Under the pieces are notes generated by a model. It was not told the DNA's origin and did no database searches. It was given only the letters and a program-made list of their open reading frames with translations. Made by a program: the position numbers and the translations under genes. This document shows positions 1 to 64,000 of a stretch of DNA of 64,000 nt, piece after piece. How positions within the stretch are numbered: position 1 is the stretch's first letter; each line of letters begins with the position of its first letter. The stretch comes from Cellulophaga sp. 20_2_10 (GTDB lineage: Bacteria > Bacteroidota > Bacteroidia > Flavobacteriales > Flavobacteriaceae): the NCBI RefSeq assembly GCF_023476645.1, contig NZ_JAMCOJ010000001.1, forward strand, positions 124,001-188,000, written 5' to 3'.

Positions 1-1
1 C

Positions 2-1378
2 GGTTTAGGTAATTATCAATATGGTTTATTTACAGATGCTACATTAACAAATCAAATTAGAGCATACCAAGCATCAGAAATATTTGCAGATTTACCAATG
101 GGTACCTATTATGTAAACGTACAGAGTAATGATTGTGAAACAATATCTACAGTAATAAACATAACAGAACCTACGGCATTAAATGTAATACCAGATATTA
201 CAAATGTGAGTTGTAATGGTGATGATGATGGTAGTATTGTTTTAAATGTAACAGGTGGTACAGGCAACTATCAATATGCAATATCTCCAAACTTAAATCA
301 GTTTGATGATGAAAATGTATTTGATGAATTAATAGCTGGTGATTATAGTGTTATAGTACAGGATGCTAATGGTTGTTTTGAGCTTATTGAGTTTACAATT
401 ACAGAACCAGTAGTATTAGGTATGAGTTTAACATCTACACCAGAAATTTGTGCTGGTGAAGAAGATGGTACTATAACAGTTACAGCAACGGGCGGTACAT
501 CTGCATACAGTACAAGTATAAATAGTAACGATGATGCCGACTTTGTAGAAGGTAGAATGTTGTTTACAGATTTAGCAAGCGGTAGTTATGTAATATTTGT
601 AAAAGATGCAATGGGTTGTATAACTAACCAGGTTATAGAAATAGAAGCTGGTGCAAACTTAACTGTTACACCAGAGGTTATTTACGAGTGTACTGGCGAT
701 ACTCCAAACAATAGCATTTCGCTTATTTTTGAAGATCCAACAGTAACATCAGATGTGTTATACGGTTTAGATACTGCAGACCCAGCACTTATGGTGTTAA
801 GTCCAGACTTTACTAATATGGCTCCTGGTATGCACTTTATAACAATTGCACACGCAAATGGTTGTACAAATACAATTAATTTTGAAATTGAAGATTTTGA
901 ACCATTAGCATTATTTGTAGAGCAACAAAGTATAAACGAGATTACTGCTTTAGCTACAGGCGGTAAACCAGGGTATACATATTACTTTAACGATGTTAAC
1001 AACGGAGAAGATAATACGTTTTATATTAAGAAAACCGATACATATACTGTAAGAGTTGTAGATGAAAACGGATGTGAATCTATACAAACCATTTTTATGG
1101 AGTTTATAGATATAGAAATTCCTAATTTCTTTACACCAGATGGTGACGGACAAAACGATTTATGGATACCTAAAAACATAGATCAGTTTCCAGATATTTA
1201 TATTACAATTTTTGACCGTTACGGTAGAGAAGTGTATAAGTTAAAAGATAACGAACAAGGCTGGGATGGTTTATACCAAAAAACAGATTTACCTACCGGA
1301 GATTACTGGTATGTAATTAAGTTAAATGGTGAGAACGATACTAGAGAGTTTGTTGGACACTTTACATTATACAGATAA
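2..1378 (+). CDS. SprB-repeat surface protein with T9SS type B sorting domain (C-terminal part)
   Basis: The reading frame is open from base 2, so the gene starts before the window and only about 458 residues are visible. Three repeat units are seen, each opening with a Cys-Asn/Ala-Gly-Asp/Glu motif such as VSCNGDDDG and closing with D/H-A-x-GC (DANGC, DAMGC, HANGC). This is the pattern of SprB repeats of gliding adhesins. The last 85 residues carry the CHU_C/type B signal: IPNFFTPDGDGQND, FDRYGREVY, GWDG, DYWY, ending GHFTLYR. Such proteins are exported by the type IX secretion system and held on the cell surface, often as adhesins. Ligand unknown. The sorting signal is clear; the role in gliding is inferred. 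Confidence 0.9.
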   Translation, partial: GLGNYQYGLFTDATLTNQIRAYQASEIFADLPMGTYYVNVQSNDCETISTVINITEPTALNVIPDITNVSCNGDDDGSIVLNVTGGTGNYQYAISPNLNQFDDENVFDELIAGDYSVIVQDANGCFELIEFTITEPVVLGMSLTSTPEICAGEEDGTITVTATGGTSAYSTSINSNDDADFVEGRMLFTDLASGSYVIFVKDAMGCITNQVIEIEAGANLTVTPEVIYECTGDTPNNSISLIFEDPTVTSDVLYGLDTADPALMVLSPDFTNMAPGMHFITIAHANGCTNTINFEIEDFEPLALFVEQQSINEITALATGGKPGYTYYFNDVNNGEDNTFYIKKTDTYTVRVVDENGCESIQTIFMEFIDIEIPNFFTPDGDGQNDLWIPKNIDQFPDIYITIFDRYGREVYKLKDNEQGWDGLYQKTDLPTGDYWYVIKLNGENDTREFVGHFTLYR

Positions 1379-1400
1379 TATCAATTTTTTAGATTGATGT

Positions 1401-1437
1401 AAAAGCCCTTCTATTTTTATAGAAGGGCTTTTTATTT
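1401..1437 (+). terminator. Intrinsic terminator after the SprB-repeat gene
   Basis: A perfect 12-bp stem (AAAAGCCCTTCT pairing with AGAAGGGCTTTT) with an 8-base loop is followed by a T-rich tail. It lies 22 bases after the stop codon and separates this gene from the small genes that follow. Confidence 0.85.
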
Positions 1438-1496
1438 TATAAGTTTAATATGGTTTTATTACATTTGAAAAATCTTAGACAAACAAACTGAACAGG

Positions 1497-1691
1497 TTGA
1501 ATACAACTAAATTTGTACTTTTTACAGCAGAAAATAAATACGTAGTAGAGTATTTGTTGCAACAACTAATATTGAGCGATAGTATTACTGAAGCTCTTAT
1601 TTTTGATAATTATGACCTAGCTATAGGTTTTAGAAAAATGCTGGTAAAAAATTGCAATCTAGACTGCTCTATAAATACTTATATAGAATAA
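1497..1691 (+). CDS. Small hypothetical protein (64 aa)
   Basis: The frame opens with TTG at 1497; no ATG start is available. A sequence TACATTTG, matching the Bacteroidota -7 element TAnnTTTG, lies at 1460-1467. The protein is mixed hydrophobic and acidic with no signal peptide and no membrane helix, and I do not recognise a family. The VLFTAENKYVVEYLL opening resembles small one-domain alpha/beta proteins, but that is only an impression. It stands alone between a terminator and the next gene. Confidence 0.5.
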   Translation: MNTTKFVLFTAENKYVVEYLLQQLILSDSITEALIFDNYDLAIGFRKMLVKNCNLDCSINTYIE

Positions 1692-1825
1692 TTTTTGCTT
1701 CATTAAAAAACAATTTCTAAATTACTCACTGTAAGAACTATCTTTTGTGTTTGAGAGTAATAACTTTTGTTTAATACGAAGATCTGGTAAAAGAAGTTCA
1801 TAAATAACTTAAAATATACCCAAAT

Positions 1826-2518
1826 TTGAAAGATTATTTTTATGAGGTTGAGAAACCAAGAATTTTAAAAATTTTAATGTTTTTAAAGGAGTCTTTACCT
1901 AAAAAATGTACTAAAACTAATTATCAACTTACTCAAAATTTATTGCAAAAGCCATTTAGTTCCGAACTAAATCTTCAGGAAAAATTGCAAATAATTGCAG
2001 ACGAAATGCGTGTGCACTTATTAATTAAAGAACCAATAAAGATCTTAACTCTTCAAAATGTTGAAGCCGGAAAATTTGAAATGATAAATGATTTAAATTG
2101 TATTTATATAAATGCAAATACAGGTACTCAAAATTTTCATCAAAAAATTGCAATTCTAGCGCATGAAATGTCACATTATTATTTAATGAGAAAACACAAT
2201 ATAAAAAAAGAGTTTGTTAAAGAGAATGAACTGTTAACAGAATTGAATGCCGTGTATTGTGGATTTGGTTTTTTATTATATAATGGATATCAAGAAGAAA
2301 AAATAGAATTAGGAAATAAGACTCACAAGCACAAAGTTGGTTATATTAGTACTAAAGTTGTTCAGGAAACAATAATACAAACAGCTTATGTTAGAAAGCA
2401 AAACCCTAATCATATTATGAAAAACTTAGATTTAGGATTTAAAGACACAATTACTTTAAAATTTAAACTAAAAAAATTAGTTAAGGAATACAATTTAGCA
2501 ATGGCTACTAAAAATTAA
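1826..2518 (+). CDS. HExxH metallopeptidase-like protein (ImmA/IrrE-like)
   Basis: Residues 113-117 read HEMSH, the HExxH zinc motif, inside the helix ILAHEMSHYYLMR. Downstream glutamates at 135 and 139 (ENELLTELNAVYCGFG) are placed like the third zinc ligand of the ImmA/IrrE gluzincin group. There is no signal peptide, so a cytosolic protease or protease-like protein is expected. ImmA-like proteins cut repressors or act in stress and mobile-element regulation, but no repressor gene is adjacent. The start is TTG at 1826; an internal ATG at residue 18 is possible. It is followed 12 bases on by the next gene. The motif is seen; the substrate is unknown. Confidence 0.65.
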   Translation: MKDYFYEVEKPRILKILMFLKESLPKKCTKTNYQLTQNLLQKPFSSELNLQEKLQIIADEMRVHLLIKEPIKILTLQNVEAGKFEMINDLNCIYINANTGTQNFHQKIAILAHEMSHYYLMRKHNIKKEFVKENELLTELNAVYCGFGFLLYNGYQEEKIELGNKTHKHKVGYISTKVVQETIIQTAYVRKQNPNHIMKNLDLGFKDTITLKFKLKKLVKEYNLAMATKN

Positions 2519-2530
2519 TTAAAATAAAAA

Positions 2531-3019
2531 ATGGGACTATTTAATTTTTTTAAAAAGAAAGATAGCAATACAAATAAAAGTGAAACGTCTAAAGATGAGC
2601 AACAAAACAAATTTATAAGTGATATGACTAAGTCTGCTGAATTCTTTGTAAACAGCAGTTCTGAAAATTTTAAAGGATTAGATTATACTGTTAAGAGTTT
2701 AGAAGTTGTTGATGATATGTTAGATGAGGCATCTGATTTTTATACGCAAATGGATAAGGAACAACAGCAAAATTTAATTACGACAGTTGGCTCCTATATT
2801 TTTGAAGTAGCGCGACAAAATTTTGGAGGAAAATATTTTTGGTATGATAAATTAAATCAACCAATTCTTGTTACTGGTCAGCCTAATTTTGAAGCTTCAA
2901 TTATAGCCAATGACAAAGTTGAAAAGAGGCTAGTAAATGGTGCAGAAGATAATATCCCTTTTTATTTTATTGGTTATGTGCAGCTTGTAAATAACAAGAA
3001 ATCAGGAATGATTGTTTAA
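2531..3019 (+). CDS. Hypothetical cytosolic protein (162 aa)
   Basis: The N-terminus is basic and low in complexity (MGLFNFFKKKDSNTNKS), followed by an acidic helical part and then a globular stretch with VGSYIFEVARQNFGG, KYFWY and QPILVTGQPNF. This GSYIxEVxRxNxGGxxxWY pattern occurs in several small proteins that neighbour immunity-like genes, but I cannot name a family with confidence. There is no signal peptide or membrane helix. It lies 12 bases after the HExxH gene and may be co-transcribed with it. Confidence 0.55.
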   Translation: MGLFNFFKKKDSNTNKSETSKDEQQNKFISDMTKSAEFFVNSSSENFKGLDYTVKSLEVVDDMLDEASDFYTQMDKEQQQNLITTVGSYIFEVARQNFGGKYFWYDKLNQPILVTGQPNFEASIIANDKVEKRLVNGAEDNIPFYFIGYVQLVNNKKSGMIV

Positions 3020-3077
3020 ATCTTAACATCAATACATAAAAATTAAAAAACTATAAATTCTTAATAGTAAATAACAT

Positions 3078-4301
3078 ATGATTTGTACTGTATATACACA
3101 TAAACTAGGTGTAGATAAAATTGTAGAAGTACTAGAAAAAGGTATTTCTAATGTAAATGTAAGCGTAAATACTACAGATAATTCTAGCTTAATAACAGTA
3201 GAAACTAAAGGTGGTTTATTTGGTAAAGACAGTAAATTGGTAATTCGTAAAAGAGAAAGGTTACAACCAGATTACCAAATTCACGAAAGCAAAGAGTGCC
3301 CTTTAAACGAGAATCTAAAAGGTTTGTATGGGTATATAAACTCTCTACCAACAACTAACGAAAAGGTAAAAGGTTTGTTCTTGGCTAAAGTACAAACAAT
3401 AAACTCAGAGTTTTCTATACAACAAGAAAAAGGTACAACCAATAACCTAAAAGAGGTAATACAAAACTTGGCTCAGGAATTAGATGCTATCCTTTTTGTA
3501 CAACCAGATGCTATAATATCAAAATCTAACGGGCAGCATTTTTTAGATAAAAACTTAGATTTAATTATAGACGCTACTGGTACGTGCGAAATAGAAGATT
3601 TAACGGTAAACATAGACTCTAAGTATTATGACAAACCACAAGTAGAAATTACAGAGGACCAGAAAATAAGAAAAGAAAAAAACGATGCATTTATAGCATC
3701 AAAAAATATAAAAGCAAATAAGAATTTACCATATATAGATAGTGAAAATAGCGCCATAATACGCACTGCTAAAGAAGTAGCAGAACGTTTAACTATTTTA
3801 GCCATTACCAATCAGGTTGCATTTAACACAATGGCTGCTCCAGAGGCAATTAACTATATTTTAGAACATAATTTGTCTAATTTGGTAACAGCCAAAGAAA
3901 AAGCATTTTTAGAAAACTCTACAGACGAGCAAAAAAATCACGAAACTTGGAAGTGTGAGTGTATTTGGACGCTTTATTGGGCATTAAAAAAGGTAGACGA
4001 TTTAGGGTTTCCAAATCAGTTAGCAGATTTAAACAATGTACCAATAGAAGATTATCCAATAGGGAAAAATAAAAATCCGTGGGACTTTATTAATGCACAA
4101 ACCCAATTAAGAAGTACATCAGAACTATTAGATGCAAACGATTTGTATTATCGTTTAGACTGGGCCTGTGTAGATGCTCGAATAAACGAACAACAGTTAG
4201 AAGAAGTTCACGGTGGCGTTGTGTACGAAAGGCATTATGCGCTAAACTGGCTTGTAAATCATATGGATGCCGAATGGGATGATGTTTCTTGTGACACTTA
4301 A
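3078..4301 (+). CDS. DUF4272 domain protein
   Basis: The C-terminal half (about residues 190-407) has the DUF4272 signature throughout: RTAKEVAERL, AKEKAFLENS, WKCECIWTLYWAL, LRSTSELLDANDLYYRLDWAC, VVYERHYALNWL and the final WDDVSCDT. The first about 180 residues form a separate alpha/beta part that probably forms its own domain. DUF4272 has no known biochemical activity and is common in clusters of small immunity-like genes in Bacteroidota. No signal peptide, so cytosolic. Family assignment is firm; function unknown. Confidence 0.85.
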   Translation: MICTVYTHKLGVDKIVEVLEKGISNVNVSVNTTDNSSLITVETKGGLFGKDSKLVIRKRERLQPDYQIHESKECPLNENLKGLYGYINSLPTTNEKVKGLFLAKVQTINSEFSIQQEKGTTNNLKEVIQNLAQELDAILFVQPDAIISKSNGQHFLDKNLDLIIDATGTCEIEDLTVNIDSKYYDKPQVEITEDQKIRKEKNDAFIASKNIKANKNLPYIDSENSAIIRTAKEVAERLTILAITNQVAFNTMAAPEAINYILEHNLSNLVTAKEKAFLENSTDEQKNHETWKCECIWTLYWALKKVDDLGFPNQLADLNNVPIEDYPIGKNKNPWDFINAQTQLRSTSELLDANDLYYRLDWACVDARINEQQLEEVHGGVVYERHYALNWLVNHMDAEWDDVSCDT

Positions 4302-4328
4302 AATTTATTATTCATAAAAATCTAAAAT

Positions 4329-4859
4329 ATGCCTAGAGCTATTGTTTTAACAATTATTGTATTTGCTGCAATTGTAATTTTCTCTGTATTTATTATTCCT
4401 AAAAAGAAAAATAATAATGTAACAGCGATTAAAAACACTAAAAATTTAAAGCCTAAAAGTGCTGCCGTTGTTGTAAATAATAAAGGCGGCAACTATGCAG
4501 AAAAGTTAGAAAAAGCCAAAGAGTTTTATCCTTTTGTTAAATGGAGAACAAACTTTACAGCGTATGATATGGAGCAGTACACAGAGGAAAACTGTAATTC
4601 TGCAAAACATATTTTTGATACCTTAATAGCGGATTTAATTACTGTAGGAGAGCGTAGTGAAGAAAAGAACAAAGTAGCGCTATTTGAAACCGCTATAAAC
4701 GCATTAAATAATTTAGACAGTAAGGCAGAAGGTTTAATTGAAACTGGAGAAAGAGAAGATTTATGCGAGCTCATAGATTACATTACAATAGCAGCTGGTT
4801 TAAATCCAGATGATTATGCAGATGGCGAAGGCTTAGCAGATTTATGGAGAGATTGGTAG
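4329..4859 (+). CDS. Membrane-anchored hypothetical protein (176 aa)
   Basis: A single hydrophobic helix at residues 3-24 (AIVLTIIVFAAIVIFSVFII) followed by a lysine/asparagine-rich linker anchors an acidic helical domain. This ends in LIETGEREDLCELIDYITIAAGLNPDDYADGEGLADLWRDW. The LIETGERE-LCELID-AAGL-DG-A-WR pattern is shared by a group of small uncharacterised bacterial proteins. It follows the DUF4272 gene by 27 bases and may be in the same transcript. Function unknown. Confidence 0.55.
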   Translation: MPRAIVLTIIVFAAIVIFSVFIIPKKKNNNVTAIKNTKNLKPKSAAVVVNNKGGNYAEKLEKAKEFYPFVKWRTNFTAYDMEQYTEENCNSAKHIFDTLIADLITVGERSEEKNKVALFETAINALNNLDSKAEGLIETGEREDLCELIDYITIAAGLNPDDYADGEGLADLWRDW

Positions 4860-4917
4860 TTTTTTAGTAGGAATAGGATAGAATCAAAGATAAAAACAGT
4901 GGATTTAACAAACAATA

Positions 4918-5613
4918 ATGAATGAAGATTTAAGAGATACCGCAGCGCATAAATCTAAGTTAAAAAGGATAGACAAGGACTATCTGTACAATGAAATTAA
5001 AGGGGTATTTAACTTAGAAAAAGGACTTTTCTTAACAATAAAGAATTTGTTGGTTAGGCCAGGTAAATCAGTTAGAGAATTTCTTTTTGAAAACAGGAAA
5101 AAATATGTAAAACCAATTATATTTTTGATTCTTACGTCCTTATTTTTCTCTTTAATAATAAGTTTATTAGATATTAATCTTAGCTTTTTTAATATTGATA
5201 AGATTGAAGGATTAAAAGGGAAACTAAGATCTAAGGAAATTGGAGATTGGTCACAAAATAATCTTGGATACTCTCAGTTAATAATGGGAGTTTTTATTGC
5301 CTTTTGGTTAAAGGTGTTTTATAGAAAAATGAATTATAATCTTTACGAAATTTTAATTCTTTTATCATTTGTATTGGGCGAATCTTTTATAATATTTGGG
5401 ATTTTTGTTTTTTTAGCTGCCATTTTAAATAGTGCGGTAATAGGGCTTATTGGTACTTTAATTTACTTTATCTATATCATTTGGGCTATTGGTCAATTTT
5501 TTGGAGAACATAAGTTTATAAATTATTTAAAGTCCTTTTTTGCATACGCTTTAGGCAATATTACGTATTTAATGATCATGACATTAATAGCTTTTCTTTT
5601 AAAGTTCCTTTAA
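4918..5613 (+). CDS. DUF3667-like integral membrane protein
   Basis: After a 30-residue soluble start comes FNLEKGLFLTIKNLLVRPGKSVREFLFENRKKYVKPIIFLIL, the hallmark of DUF3667 (a rPGk-iReyl--R--Y--Pi pattern). Four to five hydrophobic helices follow (about residues 60-85, 115-135, 145-165, 168-195, 205-230). Most DUF3667 proteins begin with a zinc ribbon (CxxC pairs); this one has none, so it is a short variant. No function is known for the family beyond its membrane location. Confidence 0.7.
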   Translation: MNEDLRDTAAHKSKLKRIDKDYLYNEIKGVFNLEKGLFLTIKNLLVRPGKSVREFLFENRKKYVKPIIFLILTSLFFSLIISLLDINLSFFNIDKIEGLKGKLRSKEIGDWSQNNLGYSQLIMGVFIAFWLKVFYRKMNYNLYEILILLSFVLGESFIIFGIFVFLAAILNSAVIGLIGTLIYFIYIIWAIGQFFGEHKFINYLKSFFAYALGNITYLMIMTLIAFLLKFL

Positions 5614-5634
5614 ATAAAAACCAACCAAAAAAAA

Positions 5635-5889
5635 ATGAAAACACAAGATTTAAAAGGTAAACCAACAGATCAATTAAAAGGAGAATTAAATATGCTTAAA
5701 GTACTAACCATAGCGCTTAGTGTGGTTGTGTTTTTGCTATTTGCAATCTGTATGTACGGTTTAATACTAAAAGACAATAACGGTGTATTTATACCATTAA
5801 TGGTGGTTGCTTTTTCAACAGGAAGTATGATTCCTATGAACTATATGAATATGAAAAAAATCAAGGAAGAGTTGAAAACCAGAGATTAA
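5635..5889 (+). CDS. Small two-helix membrane protein (84 aa)
   Basis: Two transmembrane helices (about residues 20-46 and 53-69) lie between a charged N-terminus (MKTQDLKGKPTDQLKGELNM) and a charged tail (KKIKEELKTRD). It sits 21 bases after the DUF3667-like gene, and the two may form a membrane pair. No family recognised. Confidence 0.6.
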   Translation: MKTQDLKGKPTDQLKGELNMLKVLTIALSVVVFLLFAICMYGLILKDNNGVFIPLMVVAFSTGSMIPMNYMNMKKIKEELKTRD

Positions 5890-5932
5890 TTTTCAACATA
5901 AAATAGAGTGGTGCTAACACTAAATAATAATT

Positions 5933-6763
5933 ATGAAACAGCTTGTATTTATTCTAATAATAATTCTGTCTTATTTGGGCAACGCGCAAGAATGTAATTA
6001 CCTTGGGGTGGATAAAAAATTTGAAAATGGTGATACTACTTATTTGTTTGGAGATAATGTAAGATTAAGATCATTACCGTCATCAGATTCAGAAATTATA
6101 GCAACCCTTAAAATAGGAACACCGCTGCAAATTGTTGCGTTAACAGATATAACAGAGACATTTAATGGTATACGATCTCCCTGGTATAAAGTACGCTATA
6201 ACAATGAAACGGGCTATGTGCTTGGTGGCTTAATTTCTATGACTAAAGTAGAAGAAGAAAACGTAAACTGTTTTGTTAATCTAGAACAAAAAGAATCCAT
6301 AATGTACATTGTAATTAGGGTTGTTTCGACCTTAAAGCCTAATTATATAGAGCATAAATCGTTGTTTTTAGGTGATAATAATGGTTTTTGTATCAAATTA
6401 TACAATAACAGAGGTGTAGAAGGTATTCGCAATATAATTCAGGTGAACTATTTGCCAGAGTCGTGTGGTGCTAATTCTGGAGGGTATTATCTTTTTTATA
6501 ATGATACTGAATTACACAAAGTAATAGACCTTACGAGTAGAGGAGAAATAGGGTATTGGGAATCAGAAAACATTTACTTTCCCAGTGATGAATTAGGAGA
6601 AAAAAATAAGATTATTTACATAAAAGAAAACGGTCAAGATTCTGAAGATAGAGATAGTGAGTTTAATTGGGAGAAATCATCTAAAATGAAAATAAAATTA
6701 GAATGGAAGAACAATAGCCTTACTCCAAATCCTAAAAAAATTAAACGCGAAGATTTAAATTAA
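5933..6763 (+). CDS. Secreted protein with bacterial SH3 domain
   Basis: A signal peptide (KQLVFILIIILSYLGNAQ) is followed by an SH3b-type domain at about residues 37-105: DNVRLRSLPSSDSEIIATL, then WYKVRYNNETGYVLGGLI. SH3b domains in exported proteins usually bind cell-wall or protein partners. The remaining 170 residues form a beta-rich domain with two Cys that I cannot assign. Two more proteins in the window (at 19676 and 46304) have the same signal peptide plus SH3b plan, so this is a local family. Confidence 0.7.
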   Translation: MKQLVFILIIILSYLGNAQECNYLGVDKKFENGDTTYLFGDNVRLRSLPSSDSEIIATLKIGTPLQIVALTDITETFNGIRSPWYKVRYNNETGYVLGGLISMTKVEEENVNCFVNLEQKESIMYIVIRVVSTLKPNYIEHKSLFLGDNNGFCIKLYNNRGVEGIRNIIQVNYLPESCGANSGGYYLFYNDTELHKVIDLTSRGEIGYWESENIYFPSDELGEKNKIIYIKENGQDSEDRDSEFNWEKSSKMKIKLEWKNNSLTPNPKKIKREDLN

Positions 6764-6874
6764 TTCTACAAGCATCAAATATAAAACCGTTGGCTGCACT
6801 TATAAAAAGGGTTTTATTACTTAAAGTATTTACTATAATTTTATTATAAGTTTAAGTAATTTAATGCAAGTACT

Positions 6875-7501
6875 ATGAGTAAAACAATTAGCGGTAAAGA
6901 AAAATCAGAAGAAGAAATAGCAAAATTAGCAGAACAAGCAGAAAGCGGAGATTATAAAATTTATCCAATTTTAAAACCTGCAAATTGGGTTGGTATTAAG
7001 GCAGGAGCTTTAAAATCTAATTTAATTGGTAGTGATGAAGATGGCGATTTAGAAGTTGTTGTAGGCTATGGATACGATACTCCTGATAATTTTATATTTC
7101 TTACAAAAAAGGATTTAGAAAAAAAAGATGGTCCGGAAATCTTAAAAGAAGCATTTGCTAACTTAGAAAACTATGACACTGAATTCGAATTTTGTGAATC
7201 ATTAGAAAACAAAGCTTTAGCATCTAGCGGAACAGATTTTGCTAGTGAACGAATATTGTCTGTAAAACACATGCTAAAAGCTCATAAAATGCTAGAAGCA
7301 GAAGAATTATTAGTATCTGTACCAAGAAGAACTTGTATGATGGTGATTTCTAAAGAGGCAGATAATAAATTAATAAATACATTTCTGTTTTTACACAAAC
7401 ACACGTGGGAAGACGATAGTTTTGGTAATGCACCAATAGCAAACATGCTTTTTGTAGTTAAAAATGGTAGTATTGTTGGTCACGTGCCCTTAGAAGAATA
7501 A
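6875..7501 (+). CDS. Hypothetical cytosolic protein (208 aa)
   Basis: The N-terminus is acidic and helical (KEKSEEEIAKLAEQAESGDY). A globular part follows with PILKPANWVGIKAGALKSN and a C-terminal segment ELLVSVPRRTCMMVISKEAD, FLFLHKHTW and VVKNGSIVGHVPLEE. The SVPRRTCMMVI segment is reminiscent of families that carry SxPxR, but the match is too weak to use. No signal peptide. It is one of the soluble orphan genes between the two T9SS surface proteins. Confidence 0.5.
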   Translation: MSKTISGKEKSEEEIAKLAEQAESGDYKIYPILKPANWVGIKAGALKSNLIGSDEDGDLEVVVGYGYDTPDNFIFLTKKDLEKKDGPEILKEAFANLENYDTEFEFCESLENKALASSGTDFASERILSVKHMLKAHKMLEAEELLVSVPRRTCMMVISKEADNKLINTFLFLHKHTWEDDSFGNAPIANMLFVVKNGSIVGHVPLEE

Positions 7502-7546
7502 ACAGTAACAAGTAAATAGGTTACTAGTAATTAGTAAAATATAAAA

Positions 7547-8035
7547 ATGATTCACTTAATAGTAGGAAATACTGGTTCCGGAAAAACAACTTATGCTAAC
7601 GAGTTGAAAAGGAAAACAAACGGAATTATTTTCTCTATTGATACATGGAACAACACATTATTTATTGCTGATAAAAAACCAGAAGACGGTTTAGAGTGGT
7701 TTTTAGAGAGAATTGATAGGGCAGAAGTGCTAATTATGAATTTGGTACAACAGTTAGAAGCATCTAAAATAGATGCGATATTAGACCTTGGCCTTTCTAA
7801 ATTTCAGCACAGAGAAAAGTTTAGAAAATTTGCAGAAACCAATGGGTACCAGCATAAAACTCATTTTTTAGATGTTTCTAAAGAAACTAGGCTAAACCGA
7901 GTAATGAAACGAAATGCTGAAAAGGGAGATACGTTTGAGTTTGAAGTAAGTAAGGAGAATTTTGATTTTATGGAAACTTGGTTTCAAAAACCAGGCAAAG
8001 AAGAAATGAAAAACGGAATTGTTAGTAGTGAATAG
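7547..8035 (+). CDS. P-loop kinase-like ATP-binding protein
   Basis: The protein begins MIHLIVGNTGSGKTTYANEL, a Walker A motif GNTGSGKT at residues 7-14. It continues with SIDTWNN, ILDLGLSK (a beta strand in the Walker B position) and a lid-like stretch RLNRVMKRNAEKGDTFEF. This matches the small AAA_33/predicted kinase group (COG0645-like), which includes nucleotide, sugar and zeta-toxin-type kinases. Length 162 residues fits. The substrate cannot be told from sequence, and no antitoxin is evident next to it. Confidence 0.75.
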   Translation: MIHLIVGNTGSGKTTYANELKRKTNGIIFSIDTWNNTLFIADKKPEDGLEWFLERIDRAEVLIMNLVQQLEASKIDAILDLGLSKFQHREKFRKFAETNGYQHKTHFLDVSKETRLNRVMKRNAEKGDTFEFEVSKENFDFMETWFQKPGKEEMKNGIVSSE

Positions 8036-8061
8036 TTACAAGTTTAAAAAATAAATAGTTG

Positions 8062-8433
8062 ATGAGCGAATTACGTTTAGAAGAAAATATAGACCCCCAA
8101 GTACAAAACTTAATGATAGATACTTTTGAGCTTGTGGGAGCAAACAAAGGCAATTTAACGGTAGTGGATTTGCTAAAAGGAGAAGCTACTCTAGAAAAAG
8201 TGTTTTTTATGGTAAAAGAATCGGGTTTTTATGAAACTAATGATGCTTTACCCCTTTTAAAAGCTTTAAATATAGAGTTTTCAGAAAATAACACTACAGA
8301 AGATGCATTGTATAAGTCCTGGTCTACAATGGTAGCAACTATGAACAAGGCAACATCTCAAGAAGATTTTAATGCTAAATTTGCATTGTTTGTGCCTTTA
8401 TTATTAAAAAAAATGAAAGAGTTAGATAGTTAA
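8062..8433 (+). CDS. Hypothetical small acidic protein (123 aa)
   Basis: I start it at the ATG at 8062, directly after an in-frame TTG. The protein is helical and acidic, without signal peptide or membrane helix, and no family was recognised. The distance of 26 bases from the kinase-like gene suggests a shared transcript. Confidence 0.5.
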   Translation: MSELRLEENIDPQVQNLMIDTFELVGANKGNLTVVDLLKGEATLEKVFFMVKESGFYETNDALPLLKALNIEFSENNTTEDALYKSWSTMVATMNKATSQEDFNAKFALFVPLLLKKMKELDS

Positions 8434-8481
8434 TTTTTTTAATAAATAAAATCTATCTTTAATTCTTAGAACTATACCACT

Positions 8482-8934
8482 ATGTTTGACTTTTTGCTAG
8501 GTAAAAAAAAGACTATTACGCACCCTATATTAGGTAAACTTACAAGTGACCGCATTAGAGGAAAAGATAAGACTAAGATTTATTCTTGGTCTACAACGGT
8601 AGTATTAGAACCTAAAGCAGAAAAAACTTCTATTTTTTTAGAAGGAAATGAATCTGGCCCGTTTGCAAACCATTTAAATTTTGCGAGTCAGTTAGTAGAG
8701 AATTGGAAAAGCGAATTTATTTCAAAGTTGGCGTTGGAGCTGGCCAAAGGTGATTGCGGAAAAATTGAGAAAAATCTAAATTGGAAGGAAGACTTTTACT
8801 TAGCTGCAATATACCCAATGAATGGTAAAAGTCTAGATTTTGAAGTATCACTAGAGTCCATAGATTCAAGTACAAGTAATGTTATAGGAATTTTTTATAA
8901 AAATGATATAATTACCAGTATTGAAGAATATTAG
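8482..8934 (+). CDS. Hypothetical protein (150 aa), immunity-like context
   Basis: The start MFDFLLGKKKTITHPILGKLTSDR resembles a recurrent opening of small Bacteroidota proteins (MF-FLFGKKK--HP-LG-L), followed by a beta-rich stretch (WSTTVVLEPKAEKTSIFLEG) and a helix. No catalytic motif, signal peptide or membrane helix is visible. Its neighbours are similar single-domain orphans. Function unknown. Confidence 0.55.
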   Translation: MFDFLLGKKKTITHPILGKLTSDRIRGKDKTKIYSWSTTVVLEPKAEKTSIFLEGNESGPFANHLNFASQLVENWKSEFISKLALELAKGDCGKIEKNLNWKEDFYLAAIYPMNGKSLDFEVSLESIDSSTSNVIGIFYKNDIITSIEEY

Positions 8935-8957
8935 TACTTAAACTAAAATTGTTTTTT

Positions 8958-9638
8958 ATGAATAACTTACTTTATGAAGTAAAATACGCAGTAGAAACAC
9001 ATTTTAAATTTCTTCAAAACGATTTTAAATTTAAGCCTTTTAAAGAAGTTCCGTTAGCGTACGAGTACCATTTTAAAGCATTTGATGAAGCAAAAAACCA
9101 TATAAATATTCATATAGAATTAATTGCATCTACACCTATTTGGATAACTTTTAATGGTGTTTATATTGAAGAATTAATTAAAGATGATCTTTTAGATAAA
9201 TATAACAAGGAGTTACATTATTTATACGATAAAAACTTTAAGAGCTACTTAAAAACAAAAGATGTAAAATACATAAGCGCCAATATAGACAACTACAATT
9301 TATACGGTAATAGCATAAATAACAAACGACTACAAAGAATAGGGGGAATTGTAGCTGAGAAATTTTATTCCTTAGTAAAAGCGAGTCACGACCATACAGA
9401 TGCTAAGAAGAAAGAATATCTAAAAGAAACAGAACATATAAATTCTTGTAATTTAGAAGCGCTAAAAGAACTTACTAAAAATGAAGAATTTAAAGAGCAA
9501 TTTAAGCAAAGTAAAAAACTTGTGTTAGATACAGATAAGTGCGAAATAGATGTAGCGTCTATAGAAGAGCTTACAAAGCTCATAACTACCTTTTCTAGTC
9601 AAAATTTCAATAATTTTGAGTGGCATTTTATAAAATAG
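8958..9638 (+). CDS. Hypothetical protein (226 aa)
   Basis: The ATG at 8958 is preferred over the in-frame TTG at 8949. The protein is rich in Lys, Asn and aromatic residues, with an alpha/beta first half and a charged helical second half (HTDAKKKEYLKETEHIN, LKELTKNEEFKEQFKQSKKL). No membrane helix and no recognised family. It begins 23 bases after the preceding gene and is the last of the forward-strand run. Confidence 0.5.
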   Translation: MNNLLYEVKYAVETHFKFLQNDFKFKPFKEVPLAYEYHFKAFDEAKNHINIHIELIASTPIWITFNGVYIEELIKDDLLDKYNKELHYLYDKNFKSYLKTKDVKYISANIDNYNLYGNSINNKRLQRIGGIVAEKFYSLVKASHDHTDAKKKEYLKETEHINSCNLEALKELTKNEEFKEQFKQSKKLVLDTDKCEIDVASIEELTKLITTFSSQNFNNFEWHFIK

Positions 9639-9679
9639 TTTAAAGTCTTATGATCTATAAAAGACGTGCCTAAACTAAA

Positions 9680-10489
9680 TTAACCCCAATTTGTTTTCTG
9701 ATATTCGTTTATCCATTCTTTAGGGTATTTGCTATACAAATCTTTTAAAAGTTGTTTGTTTGCTTCTGTTTTCTTAAAATCCATATAAAAGCTACCTAAA
9801 AACCAAACATTGGTGTTTGTTAAGTTGCTCTTATGTAAGTCCAATAAAACAGTCTTAGACTCCGCATTAGTGTCTAGCAATAGTAATACTAGAGAGCCAG
9901 CTGTTAAAAAACTACTTTTAAAATAATAGTCAAACCCATTTTTTATGCGATTTACTAGAACTCTGTTGTTTAAAAAAGGGGAGAAACGTGCGTGCTTTTT
10001 TCTAAGGTTGGGGTAGGTGGTATAACTATTGCAAAGCCCTGTAAACTTTAAAAGATCTAGATAATCATTGTAGAGCACATCATAAATAGAATCAGAGTTT
10101 TCATTGTTTTTTATGCCAAATAATAGATATAAAATGTCAGCGCTTAAAAATGTATTTTCTAAATCGTTATCTTCAATATTATGTGCCACAGCTTTTAAAA
10201 ATAAGCTGTAATGCTTTTCTAAAGGCTTGTATATATTTCCTAATTTAAGTTGATAATAATAGGCCAGGTACATATCTTCCTCAGAAATTTTAAGCATTTT
10301 AGTACTCATTACTCTGTTAATCTCGTAATGATATGAAGGATAGAATTGCCCTTGAAAATTATTTTCGTACGCTTCCTTTTCACTCGCTATAAAATGCTTT
10401 ATAATTCCAATATTATCCTTTTTTATCTCTGCAGCAAAATTTAAATTTCCATATAAAGTTTCTTGGTTTTTTAGTAAATCGTTTTTCAT
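9680..10489 (-). CDS. Hypothetical helical protein (269 aa)
   Basis: An all-helical soluble protein with regularly spaced hydrophobic helices (EEDMYLAYYYQLKLGNIYKPLE, FLSADILYLLFGIK). It may be an alpha-alpha superhelix of the kind seen in toxin-immunity proteins, but no family is recognised. It forms a minus-strand pair with the gene whose start lies at 10999; the gap is 54 bases. Confidence 0.55.
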   Translation of the reverse strand: MKNDLLKNQETLYGNLNFAAEIKKDNIGIIKHFIASEKEAYENNFQGQFYPSYHYEINRVMSTKMLKISEEDMYLAYYYQLKLGNIYKPLEKHYSLFLKAVAHNIEDNDLENTFLSADILYLLFGIKNNENSDSIYDVLYNDYLDLLKFTGLCNSYTTYPNLRKKHARFSPFLNNRVLVNRIKNGFDYYFKSSFLTAGSLVLLLLDTNAESKTVLLDLHKSNLTNTNVWFLGSFYMDFKKTEANKQLLKDLYSKYPKEWINEYQKTNWG

Positions 10490-10543
10490 TTTTTTACGGT
10501 AATTTAATTTTTACTTCGCTTCTAAATTGGTAGTGTTCGTTGT

Positions 10544-10999
10544 TTAAACAGTATCTATTAAGCAGCCTTTTAATGCTTTGTTAGCTAGTCTTTTTGCTTT
10601 GGTTTCCTGTGTATCAAAAGGAGCTGTATTAGTTAAAGAAACCCCAAATTCTTCTTCTAATTTTTCTTTAGAAATTTCTAATGCTCTTTTAACAATTAAG
10701 GGGTACACATCGTTAGTAAACCAATTTTTTAAACTGTGTTGGTAACTAGAAACATTATAATCATAAAAAGTGTTTTTAGTGCCTATTTCATACTTTTTAT
10801 CGTCTAATATAAAAAAGTACGTTAAGCTTATGGTAATTGTTGTATTGGCACCTTCCTTATCATCTGGCCAGTCATAGATTAAAAAATAGGCATCATCTAT
10901 ACTTATTTTAGGCGTAATTTTTTTGGTTACTTCTTTTTTGTGCGTTATTTGAAAACCACCACCTTTACATATATTATCTACTGTTTTTGTATAATCCAT
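10544..10999 (-). CDS. Hypothetical protein (151 aa)
   Basis: A soluble protein of mixed alpha/beta character (KISIDDAYFLIYDWPDD, TTITISLTYFFILDDKKY). The family is not recognised. It is the upstream member of a two-gene minus-strand unit. The gene diverges from the sensor kinase at 11165, with a 165-base intergenic stretch. Confidence 0.5.
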   Translation of the reverse strand: MDYTKTVDNICKGGGFQITHKKEVTKKITPKISIDDAYFLIYDWPDDKEGANTTITISLTYFFILDDKKYEIGTKNTFYDYNVSSYQHSLKNWFTNDVYPLIVKRALEISKEKLEEEFGVSLTNTAPFDTQETKAKRLANKALKGCLIDTV

Positions 11000-11164
11000 T
11001 CTATTTCTTTTGAAGAACTAATGTAGTGTTGAATTTCTATAACTTTAATTGCCTTTTATAAGTGCTATCAATTGTTTTGTATTTGCTATTTTAGATGTTA
11101 AAATAATTTCTCTTTTAAAAGGAATACAGTAGTTTCGTTCTTCTAAGAACAGCATAACATATTT

Positions 11165-13012
11165 ATGAAATATTGCTTTTTAAGTAACGTTTTAGTTTAC
11201 ACAGGTTTATTCTTTTTACTAAACAGTTGTACCCATTCTAATAGTAATGAAAAAGAGTTTACGGCTAGTATAGAAACTGCAGACAGCCTAGCGCAACATA
11301 ATGCAATAAAAGGCATACAAACTTTAGATAGTTTAAAACTTAATTTTTCTGGAATAACCCAAGAACAAGAAGCACTTTTATTATTTAAAAAAGGAGAGAT
11401 TTATTACATAAACGATTTGTATGTAGAATCTATTTTAGAGCATCAAAAAGCCGCTGCATTATTTACAAAACAAAAAGATACTTACAATAAAACTAGGAGT
11501 TTAATAACTTTAAGTGCAGCAAATTTAAGGTTAAAAAACATAGAAAAAGCACAAGAATTTGCTTTAGAAGCTTTACAGAATGCAGATTTATTAGAAGATA
11601 AAAGGTTGCTAGCAAAGGCAAACAATCAATTGTTTCAGTTGCATTTTAGTTTAGAAGATTATCCCAAAGCAATGGAATACATAAAAAATGCAGATCGTAT
11701 TTTTGTAGACCAGAAAGACACCACTTCTAGTATAGCTATTAAAGGAAATATTGCAAGTATTTACTTAAAACAGAAACAATATAATAAGGCATTACAAGCG
11801 TACCAAGAAGCATTGAAATTGGGCCAAAATTCCAAGTCGCCACAGACCATTGTTAGCATTCTTAACAACATAGGTTACACGTATATAGAAACAGAAAAAT
11901 ATGCAACCGCCGCAACCTTTTTAGAAGGAGCTATAAAATTAAATAAAAATATAGGAGCAATTAACGGTGCGCCATACAAAGGTTTAGGTTATGCTTACTT
12001 TGTAAATAACGATTTTGAAACAGCTAAACTTTATTACAGCGAAGCTTTTACAATATACCAACAGAATAAAAATATACCAGAGCAAATTCAAATTTTAGAT
12101 AAGCTAATAACAATTGCTATTCGTGGTAATAATTCTGAACAAGCTTTAAGTTATCAATCGCAAAGAGATCAGCTTCAGATAGATAATCAAGCAAAAGAAA
12201 CAGAGAGTTTATTGCATTTTGCTACAGTGAAGTATGAAGCAAAAGAAAAAGAGGCAGATCTATTATATCAAAAACAACTAAATAAGAAAAACAGATTGCT
12301 TTATGGTAGTAGTTTAGTGGCTTTGGTATTGCTGCTAATTCTAGTTGGTTCTTATTTATATATAGCAAAACTTAAGGCGGCAAATAAGGCATCTAAATTA
12401 GAACAAAGTTTACTGCGAGTACAGATGAATCCACACTTTATTTTTAACACGCTTGCAGCAATACAAAATGTAACATTAGATCAGGACCCTATAAAATCAT
12501 CAAACTACATAGCAAAATTCTCTAAGCTTATTCGTCAAAATTTTGATTACGTGCGTAAAGAAGAAATTACGTTAGAGCAAGAAATTAGTATGATAGGGAA
12601 CTACATAGAAACACAACAATTGCGTTTTCATAACTCTTTTGTGTATCAATTAGACCTCGCCACCGATCAAGATATAAAAAGCTTAAAGGTACCACCAATG
12701 CTTTTACAACCGTTTTTAGAAAACGCAATAGAGTATGGGTTAAAAGATAAAAAATCTGGAGGTGTTTTAACATTGCAAATTTTTAAGGAAAACAATGCTC
12801 TTTGTTTTGTTGTAACAGATAATGGTATAGGTAGATCACATCAAGCTAAAGAACAGAAAAAGTCTACAGAGCTACACGCTACAGATATTTTTATAGAGCG
12901 ATTAAAGTTGCGTAAAAAAGGAGAAGAAAAGACGTTTAAAATAGAAGATTTATACAATTTAGAACGCCAAGCAGTTGGAACTAAAGTATCTTTTAAAATT
13001 TATTTTGTATGA
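11165..13012 (+). CDS. TPR-containing LytS/YehU-type sensor histidine kinase
   Basis: An N-terminal lipobox-like sequence (LLNSC, Cys22) or signal anchor leads a periplasmic TPR array (about residues 30-340; for example YIKNADRIFVDQKDTTSSIAIKGNIASIY is split over one unit). One transmembrane helix lies near residues 378-400. The cytoplasmic part has the LytS-type His_kinase motif VQMNPHFIFNTL with His424, the N-box LLQPFLENAIEYG (Asn520) and G-box DNGIGRS. It should phosphorylate the LytTR regulator encoded next; the genes overlap by ATGA. The signal is unknown. Flavobacteria commonly hold such TPR kinase/LytTR pairs. Confidence 0.9.
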   Translation: MKYCFLSNVLVYTGLFFLLNSCTHSNSNEKEFTASIETADSLAQHNAIKGIQTLDSLKLNFSGITQEQEALLLFKKGEIYYINDLYVESILEHQKAAALFTKQKDTYNKTRSLITLSAANLRLKNIEKAQEFALEALQNADLLEDKRLLAKANNQLFQLHFSLEDYPKAMEYIKNADRIFVDQKDTTSSIAIKGNIASIYLKQKQYNKALQAYQEALKLGQNSKSPQTIVSILNNIGYTYIETEKYATAATFLEGAIKLNKNIGAINGAPYKGLGYAYFVNNDFETAKLYYSEAFTIYQQNKNIPEQIQILDKLITIAIRGNNSEQALSYQSQRDQLQIDNQAKETESLLHFATVKYEAKEKEADLLYQKQLNKKNRLLYGSSLVALVLLLILVGSYLYIAKLKAANKASKLEQSLLRVQMNPHFIFNTLAAIQNVTLDQDPIKSSNYIAKFSKLIRQNFDYVRKEEITLEQEISMIGNYIETQQLRFHNSFVYQLDLATDQDIKSLKVPPMLLQPFLENAIEYGLKDKKSGGVLTLQIFKENNALCFVVTDNGIGRSHQAKEQKKSTELHATDIFIERLKLRKKGEEKTFKIEDLYNLERQAVGTKVSFKIYFV

Positions 13013-13749
13013 TAAAAATTGCGATTATTGAAGATGAATTTAATGCGTTAAACACCTTATCTAAACTACTGCAATACACTCAAAAAGGAATAGAAATTGT
13101 AGCTAAAATAGATACTGTTAACGATGCTATCACATTTTTAAAAAACAACACTGTAGATTTAGTTTTTTTAGATATAGAACTAATTGGTGGCAATGCTTTT
13201 TCCATATTAGATGCCTTAGACAACATAAACTTTAAAATTATATTTACTACTGCCTATAGCGATTTTGCCATAAAAGCAATACGTGTAGATGCTATAGATT
13301 ATTTGCTAAAACCAATAGATTCTGACGAGTTAACAGCTTCTATGGACCGTTTTAGAACCTCTTATAAAAAAGAAGAACAATACAACACCCTGCTTACTAC
13401 AACGACCAGTGCAGAAAAAGATAACGAAGCAAAAAACACATTGCTAATTAAAACAACACAGGAGCAACACGTTTTGGTAATGGATGATATTATTAGGTGC
13501 CAGTCTGATGGGAGTTACACTATTTTTTATACAAAGAATAAAAAAATTATGAGCGCCAGAAACTTAAAGTATTACGAGAGTATGTTAAACGATTCTGCCT
13601 TTGTAAGAGTGCATCAATCGCACTTAATTAATATAAAATACATAGATTCTATTGTAGTAAACGATATTGTTTTAAAAGACGGTGATAAGGTGCCTGTATC
13701 TTCCAGAAAAAAGAGTTATTTAAAACAATTTTTAGCGAATCTAAAGTAA
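13009..13749 (+). CDS. LytTR-family response regulator
   Basis: A receiver domain (residues 1-120) has the acidic cluster E9-D/E, phosphoacceptor Asp55 in LVFLDIEL, Thr81 and Lys101 in DYLLKPID. A LytTR DNA-binding domain follows at about residues 150-245, with the typical DIIRCQSDGSYTIFY and VRVHQSHLINIKYI. The start ATG overlaps the kinase stop codon, so the two are translationally coupled. No target gene can be named. Confidence 0.92.
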   Translation: MIKIAIIEDEFNALNTLSKLLQYTQKGIEIVAKIDTVNDAITFLKNNTVDLVFLDIELIGGNAFSILDALDNINFKIIFTTAYSDFAIKAIRVDAIDYLLKPIDSDELTASMDRFRTSYKKEEQYNTLLTTTTSAEKDNEAKNTLLIKTTQEQHVLVMDDIIRCQSDGSYTIFYTKNKKIMSARNLKYYESMLNDSAFVRVHQSHLINIKYIDSIVVNDIVLKDGDKVPVSSRKKSYLKQFLANLK

Positions 13750-13863
13750 GATTGTAACGAATTTAAAACAAAAAACTACGCTTGTAAAACCGTTTGCAAG
13801 CCTTGCCATTTTTAGTCTAGTTTTAGGGTTGTAAATAAAAATATAAACTTAAAATATACTATT

Positions 13864-14274
13864 ATGGGACTTAAAGAGAAGAAAATTACAAAGCAATTTC
13901 AAGACGAAAAACTTCCTGCGTTAAAAGAGCAAATCGTTAAAGCTGCTGGTTTTGATGTTCCTTTAGAAGTAGAATGGGATACTTTATTTGAAGATCGTTT
14001 TACTCATTTATATATGGACACGTATTCACAAATTTATTTTGAGCCATTAATTGAAGCTTTTACAGCAATTACTGCAGACGATCTAGGTAAAGAGGCATTA
14101 CAAGAAAGTCTTAAAAAAGTTGTTATTGTAAATAGAGACAACCATCACAACCCAACACATGCTTATACTTTTAAAGATGGTGTTTTAGAAGTAAACCACT
14201 GTCCGGTTAGTAATGCACCAGATGTAGCTAGAAGAACAAAAGTACTTACAGAGTTATTAGAAAATAACCTTTAA
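13864..14274 (+). CDS. Hypothetical protein (136 aa)
   Basis: A soluble protein with an N-terminal basic helix, a DTLFEDRFTHLYMDTYSQIYFEPL segment split by aromatic residues, and a strand-rich C-terminus (VVIVNRDNHHNPTHAYTFKDGVLEVNH broken by turns). Such proteins recur in Bacteroidota beside orphan or immunity-like genes, but I do not know a family name. It sits 114 bases after the response regulator. Confidence 0.55.
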   Translation: MGLKEKKITKQFQDEKLPALKEQIVKAAGFDVPLEVEWDTLFEDRFTHLYMDTYSQIYFEPLIEAFTAITADDLGKEALQESLKKVVIVNRDNHHNPTHAYTFKDGVLEVNHCPVSNAPDVARRTKVLTELLENNL

Positions 14275-14285
14275 TACTAGTTTAT

Positions 14286-14744
14286 ATGCAATCTACTCTT
14301 AGAAATTTAACAGAGGATGAATATAATGTACTAGAGCTAAATTTAGATTTAGGATATTCAATTTGTAAAAAATATGTACCAGATTTTGATGGCACATTTA
14401 CAGCTAAATTACTAACTAACGTTTTTGGACTTTGGTTGGCAGATACAACAGCATATATTGCAAATGAAAATATCAATGATTTTAACTCTAGCTGTGCAGA
14501 AAAGCCAAATGATAGAATGATTGAGTTTGGTCTGGGTAGTGCATATGGTGAGATATTAAATACGGAGTTTAATACAAACTGGAAACATATTACAGACGAG
14601 TATGGTGCTGAGATTTGTATACGACATGAAAATCCAGAATATACTACGTTCCCTTATTCTATAGTACAAAAAAGAACGGTGTCTAAAGAGACTAGTTTTT
14701 TTGAGCCTATAATGGCAACAATGAAGTACAATATATCTAAATAG
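14286..14744 (+). CDS. Hypothetical protein (152 aa)
   Basis: A soluble protein with NVFGLWLADTTAY, IEFGLGSAYGEIL and a C-terminal EICIRHENPEYTTFPYS. The pattern GSAYGE...W..-tde.G.e.-i....-..-.P-- resembles small immunity-like alpha/beta proteins; I cannot assign it. It starts 11 bases after the previous stop, so a shared transcript is likely. Confidence 0.5.
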   Translation: MQSTLRNLTEDEYNVLELNLDLGYSICKKYVPDFDGTFTAKLLTNVFGLWLADTTAYIANENINDFNSSCAEKPNDRMIEFGLGSAYGEILNTEFNTNWKHITDEYGAEICIRHENPEYTTFPYSIVQKRTVSKETSFFEPIMATMKYNISK

Positions 14745-14793
14745 ATCAGATTGTTTATACTGTTTTTATATAAAAAGAAAAACCCTTGTGAAG

Positions 14794-15339
14794 ATGAGTT
14801 ATGAAGATGAATTAAAGATATCTGAAGCGGCAACCAAAGATACCTACGTGGGTTTGTTATTGTATTATAGAGATTGTGATTTGTATGCAGGTTTAATAGC
14901 CAAGTATGCAGTAAATCAGATTATTAAAGAAAAAGGTTTAACAGACGTATCTTCTTTTGCAGAAGGTTTGGGCAAAAATTTAAGGTTTGCAATAGCAAGT
15001 AATAAGGCTGTTGATATGTCAAAAATTAATCCGGATGTTGCTAAGTATGGTTTTAATCTTATTAAGCAACCTTCTTATTATAAAGTATTAGATGTCTATA
15101 CCGTTGGAGATAAAACACAAATTACGTTATTAAATTTTAATGTCGAATTTGTGAATTACATAAAAGATACAACGCATAGTATAGACAAGGAAATAATAAA
15201 ATTAGCAAGAAATAGGTTCGACCGTTATTTAAAGATAGAGCCTAATGGGTTTTTATACGACGATAACTGGTTAGCTAGAACTAAATTTCCAGTAGGAATG
15301 TCAGATTATGGTTTGTTTTTTAATCTTGAAAACGAATAG
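14794..15339 (+). CDS. Hypothetical protein (181 aa)
   Basis: ATG at 14794 is chosen over an in-frame GTG at 14788. The protein is soluble and mixed alpha/beta, with YVGLLLYYRDCDLYAGLIAKY and WLARTKFPVGMSDYGLFF. No recognised domain, signal peptide or membrane segment. It is part of the same forward-strand series as its neighbours. Confidence 0.5.
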   Translation: MSYEDELKISEAATKDTYVGLLLYYRDCDLYAGLIAKYAVNQIIKEKGLTDVSSFAEGLGKNLRFAIASNKAVDMSKINPDVAKYGFNLIKQPSYYKVLDVYTVGDKTQITLLNFNVEFVNYIKDTTHSIDKEIIKLARNRFDRYLKIEPNGFLYDDNWLARTKFPVGMSDYGLFFNLENE

Positions 15340-15375
15340 TAAGACTCTAAAAACTAATTTATTTAAAAAATAAGA

Positions 15376-16095
15376 ATGGAAAAAAATACAGACAATACAG
15401 AAATTGATATACATAAGTTTGAAACCTTGACTAAGGTAGATTTTAATTCGCTAGAAGATGCTTTTGAAGCCCATGCAGGTTTATCATTTGAAAAACAATT
15501 AATATTTGGGGATATTATTGGGGATAATGGTTGGCAACTAGATTTGGGAAAAGAAAGTATTCTTTTTGGTGAGTTAGAATTTCCTATACAGGTTATAGGT
15601 TCGTTATCTTTTAATTCTAATTCTTGGATGTGGGGCTGGGCAAATACGCAAAGCGGAATTCCAGAAAGTTTATTAGTACAATCTAATAAGTTAAAAGAAA
15701 TAGGAGAAGAGAAGAACATTAAAGAACTAATAGATGGTCATTTTAATGTAGAAGAAGGTTTTGAGCATAAAATGGGTATGCTAGCTAGCGGGGTATTTAA
15801 CTCTAAAAGTTATTATAGTGCTAATTACGGACAAGGAACACTTATTGTTACAATAGACGATAATAAAGTACCGGCAATAAATAAGACAGAACTAGAGAAG
15901 GTTTTAACTTGTTTTCCGCAATTAATTAGTGCTATTACAGTAGACCATAAAAAGGCATTTAAAAACTATTTAATAGATCGCGATTTTAAACTGTATACAA
16001 CTGATACTAAAATTAAAGGATTAAAAGATGGTAAAATTATAACCGCTGAGTTTGATGATTTGGGAAGATTAGAATCCTTAAGTGCCAAATTATAG
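15376..16095 (+). CDS. DUF6882-like protein
   Basis: After an acidic start, the core reads GWQLDLGKESILFGELEFPIQVIGSLS, then SWMWGWANTQSGIPESLL and LKEIGEEKNIKEL. The W-D-----L-F-----Q--GS-S----W-W-WAN order is characteristic of the DUF6882 group of small soluble proteins. Activity unknown; such proteins are common in immunity-like gene clusters. It is the last of the soluble series and is followed by a terminator. Confidence 0.65.
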   Translation: MEKNTDNTEIDIHKFETLTKVDFNSLEDAFEAHAGLSFEKQLIFGDIIGDNGWQLDLGKESILFGELEFPIQVIGSLSFNSNSWMWGWANTQSGIPESLLVQSNKLKEIGEEKNIKELIDGHFNVEEGFEHKMGMLASGVFNSKSYYSANYGQGTLIVTIDDNKVPAINKTELEKVLTCFPQLISAITVDHKKAFKNYLIDRDFKLYTTDTKIKGLKDGKIITAEFDDLGRLESLSAKL

Positions 16096-16126
16096 TAGGT
16101 TTGCAATTGTTTTATACATTTTTAAG

Positions 16127-16157
16127 ACCCTGTAACAGCAATGTTATAGGGTTTTTT
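16127..16157 (+). terminator. Intrinsic terminator
   Basis: An 11-bp stem (ACCCTGTAACA with TGTTATAGGGT, one G-T pair) with loop GCAA is followed by a T run, 31 bases after the DUF6882-like gene. Confidence 0.8.
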
Positions 16158-16303
16158 ATTTTAAATTCGTTTTTACTGTAGAATTATTCTTAGTTTAAAT
16201 TGTAGGTGTTATTTAATTAGTTATGCCTGTTAAACAATTCTAAAATTGTATTTTAGCTTAACACATTGACCTTTTTTAACTATAGTTTAATAATATAAAT
16301 CAG

Positions 16304-19063
16304 ATGCGTTTTTTTACATATATAATTTTCTTTTTTTTTACAACTGTACTAATTGCCCAAGTTACACCTGCCGAGAAAGCTGCATTGTTAGCTTTTTATA
16401 ATGCAACTGGTGGGCCAAATTGGAAAAGTGAAACTGATGCAGATCCAACCAATGATTGGGATTTTAGTGGTAATGTTACTAGCGACTGGTATGGAGTTAC
16501 AGTTACAAGCGGAAATGTTGTTTCTATTGATATGAATCCTACAAGAAATTCTAATGCCGCAAATAACTTAATAGGTTTTATACCTCCGGAAATAGAAGAT
16601 TTAAGTTTCCTAAGGACACTAAGATTACCAGCGGAAGAGGATCTAATAGGTACAATACCATTAGGTTTATATAACATAACATCTTTAGTTACTTTAGACT
16701 TAGCAAGAAATGGTTTTTCAGGAACAATGCCAACAGAAATTGCGCAACTAACAAATCTAAGAACTCTTTATTTAACTGCAAATGAATTTAGTGGTGAACT
16801 TCCAATAGAATTTACTACGTTGAATCAATTACAAGTATTTAATATTAGCAATAATGACTTTAGTGGCGAAATTCCTATAGCGATTACTAATATGTTAAAT
16901 TTGAAAGAGTTGAATTTATCTAACAACCCTTTTACGGGATATCTGTATCCTGAATATGGAAATTTAATAAATTTAAATCTATTCCACTTTTCCGGAAATT
17001 TAATAACTGGATCTATACCAACAGAATTTGGAAATTTAACGAGTTTAAGATCGCTCGTCCTTGGAAATAATGATTTAAGTGGAGTATTACCACCAAGTTT
17101 AGGTAATTTAAGCAACTTACAATACATGAATATATTTGGCACAGGTATTTCTGGTTCTATACCTCCAGAATTTGGTAATTTAACTAGCGTTAATACGATG
17201 TACTTAAGTAGTAATTCACTTTCAGGAGCAATACCATCCTCATTAGGTAATTTAATACAAATGAATAGGTTTAGTATTAGCGAAAATCAAATTTCTGGCG
17301 AGTTACCTGCTACTCTTGGAGCCTGGAGCAATGTAGGTAGTTTTGAGGCATCTGGAAACGAACTTACAGGGAATATACCAGAGAGTTTCCAAAGTTTTAC
17401 AAATATTAAAAAATTGGGTCTGGCATCAAACCAAATGTCAGGAGCACTATCTCCGTTGTTTTCTAGTTGGACAACTATTGAAACTCTAGATTTACAAAAA
17501 AATTCTTTTTCCGGAGAAATTCCAGATAGCTATTCAAGTTTTACCAATTTAGTAGTATTAAATTTAGGAGAAAATGAGTTTAGTGGCGAGTTATCACCAT
17601 CTTTTGTGAACTGGACCAATATAACGTCCATTGATATTAGAGATAATGAGTTAGAAGGTGTAATACCAGATTTTACATCTATTCTTACTGCAGATCCATC
17701 AGGTTCTAATGGGGAAACTTTAGAAATTGATGGTAATAAATTTGAGTTTGGTGATTTTGAAGATCAGTTTACTCATTATAATGAACAACTTTTTGGTTTT
17801 ATTTATAGTCCACAAGCAAATGTAAATGATGTAGAAAATTTAACCAGCTGTTCAGGATCTTCTATTACTCTTTCTACCGTAGTTAGTGGTAGAGCTAACG
17901 TATACCAATGGCTTAAAAATGGTACTGCTATTTCTGGAGCAACTAGCGCAGATTTGGTTTTAAATTCCTTAGGGACCGCAGATTCTGGCACCTATACTTG
18001 TATAATAACTAGTACAATTGTAACAGGTTTAAGTTTAGAGCGTAATCCTATTGCATTAACAGTAAATTTAACAGGTCCAACAGCTAATACAATAAGTGAT
18101 ATACTTGCTTGTGACTTAGATGCAGATGGTTTTACTAATTTTACGATAGACTTAGCAAGTATAGAATCTCAAGTAGTAGGTTTGCAAAGCGGTGTTGTTG
18201 TTTCTTACCTGAACCCCAACGGAACCCCCTTAACGTTAAGCAATAATTATACAAATACAATTCCTAATAGCCAAACCATAACAGTTAGAGTAACAGATAT
18301 GGGAGGTTGTTATAATGATACTAATTTTAATCTTGTAGCTACACAACCAATAACGGCAGATAGTAAGAGTGCTGTCATTGCTTGTGATAGTTATATTTTG
18401 CCAAAGCTAAATGTTGGTAACAACTATTACACAGAAACCAATACCAATGGTACGCAATTGCAAGCAGAAGATATTATAACTACAACGCAGACTATTTATA
18501 TACATACAGGAATTGGCTCTTGCTCAGACGAAACTAATTTTAGAGTAACAATAGAACCTGCATTATTGGTAGATGACTTGGAAGATGTAACAGAATGTGG
18601 TGTATTTTCATTGCCAAATATTATTAATGGTAATTATTTTACCGAATCTAACGGGCAAGGTTTAAGATTAAGCGCAGGCGATAGTATAACAGAAACACAA
18701 ACAATTTATATTTTTAATCAGAGAGGTTCCTGTGCATTAGAGACTAGTTTTGTGGTAAGAATAGATTTGTTAGCTTGTGAAGATTCTGAAGAAGCTATAA
18801 AATCTAAATTCCCTAATTTCTTCACACCAAATCAAGATGGTATTAATGACGTTTGGAAAGTAGATCAAGAACTTTTCACCCTAGAAGGTATAGTTACAAT
18901 TCACGATCGCTATGGTAAGCTTTTAAAACAATTTAATGCAGTAAATGGGAGCTGGAATGGAACTTTTAATGGACAAAGATTACCATCGGCAGACTATTGG
19001 TACAAATTTACAAGCTTAGATGGTGCCATTGTTTTAACAGGTCACTTTACATTAAAAAGATAA
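16304..19063 (+). CDS. Secreted leucine-rich-repeat protein with Ig-like region and T9SS type B sorting domain
   Basis: A signal peptide (RFFTYIIFFFFTTVLIAQ) is followed by a plant-type LRR cap (EKAALLAFYNATGGPNWK) and about 16 LRR units of the NxFSGxIPxxxxNLxxLxxLxL kind (about residues 85-480). Next is an Ig-like segment (residues about 515-590; CSGSSITLSTVVSG and ADSGTYTC), two Cys-bearing beta modules, and the type B sorting domain FPNFFTPNQDGIND to GHFTLKR. The T9SS should export it and attach it to the cell surface, probably as an adhesin or ligand-binding protein. The ligand is unknown. Full length appears intact. Confidence 0.9.
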   Translation: MRFFTYIIFFFFTTVLIAQVTPAEKAALLAFYNATGGPNWKSETDADPTNDWDFSGNVTSDWYGVTVTSGNVVSIDMNPTRNSNAANNLIGFIPPEIEDLSFLRTLRLPAEEDLIGTIPLGLYNITSLVTLDLARNGFSGTMPTEIAQLTNLRTLYLTANEFSGELPIEFTTLNQLQVFNISNNDFSGEIPIAITNMLNLKELNLSNNPFTGYLYPEYGNLINLNLFHFSGNLITGSIPTEFGNLTSLRSLVLGNNDLSGVLPPSLGNLSNLQYMNIFGTGISGSIPPEFGNLTSVNTMYLSSNSLSGAIPSSLGNLIQMNRFSISENQISGELPATLGAWSNVGSFEASGNELTGNIPESFQSFTNIKKLGLASNQMSGALSPLFSSWTTIETLDLQKNSFSGEIPDSYSSFTNLVVLNLGENEFSGELSPSFVNWTNITSIDIRDNELEGVIPDFTSILTADPSGSNGETLEIDGNKFEFGDFEDQFTHYNEQLFGFIYSPQANVNDVENLTSCSGSSITLSTVVSGRANVYQWLKNGTAISGATSADLVLNSLGTADSGTYTCIITSTIVTGLSLERNPIALTVNLTGPTANTISDILACDLDADGFTNFTIDLASIESQVVGLQSGVVVSYLNPNGTPLTLSNNYTNTIPNSQTITVRVTDMGGCYNDTNFNLVATQPITADSKSAVIACDSYILPKLNVGNNYYTETNTNGTQLQAEDIITTTQTIYIHTGIGSCSDETNFRVTIEPALLVDDLEDVTECGVFSLPNIINGNYFTESNGQGLRLSAGDSITETQTIYIFNQRGSCALETSFVVRIDLLACEDSEEAIKSKFPNFFTPNQDGINDVWKVDQELFTLEGIVTIHDRYGKLLKQFNAVNGSWNGTFNGQRLPSADYWYKFTSLDGAIVLTGHFTLKR

Positions 19064-19087
19064 TAGATAAAGATCTAGACCAAAATA

Positions 19088-19576
19088 ATGAACCCACATC
19101 TAAACCTCATAAAAACAAAAATTTACGATAGTTGTAAACTAAGTATAACCAACTTTGTATTAGAAGAAGAAAGTAAAGAATATGATGCTTGTAGATTTCT
19201 GTTAAATGGACGTACTATTATTAGCAGAAACGCTAAAATTACACCTAAAAAAGCAGGTCAGTTTGTAACCTTCTGGAAACGTAGCAATGCAGGGCCAATA
19301 GAGCCATTTAATCATACAGATACCATAGATTTTTTTATAGTGAATGTTGTGTATAAAGATAAAATGGGGCAATTTGTATTTCCTAGATCTATTCTATTAA
19401 AAAAAGGAATACTATCTACAGATAAGAAAGAAGGGAAAAGAGCATTTAGAGTGTATCCTAGTTGGGATGTAACAACGAGTAAACAAGCATTAAAAACCCA
19501 AGAATGGCAATTAAATTACTTTTATAATATTAACGATAAGTACAACTTAGAGCGTGTTACAGCGCTTTATAGCTAG
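19088..19576 (+). CDS. MepB family protein
   Basis: The order FVLEEESKEYDACRFLLNG, AKITPKKAGQFVTFWKR, GPIEPFN, FFIVNV, GQFVFPRSILLKKGILS and AFRVYPSWD matches the MepB family, a group of small cytosolic proteins first noted beside the mep efflux operon of staphylococci. Length 162 fits. Biochemical function is unknown. It lies 24 bases after the LRR gene. Confidence 0.8.
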   Translation: MNPHLNLIKTKIYDSCKLSITNFVLEEESKEYDACRFLLNGRTIISRNAKITPKKAGQFVTFWKRSNAGPIEPFNHTDTIDFFIVNVVYKDKMGQFVFPRSILLKKGILSTDKKEGKRAFRVYPSWDVTTSKQALKTQEWQLNYFYNINDKYNLERVTALYS

Positions 19577-19675
19577 TTTAGCACAATCCCCTAATACAGT
19601 GATATTTTAATTAATTAGATGTGCTAATTTGCAGTGTCTAATAAAACAATTTAAAAAGGCATAAAACCAGTACTT

Positions 19676-21136
19676 ATGAAATTACCAAGTATACTATTGT
19701 TGTTGCTTTTTTTAAGTTTTAACAGTTATGGACAAGAGCAATACCTAATTAACGCAGAAAGCGGACTAAATGTTAGGGAAAAACCAAATGTAAGTTCTGC
19801 CAAAGTAGCTAAAATACCTTACGGAGTTTTAGTAGATAAAATTGAAGACACTGCTATTCCATTAACCGTTTACGATAATGGCACACCTGTAATGGGCAAA
19901 TGGGTTAAAATTAGATATGATAATTATTTGTATTTGGTTTCTAAAGAAAAGCAACAAATAAGAAAAGAAGGCTATGTTTTTGATGGTTATTTAAAACAAT
20001 ACAACAATTCTAATTTAAAAATTACAACTCAGAAAATAAGCGAATTAGCGTATACTAAAATAGTTTCTACACTACCTAAAGCAACACAAGCGTATAAAAA
20101 AATAGGTAGTCTAGACTCAGTAAAAACCGTATTAAAAGATAGGGTTACTTGGAAAAATAGTGATGATAAAGAAAGATATTCAAGAGATGATGTCATTGAG
20201 AGCATTACATTAGTTAACGGACAAAAGCTTTTGCTAAATCAAGATTCTAATGACTATGGTTTCTCTAAAGGATGGTCTGGTTATTATCCCGATCTAGATA
20301 TTTTAGTTTTAGAAGGCGGACATTCTTCAGATATGGTATTAAATATAAAAACGGGAGAATCTAATAATTCTGTTGGCAATCCAGAGTATTTAATTCCGTC
20401 TCCTACAAACAAGTACCGTCTAAACGGTTACCATAGTGGTCAGGAATGTGTTATATATTCTCTTCAAAAAAAAATAGATGGTAAATTTATTTATTTGGGT
20501 AAGGTTAACCCAGATTATGATATTTGTATATTTCATAATTTTAAATGGGTTAGTGATACTCAGTTTGTTTACACACTAATATATCCTGATGATTATGCAG
20601 AAAAGAACCCGAGACTAACGTATTATTCAGGTGAAATAGAGGATAAGACACCAACCACACAGCAAGCAAGTAATTTAAAAACTATTGCTAGTTTAATAAA
20701 AACAAGAACATTACCAGCTGTAGATTCTACTAATTTTGATAATTTTAGCAAAGACAATTTTTATAAAAAAGAAGCAATTGCTACACTTCAGTTACAAAAA
20801 ATATTTCCCTATTATTTTAAAGAAGGATATGACAGCAAATCTATTGCATCATATAAATTAGAATTTTCTAAAGATTTTTATTCCCTAGTAATAGTTACAT
20901 ACAAAGGAGATCACGAAATGGTATCTACTTTAATTAACTACAGTTTAAATGGCGAGTTACTAGATTATAAAACAATTTCTTATGATGAAATAGCAGAAGG
21001 CTGGTCTAGAATAGAATCTAAAATTGAAAAAGATAAACTTACAATTACAGATATTCTTTGGACTGATGACAAGCAAGAAGAAACAACATATTTTAAAATA
21101 GAAACAAGCGGAAAAATAACACCAATAAAAAAGTAA
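19676..21136 (+). CDS. Secreted SH3-domain protein (486 aa)
   Basis: A signal peptide (LPSILLLLLFLSFNSYGQ) precedes an SH3b domain (about residues 22-110: GLNVREKPNVSSAKVAKI, WVKIRYDN, EGYVFDGYL). A long beta-rich region follows that I cannot assign; its Cys pair and ILVLEGGHSS, ILTDILW-like strands suggest a beta-propeller-like fold at most. It is a paralogue of the 289-aa protein encoded at 46304, which shares the GxWxxI-GYVFxGxL order. Export to the periplasm is expected. Function unknown. Confidence 0.7.
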   Translation: MKLPSILLLLLFLSFNSYGQEQYLINAESGLNVREKPNVSSAKVAKIPYGVLVDKIEDTAIPLTVYDNGTPVMGKWVKIRYDNYLYLVSKEKQQIRKEGYVFDGYLKQYNNSNLKITTQKISELAYTKIVSTLPKATQAYKKIGSLDSVKTVLKDRVTWKNSDDKERYSRDDVIESITLVNGQKLLLNQDSNDYGFSKGWSGYYPDLDILVLEGGHSSDMVLNIKTGESNNSVGNPEYLIPSPTNKYRLNGYHSGQECVIYSLQKKIDGKFIYLGKVNPDYDICIFHNFKWVSDTQFVYTLIYPDDYAEKNPRLTYYSGEIEDKTPTTQQASNLKTIASLIKTRTLPAVDSTNFDNFSKDNFYKKEAIATLQLQKIFPYYFKEGYDSKSIASYKLEFSKDFYSLVIVTYKGDHEMVSTLINYSLNGELLDYKTISYDEIAEGWSRIESKIEKDKLTITDILWTDDKQEETTYFKIETSGKITPIKK

Positions 21137-21173
21137 ATTTAATAACTAAAAATAATTTAAATAGATAACTATT

Positions 21174-21878
21174 ATGCATAAAAAACCATTAAAATTAACT
21201 CTTGTAATTTTATCTTTAATTATAGTTTCTTGCTCATCTAAAAAGGAATATGATCTGTCTGAAGTACGTATGCCTTATAGCATTGATAATTTAGTAAATG
21301 ATAAGTTTGAAACACGCTTTAAAGAAAATCTAGATAATGTAATAGCAAGATATACTTCTGAAGATCCTAAACTATTAGTTTTTGATGATATTAGTTTTGA
21401 AAAAGAATTTTCTGCTAAATATTTTAGTCCAACAACCTTAGAGTTTTATGCAGACAGTACTAGTACTCACATAAATTATATAGCTTTAAAAACTAGCGTA
21501 GTAGAAGATAGCAATGATTTATATACGGCTTTATTAGAAAAATTTGGTAAGCCAAAATATTATAATAAGGATACTGCTTTTTTTAATGGTTTGTGGCAAG
21601 TAGATAATACATATTTTGTATTTAAACAATCTTTTAACAGTGCGGTTGGTGGAGAAAAATCTATTAGAACTAAACTTATGATAATAGACGTAACTAAAGA
21701 TGAACTGGTAAATCGTTTCTTATCAATAGATTTTGATAAATATAAAAAGTATTTAAAAGAATTAGCAAAGCAATCTGACAAGAGTAATTTTTCATACGAA
21801 AATTTTGTGAAAAGCCAAGAAGAGGAAGGCTATAAAAATAAATATCAAGAAGAAATAGATAATAATCTTCCATTATAA
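21174..21878 (+). CDS. Lipoprotein (234 aa), function unknown
   Basis: The N-terminus has a lipoprotein signal (TLVILSLIIVSCSSKKEYD; Cys20 in IVSC). The mature protein is acidic and helical. No family recognised. It follows the SH3 protein by 37 bases and may be in its operon. Confidence 0.6.
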   Translation: MHKKPLKLTLVILSLIIVSCSSKKEYDLSEVRMPYSIDNLVNDKFETRFKENLDNVIARYTSEDPKLLVFDDISFEKEFSAKYFSPTTLEFYADSTSTHINYIALKTSVVEDSNDLYTALLEKFGKPKYYNKDTAFFNGLWQVDNTYFVFKQSFNSAVGGEKSIRTKLMIIDVTKDELVNRFLSIDFDKYKKYLKELAKQSDKSNFSYENFVKSQEEEGYKNKYQEEIDNNLPL

Positions 21879-21927
21879 ATAACCCTTATTACAGACTTAT
21901 TAATAGTTTGAAAAGCAGATAAATAAA

Positions 21928-22500
21928 TTGAAAATAATAATAATTAAAGTATTGTTCTTTTGCCTTATCCCCCTAGGATCAGTAGCATTGTATTTTAGCA
22001 TTAAGCTTTTAAGAAAAAAGTTTAGAGGCGATCTAATAACAGAGTTTTCTTTTCTTCGAAATGAGACTAATTTTATAGTAGATCAACCCGGGAACTATGC
22101 TGTTTGGTATAAAGCTGTAGCATTTAAAAAAAATATTCTTTACACTAAAAAGCCTCGTGTAATTAATTTAAAAACAAAAGAACCACTAAAAATAAGAATT
22201 TCTTTGTTTGGACCTCGTGTAAATAATTTTGATACAGGAGTAAAAGAAATGTATCATTTTTATGCTGAAAAAGGAGAATATACGATTAGTTTAGAAGATG
22301 CTTTAAAATTTAAACGAGCCCTATATAACGCTATTCCCAATTTAGACAAAGGCATTTCGGACTCTAGGGCTATAGTTCAAGTGAATAAAAAACATTCTGG
22401 TTTTTTTATGATTTTTTCAATTTTAGCTATTGTTTTTTCTGTTCTTTTAATAATTGGAGGATTTCTTATAGGTCTTCTGGCTGATCAAATATTTATATAA
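21928..22500 (+). CDS. Membrane protein with two terminal helices (190 aa)
   Basis: The frame starts with TTG at 21928. A helix at residues 5-24 and another at about 160-185 (FFMIFSILAIVFSVLLIIGG) enclose a soluble middle domain of beta character (FIVDQPGNYAVWYKAVAF, KEMYHFYAEKGEYTISLEDA). The middle part is probably periplasmic. A decayed copy of this gene lies at 24340-24700. Function unknown. Confidence 0.65.
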   Translation: MKIIIIKVLFFCLIPLGSVALYFSIKLLRKKFRGDLITEFSFLRNETNFIVDQPGNYAVWYKAVAFKKNILYTKKPRVINLKTKEPLKIRISLFGPRVNNFDTGVKEMYHFYAEKGEYTISLEDALKFKRALYNAIPNLDKGISDSRAIVQVNKKHSGFFMIFSILAIVFSVLLIIGGFLIGLLADQIFI

Positions 22501-22522
22501 AATAATTATAGTTTAAATGGTG

Positions 22523-22552
22523 ACGATACCCTGTAAAACGGGTATCGTTTTC
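22523..22552 (+). terminator. Intrinsic terminator
   Basis: A perfect 9-bp stem (ACGATACCC with GGGTATCGT), 8-base loop, and a short TTT tract, 22 bases after the membrane protein gene. Confidence 0.7.
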
Positions 22553-22650
22553 ACTATATATAGGTTTACAGGATTACTAAAATAACTACATCTTTGAAGT
22601 ATCTAAATATTGTTAACCGCAGTATTGTAGTGCAACTTTAAAAAGATGGT

Positions 22651-23145
22651 ATGAAACTAAAACACACTTTATCTCTAATACTACTAACTACTCTATTTTT
22701 TACTTCTTGTAAAGACCAGGAATATGCGTCTAATTTACATACAGAAGAAAGCAATAAAACAAAGAGCGATATTTTTATGAGTAGTAGAATAGCACGACTA
22801 GAAGATACCATAAAAGGTTTAAAAAAAGAGGTAGATTATTTAACCGCATATAAAACAGAGACCGTTAGCGGAAAATTAATCTTTGGAGTAGAAGTTGCTA
22901 GTTTTCAGCCTTGTGGTAGCGATAAGGTATTTTGGATTACTGATAACTCTAAAGAAACAGGTAAATTAGAGAAACTTTACTATGCTTTAGTTCTGGGTAA
23001 GGAACCATACACACAAATTTATACTACTATTGAAATTATAGATAGAGGTAAGGAAAAGTATGGCTTTGCCGCAGATTATGCCAGTACTTACGCGGTTACT
23101 AATGTCTTAGAATTAAGACAATTAAAGTCTTCAGATTGTAAATGA
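22651..23145 (+). CDS. Lipoprotein (164 aa), function unknown
   Basis: Lipoprotein signal LTTLFFTSCKDQE (Cys20), then a short coiled-coil-like segment (RIARLEDTIKGLKKEVDYL) and a compact beta domain (GKLIFGVEVASFQPCGSDKVFWI). The latter has the order seen in small lipoproteins whose two Cys may pair (FQPCG, SSDCK). Exported and lipid-anchored. No clear family. Confidence 0.6.
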   Translation: MKLKHTLSLILLTTLFFTSCKDQEYASNLHTEESNKTKSDIFMSSRIARLEDTIKGLKKEVDYLTAYKTETVSGKLIFGVEVASFQPCGSDKVFWITDNSKETGKLEKLYYALVLGKEPYTQIYTTIEIIDRGKEKYGFAADYASTYAVTNVLELRQLKSSDCK

Positions 23146-23562
23146 AAATTATAGTTTTATAAAAAAAAATACGTTTACTTTTAGTTTTACAATTTGGTTT
23201 TGCCCAAACAGAAGCTAAACAAATTAGCTTGTTAGACGATGCATTATAGGTAATCAAGGATAATGTAACCTATAATTATACGTACCCAAAACTATGGAGT
23301 TTAAAAATTACAGAAATAATATAGACCATCATAGGAATCCCAATTTAAGGCCATTTTTTTAACGTAAATAAGCCGGTAAACCAATTATAACACTGCAAAA
23401 GATTATGAGTATGGAGATGGTGTTTATCGGAATTTAAGTGGTGCCATAACACATATTAGAATTGTAGTTGATAAAAAATCAACGAACGGAAAAAGGCGGG
23501 CAAGTTTTATAAAAACTCACTTTTCATCTTTAAAATTATTAGTTATAATAGATGTAAACTAG
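23142..23562 (+). pseudogene. Decayed secreted-protein gene
   Basis: From ATG 23142 the frame gives MKIIVL and stops; one base later the next frame reads IRLLLVLQFGFAQTEAKQIS, a complete signal peptide end, and stops after about 35 codons. Farther on a third open stretch reads DYEYGDGVYRNLSGAITHI and ends at TAG 23560-23562. Several stops and frame changes split what looks like a small exported protein. I cannot name the parent family. The start overlaps the end of the preceding lipoprotein gene. Confidence 0.55.
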
Positions 23563-23681
23563 AGACTTTAATACCCTATAAACAGCTAGTTTATTTTTAC
23601 CACAAGTAGGCTATGTTATGCTATTAAATAGTTGCAAATTTGTTAGGTTACTATTTATAAAGAAACTTTAAATTGTTTATT

Positions 23682-24245
23682 ATGCGCATCTATAAAATTA
23701 CTACCTACATCTTTGTTTTCTTGGCAATGTGCTCTTGTGCAACACTTAAAAAAGCACCAGAGGTAAAAAATAGGATAGAGTTAACGGAAAACAACTTACA
23801 TTTAATAAACGGTACCTATCAAAATAACAATAAAAACCCGGCAAATGCCTCAGAATTTTTTTGGGGATCTTTTTTTAGAAGAAAAGAGAGCGATGCTATA
23901 TATCATAAAGACTCCAAAGATGATCCTATCTTTTTAATTACACTAGAAGCAGTACATAAAAAAAGAATTAATGCAACCGTTACTGTCAACGATAGTGTAT
24001 TAAAAACAATTAAGATTAGAGGTAGAATTAAAAACGGATATTTTGAACAAAACAGAAAAATGTATGTTATACCTATGGCCGTCTTAAATGTTGCTTATAC
24101 ATCAAAATTTAGAATAGGACTTCAGAGTAATAACAATGTTATAACAGATTTTAGAAAGGTAGAAGCAGGGACAGTATACTTTTTTCATCCATTTAATAAC
24201 AGTGGTAATCTTTATAATTTAGAGCATAAAAAAGTAACTAATTAA
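23682..24245 (+). CDS. Lipoprotein (187 aa), function unknown
   Basis: ATG at 23682 is preferred over the TTG at 23673. The signal ends FVFLAMCSCATLKK (lipobox with Cys18 or Cys20). The mature part is a compact beta-rich domain (DPIFLITLEAVHKKRINATV and MAVLNVAYTSKFRIGL). Its plan resembles small lipocalin-like or beta-barrel lipoproteins. No firm family. Confidence 0.6.
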   Translation: MRIYKITTYIFVFLAMCSCATLKKAPEVKNRIELTENNLHLINGTYQNNNKNPANASEFFWGSFFRRKESDAIYHKDSKDDPIFLITLEAVHKKRINATVTVNDSVLKTIKIRGRIKNGYFEQNRKMYVIPMAVLNVAYTSKFRIGLQSNNNVITDFRKVEAGTVYFFHPFNNSGNLYNLEHKKVTN

Positions 24246-24339
24246 CTGCAGGTGAAGAACTAGAAGCGACTGTTATTTCTAATCACTTTTTGTTGTTTAC
24301 AAAAACTAGTGCTTCGTAATTAAATAAAAATATTTTCAA

Positions 24340-24700
24340 TCCTATAAAATTGGTTCAAACAAATACAACGGAGTATAGTACCAATGGATATGTACTTGTA
24401 AATAAACAAGGGATTTTAAATTGTGCTGTTCTTACAGGAAGTGTAGTCAAATGTTTTAAGTATAGCTACTAAAAATAGTATTCCTAAGTTACCCATAGAA
24501 GAGACACTATTATGCTTCAAAATTTGAACCTGGTTTATATAGTTTATTACTAACTTAGGTTAAGACATAAGGCCTCTAAGGCTATGGTTAAAGTCAATAA
24601 AAAACATTCTAGCTTTTTTATGGTTTTTTCAATTTTATCCAGTATTTTCTCTGCTCTTTTAATAATTAAAGGATTCGTTATAGGTCTTTTGGTTGATTAA
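24340..24700 (+). pseudogene. Degenerate copy of the membrane protein gene at 21928
   Basis: The last about 110 bases translate as KVNKKHSSFFMVFSILSSIF and on to IIKGFVIGLLVD. This nearly matches QVNKKHSGFFMIFSILAIVF...IIGGFLIGLLAD at the end of the gene at 21928-22500. Farther upstream HYYASKFEPGLYSLL corresponds to HFYAEKGEYTISL of the intact gene, in another frame and with the intervening stretch missing. Several frame breaks and stops are present. The upstream limit is uncertain. It records a tandem duplication that has decayed. Confidence 0.65.
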
Positions 24701-24724
24701 ATATTCAATTAAAAACAATATAAG

Positions 24725-25564
24725 ATGTTAAAAAATAAAGCAAGCCTACTACTAATTTGTTTATTCATTGCTTTCACAAGCTGCATAGAATTAGATAAAG
24801 ATGTAAAAATTGAAAATATAGTAAAAGAACTTAAGCAAGGTAAAAGTACATTGGAGCAAGAAAAATTAGATCATAATTTAATGGTAATTAAGACCATATC
24901 TAGAAGAGAGAAGATAAATAAAGCAGCGCTATACGATGGTACATCTATCAATGAAATTTATGTAAAAACAATAGAAGATAAATCCTTTGAAGCTATAGAG
25001 AAGATTGCTAGTGATTATTTGGCAGAAAAAAAGGATAGAATAACGTATTTAGAAAAAGAAATTAAAGACAGAAGAGCTATTTTAAAAAGTAAATCTGGAA
25101 AGGAAAACGTAGAAATGACTGGTTATACAATCTATGATGACGCCCCTTTACAGATAAAAATGAACTTTATAAGTAATGCTGAAGAAGGTAAAGAAACTGG
25201 CTATATTTACATCATAGAACTCTACAACTTAGAAAGTGGAGAAGTGCTGCAAACATTAGGTTCTAATTCGGATAACTCTAGTGAACTGGTATTTTATAAC
25301 ACAACAAATTTTACTATAGAAAAAAGATTGTCTAAAGAATTATCAAACAGTATAAAAAAAGCTGGTGACATAAGTTATCCAATAACAGACCTTGCAACGT
25401 ATAACATAGGGCTTAATTACTATATAGTTGAGCTTAAAAGAGACCCTAAAGCTGCTTTTAAACCAAGAGAAGAAGATAATTATACCGCTAAAAAAACGTT
25501 AGATGAGTTAAAGAAAGACGTAATGGCACTTAGGGATTTAGTAATTCAATTAAAATCTAATTAA
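24725..25564 (+). CDS. Coiled-coil lipoprotein (279 aa)
   Basis: Lipoprotein signal LLLICLFIAFTSCIELDK (Cys20). The mature part begins with a long charged helix (residues about 30-130, with YLEKEIKDRRAILKSKSG), then a domain with strands (IYIIELYNLESGEVL), and ends in another helix (TLDELKKDVMALRDLVIQL). The helices suggest coiled-coil self-association or scaffolding. No family recognised. It lies 24 bases after the pseudogene end. Confidence 0.6.
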   Translation: MLKNKASLLLICLFIAFTSCIELDKDVKIENIVKELKQGKSTLEQEKLDHNLMVIKTISRREKINKAALYDGTSINEIYVKTIEDKSFEAIEKIASDYLAEKKDRITYLEKEIKDRRAILKSKSGKENVEMTGYTIYDDAPLQIKMNFISNAEEGKETGYIYIIELYNLESGEVLQTLGSNSDNSSELVFYNTTNFTIEKRLSKELSNSIKKAGDISYPITDLATYNIGLNYYIVELKRDPKAAFKPREEDNYTAKKTLDELKKDVMALRDLVIQLKSN

Positions 25565-25593
25565 TTTTTTTAAAAATCACTATAAGTAGTACC

Positions 25594-26171
25594 ATGATAA
25601 CTACGTTGCTACAACACTTAGATGTATACATTAAACTGTCTAAAGAAGATATAGAACTACTAGTAGAAAACACAGAAGAGAAACATTACAAAGCTTCAGA
25701 GTTTCTTGTAGAAAGCGGAGAAAAATGCAGTAAAATAGCATTCTTAATTACTGGAGTATTTCGGTTTTATTTTATTGATACTAAAGAAACGAAGTAACAT
25801 CTTATTTTATGAAAGAAAAAGATTTTGTAACTAACATAACAAGCTTCTTTGAGTTTTCTGTAAGTTCTGGTTCTATACAAGCAGAAACAGATTGTACAGT
25901 AATAGAGTTTTCTAGAGCGTCTTGGGACTTATTTTGTACTACTATTCCGGAGTGGGAGAGTTCTTTTCAAAAAATAGTAAATGACACATTAGTTGCCAAA
26001 ATTAACTTTCAACGAAGTTTAATAAGCTTAGATGCTAAAGAATCGTATTTAAAGTTTTTAAAAACTCATCCAACAGTTTTACAAAGAGTACCGTTAAACC
26101 ACATTGCTTCATTTTTAGGAATAACACCATTTTCATTAAGTAGGGTACGTAAATCAATTTCATTTTTCTAG
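25594..26171 (+). pseudogene. Crp/Fnr family regulator, frameshifted
   Basis: Two adjacent frames together give one Crp/Fnr protein. Residues 1-67 (MITTLLQHLDVY to RFYFIDTKETK) form the start of the cyclic-nucleotide-binding-like beta roll, then TAA. A one-base shift near 25790 restores EVTSYFMKEKDFVTN and the rest, through the dimer helix to the helix-turn-helix HIASFLGITPFSLSRVRK. One base is missing, or two are extra, relative to the expected frame. The protein would activate the gene at 26241; its likely operator lies right after the gene. It is either inactive or the frameshift is a sequence error. Confidence 0.8.
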
Positions 26172-26175
26172 TATT

Positions 26176-26193
26176 ACTTGCCAAATGGCAAGT
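26176..26193. promoter_or_regulatory. 18-bp palindromic operator for the Crp/Fnr-like regulator
   Basis: ACTTGCCAAATGGCAAGT has 8-bp perfect arms around AA. It lies 5 bases after the regulator gene and 20 bases upstream of a GAccTTTG -7-like element at 26214-26221, with TTG at 26193-26195 and an 18-base spacer. This is the position of an activator site next to the -33 element. That the neighbouring regulator binds it is inferred. Confidence 0.65.
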
Positions 26194-26240
26194 TGTACAT
26201 GTAAAGAAAAACGGACCTTTGCTTCTAAATAAATTTACAT

Positions 26241-26738
26241 ATGGATACTAAAGAATTAGAAAGAGTATATAGAGTTAAGGCCATGATGCATCGTTTTTTT
26301 TCGTTGTATGAAAGTAAAAATACCAATTTTTCATTGGTAAAAGAATTACTTTATAAAGATGGTTTTGAATGGTTAAGTCCAAGTGGTAACTTAGTAGGTA
26401 TAGCTGCTTTTGAAGATAGTTTTAATCAACTTAACAAAGAATGGGGACACTCTCACAGACCGTTTGAGATGGATGTGAAATTGATAGATAATACTAAGGC
26501 GATCTTAAGTTTTAACTACATTTATCAGCACGTACAAGATGGAGCTATTGTATTACATGCAAAGGGCCATTATGAAATTGAATGTATTGATAATGGAGGC
26601 GAATTTCCACAAATTAAGAAATGCAACCTTACTTTATTAGAGATGATAGAGGTTGGTGAATTCATAGATATGTTAGCTATGAACACCACATTATATCAAG
26701 ACTATAAACTTAAAGTTGAGCAAATTTCTAAAAAGTAA
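26241..26738 (+). CDS. NTF2/SnoaL-like protein
   Basis: The 165-residue protein has the cone-shaped NTF2-like pattern: an N-terminal helix pair (VYRVKAMMHRFFSLYESKN), then DGFEWLSPSGNLVGIAAFED and a sheet (KAILSFNYIYQHVQDGAIVLHAKGHYEIE is split by turns). NTF2-like folds serve as small-molecule isomerases, hydratases or binding proteins; the ligand is unknown. Its promoter carries the 18-bp palindrome beside the Crp/Fnr-like gene, so it is the likely single target of that regulator. Confidence 0.7.
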   Translation: MDTKELERVYRVKAMMHRFFSLYESKNTNFSLVKELLYKDGFEWLSPSGNLVGIAAFEDSFNQLNKEWGHSHRPFEMDVKLIDNTKAILSFNYIYQHVQDGAIVLHAKGHYEIECIDNGGEFPQIKKCNLTLLEMIEVGEFIDMLAMNTTLYQDYKLKVEQISKK

Positions 26739-26767
26739 TGCTTCTTTAAGAGTCTAATTTTTCAAAT

Positions 26768-26802
26768 AAAACCCAATAGTTGTATTTAATTATTGGGTTT
26801 TT
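26768..26802 (+). terminator. Intrinsic terminator
   Basis: An 11-bp stem (AAAACCCAATA with TATTGGGTTTT) and a 12-base loop, ending in a T run, 29 bases after the NTF2-like gene. Confidence 0.8.
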
Positions 26803-26885
26803 ATCAGTCTAAATCATAGATTCTAATAGGCTTTAAAGGGCTAATTATCTAAAATAAAAATAAAATTTTTAAATCTTACATTTGG

Positions 26886-26927
26886 TTACCGAACGATTGG
26901 TAAAGCAAAATATTTATACTATTTTTG
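26886..26927 (+). promoter_or_regulatory. tetR promoter with overlapping operator
   Basis: An imperfect palindrome TTACCGAACGATTGGTAA (26886-26903) covers the TTG of the -33 element (26897-26899). After 20 bases comes the -7 element TATTTTTG (26920-26927). The start codon ATG is at 26932, only 5 bases after the -7 element. Transcription should therefore begin at or next to the start codon, giving a leaderless message. Binding by the encoded TetR protein is inferred from the matching site at 27514. Confidence 0.65.
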
Positions 26928-26931
26928 CGGT

Positions 26932-27495
26932 ATGAGACCACAGAAAGTATTAGATAAAGATTTGTTAACTGCCTTAGGTAAAGTATTTAGATCTAAAGGG
27001 TATGAGGGGACAAGTATTAAAGATTTATCTGAGGCAACAGGTTTAAAAAAAGCGAGTTTGTATCATAGATTTCCTGATGGAAAAGAAGAAATGGCAAATT
27101 CTGTTTTTAGCCATATCGACGAATGGGTAAAAGAGACAATTTTTTTTGCTTTAAATGATGAATCTATTGTACCCCAGGCCCGATTAAAACAAGCAATAGA
27201 TCATATAAGTACCCTTTACAACGGAGGTAGTTATAGCTGCTTATTTAGAGCTTTTTCTATGGAAAACGGCTTGCAATTGTTTGAGAAGCATATTAGCAAT
27301 GGTATTACCGCATATATAAAGGCTTTTAATACTGTTGGTTTGGCTTTAAAATTTAATAAAAAAGAAGCTACAGAACACGCAGTACAAACCTTAATAGAAA
27401 TTCAAGGAAGTCTAATTTTGACTAAAGCGTTAAATGATACTTCAATTTTTGAAAATACGTTAAAAAATATTGAAAATAGATATTTAAAACAGTAA
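26932..27495 (+). CDS. TetR/AcrR family repressor
   Basis: The N-terminal helix-turn-helix reads GTSIKDLSEATGLKKASLYHRFPDGKEEM (shown here as the family pattern; residues about 25-53). This is the TetR type with the fungal-like LYxxFPxGKExM variant. The C-terminal half is the helical ligand and dimer domain, with one Cys (SYSC). Two matching palindromes lie on each side of the gene, so it probably represses itself and the downstream DUF1348/hydrolase unit until a small molecule binds. Confidence 0.9.
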   Translation: MRPQKVLDKDLLTALGKVFRSKGYEGTSIKDLSEATGLKKASLYHRFPDGKEEMANSVFSHIDEWVKETIFFALNDESIVPQARLKQAIDHISTLYNGGSYSCLFRAFSMENGLQLFEKHISNGITAYIKAFNTVGLALKFNKKEATEHAVQTLIEIQGSLILTKALNDTSIFENTLKNIENRYLKQ

Positions 27496-27513
27496 AAGTT
27501 TTACCTCATTTAA

Positions 27514-27531
27514 TTACCGAACGTTCGGTAA
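27514..27531. promoter_or_regulatory. 18-bp perfect TetR operator
   Basis: TTACCGAACGTTCGGTAA is a perfect palindrome that matches the site in front of tetR. It lies between the tetR stop and the downstream pseudogene and hydrolase, so it should control them. Confidence 0.7.
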
Positions 27532-27562
27532 AAAACATTGACTACTAAAATAAGAATACGCG

Positions 27563-27879
27563 TTACGGCCTTTTACGAAACAAACGGCAAATGAGAAAAT
27601 TAAAAAAGTAGAAGGTGCATGGACTACCGAAGACCCAATACACAGATCTAAAGCATACACTGTAGATACAGGATTGCAACAGTGGTAAGTTTAGTAACGG
27701 TAGGGAAGAAGTAGAAGCTTTTTTAACTGATAAACGGAACAACGAACTTGAGTACAAAAACTAACAAGGACAATGGTTTAAATCTTATGACAACGAGAAT
27801 TGGGATTTTAATGCAAAAAAGATATGCCAGCATTAACGATATAACTACTAAAGAATTTAATCGAAAATTAGAACACTAA
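27563..27879 (+). pseudogene. DUF1348 family protein gene, degraded
   Basis: Fragments in different frames rebuild a DUF1348 (NTF2-like) protein: LRPFTKQTANEKIKKVEGAW, then TEDPIHRSKAYTVDTG, FSNGREEVEAFLTDKRNNEL, QWFKSYDNENWDFN and SINDITTKEFNRKLEH with its own stop at 27877-27879. At least three stops and shifts break it. A stretch of about 20-25 residues between the NNELEYK and QWF parts is missing. In many bacteria DUF1348 genes sit beside TetR and alpha/beta hydrolases, as here. Confidence 0.75.
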
Positions 27880-27892
27880 TAAAACAAGTAAC

Positions 27893-28873
27893 ATGAAAAA
27901 ACTAATTCCGCTTTGCGCAGCATCAATACTATTATTTGGCTGTAACGATATAAAAAAGGATACAGCCCAAAGCACAAGAGTACTACAAACAACAAAAACC
28001 AAAACAAAAATGCACAACACAACATTTAAAAAAATGGCGATTAAGGGTGTAAACATCGCATATCGCGAGGCTGGTAATCCAGAAAACCCAACTATAGTTT
28101 TATTACACGGGTTTCCATCCTCATCTCATCAATATAGAAAAGTATTAAACCAATTGGCAGATAGTTACCATTTAGTTGCTCCAGATTATCCAGGGTTTGG
28201 CGCTAGTGATTTTCCTTTATCAAAAGATTACGAGTATACTTTTGACAATATAGCAGTTACTATAGATGCTTTTTTAGAAAAAAAAGAAATAAGCTCCTAT
28301 GCACTTATGATCCAAGATTATGGCGCACCAATTGGGTTTAGAATTGCAACGGCACATCCAGAGCGTGTTACAGCTATTATAAACCAGAATGGTAACGCGT
28401 ATGAGGCTGGTTTAGGAGATGCTTGGGCAACTACAAGACAACTTTGGGCAAACAGAACTACAGCTACCGAGAATGCTCTATTACATGCATTTACTTTAGA
28501 AGGTTTAGAGTGGCAATACACTCACGGTACAAGAAATCCAGAAAATGTAAATCCAGATACTTGGCATTTAGATTTTTTAAGATTGTCTAGACCAAACGCA
28601 CATAAGGTTAATATAGATTTGTTTTACGATTACCAAAACAATGTAAAGTTGTACCCAAAATGGCAACAATATTTAAGAGACAACCAACCGCCACTTTTAA
28701 TTGTTTGGGGCAAAAACGATGCCTTTTTCCCAGAAAGTGGGGCAGAAGCATTTAAAAAAGATGTAAAAGAGATCGATTATACTATTCTAAATACGGGACA
28801 TTTTGCATTGGAAGAAGATGCAGACATCATTATTGAAAAAATGAGGAATTTTATGGGGAAAATAGAGAAATAA
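27893..28873 (+). CDS. Alpha/beta hydrolase, haloalkane dehalogenase/epoxide hydrolase type, lipoprotein
   Basis: A lipoprotein signal (AASILLFGC, Cys17) leads the protein. The core has LLHGFPSSSHQYR (oxyanion loop), nucleophile Asp142 in MIQDYGAPIG, VWGKNDAFF and a general-base His in NTGHFALEED. An Asp nucleophile followed by Tyr rather than Trp is the epoxide hydrolase-like pattern. True haloalkane dehalogenases have Trp there. Expected to hydrolyse a small organic compound outside the cytoplasm. Controlled by the TetR sites upstream. Confidence 0.75.
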   Translation: MKKLIPLCAASILLFGCNDIKKDTAQSTRVLQTTKTKTKMHNTTFKKMAIKGVNIAYREAGNPENPTIVLLHGFPSSSHQYRKVLNQLADSYHLVAPDYPGFGASDFPLSKDYEYTFDNIAVTIDAFLEKKEISSYALMIQDYGAPIGFRIATAHPERVTAIINQNGNAYEAGLGDAWATTRQLWANRTTATENALLHAFTLEGLEWQYTHGTRNPENVNPDTWHLDFLRLSRPNAHKVNIDLFYDYQNNVKLYPKWQQYLRDNQPPLLIVWGKNDAFFPESGAEAFKKDVKEIDYTILNTGHFALEEDADIIIEKMRNFMGKIEK

Positions 28874-28897
28874 GCTTCAATTACAGCTATTACACGT

Positions 28898-28932
28898 AAA
28901 AAGGCGCAAGTTTATACAATTTGCGCCTTTTT
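28898..28932. terminator. Bidirectional terminator
   Basis: A 12-bp stem AAAAAGGCGCAA with TTGCGCCTTTTT and an 11-base loop, with T runs in both directions, lies between the convergent hydrolase and pseudouridine synthase genes. Confidence 0.85.
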
Positions 28933-28964
28933 TATTTTTTTATTTTTTTATAAATTGCTAAAAG

Positions 28965-29633
28965 CTATACTTTATCAAAAGTCCATTGGGCGTTTTTGGG
29001 TAAAGGCGCTTCAAATGTAATTTGTTCGTTAGTATCTGGTTTATGGTACGTTAATTTCCAAGCGTGTAAACAAACAGATAGCGGTGCATATACCTCCTTA
29101 GATCCATATTTATCGTCTCCAAGAATAGGCGATCCCAAATGTGCTAATTGCGCTCTTATTTGGTGAAAACGACCTGTTTTAGGCTTTACTTCTATTAAAT
29201 AACCATAATTGTTTTGGTCTATAACTTCGTAAGAAAGACTGCATTGTAAAGCTTCCTTAGATTTAGACGCTACTATATCTGCTCTTTTTTCTTTGTAATT
29301 CTTAATCAAAAAGTTTTGCAAGATACCTTTGTCTTCTGCTGGTTTATTTTTAACCACAGCCAAGTACGTTTTTTGTACTTTACGACTACTAAACAACTCG
29401 TTAAAAGCGACTAATACACTTTTCTTTTTGGCAAAAACCAATACACCACTTGTTACACGGTCTAGCCTGTGTATAACACCAATATAGGGCTTTTTCTTGC
29501 TTTTTAAAATATGGGTATGAACTAAACTTTCTATAGTTATATCTTCAAAAGGGCTTTTCTCACTTATAAGTCCGGCTGTTTTGTTTACAACTATAAAATC
29601 GTTGTTTTCATGTATTATATCCAGATTAGGCAT
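28965..29633 (-). CDS. RluA family pseudouridine synthase
   Basis: The 222-residue protein holds the catalytic HRLDRVTSGVLVFAKK motif (Asp in HRLD), and GRFHQIRAQLAHLGSPILGD near the end, both typical of the RluA group. There is no S4 domain, as in several short RluA members. It converts uridine to pseudouridine in rRNA or tRNA; which site cannot be told. It converges on the hydrolase across a shared terminator and is followed 25 bases upstream by the methyltransferase gene. Confidence 0.9.
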   Translation of the reverse strand: MPNLDIIHENNDFIVVNKTAGLISEKSPFEDITIESLVHTHILKSKKKPYIGVIHRLDRVTSGVLVFAKKKSVLVAFNELFSSRKVQKTYLAVVKNKPAEDKGILQNFLIKNYKEKRADIVASKSKEALQCSLSYEVIDQNNYGYLIEVKPKTGRFHQIRAQLAHLGSPILGDDKYGSKEVYAPLSVCLHAWKLTYHKPDTNEQITFEAPLPKNAQWTFDKV

Positions 29634-29658
29634 TCGCTGGTATCTTTAGGAAACTCTG

Positions 29659-30738
29659 TTATTTATGATTTAAGACCCACAGTTGTACTTCTTCTAAAGC
29701 ACGCCAATGTTGATCTCTTTTTGTTTTATCTGATGCAGTTTTTACTGTTTTTTTAATACATTTTTCTAATGTAAATCTGTTTCCTTTGGCCAATTCTATT
29801 TCAATAGGGTGGTCTTTGGTAACAGAAGTAATCTCTGCTAAATTAGAGAACAAAATTACGAGTTTTCCATCAGGTAATAACCTTTTTTTTGCTTCAGTAA
29901 AGAAATCAGGAAATAAGGTTTCATTATAATAAATAGCTTCATCATTTTTATCGTTCTCACTAGTTTTAGGCAACCAAGGCGGATTAAATACTAGTAACTC
30001 GGTTTGTTTTTCCCAAGATCCAAATAAATGTCCGTAGTCTAATTCTATTTTTCTAGATAGTTTAGTATCACCCAAAAACTCTTTTAAACCAGCAATAGCA
30101 TTAGGGTTTGTATCTGTACCAAATACTTTCTGAAAACCGTGCTTTACCATTTGGAAAGACAATATGCCACTACCTATACCAACATCTATAGCCGTTTTTT
30201 TAGGTCCAGAATATCGTTTTAACCAATTATCAAAAAGGATTAAATGGTCAAATCTAGTAGGGAAATAGGTACCGTAGTACGGGTGTATTTTGTTACGCAA
30301 AACAGGAATAACAATTCCGTTTTTATACCATTGCCAAGAACTATTTAATCCCTGTACTTGCGGAAAAGGTAGTAAAAAACTACTTTTTTCTTCTGCGTAA
30401 AATTTTTGCAACCAACCAATAGAAGGTGCTTTGCCAACCGTTAGTTTTTGGCCTGCAATTTCTATTAAAATAAGATTAGATAATCTACGGTATGCAGCTC
30501 TAAACGCACGTTGTTCGTTAAACGTTTTGTTAGGCATTCTTCTTTTAAGGTACAATTGTACCTCTTTAAGTAAGGTTAAACCATTACTATAAAAGTCGGT
30601 AATTAATACAGGTTTACCCGCATCTAAGGTCTGCATTGTATTTTTTACATCTGCAGCTCTATTAAATAAGTGCAACCCTTTTCTTTGTGGTATAGGTTCA
30701 GGTTTGTTTATAGTTACATCTTTGTTTAAAAATGTCAT
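29659..30738 (-). CDS. Class I SAM-dependent methyltransferase (PrmC/HemK-like)
   Basis: A SAM-binding fold with AIDVGIGSGILSF (motif I) and TDTNPNAIAG is followed by the N-amino methyltransferase signature NPPW in LLVFNPPWLP. The NPPW/NPPY motif marks enzymes that methylate Gln, Asn or adenine amino groups. About 180 residues precede the methyltransferase core and are not recognised. I use the ATG at 30738 (MTFLNKD); an in-frame ATG lies 15 codons upstream. It reads in the same direction as the RluA gene. Substrate unknown. Confidence 0.75.
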   Translation of the reverse strand: MTFLNKDVTINKPEPIPQRKGLHLFNRAADVKNTMQTLDAGKPVLITDFYSNGLTLLKEVQLYLKRRMPNKTFNEQRAFRAAYRRLSNLILIEIAGQKLTVGKAPSIGWLQKFYAEEKSSFLLPFPQVQGLNSSWQWYKNGIVIPVLRNKIHPYYGTYFPTRFDHLILFDNWLKRYSGPKKTAIDVGIGSGILSFQMVKHGFQKVFGTDTNPNAIAGLKEFLGDTKLSRKIELDYGHLFGSWEKQTELLVFNPPWLPKTSENDKNDEAIYYNETLFPDFFTEAKKRLLPDGKLVILFSNLAEITSVTKDHPIEIELAKGNRFTLEKCIKKTVKTASDKTKRDQHWRALEEVQLWVLNHK

Positions 30739-31102
30739 ATTTCTATTAAATTGAAACGAATTGCAGGTTAATGATATATGCAAAGCGTAAGATTAAAAAC
30801 TATTATTAAATACTTACTAGCAATCAGCCATTAAGTTGGCTACTAAAATTTTATTAATTATAACCAAAACGTAAAAAAATAGCCTTTATAATGCGCTAGA
30901 AAAATACCAAGCAATAATTAATATAAGCATATAAATAATATATGGTACAAAGGTAACTTTTAAAAAACTAGTACACAGGTATTTCTAAAGCAATATATAC
31001 GGGCATATTTGGGCGTTTTATTTTATAATTTGTCCTTTTTGGAATACCTTTGTTGCGACTATTATTTTTAAAATAGATCGTTTACACACCTGATTTTTTA
31101 CT
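30739..31102. other. Intergenic region of about 360 bases
   Basis: This AT-rich stretch between divergent genes shows no open frame worth calling on either strand. It contains a small hairpin (AGCCA with TGGCT near 30826-30842) and, at 31045-31052, TACCTTTG, which fits the -7 element of the lipoprotein gene at 31103. No convincing -33 TTG stands at the usual distance. Confidence 0.5.
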
Positions 31103-31612
31103 ATGAAAAAGATACTACATATAAGCGCCGTGCTTGTGTTTGCATGCTTGCTATGTACAGCTTGTAAAAACACTGAAAAGCAAGAGCAACATATAGAGGA
31201 ACAAAGTATAAAAAAACAAGAAGAGAGTTTAGAAAAGGATGCTACTGTACCAGAAGAGAATAAGCCGGTTGTTACAAGTGCTACGCTTTGTTTTAGGAAC
31301 GAGTTGGTACATAAAATCGATACCACTAAAAAAGATGTGGTAGAGCTCCTACTTACAATTAAAGGCGAGACTGTGATAGGGAGTTATGTTTTTGCCCCAG
31401 CCGACAAAGATAGGCGAAATGGTATGCTAATGGGGACTATAAAAGATGATGTTATAGATGCTAGGTATGACTATTTCTTTAAAGAAAAACAAAGTAAGAC
31501 CACGCTTAAAATTTATTTAAAAGACACTACTGCAGTAATAGAAGGTGGCGCACCAGAATTAGGTCTAGAAACCACTATTACTAAAATAGATTGTGACGAT
31601 TTTAGAGAATAA
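31103..31612 (+). CDS. Lipoprotein (169 aa), function unknown
   Basis: Lipoprotein signal AVLVFACLLCTACKNTE (Cys21), then a charged linker (KQEQHIEEQSIKKQEESLEKD, about 21 residues, given here only in outline) and a compact beta domain (VELLLTIKGETVIGSYVFAP, GMLMGTIKDDVIDARYDY). The plan is a tethered beta domain on the cell surface or periplasmic face. No known family. Confidence 0.6.
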   Translation: MKKILHISAVLVFACLLCTACKNTEKQEQHIEEQSIKKQEESLEKDATVPEENKPVVTSATLCFRNELVHKIDTTKKDVVELLLTIKGETVIGSYVFAPADKDRRNGMLMGTIKDDVIDARYDYFFKEKQSKTTLKIYLKDTTAVIEGGAPELGLETTITKIDCDDFRE

Positions 31613-31759
31613 AATTTTTAATAGAAATTACACTTATTTTAATTGGCTATATACACTAAGCTACTCATACTTTAGGTCTATAGTATTGGCATTTGTTTGA
31701 CGATTAAGCTAATTATAATTATTTTTGCACTTTAATATACGATGTATAAACCCTGAAAT

Positions 31760-32359
31760 TTGTTAGAAAAAAGACAACAATTACCCCAAGAACAATTAAT
31801 AGATCCAGATTATTTTATTTACTGCTTAGAAGCAGTAGAAGATATAGAAATAGATACCGTTACAGAGGCTCAAAAAAAATTAGATCTGTTAACTACAAAA
31901 TATGGTGTAGCTAGTATTTATAAAACGTGTGATACCATTGAAGGATTAGAAACGAGCTTAAATACATTGATCTTAGATGATCATAATTTTAAGAATTATG
32001 AAATAATCTACTTGGTTATAACAGGGGAAGCAAATAGTATTTGTTTAAACGATTATTACTATAGCCTACAAGAAATTGCAGAGATTTTTGAAGGAAGATT
32101 AGAAGGTAAGATTCTACATTTCTCAAATGCTAAAATCTTAGATTTAGACGAGGAAGAAGCACAGTATTTTATAGATATCACTGGGGCAAGAGGCGTATCT
32201 GGCTACGGTAATGAGCATAATGGCATAACTAGTTCGGATTTAGATATCGCATTCTTTAACTTATTTAAAGAAGATGATAATATGTTAGATGTTGTAGAAG
32301 AGTTGCATCAAAGACATTATAAAATGTGTAAATTATTAGATTTTAGAATGTATTACTAA
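31760..32359 (+). CDS. DUF6642-like protein
   Basis: The order YEIIYLVITGEANSICLNDYYYS, LEGKILHFSNAKILDL, FIDITGARGVSGYGNE and SSDLDIAFFNLF fits DUF6642-type proteins, which share a caspase/CHAT-like arrangement. A strand ends in a conserved GxxNSI and the next strand carries HF-S/N-C. Here the expected Cys position is Ala (HFSNAK), so if the fold is peptidase-like the protein is probably not catalytic. TTG start at 31760. Function unknown. Confidence 0.55.
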   Translation: MLEKRQQLPQEQLIDPDYFIYCLEAVEDIEIDTVTEAQKKLDLLTTKYGVASIYKTCDTIEGLETSLNTLILDDHNFKNYEIIYLVITGEANSICLNDYYYSLQEIAEIFEGRLEGKILHFSNAKILDLDEEEAQYFIDITGARGVSGYGNEHNGITSSDLDIAFFNLFKEDDNMLDVVEELHQRHYKMCKLLDFRMYY

Positions 32360-32412
32360 ATACACTCACAATCTTTTAAATAAGGTTATTTTTTTACTCT
32401 AAAAACCTTGTG

Positions 32413-33183
32413 TTAAACAACACTTTTTTCACTTAAATATTTCCAGTATCGTTTGGGAACATGTTGTATGTGTAGTTTCATATTTTTTCTAGAAGCAATA
32501 TTTGTACTCTTAAAATAATTGTTCCATAATTGTTGAAACTCTAATTCTACTTCAGCAAAAATAGCTGCAGACGTTTTGGTAGGATCAAAATCTGCCCCCA
32601 ACTCTAACGTAATGATAGCTACCTTTTCTAAATCATAATAAATACCATACTTACGTTTTAAATCGTAAATAAGCCATTTTTGATCTGCATAACGCTTTTC
32701 AAAATGCCTTTTTATAAGTGGTAACACATTAAAGTCGGGCTCTATATTTGCAAAGTAAATACCGTCTTTGGTAAGTTTAAACCGTACAAAAGCTTCCATT
32801 CTGTGTTTTTCTCGTCCTACGTTTTTAGTAAGTTTGGCTATTTCTAATATGTATTTGTTGGTATAATTAGATCCCACATTGGTTGTAGCTGCAAACACAT
32901 AGACTATGGCATTGTATAAGGTATCTTCTACACTAGTTTTTTCACTCAAAAAAGCATAATAAAAACGACGTGCTTCGTCTGTAGAAAGCTTCTTTTTTAA
33001 ACCAGCCCAAACACGGTTTGCTTTTTCTTGGTTGGTATACACTGTTTCAGAATCCCCAAACAAAGGTTGTTGAAATCGTTGTTTGGGAACAATTTTTACT
33101 GTTTTTAATTTCATCTCAAAAGCAGTAAAAACCGCAGTTAAAAATCCATCAAAAGAGGCATCATAAACTAAAGTGGTTTCCAT
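32413..33183 (-). CDS. TIGR03915 family putative DNA repair protein
   Basis: The start METTLVYDASFDGFLTAVFTAFE and the later MEAFVRFKL, FNVLPLIKRHFEKRYADQKWLIYD and YWKYL fit the TIGR03915 family (SAM-partner protein). It is nearly always encoded next to a SplB-like radical SAM protein, as here. Its start lies 9 bases after the stop of the radical SAM gene. The pair is thought to act in DNA modification or repair; the exact reaction is not known. Confidence 0.85.
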   Translation of the reverse strand: METTLVYDASFDGFLTAVFTAFEMKLKTVKIVPKQRFQQPLFGDSETVYTNQEKANRVWAGLKKKLSTDEARRFYYAFLSEKTSVEDTLYNAIVYVFAATTNVGSNYTNKYILEIAKLTKNVGREKHRMEAFVRFKLTKDGIYFANIEPDFNVLPLIKRHFEKRYADQKWLIYDLKRKYGIYYDLEKVAIITLELGADFDPTKTSAAIFAEVELEFQQLWNNYFKSTNIASRKNMKLHIQHVPKRYWKYLSEKSVV

Positions 33184-33192
33184 AACAAAAGA

Positions 33193-34455
33193 CTATCCAA
33201 AAAGATTTAATTGGTTGCTAAGCATGCTCGTATATTTACTTGTTGAATTTTGTAGGATTAAGCCTTTAATTTTTTCGGCGGTTAAATCTCTACTTTCAAA
33301 TTTATTAGACGCACAAATTAAAAAGTATTGTGCACGATTTAAGGATACGCCAATAGCTTTTAAATGGTCCCAATTAAGTTCTCTGTAACGCCTAGCTTTT
33401 AGTATCTTATAAACAGATTTCATACCCAAACCAGGTATTCTTGCCAGCATATGCTTATCGGCCTTATTTACATCTATAGGATACTCGTGTAAATTACGTA
33501 AAGCCCATCCTAATTTAGGATCAATATCTAAATCTAAATGCTGGTGCTTTTCGTTTAAAATTTCCTCAATATTAAACCCATAAAATCGCAATAACCAATC
33601 GGTTTGGTACAATCTATTCTCGCGTAGCATAGGAACAGGAGTACCAATTTGTGGCAAGCGCGTATCATAACTAATAGGCACATAACCAGAGTAGTACACC
33701 CGTTTTAAATTAAAATTTTTGTAAAAGTAATTAGAGGTGTACATAATTTGCATATCATTTTCACCACTAGCGCCTACTATCATTTGTGTACTTTGCCCAC
33801 CAGGTGCGTATTTTGGCGTACTTTTAATAAGCTTCTTTTCTTTTTTATACTGTATAATTTCATTTTTAACCTTTATCATAGGTTTAATAAAATCGGCTCT
33901 ATTTTTGTCTGGAGCCAAAAGTTTTAGGCCTTTTTCAGTCGGAATTTCAATATTTACACTTAGCCTATCTGCATACAAACCAGCCTCACGCATTAACTCA
34001 TCACTAGCACCAGGAATAGATTTTAAATGTATATATCCATTAAAGTTTTCTTCTAAACGTAATTTTTTAGCCACAGCAACCAAGCGTTCCATAGTATAGT
34101 CGGCACTTTTAAAAATTCCAGAGCTTAAAAAAAGACCTTCAATATAATTACGTCTGTAAAAGTTTATAGTTAAATCTACTACCTCTTGTACTTTAAAAGC
34201 AGCTCGTTTAATATCATTACTTTTTCGTGTTACACAATAGGCACAATCAAATATACAATGGTTGGTAAGTAGTATTTTTAATAAAGAAACACAACGGCCA
34301 TCCTCTGTATATGTATGGCAAATACCAGAAGCAGATGCATTACCTAATCCCTTATTGGTGTTGGTTCTATTGCTGCCACTAGAGGAGCAAGACACATCGT
34401 ACTTTGCAGCATCTGCTAGGATGTTTAATTTTTCTTGAACACGTTCAAAAGACAT
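33193..34455 (-). CDS. SplB-like radical SAM protein of the TIGR03916 DNA repair type
   Basis: A CxxxCxxC cluster-binding motif (Cys67, Cys71, Cys74 in NHCIFDCAYC) follows a family-typical N-terminal part with CHTYTEDGRCVSLL. Near residues 330-420 a helix-hairpin-helix region (ARIPGLGMKSVYKIL and LKAIGVSLNRAQYF) suggests DNA binding. ATG at 34455 is chosen (MSFERVQEKL); the frame extends 19 codons farther upstream. The gene diverges from the LexA-like repressor, and a 23-bp palindrome lies between them. Confidence 0.9.
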   Translation of the reverse strand: MSFERVQEKLNILADAAKYDVSCSSSGSNRTNTNKGLGNASASGICHTYTEDGRCVSLLKILLTNHCIFDCAYCVTRKSNDIKRAAFKVQEVVDLTINFYRRNYIEGLFLSSGIFKSADYTMERLVAVAKKLRLEENFNGYIHLKSIPGASDELMREAGLYADRLSVNIEIPTEKGLKLLAPDKNRADFIKPMIKVKNEIIQYKKEKKLIKSTPKYAPGGQSTQMIVGASGENDMQIMYTSNYFYKNFNLKRVYYSGYVPISYDTRLPQIGTPVPMLRENRLYQTDWLLRFYGFNIEEILNEKHQHLDLDIDPKLGWALRNLHEYPIDVNKADKHMLARIPGLGMKSVYKILKARRYRELNWDHLKAIGVSLNRAQYFLICASNKFESRDLTAEKIKGLILQNSTSKYTSMLSNQLNLFG

Positions 34456-34525
34456 ATGGAAGTATTTAGGTTTAGGGTGTAAAGATACAATGTAAACAAA
34501 TAAAAAACACATTTAGTAATTAATA

Positions 34526-34548
34526 AATATATCATATTATGATATATT
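34526..34548. promoter_or_regulatory. 23-bp palindromic operator between repressor and radical SAM genes
   Basis: Arms AATATATCATA and TATGATATATT are exact inverted repeats around one T. The palindrome lies at the expected -33 position of the repressor promoter, whose -7 element is TATATTTG at 34563-34570, and 71 bases upstream of the radical SAM start codon. It is a likely site for the XRE-LexA-like repressor to control itself and the divergent pair. Binding is inferred. Confidence 0.7.
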
Positions 34549-34562
34549 AATGTGTAATTGAT

Positions 34563-34570
34563 TATATTTG
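34563..34570 (+). promoter_or_regulatory. -7 promoter element of the LexA-like gene
   Basis: TATATTTG matches TAnnTTTG, the Bacteroidota -7 element, 22 bases before the ATG at 34592. No clear TTG lies at the usual distance; the palindrome occupies that place. Confidence 0.55.
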
Positions 34571-34591
34571 ACACTGAAAATCACTGCATTT

Positions 34592-35197
34592 ATGAACCGT
34601 ATTAAAGACGTACTAGAGGGCAAAGGAATTAAGCAAACTTGGTTAGCAGAGAAGCTAGGTAAGAGTTACAATATGGTAAATTCTTATGTGCAGAATAGGA
34701 GGCAACCCAGTTTAGAATTGCTGTATGAAATTGCTCATATTTTACAAGTAGAAGCAAGAGATTTATTAGATGGCAACCAAACCGTTTTTAATGCTAACAC
34801 TACAGTTAAGACAGCTACTGTAAGCATACCATTAGTTGGAGCAGTAGCTTGCGGATTACCTATTTTTGCAGAAGAACATATTGAAGCCCAAATTGAAATT
34901 TCTGCAAAACTTGTTAAAACACCTACAGATTATTTTTTGTTAAGAGCTACCGGAGATTCTATGAATAAGAAAGGTATAGATAGTGGCGACTTACTGCTAA
35001 TTAAACGCCAGAATACTGCAGAAACAGGAGATTTGGTGCTTGCTTTACTAAATGACGAGGCTACGGTTAAAGAATTTAGACATAACGGCAGCAACCTTGT
35101 TTTAAAACCACATTCTACAAACCCTAAACACCAACCTATTATTTTAACTGCAGATTTTAAAGTACAGGGCATTGTAGCAGATGTTATTAAAATGTAG
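34592..35197 (+). CDS. XRE-HTH and S24 peptidase LexA-like repressor
   Basis: The XRE-type helix-turn-helix spans about residues 10-60 (WLAEKLGKSYNMVNSYVQNR). The S24 domain has a cleavage site Cys87-Gly88 in VGAVACGLPIF, the nucleophile Ser123 in TGDSMNKKG, and Lys160 in ATVKEF. Like LexA and phage CI, it should cut itself when RecA is activated by DNA damage and free its operators. The real start is ATG 34592, after a TTG frame extension. The neighbouring genes suggest it controls the SOS mutagenesis block. Confidence 0.9.
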   Translation: MNRIKDVLEGKGIKQTWLAEKLGKSYNMVNSYVQNRRQPSLELLYEIAHILQVEARDLLDGNQTVFNANTTVKTATVSIPLVGAVACGLPIFAEEHIEAQIEISAKLVKTPTDYFLLRATGDSMNKKGIDSGDLLLIKRQNTAETGDLVLALLNDEATVKEFRHNGSNLVLKPHSTNPKHQPIILTADFKVQGIVADVIKM

Positions 35198-35567
35198 TTT
35201 AAACAGTACTTAAATACCTTGTAAAATTCATTAGAACATACATAGTAAGTAGCTACATAGTAGCTAACTAGCTATTTCGTAAGTCTAGATTTTCTTTGGT
35301 TGTTTTTTTTACCAATAAAACCCCAAAGTATTGGGGCTGTCTGTAATTTCCTGAATTCAAAAAAATAATTCTGCTATACACGAACAACAACATTTAGTTC
35401 TTTATCAATTTTAAAAAATTAGTAAATAGTATATACTAGCTTGCAAAGTATTGTTTTGCAAGAGAATTTAATAATGTTAATAACAACAGTGTTAAAAATG
35501 ATTTTTGAGCTACTTTAATATGTAATTTTGGAAAAAATCCATTTACGAAAATGGAATATATCCAAAT
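35198..35567. other. Intergenic region upstream of dinB
   Basis: Between the repressor and dinB lie several inverted repeats. A CCCCAA/TTGGGG hairpin stands at 35321-35336. The 12-bp palindrome TAGTATATACTA lies at 35427-35438, and CTTGCAAA/TTTGCAAG with a 7-base spacer at 35440-35462. A -7-like TAATTTTG lies at 35523-35530, 38 bases before the dinB ATG, with TTG only 15 bases upstream of it. None matches the 23-bp palindrome at 34526. Confidence 0.5.
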
Positions 35568-36785
35568 ATGAAGCCAGAATCAATATTACATTTAGATTTA
35601 GACACCTTTTTTGTGTCTTGTGAACGCTTAATTGACTCAAAGTTAGCAAAGCGACCTCTTTTAGTTGGAGGCACGGGAGACAGAGGTGTTGTGGCTGCGT
35701 GTAGTTATGAAACTAGAAGGTTTGGAGTACACTCTGGTATGGCTATGAAATTAGCAAAACAACTTTGCCCAGAAGCAACAGTAATTAGAGGAGACTCTAG
35801 TATTTATACAAAACACTCGCAAACTGTTACTCAGATTATAAAAGAACGTGTGCCCTTGTTTGAAAAAGCAAGTATAGACGAGTTTTATGCAGATTTAACG
35901 GGTATGGACAAGTTTTTTGGTACGTATAAATTTGCAACAGAATTACGCAATACCATCATAAAAGAAACGGGTTTGCCCATCTCTTTTGGGTTATCATCCA
36001 ATAAAATTGTTTCTAAAGTTGCAACTGGTGAGGCTAAGCCTAATAACCAAATGCGGGTAGATAATGGTTTAGAAAAGCAATTTTTAGCACCGTTATCAAT
36101 TCAGAAAATACCATCAGTAGGCACAAAAACATACCAAACACTGCGCAATTTAGGAATTACCACAGTGCAAATAGTACAAGAAATGCCAGTAGAAATGTTG
36201 GTGAGTGCGTTGGGTGTAAAAGGAGAAATAATATGGAAACGCGCTAATGGTATAGACAATCCACCGCTTATTCCTTTTCATGAACGAAAATCTATCTCTA
36301 CAGAGCGCACATTTACAAAAGACACTACCAATATGGTGCAGCTAAAAACCACATTAACTGCAATGGCAGAAAATTTAGCGTATCAATTGCGTAGAGCAGA
36401 TAAATTAACAGCCTGTATTTCTGTACGGTTGCGTTATTCGGATTTTCAAACGTATTCCAAACAAGTAAAAATACCTTATACAAGTGCAGACCATATTCTT
36501 ATTCCTAGAATTTTAGAATTGTTTGAGCGCTTGTATGATAGACGTTTATTGATACGATTAGTAGGCGTTAGGTTTACAGATATCGTTACAGGAAATTATC
36601 AAATTAACTTATTTGATGATACTGAAGAAATGCTAAACCTGTATGATGCTATGGATCATATTCGTGAAAAATACGGAGAAAAAAGTATTATGAGAGCCAC
36701 CTCTATGGGCGCAAAAACCATAGGTCGTTTTCATAACCCGTTTAGCGGTGAACCTCCAATAGTTTTAGCACACAGAAAACAATAA
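35568..36785 (+). CDS. dinB: DNA polymerase IV (Y-family)
   Basis: The 405-residue protein has the Y-family motifs: the first catalytic Asp in HLDLDTFFVSCERL (Asp10), and SIDEFYADLTG at residues 102-112 with Asp104 and Glu105. Thumb-domain helix-hairpin-helix sequence IQKIPSVGTKTYQTLRNLGI and a full little-finger region follow. It copies past damaged bases. The stop codon overlaps the start of the DnaE-type gene by one base, so the two are made together. SOS-linked expression is implied by the context. Confidence 0.92.
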   Translation: MKPESILHLDLDTFFVSCERLIDSKLAKRPLLVGGTGDRGVVAACSYETRRFGVHSGMAMKLAKQLCPEATVIRGDSSIYTKHSQTVTQIIKERVPLFEKASIDEFYADLTGMDKFFGTYKFATELRNTIIKETGLPISFGLSSNKIVSKVATGEAKPNNQMRVDNGLEKQFLAPLSIQKIPSVGTKTYQTLRNLGITTVQIVQEMPVEMLVSALGVKGEIIWKRANGIDNPPLIPFHERKSISTERTFTKDTTNMVQLKTTLTAMAENLAYQLRRADKLTACISVRLRYSDFQTYSKQVKIPYTSADHILIPRILELFERLYDRRLLIRLVGVRFTDIVTGNYQINLFDDTEEMLNLYDAMDHIREKYGEKSIMRATSMGAKTIGRFHNPFSGEPPIVLAHRKQ

Positions 36786-39700
36786 TGTATTTAAATTGCC
36801 ACTCATACTACTCCCTACGTTTTGGTACATTTTCAGAAGTAGATCTTTTAGAAATGGCCAAAGGCTTTGGTGTGTCTTGTTTGGCCTTAACAGATATAAA
36901 TAATACGTCTGCCTGTTTAAACTTTATTCGTACATCTAAAGCGTACGGTATAAAACCAGTTGTGGGTATCGATTTTAGAAACGGAGCAGAACAATTGTAT
37001 GTTGGTTTGGCCAAAAATAATGAAGGTTTTAAGGCCTTGAATGATTTTTTATCATTGCATTCTCATACATCACAAGATTTACCTAAAGAAGCACCAGAGC
37101 TTGCAAATACGTATTTTATTTATCCTTTTGAAAAGGTTTTACAATTAGAGAAAACAGAATTTAAACCCAATGAATACATAGGCATATCTGTAGAGAATTT
37201 AAGACGATTGCCATTTTCTAAATACAAATCTTATGTAGAAAAATTAGTAATTCAGCAACCAGTTACATTTAGAAACAAGAGAGATTTTAATGCGCACCGT
37301 TTGTTAAGAGCAATTGCAAACAATACGCTTTTAAGTAGATTACAACAAACAGAAGAAGGCAGTCCGTCTGAAAAAATGCTCCCCATGAAGGAGTTATTGG
37401 CGGTGTATAACGATTTTCCTTTTATTGCAGAAAACACAAAAAAACTACTGTCTGCCTGTTCTATCAATTTTGGCTTTGGAGAAAGCAGAACCTCTCAAAA
37501 TCAGCACGTATTTGGAGCCTCTAAAGAAACCGATTTTGAGTATCTAAATGAGCTTTGTAGTATTGGGTTACCAAAACGATATTCTACTATTACTAATGCC
37601 GTTACAAAGCGTTTAGAAGTGGAGCTTAGAACAATTAGAGAAATGGATTTTGTATCCTATTTTTTAATTAATCACGAAATTGTATCCTATGCAAATTCCA
37701 AAGGCTATTTACACGTTGGTCGTGGTAGTGGTGCAAATAGTATTGTGGCGTACATAATTGGTATTACAGACGTAGACCCTATAGAGTTAGACCTTTATTT
37801 TGAGCGTTTTATTAATCCTTACCGGGCTTCTCCTCCAGATTTTGATATCGATTTTAGTTGGAAAGATAGGGCAGATGTTACGGCTCATATTTTTAAACGC
37901 TTTAAAAACACCGCTTTATTAGCAACCTACAACACTTTTAAATACAGGGCAGTTGTTAGGGAATTGGGCAAAGTATTTGGTTTGCCTAAAGAAGAAATAG
38001 ACAAATTATGTAAAGGTCATTTTTCTGTAAATGATATAGATGAAATGAGCAAACTGGTTTTAAAATACAGTGCACTTATTAAAGGCTTTCCTAATTATAT
38101 AAGTGTACACTCGGCCGGTATTTTAATATTAGAAAAGCCAATACATTACTATTCTGCAACAGATTTACCGCCTAAAGGTTTCCCTACAGTACAGTTTGAT
38201 ATGAATATAGCTGAAGATGTAGGTGTTTTTAAGTTTGATATTTTAGGGCAACGAGGTTTGGCCAAAATAAAAGATGCCATAGACATTATTAAAGAAAATA
38301 GGCCAGAGGTAGGTGATATAGATATTACTCAGGTTGAAAAATTTAAAGTAGATAAAAACATCAACAAACTATTAAGTCAAGGTAGAGCAATAGGAGCTTA
38401 TTATGTAGAGTCTCCTGCTATGCGTGGTTTAATGAGTAAATTAGAGGTAGACAATTATTTAGGTTTGGTTGCCGCAAGTTCTGTAATTAGACCAGGCGTT
38501 TCTAGCTCTGGTATGAAGAATGAATATATTAGAAGACACCGAGATCCAAACAGACGCAAACAAGCCAATCCTATTTTGGCAGACATAATGCCCGAAACCT
38601 ATGGTATAATGGTATACCAAGAAGATGTTTTAAAAGTAGCCAACCAGTTTGCAGATTTAGACTTAGGAGAAGCAGATGTATTGCGTAGGGGAATGAGCGG
38701 TAAGTTTAGATCTAGAGAAGAGTTTACACGGGTAGAAAACAAGTTTAAAGCAAACTGCAAAGCAAAAGGTTACACAGACCAATTAACCACCACCGTTTGG
38801 GAGCAAATAGCAAGTTTTGCGGGCTATGCATTTGCAAAAGGTCATTCTGCATCTTATGCCGTAGAAAGTTACCAGAGTATGTATTTAAAGTGTTACTACC
38901 CATTAGAATTTATGGTAGCCGTATTAAATAATGGAGGAGGATTTTATTCCGCAGAACATTACATACACGAGGCTCGTATGTGGGGAGCAAGTATACACCC
39001 GCCTTGTATTAATAATAGCAATAACCATAATATAATTAAGGGTAAAAATATTTACTTGGGTTTTGGATATTTAAAAAATTTAGAGAAACTAGTCATACAA
39101 CGTTTGCTTACAGAACGGCAGTTGTATGGTGAGTTTAGTTCTTTGGATGATTTTATAGATCGTATTGCCATAAGCATAGAGCAGTTGTCTATTTTAATAA
39201 GAATAGGAGCTTTTAGCTTTACTAAATTACAGAAAAACCAATTGCACTGGCAAGCAATTTTTAAACTGAATTCATCTAAAAAAAGGAATACAAACCCCAG
39301 TTTATTTAAGCCAACACATAGAAATTTTGAGTTGCCAGTACTAGAACATTCTTGGTTAGAAGATGCGTATGACCAAATGGAGCTTTTGGGTTTTCCGTTG
39401 TATAGTTATTTTGATCTAATTTCTGAAAAACTACTTAGCAACACAAAAGCAGCAGAGATGAAAAACAATGCATACAAAGACGTTTTATTGTATGGCATTT
39501 TGGTGAACACACGTTTTAATACCACAAAGAATAACAAACATATGCGTTTTAGCACGTTTATAGACCAAGAAGGTACTTATTTTGATGTGGTACACTTTAC
39601 CAAAGTAGTAGACAAATACCCTATAACAGGTATTGGTGTGTATGCCTGTTATGGTAAAGTAACAGAAGAATTTGGACACTTTAGTATAGCTGCCATTTGG

Positions 39701-39787
39701 ACACGGAAAATTGCACTACAAGGAGACCCTAGAGCATTAGACAAACCAACATTTAAAAGTGTAAAAGAAAAGGGCACTCATAACTAA
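36785..39787 (+). CDS. DnaE-type DNA polymerase III alpha subunit (translesion, DnaE2-like)
   Basis: The 1000-residue C-family polymerase is shorter than the replicative enzyme (about 1150). Catalytic aspartates lie in PDFDIDFSW (Asp354, Asp356) and KFDILG (Asp485). The N-terminal PHP region begins YLNCHSYYSLRFG where most DnaE proteins have H-x-H; Asn4 replaces the first His, so this PHP domain is probably not an active nuclease. A helix-hairpin-helix and a partial OB fold are near the C-terminus. Together with dinB it should form an error-prone repair unit. Confidence 0.88.
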   Translation: MYLNCHSYYSLRFGTFSEVDLLEMAKGFGVSCLALTDINNTSACLNFIRTSKAYGIKPVVGIDFRNGAEQLYVGLAKNNEGFKALNDFLSLHSHTSQDLPKEAPELANTYFIYPFEKVLQLEKTEFKPNEYIGISVENLRRLPFSKYKSYVEKLVIQQPVTFRNKRDFNAHRLLRAIANNTLLSRLQQTEEGSPSEKMLPMKELLAVYNDFPFIAENTKKLLSACSINFGFGESRTSQNQHVFGASKETDFEYLNELCSIGLPKRYSTITNAVTKRLEVELRTIREMDFVSYFLINHEIVSYANSKGYLHVGRGSGANSIVAYIIGITDVDPIELDLYFERFINPYRASPPDFDIDFSWKDRADVTAHIFKRFKNTALLATYNTFKYRAVVRELGKVFGLPKEEIDKLCKGHFSVNDIDEMSKLVLKYSALIKGFPNYISVHSAGILILEKPIHYYSATDLPPKGFPTVQFDMNIAEDVGVFKFDILGQRGLAKIKDAIDIIKENRPEVGDIDITQVEKFKVDKNINKLLSQGRAIGAYYVESPAMRGLMSKLEVDNYLGLVAASSVIRPGVSSSGMKNEYIRRHRDPNRRKQANPILADIMPETYGIMVYQEDVLKVANQFADLDLGEADVLRRGMSGKFRSREEFTRVENKFKANCKAKGYTDQLTTTVWEQIASFAGYAFAKGHSASYAVESYQSMYLKCYYPLEFMVAVLNNGGGFYSAEHYIHEARMWGASIHPPCINNSNNHNIIKGKNIYLGFGYLKNLEKLVIQRLLTERQLYGEFSSLDDFIDRIAISIEQLSILIRIGAFSFTKLQKNQLHWQAIFKLNSSKKRNTNPSLFKPTHRNFELPVLEHSWLEDAYDQMELLGFPLYSYFDLISEKLLSNTKAAEMKNNAYKDVLLYGILVNTRFNTTKNNKHMRFSTFIDQEGTYFDVVHFTKVVDKYPITGIGVYACYGKVTEEFGHFSIAAIWTRKIALQGDPRALDKPTFKSVKEKGTHN

Positions 39788-39815
39788 TTTTATACCATTT
39801 ATAAGTGAATTTTAG

Positions 39816-39896
39816 CCAATTACACATTTCCGTAATTGGAGTAAAAAAAATAGTTTTACATTGTACAACAATTAAGAAAAAGAGGTTTTTTCTTAA
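39816..39896. repeat. Two hairpins between dnaE-type and SIR2 genes
   Basis: CCAATTAC pairs with GTAATTGG (39816-39839, 8-base loop), and TTAAGAAAAA pairs exactly with TTTTTCTTAA (39872-39896, 5-base loop). The second can act as a terminator in either direction because the arms are A/T runs. They mark the left edge of the accessory block. Confidence 0.6.
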
Positions 39897-40002
39897 AAAT
39901 AAACGACATAATAAAGGGAACAAAACTTCTGCATATTCTGCCCTATTGGTGGAATAAGTAAGCTCTAGTTCCGCATATAAATAAGTTGTAAAACACTAAA
40001 AA

Positions 40003-41295
40003 ATGCTACAAGAAAACAAAAAAAGATTAAATAAAGTTTTACGAGATTTTAATATTTCGTTAGATAGAGCTATTGATTTTCTTGCAAGTAAGGGACACGA
40101 AATAGAAGCAAGACCAACAACTAAGATATCTGAAGAAGAATATAACCTGCTATATGAAGAATATGGTAAAAGGTTACTTAATAGCAATAAAGCTATTAAT
40201 CCAAATTTTTTCCTTAGAACAAATGAACTAAATGAGAAATTAATTTCTCTTGGAAAAACAATTTTAGATAAAGATTTAGAGGAAAAAGTTAATACTACTT
40301 TGAAAGCAAACATAAGTAGACAACAAGCTTTAAAAAACATTAGCAAATCTTATAAAAATGAAAAATTAGTACTTGTACTTGGAGCAGGGATTTCTTTAGA
40401 ATTTGGTGTAGCATCTTGGAATGTTCTTTTACAGAATTTAATGGTACATACTATAGAAAAAGAAAATAAAGTTTCAAATATATTATCTACACTTTTTAAT
40501 AATATATTCACTCCTAATCCACTAATATCAGGTCGATATTTACAAGATTATTTTGAGAACAATGAAGTTTCGTTCGAAGAAATGGTAAGAAGTGTTTTAT
40601 ACTCTGAAGTTGACAAAGACCAAGAATCAAAATTACTTAATGAAATAGTACGAATATGTGTCGCTCCTGGAAAGAGCCCTAATTTAGACTCCATAATAAC
40701 CTATAATTTCGATGATATTTTAGAACACAAACTTGATAAAACAAATATGGAAATTCCTTATAAGTCTATTTTTGGAATTGGAATGGATATTAAAAATGAT
40801 GAATTACCAATATATCACGTACACGGTTTTCTGCCTGAAAATAAAAAATTAGATAAATCTAACATAATAACATTTGGAGAAAGTAATTATCATGAACAAT
40901 ATTCAGACATTTATAGCTGGAATAATATTGTTCAAATCAATAAGTTCAGAGAAAACACTTGTATTTTCATTGGTAGTTCGTTAACTGATCCAAATATTAG
41001 AAGACTTTTAGATATAGCACTAAAACAAAAAGGAAATAGTAAAGAGCATCATTATATATTTAAGAAAAAAATAAAACCAGAATATTTACTTGAACAATTA
41101 GATACTCAAAGTTCTGTTGACGACATTAATTCTTTAAATAATAAAGACAAAAATAATTTAATAGAACTTTTAATAAACATACACGCAAGATTTGAAGAAA
41201 ATGATTCTGCTTCATTTGGAGTAAAAACTATATGGGTTAATGACTGGCAAGAAATTCCAGATATATTAAAAAAAATCAGAGAAAGCGCTGTATAA
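40003..41295 (+). CDS. SIR2-family protein with IF-2 N-terminal-like domain
   Basis: Residues 8-52 (LNKVLRDFNISLDRAIDFLA, then GHEIEARPTTKISEEEYNLL) closely follow the N-terminal domain of Bacteroidota translation initiation factor IF-2. Residues 121-340 hold a SIR2_2-type NAD-binding fold: GAGIS at 127-131, TYNFDD with Asn235, HVHG with His274, and GSSLTDPN at 324-331. SIR2 proteins of this type in phage defence degrade NAD+ and stop infected cells. NAD+ hydrolysis is inferred from the family; the IF-2-like domain may read the translation state or a phage factor. No signal peptide. It is followed by a helicase-nuclease gene after 436 bases. Confidence 0.8.
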   Translation: MLQENKKRLNKVLRDFNISLDRAIDFLASKGHEIEARPTTKISEEEYNLLYEEYGKRLLNSNKAINPNFFLRTNELNEKLISLGKTILDKDLEEKVNTTLKANISRQQALKNISKSYKNEKLVLVLGAGISLEFGVASWNVLLQNLMVHTIEKENKVSNILSTLFNNIFTPNPLISGRYLQDYFENNEVSFEEMVRSVLYSEVDKDQESKLLNEIVRICVAPGKSPNLDSIITYNFDDILEHKLDKTNMEIPYKSIFGIGMDIKNDELPIYHVHGFLPENKKLDKSNIITFGESNYHEQYSDIYSWNNIVQINKFRENTCIFIGSSLTDPNIRRLLDIALKQKGNSKEHHYIFKKKIKPEYLLEQLDTQSSVDDINSLNNKDKNNLIELLINIHARFEENDSASFGVKTIWVNDWQEIPDILKKIRESAV

Positions 41296-41731
41296 CAACG
41301 GCTATATAATTAATACTGGTTTAAGTGTTTAATCAAAAGTTTAGTGTGTTTTTTATAGAGTCCTCCAAATATAAAACTTGGCAATTTAAAAAGAAAAGAT
41401 AAAACAAAATACAAAAAAATAGCTTGTCTTTAATCCAAAAGGTATCGCTTTTCAATAGAGCTACTTTTCATATTCGGAGACGTAGTAAATAATTTTTAGC
41501 AAAATTTAATTGAAGATAATATAACAGACTATTAAGTGTTGAGTCAAATATTATTACAATACTCATTGTGAAAATATTGAGTGCGTTATTTCTGGGGATT
41601 GGAATTTTAAATTGGATGGCATACCAAAATTTATATCCCTAGCGATTTTTAAACTATTTTTTTAAGATGAAATATAATACTTGTAATATAAATACTAATT
41701 TTAAAGAAATTTTATCTTAAGAATCTAATAA
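41296..41731. other. Intergenic region between SIR2 and helicase genes
   Basis: The 436-base stretch is very AT-rich and shows no credible gene. It begins TATAACAACGGC right after the SIR2 stop, similar to junction sequences seen between the downstream cassettes. No strong terminator or operator was found. A separate promoter for the helicase is therefore possible. Confidence 0.5.
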
Positions 41732-44700
41732 ATGAAAACTACTGGTAAATGGTTAAACTATTACAGAGCATCATTAATTGATGGTAATAAAAGAGACAAA
41801 AAACTCCTTACTCGTAATTTCATTGAACGCAACACAAGTATCATTTCCAGTTTTAATGAAGACGAGATTAAAAGTTTTTGGAAAGATGCTAAAGAAGAGG
41901 AGGAAACCTTATTTAACGAAATTGAAATAGCACCTTTTTATATTACATCAGAAGTTGAGCACGGCTTTAGAAAAGGATCTTCAAAAAAACACTTTCCTTT
42001 CTGGATAAAGGCTCGTGTGAACAGAGAAGGAGTACTAAGCCCTCCAAATGACCCCAAACCTCCTGAGTTCCTTAGAGAATTTTTAAGTCCCAACCCTGGT
42101 AATTCCCCTACAATAGCTAGTTTAAAAAAGCTAGACCGCTTAATATCAAAAACTGAAATCAGTATTGAAAACTGGGATACATACTGGAACGACTGTGAGA
42201 AATTCTTTTATAGAGTTACAAATAGAAAATTTAACGAATATCACGAAGAAGATATCTATCAATTTTCAATAGCTGAGAGTAGTGACGATTCAGTTATACA
42301 AAATGTATTACAGCTATATAATGCATTAACAGATAAAAATAATAAAACGGAGTATCCTTTATTAAATAATGTTTTAATAGCAGAACCAGAGGCTAATAAT
42401 TATGAATTAACAGAGGAAGAAATCTTTCTTAACCCAAATCATTTTGGACAAATGAGTGGTGAGTTTCCTCTATCTGAATCTCAACGTGTAGCTTTTGCAC
42501 AATTTAGCTCTAAATACAATAAAAAAGCATTTGCAGTTAATGGCCCTCCTGGTACAGGTAAAACGTTCATTTTACAAAGTTTTATAGCTAATATTATAAG
42601 CGAATCTGTACTAAACGGTGCAGAGGCTCCTCTTATCATAGGTAGTTCTACAAACAACCAAGCAATTACAAACATTCTGGATAGTATGAGCTTAGATGGT
42701 GGGGGTATTTTAAATAGCAGATGGATTCCCGATGTAAACTCTTTTGGTCTTTACCTCTGTTCAAAAGCCAAAGCTGAAACAGGACAATATCAATCTGCTA
42801 CATCAAAGTACTTAAATGATTTCTTTTTAGAGAAATTAGAGGATTACTCAAAAATAGTTGGATACAAACATTTTTTTTTAAAACAATTAAAAACACAGTT
42901 TAGGACGGAGACCATAGATAAGGATACTGATGTTAAAGCTTTTTTACTAAAAAGAATAAAGGCACTTAAAACTACTATTAATAAGACAATTAGTATAGCG
43001 CTAAAAAAACATCAGATACCTGAATTATTAACAGACAAAAACTATAATAATACAAAGGGATTAATTTCAAAAATAGCTCAACTCAAAGAGGAGATAATTA
43101 AAGCTTCGAATAAAGAGGAACAGTTAAAAAGTGTATTAAACCAGTTAGAAGAGAAAAACAATAATTTTCCTGTGCACATAAGACTATTGCCTTTGGGAAA
43201 ATTTCAAGAAATAAAAATCAACTCTTTTAAATTAATTGCTCATCCGTTTATTAATGAGTTCACTGGTTTTAATAACTGGAGTAGCTATCTTAAAGTTTAT
43301 AGTAGGTTAGAAAAAGTTTTACTAAACAATATTAAACAACGAGAAAACCTAGAATATAATCTAAATGAGCTACTTCTTTTAGTTGAAGAAATAAAGGCAA
43401 GAAACAGTGTTTATGAAAACTTTAAATCAAAATGGAATAACACGTATTCTCACAAATGGGAAGCATTAATAAAGATTACCAAAGAAGAGTATAACAATCT
43501 TGATATATTAAGAGATACAGCCGTAAAACTAGATATTTCTTATAGATATGAACTTTTTTGGCTCTCTACTCACTACAGGGAGTGGGAATATATAGAGGAA
43601 TTAGAAAACAAAAAAGAAGATGAAGAAAGGTATAAAAAAGAAAACAAAGAGTTAGGAGAAAAAAGTTATGCTAAAAAGCTTAGACGTATTGCTAAAATTT
43701 CACCTTTATACATTGCTACCTTTCATTCTTTACCAAAATTTCTAATGTATTATAATCACAAAGAGGGAGAGAAATATTACACAGAGTTATTTGATTTAAT
43801 GATTGTAGATGAATCTGGTCAAGTGTCTCCTGAAGTAGCAATACCGTCATTATCCTTAACAAAAAAGATACTAACTGTTGGTGATGTGCATCAGATAGAA
43901 CCGGTGTGGAATGTTACAAAAAACATAGATTTTTTTAATGCTAAAAAATATGATGTAATTACATCTGAAGATGAGTTTGAAAGAAATGCTACTCTCGGCT
44001 TTAATGCTTCAAACGGAAATCTAATGAGGATAATTAGGAATGCTACTCCATTCACATATAAACATCAAAATAATGAGTTGGAAAAAGGAGCTTATTTATT
44101 AGAACACAGAAGATGTTTAAATTCCATAGCTGAGTATTCTAAAGATAATATTTACAGTGGTTCATTAAAATTAATGGGAGGTGAAAGTAATGACAAGTAT
44201 AAAATACCACCTCTTGGTTATATACATGTAAATGGAAGCGCCGAAAAGCATAATGGTAGTAGTAAGAAGAATGTAAAGGAAGCCAATGCCGTTGTACAAT
44301 GGATTATTAGTAAAAAAGCTGAAATTGAAGCAGCGTACGCTAAGCCGATTGATGAAGTCTTAGCTGTAGTAACACCTTTTGCTGCACAAAAAACAATTAT
44401 TAAAGGGATTTTAAGAAAACAATTAGGGAAAGAAATATCAGAAAAAATAATTATAGGAACAGTACATGCTCTTCAAGGAGCAGAAAGAGCTATTATTTTA
44501 TTCTCTAGTGTACATGGCTTAGAAGATACCGCATTGTTTTTTGATTTTGAGGGGAAATTTAATATGCTTAATGTGGCCCTTACTCGTGCAAAACACTCTT
44601 TTATAGTAATTGGTAATATGGGCGTATTTAATCCTAAAGATAAAACACCTTCAGGACGACTAGCAGAAAAATTATTTTCTAACGAATCATACGCTTTAGA

Positions 44701-45217
44701 TGAACGGTTTGTATTTAAATCAGACCTGGTTTACCAGCCTACTCCCCAACATAAAGTTGATCGTATTAATGATTTAGACACGCATCGGAAAATATTAAAA
44801 AGGTGTTTTGATTCTGTAGAAAAGGAATTAATCATCTTTTCTCCTTTCCTTTCTATCAACGCTATTAAGGATGATAATATAATATCTTTAATTAATGAGT
44901 GTATTACTAAAGATATAAAAATAACAATTCTAACGGACAACAACCTTGACAAAAAAGATGGTCAATTAAAGAAACATAGCAAACTGGGTAGAGAAGCTAT
45001 TTCTGGAACTAAAGCTAAATTAGTAATTATTAATGGTATTCATAATAAAACCATCTGTATCGACAATAAAGTTTTAATTGAAGGTTCGTTTAATTGGCTT
45101 TCAGCCACTAGAGATGTGAACAGTCCATACCATAGAAATGAAACCTCGGTTATTATTCAAGGTGACACAGTTGAAAACGAAATAAATAAAATAAAAGATA
45201 AATTCTCAATTAAGTAA
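41732..45217 (+). CDS. SF1 (AAA_11/12, Upf1-like) helicase fused to phospholipase D-like domain
   Basis: Walker A GPPGTGKT lies at residues 271-278 and a DESGQ Walker B at 693-697. The motifs GDVHQIEPVW, LLEHRRC, GTVHALQGAER and NVALTRAKHSF complete a superfamily 1B helicase core. A 400-residue helical insert separates Walker A from B. The last about 120 residues carry one HKD-type motif (His1104, Lys1106, Asp1111 in IHNKTICID), with GSFNWLSA: a PLD nuclease or phosphodiesterase that would act as a dimer. The N-terminal 260 residues are not recognised. Likely a defence or DNA-processing enzyme. Confidence 0.85.
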   Translation: MKTTGKWLNYYRASLIDGNKRDKKLLTRNFIERNTSIISSFNEDEIKSFWKDAKEEEETLFNEIEIAPFYITSEVEHGFRKGSSKKHFPFWIKARVNREGVLSPPNDPKPPEFLREFLSPNPGNSPTIASLKKLDRLISKTEISIENWDTYWNDCEKFFYRVTNRKFNEYHEEDIYQFSIAESSDDSVIQNVLQLYNALTDKNNKTEYPLLNNVLIAEPEANNYELTEEEIFLNPNHFGQMSGEFPLSESQRVAFAQFSSKYNKKAFAVNGPPGTGKTFILQSFIANIISESVLNGAEAPLIIGSSTNNQAITNILDSMSLDGGGILNSRWIPDVNSFGLYLCSKAKAETGQYQSATSKYLNDFFLEKLEDYSKIVGYKHFFLKQLKTQFRTETIDKDTDVKAFLLKRIKALKTTINKTISIALKKHQIPELLTDKNYNNTKGLISKIAQLKEEIIKASNKEEQLKSVLNQLEEKNNNFPVHIRLLPLGKFQEIKINSFKLIAHPFINEFTGFNNWSSYLKVYSRLEKVLLNNIKQRENLEYNLNELLLLVEEIKARNSVYENFKSKWNNTYSHKWEALIKITKEEYNNLDILRDTAVKLDISYRYELFWLSTHYREWEYIEELENKKEDEERYKKENKELGEKSYAKKLRRIAKISPLYIATFHSLPKFLMYYNHKEGEKYYTELFDLMIVDESGQVSPEVAIPSLSLTKKILTVGDVHQIEPVWNVTKNIDFFNAKKYDVITSEDEFERNATLGFNASNGNLMRIIRNATPFTYKHQNNELEKGAYLLEHRRCLNSIAEYSKDNIYSGSLKLMGGESNDKYKIPPLGYIHVNGSAEKHNGSSKKNVKEANAVVQWIISKKAEIEAAYAKPIDEVLAVVTPFAAQKTIIKGILRKQLGKEISEKIIIGTVHALQGAERAIILFSSVHGLEDTALFFDFEGKFNMLNVALTRAKHSFIVIGNMGVFNPKDKTPSGRLAEKLFSNESYALDERFVFKSDLVYQPTPQHKVDRINDLDTHRKILKRCFDSVEKELIIFSPFLSINAIKDDNIISLINECITKDIKITILTDNNLDKKDGQLKKHSKLGREAISGTKAKLVIINGIHNKTICIDNKVLIEGSFNWLSATRDVNSPYHRNETSVIIQGDTVENEINKIKDKFSIK

Positions 45218-45440
45218 AACGTTTGCTAAAAAGGTATCAACATAAAGCAATTTGGGCTTAACCGAAAAGTTTGTAAATTTTCAAAAGGTTCGCTAAATTT
45301 AAAAATTTGGCATTTTCAGTCAAAAAGATAAATACAAAATATTTATATATGGCTCGTGCATAACCCAAAACGATAGGGCTTATAAATTGTTCTATGTTTG
45401 TTAAACGGAACGTTAGGAGTCATTAGAAACCGAATACGTA
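45218..45440. repeat. Cassette-junction-like intergenic repeat
   Basis: This stretch contains short inverted arms (GCTAAATTT with AAATTTGGC around 45291-45312, one G-T pair) and ends with GTTAGGAGTCATTAGAAACC at 45412-45431. The latter resembles the right ends of related repeats at 46199 and 47236. An unusually good Shine-Dalgarno (AAAAAGGAG) follows. Such flavobacterial junctions separate single genes of accessory clusters. Identification as a cassette end is inferred from the resemblance, not proven. Confidence 0.5.
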
Positions 45441-45453
45441 AAAAGGAGTAATT

Positions 45454-46170
45454 ATGAAAAAAACAATCTGTATACTAATTTTTTTGATTGTAAATTATTA
45501 TGGTCTAGCACAAGATGCCGTTTTTAGACATCTTACAAAAAATGTTATGGGTGGTGACTATGAAATAACGCTGACACTCAAAGAAAATAAGGAGTTTTTA
45601 TATAGTGAGATAGACGACCAAGAATGTTATGTAAACACAGGTGTATCTTTGGGTAAATGGGAACAAAAAGGGAAAAATATTATTCTAAAAGTTGCCGATA
45701 CAATCCAACCAAAAATTAAAATAGAAAAACCATTTCTCAAAAAAGATACTTTGACAATTTTTTTCAAAAAAATGAATGATTGTGATTTTTTGAACAAGGT
45801 GTTACATACACCTTGTTACGATGATAAAGATGAAGATTATTTTAATTATTACGGTGAGAGAGATTTACATTTTTACGATAAAGACGGCAAAGAAATTAGT
45901 ATTGGATTACAAAATAAAGCCAAAATAGAAATTCCAATACATAAAAAAATTGCTAAAATTGATTTTTATTTCCCTAATGATTGGTCACCAAATAGTGCTA
46001 AATTATCGCTTAAAGTGTCTGATAGTACAGGGCAAATTTACATAAGCAATATTTCAGGTTATCTTCAATCAAATTTTGATAGTTCTACTTTTGTTCTGAA
46101 TAAAAACCATATTTTATTGAATGGATTTCGTATTAAAAAAGTAAAATTAAAACGGCAGAAAAAGAATTAA
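45454..46170 (+). CDS. Secreted hypothetical protein (238 aa)
   Basis: A signal peptide (TICILIFLIVNYYGLAQ) is followed by a lipocalin-like beta stretch (GGDYEITLTLKENKEFLYSE, SLGKWEQKGKNIILKVADT) and a second beta domain near the C-terminus (IAKIDFYFPNDWSPNSAKLS). The pattern resembles small exported proteins with a folded beta barrel. A strong AGGAG ribosome site lies 8 bases before the ATG, which is rare in this genome. It sits between two junction repeats. Confidence 0.6.
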   Translation: MKKTICILIFLIVNYYGLAQDAVFRHLTKNVMGGDYEITLTLKENKEFLYSEIDDQECYVNTGVSLGKWEQKGKNIILKVADTIQPKIKIEKPFLKKDTLTIFFKKMNDCDFLNKVLHTPCYDDKDEDYFNYYGERDLHFYDKDGKEISIGLQNKAKIEIPIHKKIAKIDFYFPNDWSPNSAKLSLKVSDSTGQIYISNISGYLQSNFDSSTFVLNKNHILLNGFRIKKVKLKRQKKN

Positions 46171-46198
46171 GTTACAAAGAGTACAGACACAACAAAGT

Positions 46199-46303
46199 GT
46201 AGGGATTATTAGAAACTTCTATTCCGTATTTAATTGTTAAATTAGGGCTTAAAATACGCTGTAAACCACATACAAGCGAGCTACAAACACGGTGGTCACA
46301 ATT
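46199..46303 (+). repeat. Junction repeat, copy 1
   Basis: This 105-base stretch aligns with 47236-47329 at roughly four of five positions. It starts GTAGGGATTATTAGAAA, contains TTAAAATACGCT and ends GGTGGTCACAATT right before the next start codon. Repeated junctions in front of unrelated genes suggest exchange of the genes between fixed ends. Confidence 0.7.
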
Positions 46304-47173
46304 ATGAAAAGACTATTAATTATACTATTCCTTTTTCAATTAAATTATCTTTTTAGTCAAGATGCATTATACGTTTCTGCTAAGAATGGTTTAATTGTAA
46401 GAAGTGGACCAGATAAAACATATGATAAAGTTGGAAAACTTGATTATGCTGAGAAAATAACTTTTTTTCAAAGCACAAAACGATATGATGAGATAACTGA
46501 TAACGGTGTTGTACTAAAAGGGGAATGGTATCATATAAGTGCAAATGATATCAATTCAAAAACAATAGTAGGTTATGTTTTTAATGGCTTCCTAACTAAT
46601 AAAACCTTAAAAAAGAAAATAAACTATTATGAATTTAAGCCTGAAAAAAATCTTGATTTTAAATTAGCATCTTTTAGCATTTACGATGTCTATAAATTAG
46701 ATACGTTAAAGATAGTTAGTGGTTATTATGAACATAAAGATGCAAAAATGGTCTTGCCTAATACGGAGAATGATTACGGTGTTAGACTTTTAATGGTAAA
46801 CGAACAGCATAAAATAATTTATCAATCACAAGGGTTTTTCGAAGCATATTCATTTGAACCTCATTTTTTTAAAAATAACAAATCAGATAAAATTATTATT
46901 GTTTGCCAGTTATCATCCGAATATTGCTACGGGGGACAAGCATTCATATTAGAAAATGGAAAAATAAAATATATGGGATTATTAGATATTGAACCACAAA
47001 CTGAAGAAAAATGTTTAATTGACATATTAAAAATAAATGAATTTTCTAATGAATTGATCTTCTCTTTTAATTCAAAAAAATTAGTATTAGAACCAGGCAA
47101 AAGGGGCATTTATATTAAAAATAATGGAACTACGTACAACTATAGTAATGGGAAATTACTATTGAAAAAATAA
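46304..47173 (+). CDS. Secreted SH3-domain protein (289 aa)
   Basis: I use ATG 46304; a GTG in the repeat opens the frame earlier. A signal peptide (RLLIILFLFQLNYLFSQ) precedes an SH3b domain (about residues 23-105: GLIVRSGPDKTYDKVGKL, GEWYHISAND, GYVFNGFL). The remainder is a beta-rich domain with several Cys (CQLSSEYCYGGQAFIL). It is a shorter relative of the SH3 protein at 19676. Probable periplasmic protein; function unknown. Confidence 0.65.
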   Translation: MKRLLIILFLFQLNYLFSQDALYVSAKNGLIVRSGPDKTYDKVGKLDYAEKITFFQSTKRYDEITDNGVVLKGEWYHISANDINSKTIVGYVFNGFLTNKTLKKKINYYEFKPEKNLDFKLASFSIYDVYKLDTLKIVSGYYEHKDAKMVLPNTENDYGVRLLMVNEQHKIIYQSQGFFEAYSFEPHFFKNNKSDKIIIVCQLSSEYCYGGQAFILENGKIKYMGLLDIEPQTEEKCLIDILKINEFSNELIFSFNSKKLVLEPGKRGIYIKNNGTTYNYSNGKLLLKK

Positions 47174-47235
47174 ACTACTGCCAAACCCATATATAATTTA
47201 TTGCTTGGTTTTAGCCAATTTACAAACCCTAAAGC

Positions 47236-47329
47236 GTAGGGACTATTAGAAATTACTATGTAGTATTTAATTGCTAAATTAGGTGCTTAAAATACGCTAC
47301 AAACCATATACAAACAGGGTGGCCATAAT
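47236..47329 (+). repeat. Junction repeat, copy 2
   Basis: Second copy of the repeat at 46199. It reads GTAGGGACTATTAGAAA, GCTAAATTAGG, TTAAAATACGCTACAAACC and GGTGGCCATAAT, and ends just before the SGNH hydrolase gene. A third, shorter match lies at 48377-48410 (CGCTACAAACTATATATAAC). Confidence 0.7.
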
Positions 47330-47342
47330 AAAAAAACTAAAA

Positions 47343-48239
47343 ATGAATAGACTACTAATGCTACTATTTTTATGTGCTACTATTTCTTCCTCCGCTCAAG
47401 AAGAAAGCACGTTTAATGATAAACAGTTTATTGAATATCTTACAAATTCATTAAAAAATGATGAAGTAAATACTGAAAATAAAAATACCTTTTTAAAAGT
47501 ATCTAGAAATTACTGGAACGATAGAAAATTAGATTACAACGTACATCCTGAGAATTATAAAAAAGCAATGTCTTTGTTTCATAAGAATCAAGAAAAATTT
47601 AAGGAAATAGAGCGGGTCCCTAATACTAAAAGGAATCACAGGATAGAAGATGCTGTTAAAAATTTCCAGAATTTTGATGATAGAAACACATTTTCAAAAA
47701 ATCCAATCTTATTTGTAGGAAGTTCAAGCATTGCTGGTTGGAAAACTTCAATTTCATTTCCTGAATTCTATGTTATGAATAGAGGAATTGGAGGAATGGA
47801 TATGCACGAAATAATTTATTACTATGATATTTTAATAAAAAAACACGCTCCTTCAATAGTTGCTATTTATTGTGATATTGATATTGAACAAGGGAAATCT
47901 CCACAAGAATCTGTTGCTGCATTTAAAGAACTAACAAGAATTATTAAAGCTGACTTCCCTAATACAGTAATACTACTCCTTTCTATGAAACCTGTAATGA
48001 TTGATGATTTTATAGGCAGAGACATACGTACTAATAAAATGATTACAAATGACCAACTGCTAAAGTTTAGTACTGAAGAAAACAATGTTGAATTTATTGA
48101 CCTAGCTTCTCCTATGTTAAATACAGAAGGAACATTAAAAACCGAAATCTTTATTGAAGACGGAATGCATTTAAATCAGTTAGGTTATGATATTTGGAAT
48201 CCAATAGTTAGAACTGCTTTACAAAAAATACATAAGTAA
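47343..48239 (+). CDS. Secreted SGNH/GDSL-type hydrolase-like protein
   Basis: The ATG at 47343 begins a signal peptide (RLLMLLFLCATISSSAQ); the upstream frame is repeat DNA. The body fits an SGNH hydrolase: ILFVGSSSIAGW (nucleophile Ser), NRGIGGMDM (Gly block) and DGMHLNQLGYDIW (Asp-His block). The third block, usually G-x-N-D, reads YCDIDIEQG, so its conserved Asn is lost. Either the oxyanion pocket is different or the enzyme is weak. Expected to hydrolyse esters in the periplasm. Confidence 0.7.
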   Translation: MNRLLMLLFLCATISSSAQEESTFNDKQFIEYLTNSLKNDEVNTENKNTFLKVSRNYWNDRKLDYNVHPENYKKAMSLFHKNQEKFKEIERVPNTKRNHRIEDAVKNFQNFDDRNTFSKNPILFVGSSSIAGWKTSISFPEFYVMNRGIGGMDMHEIIYYYDILIKKHAPSIVAIYCDIDIEQGKSPQESVAAFKELTRIIKADFPNTVILLLSMKPVMIDDFIGRDIRTNKMITNDQLLKFSTEENNVEFIDLASPMLNTEGTLKTEIFIEDGMHLNQLGYDIWNPIVRTALQKIHK

Positions 48240-48298
48240 AAACAAAGAACTAGTATAAAAAATAAGTTAACCTCATTAATTTAAGACATTTATAGATT

Positions 48299-48338
48299 AA
48301 GCTCATAGGCCCTAAAACAGGTTCTTTGAGCTTTTTTT
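48299..48338 (+). terminator. Intrinsic terminator
   Basis: AAGCTCA pairs with TGAGCTT at the base of a longer hairpin whose upper part (AGGCCCT with AGGTTCT, one mismatch) is also paired. Seven T follow. It closes the SGNH gene. Confidence 0.75.
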
Positions 48339-48376
48339 ATTGGTTATCTTCTATTTGGTTTATAGTTGCTTACACC

Positions 48377-48410
48377 CGCTACAAACTATATATAACAAGG
48401 TTGTACAACA
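48377..48410 (+). repeat. Short junction repeat, copy 3
   Basis: CGCTACAAACTATATATAAC continues into AAGGTTGTACAACA and resembles the right end of the repeats at 46199 and 47236. It precedes the serine hydrolase gene by about 140 bases. Confidence 0.45.
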
Positions 48411-48547
48411 TTAAAAAGAAACTACGCATATACAAGATCTATGGTCAATAGATTTAATACTTTATTCTTTTTGTAACTCAAGCCTATTATTTGTCGTCCT
48501 ACAAACAAATAACATTTAGAAAAAATGAAAAGACCAATTTAAAAACT

Positions 48548-50233
48548 ATGTCAAATATAAAAATGATGATTAAAAACAGTATAGCATTACTTAGTGTCCT
48601 TTTTTCCTTTTTAACCTATGCTCAAGATATGGCAGAATATACAAGTGGTTGGGAAGGCAAAATTGAAAATTCAAAATCATTCAACTTAAAAGTTGAAATA
48701 GAAAATCTAGGACTTGAAACAGCTAGATTCAAAATTTCGAATACTAAAAATATTATTGACTATCCATTTGATTTTAAAAGCACGTCAATAGTAAAAATAC
48801 CATTTGCAGAAAATTATTCTTTTGAGGGTGTACTTTCTGAAAATGGAAAAGAGATTAACGGCTTTATTAAATCTGGTTTATTACTTTATCATGTAAGGTT
48901 AACACTGTCAAATTCAAATTCGTTTGTAGGTGTTTGGAATGTAGTCATGGCAGACAACTTAAAGTCTGATAAATTCTATTTAAGCCTAGAAAATGGATTG
49001 GAAAACGACTATGAGGCTTATCCTTTTTTTGGTGATACTACATTTACAGGAACTTGGTGTACCAATTTTGAAAAAGAAAATGATAGTTTGTTTTTTGAAG
49101 ATTTTAAAACAGGATTAAAGTTTAAAGGAAAATTACGTCCTCAAAAAATTATTTTAGGAATTTATATAGGCGATGGTTTAGTTACTCAAATCGATTTAAA
49201 AAAAACCAACACAGATTGGGAAATAGGCTTGTTCGATACCAATAGAAAGGAGAAAAACGTGGGAAACCTTGAACTTAAAGAAATGGAAAAACGTATCGCA
49301 AAAGATAGTTTTCCTAATACACATTCCGTTTTAATTTCAAGAAAGGGTAAGCTTGTATACGAAAACTATTTTGAGGGTTACAATTCCAATATTCCTCATC
49401 AGATGAAATCAGCTTCAAAAAGTATATCGTCTGCCATAGTCGGAATAGCAAAAGACAAGGCATTATTTAAAAATGTTGAGCAATCAATTTTCGAGTTTTT
49501 ACCTCATAAATATCAAACACATAAAGACAGTTTAAAATCAAAAATAAATATACAGAGCCTTTTAACAATGAGTTCTGGAATAGATGCTATTGATTATGGT
49601 ATTAACGCCAATCCAAAATCACCTGCTGTAGAAGATAATTTTCAGATGACCAAAGACTGGACAGAAACAATATTAGATTCTAAAATGATTAATAGTCCAA
49701 ATACGAAAGCCAATTATGGTTCTGCCAATCCCTATCTTCTTGGTGTGGCAATGGACTCTATAGTTTCAGAATCATTGGCATTGTTTATGGATAAAAATTT
49801 ATTTCGCCCACTTAAAATTTCAAATTACGTAATTCAATCAGATTTAAAAGGAACCCCATACTTTGGTGGTGGAATGTATCTTACACCAAAAGATATGCTC
49901 AAATTTGGAGAATTATACCTGAATAAAGGGAAATGGGGATCTAAACGAATTCTATCAAAAAAATGGGTTAAAAATTCCTTTAAAAATTATAGAAATTTAG
50001 AAAATGTATCAGAAAAAAATGGCTATGGTTATTTATGGTGGCATAATACCTACGAAACTAAAGGAAAACCAATAAAATCTATTGAAGCAAGAGGTAATGG
50101 TGGCCAGTATATTTTTGTTCTTCCTTCTTTAAAAACAGTTGTAGTTGTAACAGCTGGTAATTACAGAAATGGAAAAACACAACAACCTGAACTAGTTTTT
50201 GAAAAATATATTTTACCATATCTTAAAAATTAA
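48548..50233 (+). CDS. Secreted serine hydrolase of the beta-lactamase/class C type
   Basis: ATG 48548 is chosen; the TTG at 48491 extends the frame into the leader. A signal peptide (NSIALLSVLFSFLTYAQ) precedes an unassigned beta-rich domain of about 230 residues. The penicillin-binding-like hydrolase follows with SxxK in MKSASKSI, the YxN equivalent in YGSAN, and a late GNGGQYIFV block replacing the usual HxG. Class C beta-lactamase-like esterases or peptidases act on small ester, amide or peptide substrates; the exact one is unknown. Confidence 0.8.
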   Translation: MSNIKMMIKNSIALLSVLFSFLTYAQDMAEYTSGWEGKIENSKSFNLKVEIENLGLETARFKISNTKNIIDYPFDFKSTSIVKIPFAENYSFEGVLSENGKEINGFIKSGLLLYHVRLTLSNSNSFVGVWNVVMADNLKSDKFYLSLENGLENDYEAYPFFGDTTFTGTWCTNFEKENDSLFFEDFKTGLKFKGKLRPQKIILGIYIGDGLVTQIDLKKTNTDWEIGLFDTNRKEKNVGNLELKEMEKRIAKDSFPNTHSVLISRKGKLVYENYFEGYNSNIPHQMKSASKSISSAIVGIAKDKALFKNVEQSIFEFLPHKYQTHKDSLKSKINIQSLLTMSSGIDAIDYGINANPKSPAVEDNFQMTKDWTETILDSKMINSPNTKANYGSANPYLLGVAMDSIVSESLALFMDKNLFRPLKISNYVIQSDLKGTPYFGGGMYLTPKDMLKFGELYLNKGKWGSKRILSKKWVKNSFKNYRNLENVSEKNGYGYLWWHNTYETKGKPIKSIEARGNGGQYIFVLPSLKTVVVVTAGNYRNGKTQQPELVFEKYILPYLKN

Positions 50234-50373
50234 GGAAAGCCACTGGGTCTAAAAACAGCATTTATTATAATACTAGGAGGGAAGTAGTGTGCACGTTTAT
50301 CGGTATTTATTCTTTTTTAAGTCGTTTTTAAAATATTCTTTTTATCTTAAAAGGAAATATAAAAACATACATA

Positions 50374-52515
50374 TTGAAAAAAAATCTATTTCTAATCTTT
50401 CTTGTATGTTGCTATAGCTTCACTGTTTTCTCTCAAAGCAATTTAAATAAAGTAATAGATAGTGTTAATATATTAATTGTATTATCTAAAGAACAAAATT
50501 TAAAAGGGAACTATAAAGATGCGCTCAAGTATGCCACTTCAGCTGTGCAATATGCTACAACAAAAAAGGATAAATTACTACAGGCAAGGGCCTATGTAAG
50601 TTTAGCGAACACTTACCAGATAATTGATGATACCGATAATGCTAAAAAGTATTATAACATAGCATTAAATAAAGCTAAAAACACAGATAACTACTTTGTA
50701 AACGTAGCTAGCCTTAATGGACTAGGAAATATATACTCAAATGATTTTAGTACAGCAGATAAAGCCGCAGCTTATTTTGAGGCTTCAATAGTACACGCAT
50801 TAAAAGCAGGTAAAAATGAATATGCATTTTTAACGTATTTTAATATAGCTGGTATGTATTTAAATTTTGAAGATGCAGATAAAGCTTATCCATACATTAT
50901 AAAAGCAGAAGAGCAATTAACAAAAATTGATAAGGAAAAGCCCTTAAATGCTGCGCTGTTGAATTTAAATTTTGCCATATACTACAAGTTAAAAAAGAAT
51001 TATAAAGTTGCAGCAAACTATATAGAAAAAGCACGAGTACTAGGAGAACAGCACAAGCTTAATAGAGAACTAATAGATATTTATGATTTTAAACATGAAA
51101 TTCATCGGGAATTAGGTGAGTATGATTTAGCTATTGAGAGCCTTAAAAAACAGTATTACTATAAAGACCTAAACTTTAATGCTGAAAAAAACCTTCAAAT
51201 AGAAGAAGTTACAGCAAATTTTAAGGTCAATGAATTTAAGGAAGCAGCGAAAGCATCTAAGTTAAAAACCAATTATATAATTATAGTAGGTATTGGTTGC
51301 TTGTTATTTTTAAGTACATCTTTTTTAGTGTTTTATAATTACAAAAAACGCTTGTCTTTTGTAAAACTAGAGAAAAAGAATGAAGCACTTTTGCAGGCTA
51401 AAAATGAAGCTGAACGTGCTAATACACTAAAATCAGAATTATTAATAAATATTAGTCATGAGTTGCGCACACCATTATACGGAATTGTTGGTATTACAAA
51501 TATGCTTATAGAAGATAAAGCAGCAAAAAGCAATCAAGAAGGGCTCCTTAATTCTTTAAAATTTTCAGGAGACCATTTAAAGTCAGTTGTAAATAATATC
51601 CTAAGAATTCATGAGGTAGAATCTAATAGCGTTCGTTTAGAAATCACTAAGGTTAATTTACATTTGCTTTTAAAAAACATAGTAAGCTCTTTAAATTACT
51701 TAGCAGATCAACAAGAAACACAATTGGTATTAAACATTTCTAAAGATGTTTTAGAAGTCTACAATATTGATGGCGCTAATTTGTCTGAAATACTTATAAA
51801 ACTTATTGATAATGCTATAAAGTACACTAAAAATGGTGTTGTTGAAGTTGCCGTTAACTTGGTTAAAAGAGAAGAAAATAAAGATTTTATAGCGTTCAAG
51901 GTTTCAGATACAGGAGTTGGAATTTCTAAAAAAAATCTAGCTATGATTTTTGATAATTTTAAACAAGGAAATTCTGAAGAAAATACATCTTATGGCATTG
52001 GTCTAGGACTACCTATTGTTAGGCATTTAATAAAAATTATGGGCAGTACATTAGCTGTAACAAGTAATGTAGGTAAAGGTTCGCAGTTCTCATTTATAAT
52101 CGAATGCGAAGTTTTAAGGGATGATTTAAAAATAGAGCCTGTTTATAGTAAAAAGATCTTAAATATATTGGTTGTAGAAGACAATAAGATAAACCAACTT
52201 GTTACAAGTAAGCTAATTAAATCTCTTGGTTATACATGCACAATTGCAAAAAATGGATTAGAAGCTGTAAAATTATGTAACAGCAATGTTTATGATTTAA
52301 TACTTATGGATCTTAATATGCCAGTTATGAATGGTTTTGAAGCTTCAAAGACTATTAAAGCGAAGCATAAGGATATACCAATTATTGCATTAACAGCATT
52401 AGAAATTAGTGAGGTTAAAGAGCGATGTCAAAAAGCAGGTATTAATAGTATTACCAATAAACCAATAAGTAAAGAAGGCTTAGAAGATCTTATACAAATG
52501 AACGTATTAGATTAA
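50374..52515 (+). CDS. TPR hybrid sensor histidine kinase
   Basis: TTG start at 50374. A signal sequence (NLFLIFLVCCYSFTVFSQ) leads a TPR array (about residues 40-270), with one transmembrane helix (residues about 300-322). Then come HisKA with His362 in INISHELRTPLYG, HATPase with Asn480 (LIDNAIKYT) and DTGVGIS/GIGLGLP, and a C-terminal receiver with Asp646 (LILMDLNMP) and Lys696 (TNKPIS). It should pass phosphate within itself and to an HPt or regulator not seen nearby. Signal unknown. Confidence 0.9.
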   Translation: MKKNLFLIFLVCCYSFTVFSQSNLNKVIDSVNILIVLSKEQNLKGNYKDALKYATSAVQYATTKKDKLLQARAYVSLANTYQIIDDTDNAKKYYNIALNKAKNTDNYFVNVASLNGLGNIYSNDFSTADKAAAYFEASIVHALKAGKNEYAFLTYFNIAGMYLNFEDADKAYPYIIKAEEQLTKIDKEKPLNAALLNLNFAIYYKLKKNYKVAANYIEKARVLGEQHKLNRELIDIYDFKHEIHRELGEYDLAIESLKKQYYYKDLNFNAEKNLQIEEVTANFKVNEFKEAAKASKLKTNYIIIVGIGCLLFLSTSFLVFYNYKKRLSFVKLEKKNEALLQAKNEAERANTLKSELLINISHELRTPLYGIVGITNMLIEDKAAKSNQEGLLNSLKFSGDHLKSVVNNILRIHEVESNSVRLEITKVNLHLLLKNIVSSLNYLADQQETQLVLNISKDVLEVYNIDGANLSEILIKLIDNAIKYTKNGVVEVAVNLVKREENKDFIAFKVSDTGVGISKKNLAMIFDNFKQGNSEENTSYGIGLGLPIVRHLIKIMGSTLAVTSNVGKGSQFSFIIECEVLRDDLKIEPVYSKKILNILVVEDNKINQLVTSKLIKSLGYTCTIAKNGLEAVKLCNSNVYDLILMDLNMPVMNGFEASKTIKAKHKDIPIIALTALEISEVKERCQKAGINSITNKPISKEGLEDLIQMNVLD

Positions 52516-52553
52516 TAATTACAGAACCTTTAAAATATTAAAATTTGCATGTA

Positions 52554-52597
52554 ACAACTCATAAGAATCGTTTAAAATTTTAATTCTTATGAGTTGT
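52554..52597. repeat. Perfect 15-bp inverted repeat
   Basis: ACAACTCATAAGAAT pairs exactly with ATTCTTATGAGTTGT across a 14-base loop, 38 bases after the hybrid kinase. No T run follows on either strand, so it is either a weak terminator or an RNA processing or regulatory hairpin. Confidence 0.65.
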
Positions 52598-52648
52598 AAG
52601 ACGTATTTAATTTAAAGAGAACGCCTATTTTCTTATTATTGGAATAAA

Positions 52649-52748
52649 ACCGAATTTATAAGGTTTATATATTCTAATCTAAAACACTAAAAGTGATCTA
52701 ATTAAAAACTGTTTATGCGACTACGTAGGAGGGAAGTAGGAATAGCTA
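52649..52748 (+). repeat. Dispersed intergenic repeat, copy 1
   Basis: It begins ACCGAATTTATAAGGTT and ends GCGACTACGTAGGAGGGAAG. A related copy lies at 54770-54856. The two share both ends and differ in the middle. It may be a small non-coding mobile or structural repeat. Confidence 0.5.
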
Positions 52749-52808
52749 TGCCATCCTATTTTAAGTAAGTAATAGTCCAATATTATCAATTTTATATAAG
52801 GTGTTTAT

Positions 52809-53189
52809 TTAATTAAAACACGCTTCACACGTTCCTTGAAGTAATATTTGAGACACATGAACTTTACGGTTGGGAATATCAGGAATAAGAATATCTGTTG
52901 GTAAACAATCTACTTTGCCACAATCCAAACATTGAAAATGAGGATGAATATCATGGTGTTCTTCACTAGAGCAACCACTGCATTTGGCATACCATTTATG
53001 GCCATTTTTTCCTAAAAACGAATGAAGAAAACCATCATCTTCTAGCTTGTCTAAAATACGATATATTGTTGTTTTATTCATCTTTAAATGAAGACGTTCT
53101 ATTAATGTAATTGCTGAAATAGCTGTTGATTGTTCTTCAAACTCATCCAGAAGTATTTTAACAGATTTTGTTTTCCTTAAAATTCCCAT
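52809..53189 (-). CDS. Fur family metal regulator (Zur-like)
   Basis: I start at ATG 53189 (MGILRKTKSV). The winged-helix part (residues 25-65: TIYRILDKLEDDGFL) precedes a metal-binding C-terminal half. It has Cys70/Cys73 (CSGC), His82, His84, Cys87/Cys90 (CLDC) and Cys121/Cys124. Two CxxC pairs suggest structural zinc. The product should bind the GCAACTAAGTTGC-type sites upstream, and so repress itself and the divergent merC-folE unit when metal is plentiful. The MerC and FolE neighbours favour zinc sensing, but iron is not excluded. Confidence 0.8.
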   Translation of the reverse strand: MGILRKTKSVKILLDEFEEQSTAISAITLIERLHLKMNKTTIYRILDKLEDDGFLHSFLGKNGHKWYAKCSGCSSEEHHDIHPHFQCLDCGKVDCLPTDILIPDIPNRKVHVSQILLQGTCEACFN

Positions 53190-53242
53190 AGTACAAATAT
53201 AGCGCAACTAAAGTCCATAAAAAAGATAAAACCATATTTACT

Positions 53243-53293
53243 GCAACTAAGTTGCGTTAAACGATAATAGCATTATATTTGCAACTTAGTTGT
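53243..53293 (+). promoter_or_regulatory. merC-folE promoter with two Zur-box-like sites
   Basis: GCAACTAAGTTGC (53243-53255) covers the -33 TTG (53252-53254). After 19 bases the -7 element TATATTTG (53274-53281) follows, and it is overlapped by a second site GCAACTTAGTTGT (53281-53293). A half site GCAACTAAAGT lies at 53204-53214, just upstream of the regulator start. Metal-dependent repression of both directions is inferred. Confidence 0.75.
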
Positions 53294-53309
53294 ATTAATA
53301 AAATATGTA

Positions 53310-53713
53310 ATGATCATCACAAACCAAAAATCAGATAACATAGGAGCAATAGCAAGTACACTTTGTCTTATACATTGTGTGGCTACACCACTATTATTTA
53401 TTATGCAAACGTGTTCTATAACGTGTTGTAGTGCTGCACCATTTGGTGGAAATCTATAGATTATTTATTCTTAGTAATTTCATTTTTTGCCATTTACCGT
53501 TCTACAAAAACGACTACCAGTACTTGGATAAAGCCTGCCTTATGGCTCAGCTGGATTTTGCTATTTGTAATTATAGTAAATGAAAAAATAGCGTGGTTTA
53601 ATTTTCCAGAAAGTCTTATATATGCACCAGCTTTACTACTTATTGCTTTGCATTTATACAATAGAAGATACTGCCAATGTAAAACCACTAATTGTTGTAC
53701 AAATGAAAAATAA
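53310..53713 (+). pseudogene. MerC-family membrane protein, frameshifted
   Basis: From ATG 53310 the frame gives TLCLIHCVATPLLFIMQTCS and stops soon after CCSAAPFGGNL. One base later the frame continues WWKSIDYLFLVISFFAIYRS, WLSWILLFVIIV and ALLLIALHLYNRRY to a stop at 53711-53713. This is the rest of a MerC domain. Adding one T in the TTT at 53442-53444 gives one continuous MerC protein. MerC proteins are small metal transporters. It is either a broken gene or a sequence error. Its last bases overlap the start of folE. Confidence 0.75.
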
Positions 53714-54368
53714 AGAAGAAATTATAAGTGTAGGCGATAATCATTTTTCAACAAGTATAAAAACGCCTTTGCGTGCAGATGCCTTTGCTAGATCTGACGA
53801 TGAAAAAATAAAGAACATTCAGCATCATTTTAAAATGATAATGGAAGAAATGGGACTAGATTTAACTGATGATAGTTTATCTGGTACACCATATCGGGTT
53901 GCAAAAATGTATGTAAAAGAGCTGTTTTATGGACTAAACCCAATAAACAAACCCAAACTGTCCACCTTTGAAAATAAGTACAGGTATAAAAAAATGGTAG
54001 TAGAACAGAATATTACTATAGATTCTGCTTGCGAGCATCATTTTTTACCCATAATAGGCTATGCTAATGTTGCCTATATACCAAAAAACAAAGTAATTGG
54101 ACTGTCTAAAATTAATCGTTTGGTAGATTATTATGCACGTAGACCACAAGTTCAAGAACGATTGGTTATTCAGATATTACATGATTTGCAAACTGTTTTA
54201 GAAACTAAAGATGTTATTGTTTCTGTAACAGCAAAACATCTTTGTGTTTCCTCTAGAGGCATAAAAGATCAAAGCAGTTTTACAACGACTTTAGAATATG
54301 GAGGCTGTTTTTCAGATACTGAGACCCGTAAAGAATTTCTAAATAGTATAAACCAACAAATGCCATAA
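53703..54368 (+). CDS. folE: GTP cyclohydrolase I
   Basis: ATG 53703 gives a 221-residue protein whose zinc ligands, Cys110, His113 and Cys181, fall at the same numbers as in the E. coli enzyme (ACEHHFLPI and AKHLCVSSRG). It opens the GTP ring in the first step of tetrahydrofolate (and queuosine/biopterin-type) synthesis. Encoded with a MerC protein under Zur-like sites, it is probably a copy made when metal is short. Most such copies are named folE paralogues. It starts within the end of the merC frame. Confidence 0.9.
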   Translation: MKNKEEIISVGDNHFSTSIKTPLRADAFARSDDEKIKNIQHHFKMIMEEMGLDLTDDSLSGTPYRVAKMYVKELFYGLNPINKPKLSTFENKYRYKKMVVEQNITIDSACEHHFLPIIGYANVAYIPKNKVIGLSKINRLVDYYARRPQVQERLVIQILHDLQTVLETKDVIVSVTAKHLCVSSRGIKDQSSFTTTLEYGGCFSDTETRKEFLNSINQQMP

Positions 54369-55034
54369 AATAAAAAATGATTCTCTTGTAGTACTCCACG
54401 GGAATCGCGTATTTAAAAATTTCTTTATCTAATTAAAGGATACTCAAATTATGAGCAGTATGTATTTTGTTGTATTTATATAGTTACTTGTGTTTTTATA
54501 ACTTTTAGTGATATTCTTTTAATCTCATAATTAAAATTATTCTAATGAAGCCACAATTAGCTTGTACATAATTACTAGATATAAACCTAAAGGTGTTCTA
54601 TCATTAATTATGTCAAATATCGCCCAAAAGCGCTATTACGCTAATTGTTATTCTATGCACTATAATGTTCTGCGTTATGTAACTTGAGCTTTGGCTACAA
54701 GCGAAAGTATTTCTAAAGTTTCTTAAAAAAAATGGTTATTAAAAGTTTCTTCTGTGATGTTAATGAAACCGAATTTATGAGGTTCACGAATTCCTATAGA
54801 AAAATATATATAAGCAATGAATAAACACTCTTTAGGCGACGACGTAGGAGGGAAGCGAAATCGACGAAGGAGATTCATGAATTCCTTAACATAAAATAAC
54901 TAGGTATTAATAAATGTGTGTGAAATGGCAATTATACCAAATCACTAATTTCTTATTAAAATTTAAATAAGTTCTCGTATCGTATTATAATCTTATGTTA
55001 TTATTATCACAAAATATTGTGTTTATTTTTTCAT
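54369..55034. other. Intergenic region with repeat copy
   Basis: This 666-base stretch shows no supported gene. It holds the dispersed repeat copy at 54770-54856 and, at 54867-54887, AAGGA...TCCTT arms around ATTCATGAAT. Oligonucleotides of the kind GCGTTATGTAACTTG near 54652-54690 resemble other intergenic repeats of flavobacteria but are too short to judge. Confidence 0.5.
54770..54856 (+). repeat. Dispersed intergenic repeat, copy 2
   Basis: Reads ACCGAATTTATGAGGTT and later GCGACGACGTAGGAGGGAAG, matching copy 1 at 52649 at both ends. The middle parts differ. Confidence 0.5.
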
Positions 55035-55057
55035 AACTAATCAATTGATTAGTTTTG
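55035..55057 (+). promoter_or_regulatory. TetR operator over the promoter of the second tetR gene
   Basis: A perfect 20-bp palindrome AACTAATCAATTGATTAGTT (55035-55054) runs into the -7 element TAGTTTTG (55050-55057). A near-identical 16-bp site CTAATCGATTGATTAG at 55658-55673 lies in front of the hydrolase operon. This fits a TetR protein controlling itself and the operon. Confidence 0.75.
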
Positions 55058-55074
55058 TGCTCTAATTTAGTTTT

Positions 55075-55638
55075 ATGCCAAGAGAAAAGCAATATAATGA
55101 AGCGGAAGTAATTGAAAGTGCTATGGGCGTATTCTGGCAGAATGGCTATAAAAGTACTTCTTTGCGAATGTTGTCTAAAGAAATGGGAATTAATCAATTT
55201 TCTATAAATGCTAGTTTTGGTAATAAGCAAAATCTGTTTTTAGAAAGTTTAAAATTGTACAGAACTAAGCTACAGCAATTATTAAAAACCTTTGAAGAGA
55301 ATTCTAATGGTATTGAGAGTATTAAGAACTTTTTTTATGCATTTGCAGAATTTTCAAACCAAAATGAGTACAAAAGAGGCTGTTTAATAATCAATACAAT
55401 GTCTGAATTTGGTCTTGAGGTAGATAAAGAAGTTGGTGCTCTTATTTCAAATTACGCAGAACAGTTAAAGGCTTTATTTAAGAAGAATCTTGAATTCAAT
55501 ACTACAAAAGATAACGACACTATAAAAAGACAATTAAATTACCTTGATTTGGCTATTGGAGGTTTAGGCTTAGCAACAAAAGTAAAAGACAATACAGCCA
55601 TAGAAGATTATATAGAAATGACATTTAATAACTTATAA
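55075..55638 (+). CDS. TetR/AcrR family repressor of the dehalogenase operon
   Basis: The N-terminal helix-turn-helix reads YKSTSLRMLSKEMGINQFSI with NASFGNKQNLF, typical TetR. The rest is the helical ligand/dimer domain with Cys in KRGCLIINTMSEFG (COG1309, TetR_C type). Sites on both sides match each other and likely bind it. The probable inducer is a compound handled by the dehalogenase operon. Start codon 21 bases after the palindrome. Confidence 0.9.
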   Translation: MPREKQYNEAEVIESAMGVFWQNGYKSTSLRMLSKEMGINQFSINASFGNKQNLFLESLKLYRTKLQQLLKTFEENSNGIESIKNFFYAFAEFSNQNEYKRGCLIINTMSEFGLEVDKEVGALISNYAEQLKALFKKNLEFNTTKDNDTIKRQLNYLDLAIGGLGLATKVKDNTAIEDYIEMTFNNL

Positions 55639-55657
55639 CATTTTTTTTACCTTAAAA

Positions 55658-55673
55658 CTAATCGATTGATTAG
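55658..55673. promoter_or_regulatory. TetR operator in front of the hydrolase operon
   Basis: CTAATCGATTGATTAG differs by one central base from a perfect palindrome and matches the centre of the 20-bp site at 55035. It lies 20 bases after the tetR stop and 19 bases before the hydrolase ATG. Confidence 0.7.
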
Positions 55674-55691
55674 AAACAAATAATAGAACAC

Positions 55692-56684
55692 ATGAAAACA
55701 AAGAACAACTTAGGAAAAACAGTACTACTTACATTAACAATTGTATTATTAATGGGAAACAATATGCAAGCACAAAAAAAGGAAGTGTATAACAAAGATG
55801 TTACCAACAAGAAAGAAAGACCATTTATAGTGGATAAGGGCGAGTATCCTTTTAAAAGTAATTGGTATGAAAAAGATGGCGTTTCTATGCATTATATAGA
55901 TGAAGGCGAAGGGATACCTATTGTATTAACTCACGGTAACCCAGATTGGTCTTTTTTAAATAGAAATATTATTAAAGAGCTTTCAGGTGAAGCTCGAGTA
56001 ATAGCGTACGATTTACCAGGATTTGGTTTTTCTGACACGCCAGAAAACTATGGTTTTACACCACAAGAGCATGTAGAATGGATTAGCGCACTTCTTTTTG
56101 AACATTTAAAGTTGGATAAATTTATTATCGTTGTTCAAGATTGGGGTGGACCTACAGGGCTATCCGTAGCTACAAGTAACCCAGATAAAGTTTTAGGAGT
56201 AGTTATCAGTAATACTTGGGCTTGGAAAGCAGAAGGAAAATTAGAAGGTTTCTCTATGTATATGAGAACACCAGAAATGGAAGCAAAGGTTATCGATAAC
56301 AATTATTTTGCAACCACATTAATGCAAAGCTCTATTAATAAAAAATCTAGTAGTACTAAAGCAATTACAGATGCCTATGCGATGCCTTTCCCAACCAAAG
56401 AATCTAGGATAGGAACGGCTGTTTTTCCACAACAAATTACATTGGCAGAAGATTGGTTAGTAGCGTTAGAAGGAAAACTAAATACTCTAGAAGAGAAACC
56501 TGTGGAATTTATTTTTGGATTAAAAGATGATGTAGCTGCTTCACAAGATATTCAAGATAAATGGCGCTCTATTTTTCCTAAAGCACCAGTACAATTGCTT
56601 CCTGAAGCAGGACATTTTACACAAGAAGACAGTCCTGAGAGTTTTGTGTTTTCATTGAGAAGAATTCTAAAAAATATAGAATAG
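55692..56684 (+). CDS. Secreted alpha/beta hydrolase of the haloalkane dehalogenase type
   Basis: A signal peptide (KTVLLTLTIVLLMGNNMQAQ) precedes the hydrolase. It has LTHGNPDWSF (oxyanion loop, Asn in HGNP), nucleophile Asp150 with Trp151 in VVQDWGGPTG, and a base His in PEAGHFTQED. Asp-Trp after the elbow is the dehalogenase-type pattern, where Trp stabilises the halide. Substrate unknown. It is the first gene of the 8-kb operon and the first of three related hydrolases in it. Confidence 0.8.
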   Translation: MKTKNNLGKTVLLTLTIVLLMGNNMQAQKKEVYNKDVTNKKERPFIVDKGEYPFKSNWYEKDGVSMHYIDEGEGIPIVLTHGNPDWSFLNRNIIKELSGEARVIAYDLPGFGFSDTPENYGFTPQEHVEWISALLFEHLKLDKFIIVVQDWGGPTGLSVATSNPDKVLGVVISNTWAWKAEGKLEGFSMYMRTPEMEAKVIDNNYFATTLMQSSINKKSSSTKAITDAYAMPFPTKESRIGTAVFPQQITLAEDWLVALEGKLNTLEEKPVEFIFGLKDDVAASQDIQDKWRSIFPKAPVQLLPEAGHFTQEDSPESFVFSLRRILKNIE

Positions 56685-56689
56685 ATTAA

Positions 56690-57016
56690 ATGGCTGCTTC
56701 TACTGATTATTTAGACTTTATTCTTGACCAATTATCAAATTGGAAAACGATAATCACAAAAAGAATGTTCGGTTGTGTCGGTCTTTATGCAGATGGTTTA
56801 ATGTTCGGTATAATCGCCAAAGAAACTATTTATTTTAAAGTAGACGACTCCAATAAAAACAAGTATTTAGAAGCTGGTTCAGAGACTTTAAAACTTTTTA
56901 AAAGTAACAGTGTGGTCGCTTCTTTTTATGAGGTTCCTATTGCTATTCTAGAAGACGCAGATCAATTTGTGGTTTGGGCTGAAACCTCTTTAGAGATTCA
57001 AAAAAGAAAAAAATAA
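56690..57016 (+). CDS. TfoX/Sxy N-terminal domain protein
   Basis: The 108-residue protein fits the TfoX N-terminal domain: KRMFGCVGLYADGLMFGII, ETIYFKVDDSNK and FYEVPIAILEDADQFVVWAE. In competence TfoX is a coregulator, but short members of this kind occur with many enzyme genes and their role is not known. It starts 5 bases after the hydrolase stop. Confidence 0.8.
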   Translation: MAASTDYLDFILDQLSNWKTIITKRMFGCVGLYADGLMFGIIAKETIYFKVDDSNKNKYLEAGSETLKLFKSNSVVASFYEVPIAILEDADQFVVWAETSLEIQKRKK

Positions 57017-57018
57017 GT

Positions 57019-57554
57019 ATGAAAGTAATTATAACAGGAACCACGGGTATGGTAGGACGAGGCGTTTTAATAGAATGTTTAGAATCTCCAAATATTGAAG
57101 AAGTATTGGTCATAAACCGAAGCTCTTTGCAAATGCAGCATCCAAAATTGAAAGAAGTAATTCATAAAGATTTCTTCAATTTTAGTTCCATTAAGGAAGA
57201 ATTAAAAGGGTATGATGCTTGTTTTCATTGCATGGGAGTTTCCTCAATTGGAAAGAAAGAGGAAGAATATCATCGTTTTACCTACGGAATAACGGAAGAA
57301 TTAGCTAAAACGCTTTATACTATAAATCCAGAAATGGTATTCAATTAATTCTTCCTTTGAAAGGCGCGAAATCCAAGACCGCGTGGGTAAATGCATTCTA
57401 TTTTATCGCTCGTCCGTTTTTTGGACTTTTAGAAAAAAAGAAAAATAACACCACAAGTGTCAACGTTGGTCTCGCTATGATTAATAGCGTTCTTTTTGGA
57501 ACAGACAACAAGCTTTTAGAAAATGAACTGGTTAATAAATTAGCAAAAAATTAA
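57019..57554 (+). pseudogene. NAD(P)-binding epimerase-like gene with internal deletion and frameshift
   Basis: The first part (MKVIITGTTGMVGRGVLIE, VLVINRSS, YDACFHCMGVSSIG) is a Rossmann-type NAD(P)-binding half ending at 57348. A second frame (57357-57554) gives KGAKSKTAWVNAFYFIARPF and LLENELVNKL, the C-terminal third. Compared with full-length epimerase-like proteins, about 50-60 residues between the two parts are gone and the frame is shifted. It starts 2 bases after the TfoX-like gene. Inactive unless a fragment has its own role. Confidence 0.7.
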
Positions 57555-57564
57555 ACCAATCAAA

Positions 57565-57954
57565 ATGAATAAAATATTTAAAACAATAGTTCTAATAGCT
57601 GGTATCTTAAACTTCCCAATAGGTATTATGATGATTGTACAAGCAATCTCTAGTAAAGCGGGCGAAGCTTTAATAACCAATTCGGTAGCAGGTGCTTTTA
57701 TAATCTTCGCGGGAGCATCACTAATATGGGCGATACAAGAAGTAAACACAAGAGCGTCCATAATCCTTTGGAATGGCTTTGTGCGCTTATTTAACGTATT
57801 TCTAGTATCCTATGCTACAACGGTTGGGGATGTGCCACAAGAAATGATATACACTACGGGAATGGATTTAGTATTAGCAATTGTCTTCATAATTGGTAGT
57901 GTAAAAGTTACTGGAATACCATTTTCAAAATTAATAGTAGGAAAAACAAATTAA
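57565..57954 (+). CDS. Four-helix membrane protein (129 aa)
   Basis: Hydrophobic helices lie at about residues 5-28, 40-60, 65-90 and 100-118; an acidic loop (ATTVGDVPQEM) lies between the third and fourth. No recognised family. It follows the epimerase remnant by 10 bases. Possible role in transport or tolerance of a hydrophobic compound, but this is only a guess. Confidence 0.6.
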   Translation: MNKIFKTIVLIAGILNFPIGIMMIVQAISSKAGEALITNSVAGAFIIFAGASLIWAIQEVNTRASIILWNGFVRLFNVFLVSYATTVGDVPQEMIYTTGMDLVLAIVFIIGSVKVTGIPFSKLIVGKTN

Positions 57955-57977
57955 TAAAAATTTAAAAATTAAATACG

Positions 57978-58719
57978 ATGAAAAATAATATAGAAGGAAA
58001 AGTAGTAGTAATTACAGGAGGAAGTAGTGGATTAGGAGAAGCTACAGCACGTTATTTAGCAGAAAAAGGAGCCAAAATAGTTTTTAGGTGCTCGTAGACT
58101 AAATAAATTAGAAGTAATTGCTGATGAAATAAGAAAAAGCGGAGGAGCAATTGAAGTTTTAAAAACAGACGTTACCAAAGCTAATGATGTAAAAGCATTA
58201 GTAAAAAAGGCGATTGACAGTTTTGGTAAAATAGATGTAATGATAAATAATGCAGGCATTATGCCATTAGCACCATTAGCTGCACTTAAAGTTGACGAAT
58301 GGGACAGCATGATTGACGTAAATATCAAAGGAGTATTATACGGAATTGCTGCAGCATTACCAGAATTTCAGAAACAAAAATCAGGTCATTTTATAAATCT
58401 TGCTTCCGTAGCCGGATTAAATGTGAGCCCAGGTGGAGCCGTATATAGTGGGACTAAATTTGCCGTAAGAGCGATTAGTGAAGGCTTACGAAAAGAAGTA
58501 GGTAAGGACATTAGAACCACCATACTTACACCAGGTCTTATAGATTCTGAATTACAACTAGGAAGCTCAGACGAGGCTACTTCTCAGTTTGTTCAACAAG
58601 TATATAAAGATGCAATTCCTGCAATTTCTATTGCTAAAGCTGTCGCTTATGCTATTGAGCAACCTGATGATGTAGATATTAATGAGTTGGTAATTCGTCC
58701 TACAGTACAGGAATTTTAA
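57978..58719 (+). pseudogene. SDR family oxidoreductase, frameshifted
   Basis: The first 38 codons ([20 protein letters not shown], TGxxxGxG) are followed by FRCS and a stop. Dropping one T from the run 58081-58085 continues with [22 protein letters not shown], the catalytic Tyr/Lys in YSGTKFAV, and the rest of a 246-residue short-chain dehydrogenase. One extra base is the only defect. It is either a recent loss or a sequence error. SDRs of this type oxidise or reduce alcohols and ketones with NAD(P). Confidence 0.8.
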
Positions 58720-58737
58720 ACTAATAAAGGAAAAATT

Positions 58738-59805
58738 ATGAAAAAAATTGTAACTAATTTATACAAAACTAATTTGCGAACATCTATGTTGAAACTTATT
58801 CAAAAAGCTCCAGTTATCTTAGCAGCTACCCTGATAATGGGCTCGACAACATTTATAAGTGCTCAAGAACTAAACCCATACGAAGGATACAAAATCCCTC
58901 CGCTTGAGATTTCTGCGAAAAATAAATATGAATATAATTATCTGGATATTTTTGGTTCAAAAATGGCATATATCGATGAAGGAAAAGGTGATCCGATTCT
59001 TTTCATTCATGGTACCCCGATGTCTTCTTATGTCTGGCGTAATATTATGCCACACGTTGAAAATCAAGGACGCATAATCGCGCCGGATTTAATCGGTATG
59101 GGTAAATCAGACAAGCCTGATCTAAAATATACTTTTGATGATCAGTACAAATACCTCGATGCTTTTATAAAAAAAATGAACTTAAAGAATATCACGCTTG
59201 TTGTACATGACTGGGGATCTGGTTTAGGTCTTCATTATGCACACCTAAATCCAGATAATATCAAAGGTATTGTTACTATGGATGCCGTGCTTGCACCAAT
59301 GCAGCCTGCGGAAAGCTATGATTCTATGTCAAAAGTAATGGGAGACTACTTTCGTATGATCCAAACGACGGAAGAAGGTAAGAAATTTCTGTTAGATGAC
59401 AATATGGTTGTAGAATATGAAATCCCTGCAATGATTGATAGACCGCTTAAAAAAGAAATTCACGATGTTTATCGTGAACCCTACAAGACAATTGAATCAC
59501 GTACCGCTGTAATGCAATGGCCACTAGAAGTACCTGTTGGTGGTAAACCGGCAACAACGGCTAAATATATCTCTGAGTACAATGCTTGGTTAGAGAAAAC
59601 AGATACTCCTTGGTTATTCCTCTACGCGACCCCTGGAATAATGAGTACGCCTGCAGTCGCTGACTACTGGACAGAGCGTGCTCAGAATATAGAAACTGTA
59701 TACATTGGTAATGGCTTACACTTTGTTCAGGAAGACCATCCCTTTGCGATTGGGCGAGCTATTTCTGATTGGTACCGTCGTTTGAATGCCTCGAAATCGA
59801 AGTAA
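58738..59805 (+). CDS. Secreted haloalkane dehalogenase-like hydrolase with Thr in the oxyanion loop
   Basis: A signal peptide ends at SAQ (residues 41-43). The hydrolase has FIHGTPMSSYVWRNI, nucleophile Asp158 and halide-binding Trp159 in VVHDWGSGLG, a candidate acid Asp182 in VTMDAVL, and base His328 in GNGLHFVQED. In LinB-type dehalogenases the loop reads HGNP and the Asn helps hold the halide; here it is HGTP with Thr93. The enzyme may still act but with changed substrate or product handling. Base composition in the gene is slightly richer in G/C than its neighbours. Confidence 0.78.
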   Translation: MKKIVTNLYKTNLRTSMLKLIQKAPVILAATLIMGSTTFISAQELNPYEGYKIPPLEISAKNKYEYNYLDIFGSKMAYIDEGKGDPILFIHGTPMSSYVWRNIMPHVENQGRIIAPDLIGMGKSDKPDLKYTFDDQYKYLDAFIKKMNLKNITLVVHDWGSGLGLHYAHLNPDNIKGIVTMDAVLAPMQPAESYDSMSKVMGDYFRMIQTTEEGKKFLLDDNMVVEYEIPAMIDRPLKKEIHDVYREPYKTIESRTAVMQWPLEVPVGGKPATTAKYISEYNAWLEKTDTPWLFLYATPGIMSTPAVADYWTERAQNIETVYIGNGLHFVQEDHPFAIGRAISDWYRRLNASKSK

Positions 59806-59825
59806 ATAAAATAAAGAAAAAAAGA

Positions 59826-60461
59826 ATGAAAAAAACATTAGTTATAGGAGCAAGTGGGCAAATAGGAAAAATGCTTGTTGAAAAATTGCTCAAAGAAGAA
59901 AATCCTGTAGTTGCCTTGGTTCGTAATGAACAGAAAGGGCAAGAACTTAAAAAACTAGGTGCAGAAATTGTAGTTGGAGACCTTGAAAATGATTTTGAAC
60001 ACGCTTTTAAAGATTGCGATAAAGTAGTATTTAGTGCTGGTTCTGGAGGTAATACAGGTTACGATAAAACACTTTTAATAGATCTATGGGCTGCCAAAAA
60101 GGCTGTTGATTATGCTATAAAAAATGATATACAGCATTTTATTATGGTAAGTGGTCTGGGTGCTGGTGATCCTAACGAGTTTGTATCTGACTTAAAACCA
60201 TATTTAGTAGCGAAGTATTTTGCCGATTATTATTTATTAGAAAGTGGTTTAGCGTATACGATTTTACAACCTGGTAGTTTAATCAATGAAAAAGCAACGG
60301 GTTTAATTAGAACTACAAGATCTGAAATTTTTAAAGAGTTAGTCATTCCAAGAGAAGATGTCGCTAATGTAATTGCGTATTGTCTAGAAAATAACTCTAC
60401 AAAAGGCAAAACAGTTGAGCTATATAGCGGAAAAGAGTCTATTAGAGAATCTCTAAGTTAA
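59826..60461 (+). CDS. NAD(P)H-binding atypical SDR (NmrA/HSCARG-like)
   Basis: ATG 59826 begins TLVIGASGQIGKMLVEKLL, a GxxGxxG dinucleotide site. KKLGAEIVVGDLE, DKVVFSAGSGG and AYTILQPGSLIN follow, typical of atypical short-chain dehydrogenases that lack the Tyr-Lys pair and bind NAD(P)H as a sensor or reductase. Starts 20 bases after the dehalogenase. Role in the operon unknown. Confidence 0.8.
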   Translation: MKKTLVIGASGQIGKMLVEKLLKEENPVVALVRNEQKGQELKKLGAEIVVGDLENDFEHAFKDCDKVVFSAGSGGNTGYDKTLLIDLWAAKKAVDYAIKNDIQHFIMVSGLGAGDPNEFVSDLKPYLVAKYFADYYLLESGLAYTILQPGSLINEKATGLIRTTRSEIFKELVIPREDVANVIAYCLENNSTKGKTVELYSGKESIRESLS

Positions 60462-60529
60462 TGAACTAGTATTTCCTTGGGTACAAAACAAGAGTTTAGT
60501 ACCTGTGGAATTCATAAAAAAATACAATA

Positions 60530-60973
60530 ATGGAAAATACATTAGAACAAAGAATTCAAAAATTAGAAGATTTAGAAGCTATAAGAACACTACAGGCTAC
60601 CTACGGTCATTATGTAGATAAAGGTTGGAATGGAAAGGAAATGTATATTGAGAAGCTTACTGACATCTTTACCGAAGATGCTTTATGGGAAGCCCCAGGA
60701 GCTGGAGTGCTAGCTAATGGACACAAAGAAATAATGGAATCCTTTACATCTTTTGATGCAGAAAATAAATTTTTCATTCATAGTTTTACGAATCCCATTA
60801 TTGAAATTAATGAAGATAAAGCTACTGCAAAATGGATTCTTTTTTCTCCAGCTATTGATGGTGAAAAAGTAATTTGTATGCTTGCTAGTTATGATAATGA
60901 TTATGTTAGAACAAAAAATGGTTGGCGTATTAAAAGTTTAAGACTTAACTTGGCTAATGTACTTGGAGCTTAA
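60530..60973 (+). CDS. NTF2/SnoaL-like protein (147 aa)
   Basis: Helix ALEAIRTLQATYGHYVDKGWNG (split in the text of the protein), DIFTEDALWEAPGAGVLANG and the sheet ATAKWILFSPAI, WRIKSLRLNLANV fit the SnoaL_4/NTF2-like fold. Such proteins dehydrate, isomerise or bind small organic acids. It lies 68 bases after the SDR gene. Confidence 0.75.
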   Translation: MENTLEQRIQKLEDLEAIRTLQATYGHYVDKGWNGKEMYIEKLTDIFTEDALWEAPGAGVLANGHKEIMESFTSFDAENKFFIHSFTNPIIEINEDKATAKWILFSPAIDGEKVICMLASYDNDYVRTKNGWRIKSLRLNLANVLGA

Positions 60974-61001
60974 TAATAAGAACTAATAATAATAAAAAAT
61001 T

Positions 61002-61997
61002 ATGACTCAAAATAAAACAATACACCTTAATAAAGTACTTGAAGAACATGCTCAAGATATGACAAATAAGGTGGTTGCCATTACAGGCACAACAAGTGGT
61101 ACCGGATTTGTATTCGCAAGAGAAGTTGCTAAAAAAGGGGCTACAGTCCTATTGCTTAATCGTACAAGTGCAAGATCAGAAAATTCGTATAAGCAGTTAA
61201 CCGAAGCAGTTCCAAACGGTAAATTTGAAGCTATAGCTTGCGATTTACAAGATTTAGAAAGTGTAAAAAAAGCAGCAGAAAAAATTAAATCGGAATATAA
61301 TGTTCTTGATGTTTTAGTCAATAATGCAGGCATTATGGCTGTAAAAGATGAAGCGACTAAAGATGGGTATGATGTTCAGATGCAAACAAATGCCATATCA
61401 CACTTTCTTTTAACCAAAGAATTATACCCTTTGCTTAAAAACAGTAGTGAAGCTAGAGTCATAAACCAAACGTCGTTATCTAGATTAGGTGGACCTTTAA
61501 AATCTGCCTATTTTGAGAAAAATGGAGGTAATTTAGGAGGTAATGGCACAGTAGAAGAAACGGCTAATTTTCAAGGTGCTAGATGGGAGCGTTATCACCA
61601 AACTAAATTGGCAAACGCAACTTTTACTTATGGTTTAAAAAAGAAACTTTCAGAAGCTAACGTTAAAAATATTATTTCATTATTAGCGCATCCTGGAGTA
61701 GCAATAACCAACCTTCAATCAACTTCATCTAAAACAGGTGGAATGGATGTTAACGGAGGAGTTATGAGCCAAGCACAGTCTGCTGAAGATGGTGCGGCTG
61801 GAATTATTAGAGCGGCTATGGACAAAGAAGCGAAATCTGGTGATTTTTATGGACCAACTGAAGGTGTAAGTGGTTTTCCTAATTTGTTAGAACCAGAAGA
61901 ACTACTTTTTGACGCATCTAATGTAGCTATCAATTGGAATGGTTGTGAAAAAGCTGTTGGTGAATATAAAATCACAAACGGTTGGTCATTTCTTTAA
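61002..61997 (+). CDS. Short-chain dehydrogenase (retinol dehydrogenase/WWOX-like)
   Basis: TGTTSGTG (residues 28-35), DLQDLESV, NNAGIM, a catalytic Ser near 158-160, and Tyr198/Lys202 in RYHQTKLANA make a complete SDR active site. The layout of the C-terminal half (HPGVAITN, GDFYGPTEGVSG) matches the long SDR group similar to retinol dehydrogenases. It would oxidise or reduce an alcohol or ketone with NAD(P). Starts 28 bases after the NTF2-like gene. Confidence 0.82.
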   Translation: MTQNKTIHLNKVLEEHAQDMTNKVVAITGTTSGTGFVFAREVAKKGATVLLLNRTSARSENSYKQLTEAVPNGKFEAIACDLQDLESVKKAAEKIKSEYNVLDVLVNNAGIMAVKDEATKDGYDVQMQTNAISHFLLTKELYPLLKNSSEARVINQTSLSRLGGPLKSAYFEKNGGNLGGNGTVEETANFQGARWERYHQTKLANATFTYGLKKKLSEANVKNIISLLAHPGVAITNLQSTSSKTGGMDVNGGVMSQAQSAEDGAAGIIRAAMDKEAKSGDFYGPTEGVSGFPNLLEPEELLFDASNVAINWNGCEKAVGEYKITNGWSFL

Positions 61998-62044
61998 ATC
62001 TAAATTAGGGAAAGAAGCCATCACTATTAGAGTTATTAAATAAT

Positions 62045-62743
62045 ATGCAAAACTATCTTCAAGAAATAGAAACAATCACTTCTAAAGCAGGTGAAACAGT
62101 TCCTTTACAAAGGAAAGCTTTTAATGCTGGCTTTAGTTTTAGCCTTTTAACTTTTAGTGAACAACTAGAGATATGGAATTATATCTGGACGAACACAAAA
62201 GTGTATAGAGCAGAAATGTTTTGTTTGTATTTCTTGGAGGAGCATATTAAAAACAAAGAAGAAATGCTGACCACTTGGTCAACGATTAGAGTATGGCAAG
62301 ACAAAATTAATCGTTGGGAAACAAGTGATAGTATTTCAAAAATATATGCGCAATTAGTAGAATATGATGCAGCACTAATTTTGCCAACGTATAAAAAATG
62401 GAATACTTCTAAAAACCCATGGCATAGAAGGCAAAGTATAGTAGGTTTACTTTATTATAGCGCACATAGAAAGCACTATTTACCTTTTCAGGTACTTATA
62501 GATTTGGTAGCACCTTTAATTTCTGACAAAGCGTATTATGTAGAGAAAGGAGTAGGTTGGACGCTTAGAGAAATAGGAAATATATACCCTAAAGAGCAGG
62601 AAGCATTTCTATTTAAAAATGCAACTAAAATTTGTGCTTATGGATATAGTGCAGGTACAGAAAAATGGGATAAAACAAAACGAGAAAAACTGAAGGAAAT
62701 TAGAAAAGTGGGAAGAGTTTTAAACCGCAAAAGTTCAATTTAA
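62045..62743 (+). CDS. AlkD-like DNA alkylation repair protein
   Basis: The HEAT-like repeats and motifs fit the AlkD family: LEIWNYIWTNTKVYRAEMFCL, RVWQDKINRWETSDSISKIY (Trp and Asp used by AlkD to handle alkylated bases), NPWHRRQSIVGLLYYSAH and EKGVGWTLREIGNIYP. AlkD removes N3- and N7-alkylpurines. Its place inside a dehalogenase operon suggests it protects DNA from alkylating compounds or intermediates. Intact, 232 residues. Confidence 0.8.
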   Translation: MQNYLQEIETITSKAGETVPLQRKAFNAGFSFSLLTFSEQLEIWNYIWTNTKVYRAEMFCLYFLEEHIKNKEEMLTTWSTIRVWQDKINRWETSDSISKIYAQLVEYDAALILPTYKKWNTSKNPWHRRQSIVGLLYYSAHRKHYLPFQVLIDLVAPLISDKAYYVEKGVGWTLREIGNIYPKEQEAFLFKNATKICAYGYSAGTEKWDKTKREKLKEIRKVGRVLNRKSSI

Positions 62744-62764
62744 AAATTTAAAAAGTAAAAAAAT

Positions 62765-63667
62765 ATGACAAACAAAAAACAGATATCAGCAGCGTTTCCT
62801 TTTGAGTCTAAATTTCAAGAAGTATTAGATTCTAAAATGCATTATGTAGATGAAGGAGATAAAAATTCAGAACATACTTTTTTACTAATACACGGTAATC
62901 CTACATCCAGTTATTTATGGCGTAATATTATTCCGTATGTAAGTCCGTTAGGTCGTGTAGTTGTTCCAGATCTTATTGGAATGGGCAAATCTGACAAGCC
63001 AGATATAGACTACACATTAAAAGATCACATTGCTTATTTAGATGCATTTGTTGAAAAGTTAGGGCTAAAAAACGTCATCCTTGTAATACAAGATTGGGGT
63101 TCTGGTTTAGGTTTCAATTATGCCAATCAGCATAGAGAAAATGTAAAAGCGATTGTGTTTTTTGAAGCTATGGTTCAAGTTTCTTATTGGAAAAATACAA
63201 CTAAAGAGACCGAAACTCTATTCAAAAAATTCCGTGACCCTGTAGAAGGACATGAAATGATTGTTAAAAACAACTTCTTTATTGAAGCTATGCTACCTAT
63301 GATGGCAGGCAGAGAATTAACTAAAGAAGAAATGGACCATTACCGAGCTCCTTATTTGGAAGAAAAGAGTCGTAAACCACTGTTTATGTGGCCAGGTCAA
63401 ATTTCGTTTGATGGTGTTCCAAAATTCACTACAGATATAGTTAATTCATATAATGAATACCACAAAAATTCAGACGTTCCTAAGTTGCTCTTTTATGCAG
63501 AACCAGGACTCATAATTAACCGAAAATTAGGTGAGCATATAGCTGAAACTTGGAAAAATGTTACTGCAGTAGATTTAGGTGAAGGAAAGCATTATCTACA
63601 AGAATCACATCCACACGAAATTGGGGAAGGTATTGTAGATTGGTATAAAAAAACATTAAATAAATAA
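62765..63667 (+). CDS. Haloalkane dehalogenase
   Basis: No signal peptide, so cytosolic. IHGNPTSSYLWRNI (Asn45), nucleophile Asp110 and halide-binding Trp111 in IQDWGSGLGF, acid Glu134 in FFEA, and base His276 in GKHYLQESHP match the HLD-II (LinB/DhaA) pattern exactly, including the two halide-holding residues. It should turn alkyl halides into alcohols plus halide. The alcohol could then pass to the SDR enzymes of the operon. Length 300 is usual. Confidence 0.88.
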   Translation: MTNKKQISAAFPFESKFQEVLDSKMHYVDEGDKNSEHTFLLIHGNPTSSYLWRNIIPYVSPLGRVVVPDLIGMGKSDKPDIDYTLKDHIAYLDAFVEKLGLKNVILVIQDWGSGLGFNYANQHRENVKAIVFFEAMVQVSYWKNTTKETETLFKKFRDPVEGHEMIVKNNFFIEAMLPMMAGRELTKEEMDHYRAPYLEEKSRKPLFMWPGQISFDGVPKFTTDIVNSYNEYHKNSDVPKLLFYAEPGLIINRKLGEHIAETWKNVTAVDLGEGKHYLQESHPHEIGEGIVDWYKKTLNK

Positions 63668-63676
63668 AAGATAAAA

Positions 63677-64000
63677 ATGAAAACCAATTTTAGTTTAAAA
63701 CAGTTTGCCATAATCACACTAATAACCAGTATTTGGATACATATTTCAGAAGTTTTACGTGCTGTTTTATTAGTATTCCCTAGAATGGAATCTTTTTTTG
63801 AAGGTAAAATGGTAATAGGGCAGATGGCACTTAAAAATATGGTTGTCTGGACCTTATGGGATACGCTGTTAACTATTATATTGGTTTTCATTTTTTGGCT
63901 TTGTGCTAAAGCTTTTGGCAACACTACTAAAGCTATTTTTATAAGTGCAACTGTAACAGCTTGGGCAACTATTGGCATATTTTGGATAGCAACTGTTAAT
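63677..64000 (+). CDS. Membrane protein, N-terminal part (cut by window end)
   Basis: From ATG 63677 the frame stays open to the window end (108 codons). Hydrophobic helices at about residues 9-37, 53-79 and 86-107 show a polytopic membrane protein. No family recognised. It starts 9 bases after the dehalogenase and is probably the next gene of the operon. Confidence 0.65.
   Translation, partial: MKTNFSLKQFAIITLITSIWIHISEVLRAVLLVFPRMESFFEGKMVIGQMALKNMVVWTLWDTLLTIILVFIFWLCAKAFGNTTKAIFISATVTAWATIGIFWIATVN

What the first reader, a model, noticed from the sequence alone, without database searches (positions are those of the whole stretch)
40003..45217. Candidate defence unit: IF-2-like-SIR2 protein with a helicase-PLD protein
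Two large accessory proteins follow each other on the same strand between a hairpin-rich left edge and cassette-like repeats. The first has a SIR2 fold with its NAD site intact (GAGIS, TYNFDD, HVHG). The second is an SF1 helicase ending in a PLD motif. SIR2 effectors and helicase-nuclease proteins are each known in antiviral systems such as SIR2-HerA and DISARM; this combination is not one I recognise. The 436-base gap leaves open whether they act together.
Basis: partly seen in the sequence, partly recalled or inferred. Interest (0 to 1): 0.8.

Follow-up and report, generated by a model that had tools for sequence, protein, structure and literature searches.

The report
Sirtuin defence gene wearing IF-2 tag
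Two neighbouring bacterial genes that looked like one virus-defence unit are most likely two separate ones: the second belongs to a known system (Mokosh type II), while the first is a predicted NAD-consuming defence enzyme that carries a piece of the cell's own translation factor IF-2, a tag that several unrelated defence-type proteins of the same bacterial family also carry.

Summary
ORF2 (41732-45217) is full-length MkoC, i.e. Mokosh type II, a known single-gene system. MkoC-profile matches occur in 9 of 298 family genomes (4 of the 9 full length, the window included); none of the 8 other neighbourhoods holds a relative of ORF1, and none of 88 SIR2-family loci holds MkoC in the DNA held. ORF1 (40003-41295) is a SIR2 effector (nearest solved folds ThsA, KomC, DSR2) with intact catalytic motifs. 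The surprise is its first ~55 residues: the N-terminal domain of IF-2 (67% identical to the host's IF-2, up to 78% to others). The same domain sits on six other unrelated defence-type architectures in the family: LRR-Roc-COR-TIR, Tiamat-like, AAA_15, AAA_5, BREX-linked MkoA-like helicase and (weakest) MkoB-like. It was probably captured more than once and is conserved as protein. E. coli IF2 domain I binds NusA, so I propose a docking tag (or decoy) that ties effectors to the host's transcription-translation machinery. The domain and its recurrence are shown; docking, NAD loss and antiphage action are inferred. Ten full-text searches showed no description of it.

The parts
40003..41295 (+). 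ORF1, IF2N-SIR2 protein, 430 aa
   Evidence: open frame; SIR2_2 E 5.9e-16; PADLOC ThsA E 2.5e-17
40018..40170 (+). IF2N: copy of the N-terminal domain of IF-2 (residues 6-56)
   Evidence: 67% identity to host IF-2, up to 78% to other IF-2s; model matches IF2 residues 1-66
40312..41292 (+). SIR2 core and conserved C-terminus (about residues 104-430)
   Evidence: alignments A2, A3, A5; model near ThsA, KomC, DSR2
40381..40395 (+). GAGIS, NAD-binding motif (residues 127-131)
   Evidence: G127, A128, G129 and S131 nearly invariant in 89 members
40699..40716 (+). TYNFDD (residues 233-238), catalytic Asn235
   Evidence: N235 and D237 invariant
40816..40827 (+). HVHG (residues 272-275), catalytic His
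   Evidence: H272 and H274 invariant
41732..45217 (+). ORF2, MkoC, Mokosh type II, 1161 aa; a separate system
   Evidence: PADLOC PDLC03924 E 4e-295 over residues 4-1158
42470..44620 (+). SF1 helicase region of ORF2 (residues 247-963)
   Evidence: Pfam AAA_11, AAA_12; Walker A at 271
44801..45190 (+). PLD-like nuclease domain of ORF2 (residues 1024-1153)
   Evidence: Pfam PLDc_2 E 5.8e-10; HKD-type motif at 1104
39788..40002 (+). structured leader before ORF1
   Evidence: fold z-score -3.4; no Rfam match in 39000-49000

Best explanation
Two independent defence genes lie side by side in a variable chromosomal spot. ORF2 is Mokosh type II. ORF1 is a one-gene SIR2 effector of a family whose N-terminal slot holds interchangeable modules (TIR, Mrr_N, short helical and others, or here IF2N). 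The IF2N module was captured from IF-2 and docks the enzyme onto the partner that IF-2's N-terminus binds, most likely NusA on RNA polymerase, possibly the 30S subunit. There the SIR2 domain stays inactive until infection disturbs the transcription-translation apparatus; it then destroys NAD+ and aborts the infection. Shown here: the IF-2 origin of the domain, its recurrence on unrelated defence-type proteins, its conservation, the SIR2 fold with intact motifs, and lack of linkage between the two genes. Inferred: NADase activity, antiphage effect, NusA or 30S docking, activation on infection.
For: IF2N is 67-78% identical to IF-2 N-termini, and bacterial IF2 entries are the three best structural matches of its model. 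In 397 family genomes 7 carry IF2N on a non-IF-2 protein, plus G506 from another draw; all 7 fusion proteins scanned hit PADLOC at E below 1e-5, against 2 of 10 control ORFs. Three lie in type I restriction operons (L070, L072, L100), one beside BrxL and PglZ (L074), one beside MkoA (L094). All 9 fusions compared keep the R, N, K and second L of RLNKxL and the TTK of RPTTK. dN/dS between IF2N-SIR2 relatives 0.07 and 0.15. E. coli IF2 domain I binds NusA by pull-down and photo-cross-linking (PMC12297416, section 11 part 1). SIR2 fold near ThsA, KomC and DSR2.
Against: No binding, NADase or phage data exist for this protein. The resemblance of Bacteroidota IF2N to E. coli N1 is weak by sequence (20% identity, hhalign E 0.033 and probability 0.8%); the profile finds no IF2 chain in the PDB at E up to 1. 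The ORF that reads as host NusA has 410 residues against 495 in E. coli, so the part that AlphaFold placed at the E. coli contact (KH2 and AR1) may be partly missing. The window's IF2N is not closest to its own host's IF-2 (rank 50 of 84), which a strictly host-matched tag would predict. Z values under 8 can reflect a common arrangement. The controls are smaller proteins than several of the fusions.
Confidence: 0.5

Rival explanations
1. Integrated decoy: phages attack the N-terminal domain of IF-2 or its contact with NusA. Defence proteins carry a copy as bait, and binding or modification of the bait by a phage protein switches the effector on, as in plant receptors with integrated decoys (recalled).
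For: The domain stays IF-2-like on otherwise unrelated effectors and was probably captured more than once; in the window family it occupies the slot where relatives carry other modules.
Against: No phage protein that targets this domain is known to me; one paper on phage proteins that target ribosomes holds none of the terms IF2, initiation factor or NusA (PMC10914614, term search).
Confidence: 0.22
2. IF2N is only a structural or expression leader (captured promoter, ribosome-binding site or solubility tag) without a specific partner.
For: It is at or near the N-terminus in the SIR2, TIR, Tiamat-like, AAA_5 and MkoB-like proteins.
Against: It is internal in L072 (frame residues 265-332), L074 (66-133) and L093 (78-145), and L071 has a second copy at 139-206; it is conserved as protein while DNA identity is low (for example 81% protein against 65% DNA).
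Confidence: 0.15
3. Homotypic adaptor, like the effector-associated domains (EADs) of other conflict systems: IF2N on one protein pairs with IF2N on a partner.
For: Small non-enzymatic domain fused to different effectors, as described for EADs (PMC7159879, passages).
Against: In the 8 genomes with a G-handle fusion the only other IF2N carrier at E 0.01 is IF-2 itself; pairing with IF-2 is not excluded.
Confidence: 0.06
4. ORF1 and ORF2 form one two-gene defence unit.
For: Same strand, adjacent, both defence-type.
Against: 0 of 8 other MkoC neighbourhoods hold a relative of ORF1 and 0 of 88 SIR2-family loci hold MkoC; ORF2 alone has the make-up of a complete Mokosh type II gene.
Confidence: 0.03

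Closest known systems
Mokosh type II (MkoC)
   Same: ORF2 matches the MkoC profile end to end, helicase first and PLD last
   Different: nothing found that differs
ThsA of Thoeris
   Same: SIR2 fold with the Asn and His motifs; best Foldseek hit of ORF1 (8bto, E 1.4e-12)
   Different: ORF1 has no SLOG domain match, carries IF2N in front, and no ThsB-like TIR gene was seen beside it
KomC and DSR2 (other SIR2 effectors)
   Same: same fold
   Different: ORF1 lacks the long C-terminal part of DSR2 (430 aa against about 1000) and no KomB-type partner was seen; other N-terminal module
TIR-SIR2 and Mrr_N-SIR2 proteins of the same family
   Same: same SIR2 core; 24 of 89 members match TIR_2 and 4 match Mrr_N
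   Different: another module in the N-terminal slot
Effector-associated domains (EADs)
   Same: a small adaptor shared by different effectors
   Different: EADs are paired with a copy on a core component; here the only other copy is IF-2
Integrated decoys of plant immune receptors (recalled)
   Same: a piece of a host protein fused into immune proteins, probably more than once
   Different: no attacker of the domain is known here

Membership tests
Mokosh type II | one ORF with N-terminal COG1112-type RNA helicase and C-terminal PLD nuclease (PMC11672841, passages) | tested here: met
   Pfam, MkoC profile end to end, motifs
Mokosh type II | protects against phage | not testable with these tools
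   needs plaque assays
Thoeris (ThsA/ThsB) | SIR2 NADase domain | tested here: met
   (ThsA E 2.5e-17)
Thoeris (ThsA/ThsB) | C-terminal SLOG domain on the SIR2 protein (recalled) | tested here: not met
   no SLOG match in Pfam at E up to 1; ORF1 ends about 70 residues after the SIR2_2 match
Thoeris (ThsA/ThsB) | TIR protein ThsB encoded next to it | tested here: not met
   none of the 9 proteins scanned between 35568 and 52515 matches a TIR domain
DSR1/DSR2 | SIR2 followed by a long C-terminal sensor region, total above 1000 aa | tested here: not met
   430 aa; NCBIfam Dsr1 17.6 bits against a cut-off of 1400
SIR2-HerA | HerA-type ATPase gene adjacent | tested here: not met
   ORF2 is an SF1 helicase-PLD protein; no HerA-type match among the proteins scanned around ORF1
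IF-2 N-terminal domain | homology to the N-terminus of IF-2 of the same bacterial family | tested here: met
   67-78% identity, alignment A1
IF-2 N-terminal domain | equivalence to E. coli N1, which binds NusA | tested here: inconclusive
   collinear but weak by sequence; structure matches bacterial IF2 residues 1-66 with Z up to 7.3
Effector-associated domain (EAD) | second copy on a core component in the same genome | tested here: not met
   only IF-2 itself in the 8 genomes checked
DISARM | DrmA/DrmB/DrmC set with methylase | tested here: not met
   ORF2 hits DrmC only at E 0.0085 in the PLD part; no DrmA/DrmB match in ORF1 or ORF2

The most novel reading that the evidence does not exclude
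Flavobacteriaceae-type bacteria repeatedly graft the N-terminal domain of translation factor IF-2 onto unrelated antiphage proteins (SIR2, LRR-Roc-COR-TIR, Tiamat-like, AAA_15, AAA_5, BREX-linked helicase, MkoB-like). The domain is a shared interface, docking tag or decoy, that ties immune effectors to the NusA/IF-2/ribosome hub, so that phage takeover of host gene expression is itself the signal.
Probability: 0.45. Interest if true: 0.88.

Novelty: new variant of a known kind. Interest (0 to 1): 0.72.

Why it matters
How one-gene SIR2 effectors sense infection is mostly unknown. A captured piece of an essential translation factor names a concrete candidate sensor surface that a pull-down can test. 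Because the piece sits on seven unrelated defence-type architectures, one experiment on it would inform all of them, and the domain can serve as a search handle for new defence genes in Bacteroidota. If it proves to be bait, it would be a bacterial parallel to the integrated decoys of plant immune receptors.

Tried and rejected
Pair as a unit: rejected. A partner gene for the SIR2 family: none conserved; of the neighbour clusters seen in 3 or more of 89 loci the largest holds 5 loci, all viral contigs. Integron cassette array: no integrase over the cut-off; the repeat has two further copies in the genome, one of them in the window. IF2N on plasmids or phages: the window's domain hits only two plasmid records, one annotated infB and one unannotated, and no phage record; the E. 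coli N1 region hits 12 plasmid and 3 phage records, annotated as infB/IF-2 or unannotated; the unannotated Y6 record holds a chromosomal-looking nusA-infB stretch by my reading, the other unannotated ones I did not open. Nothing in viral contigs. A single-sequence scan of genome contigs gave no relative; an alignment query then gave 130, of which 80 were kept. IF2N profile against PDB sequences: no IF2 chain. Foldseek on the IF2N model: no match at E 0.001 or better; IF2 entries at ranks 2, 3 and 21. VIA-align 2 listed one non-IF2 chain, 8csh, above 7uiu. A simple scan of 39700-46300 found no excess of promoter-like or terminator-like sites. Rfam: no match.

Extra IF2N matches judged not to be fusions, by my reading of the ORFs: G043 and G757 (split IF-2), G128 (second match in a ClpB-like ORF), G750 (membrane-protein-like ORF). 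G573/L097 (E 0.004) is undecided.

Rows dropped: the column counts and the IF2N tree left out FUS_G269b and FUS_G506. The SIR2 tree used 22 members; it left out 7 without my motif (L105, L108, L119, L120, L121, L123, L124) and all loci above L127. Alignment A3 holds 26 of the 89 members. The panel of 84 IF-2s is biased: 44 from loci of earlier hits, 40 picked by me from hit lists. In one search at most 15 candidates a genome were scored, so 7 of 397 is a lower bound. For G057 only 6 kb around MkoC were fetched; many SIR2 contigs are shorter than the 8 kb flank. YN00 estimates failed for nearly all pairs and dS was saturated in most.

Papers: ten full-text searches showed no description of IF2N on defence proteins; I saw listings (20 titles or fewer each), passages of PMC12297416, PMC7159879 and PMC11672841, section 11 part 1 of PMC12297416, and term counts of zero in PMC12839542 and PMC10914614. 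Subscription journals are mostly missing and bioRxiv preprints are mostly not held.

Full report
What is there. ORF1 (40003-41295, 430 aa) and ORF2 (41732-45217, 1161 aa) are on the + strand, 436 bases apart. They lie after a DinB-like/DnaE-like polymerase pair. In the two same-genus genomes checked, what follows the DnaE-like gene is different (L237, L238), so this is an accessory spot.

ORF2 is Mokosh type II. PADLOC's MkoC profile matches residues 4-1158 at E 4e-295. Helicase and HKD-type motifs are intact. Type II Mokosh is described as exactly this single gene (PMC11672841, passages).

The two genes are not a unit. MkoC-profile matches at E 1e-60 occur in 9 of 298 family genomes. Four of the 9 run through the PLD end (the window, G057, G288, G094); four end near profile position 963-979 and one (G138) is partial. 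In the 8 other neighbourhoods (15 kb each; 6 kb for G057) tblastn at E 1e-3 finds no relative of ORF1. In the other direction, 80 SIR2-family loci from named genomes (the best 80 of 130) and 8 from viral contigs hold no MkoC at E 1e-5 within the DNA held (up to 8 and 6 kb a side; many contigs are shorter).

ORF1 is a SIR2 effector with an exchangeable front. SIR2_2 matches at 5.9e-16. An AlphaFold model (26 sequences, mean pLDDT 81) has ThsA, KomC and DSR2 among its nearest solved folds (best E 1.4e-12). N235, D237, H272 and H274 are invariant in the 89 members of alignment A5. All 89 match SIR2_2, 24 also TIR_2 and 4 Mrr_N; 3 carry IF2N (the window, Arenibacter latericius L100, Wenyingzhuangia L101). 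The rest have short helical or other N-termini by my reading. No neighbour gene is conserved, so this looks like a one-gene effector. Four viral-contig members (L180-L183) sit among genes that look to me like P2-type tail and lysis genes (no profile search).

The front of ORF1 is the N-terminal domain of IF-2: 67% identity to the host's own IF-2 over residues 6-56 and up to 78% over 6-55 to IF-2 of other genera. A model of the domain (3 sequences, mean pLDDT 79) has bacterial IF2 entries (4b48, 4b43, 4kjz; about residues 1-66) as its three best structural matches (Z 7.3, 7.2, 6.2) and the N2 subdomain of P. aeruginosa IF2 at rank 5. Such Z values alone would not decide; the sequence identity does.

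The domain recurs on unrelated defence-type proteins. A profile (A1) over 397 family genomes gave 10 with more than one match. After reading each, 7 carry a fusion: SIR2 (G000, the window); LRR-Roc-COR-TIR beside HsdM/HsdS genes (G002, L070); a TmtA-like ATPase with two copies (G269, L071); an AAA_15 ATPase beside type I restriction genes (G093, L072); an AAA_5 protein matching PDC-M26A (G291, L073); and an S1/MkoA-like helicase in two genomes (G076, L074, beside BrxL and PglZ; G713, L093). G506, of the same family but from a phylum draw of 395 genomes, has a more divergent copy (E 5.1e-9) on a protein with an MkoB-like stretch next to an MkoA-like gene (L094). All 7 fusion proteins scanned against PADLOC hit at E below 1e-5 (L093, L100 and L101 were not scanned), against 2 of 10 other large ORFs of the window; several hits are to broad ATPase or helicase families. 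The readings TmtA = Tiamat, AriA = PARIS and PDC = candidate system are recalled.

It was probably captured more than once, and kept. Each of the 11 fusion domains compared is closer to some IF-2 than to any other fusion, by 3 to 17 points, though the panel holds 84 IF-2s and only 11 fusion domains. On a tree of 9 fusions and 84 IF-2s the fusion label needs 7 changes (bootstrap 5-8; firmly supported branches force 2), and a single clade is rejected only at p 0.045; with 66 columns and long branches this is weak. Within the SIR2 family the three IF2N carriers form one group with modest support (77/71), so there one capture suffices. dN/dS of the domain between IF2N-SIR2 relatives is 0.07 and 0.15 (a third pair was saturated). 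All 9 fusions compared keep R, N, K and the second L of RLNKxL and the TTK of RPTTK. The host's own IF-2 ranks 2 and 5 of 84 for G269 and G093, 9, 12, 19 and 24 for G713, G076, G291 and G002, but 50 for the window and 79 for G506, so host matching is uneven.

Mechanism. E. coli IF2 domain I, which holds N1, binds NusA: it co-purifies NusA alone and cross-links to it in cells, and AlphaFold places the contact on N1 and the two strands after it (PMC12297416, section 11 part 1). The ORF just before the host's infB reads as NusA. I therefore favour docking on NusA/RNA polymerase, or on the 30S subunit, with the decoy idea as main rival. Homotypic pairing between dedicated proteins is unlikely: in the 8 fusion genomes the only other carrier is IF-2. 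A mere leader is unlikely: the domain is internal in L072, L074 and L093 and conserved as protein. Against docking: the E. coli resemblance is weak by sequence and the host's NusA ORF is shorter than E. coli's (410 against 495 aa).

Novelty. ORF2 is known. A SIR2 effector with an IF-2 domain is a new variant of a known kind. The recurrent IF-2 module may prove to be more, but its function is untested, and the literature check covers only the ten searches named under Tried and rejected.

Noticed in passing
SIR2 family, alignment A5 (for example L129, L135, L136, L141, L152, L170): 24 of 89 members carry a TIR domain in front of the SIR2 core, that is two NAD-handling domains in one protein; one two-term paper search showed no such fusion described.
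   Followed up: partly
L180-L183 (IMG/VR contigs): SIR2-core genes without IF2N sit among what look like P2-type tail and lysis genes, like defence cargo of prophages.
   Followed up: partly
L045, L046, L047, L048: Four of 9 MkoC-profile matches (984-1001 aa ORFs) end before the PLD part; whether a PLD is encoded elsewhere was not checked.
   Followed up: no
window 39787-40003; L237, L238: The site after the DnaE-like gene holds different genes in each of three same-genus genomes, a possible insertion hotspot.
   Followed up: partly
window 46194-46308, 47231-47335, 48377-48417: Repeats of about 100 bases stand before successive accessory genes; a further partial copy lies at G000:C6:30498-30557.
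   Followed up: partly
L097 (G573): A CSD-like protein beside PglZ-like and BrxL-like genes has a weak internal IF2N-like match (E 0.004), outside the family.
   Followed up: partly
window 32413-34512: A DUF4130 gene and a radical SAM gene lie shortly before the DinB/DnaE pair.
   Followed up: no
L076 (CP110805.1): A Lysinibacillus plasmid has a SIR2-family copy in three pieces, annotated as separate ORFs.
   Followed up: no
L239 (phage record OQ572408.1, marked UNVERIFIED): A record named Pseudomonas phage Y6 holds what looks like a chromosomal nusA-infB stretch, probably host DNA.
   Followed up: yes
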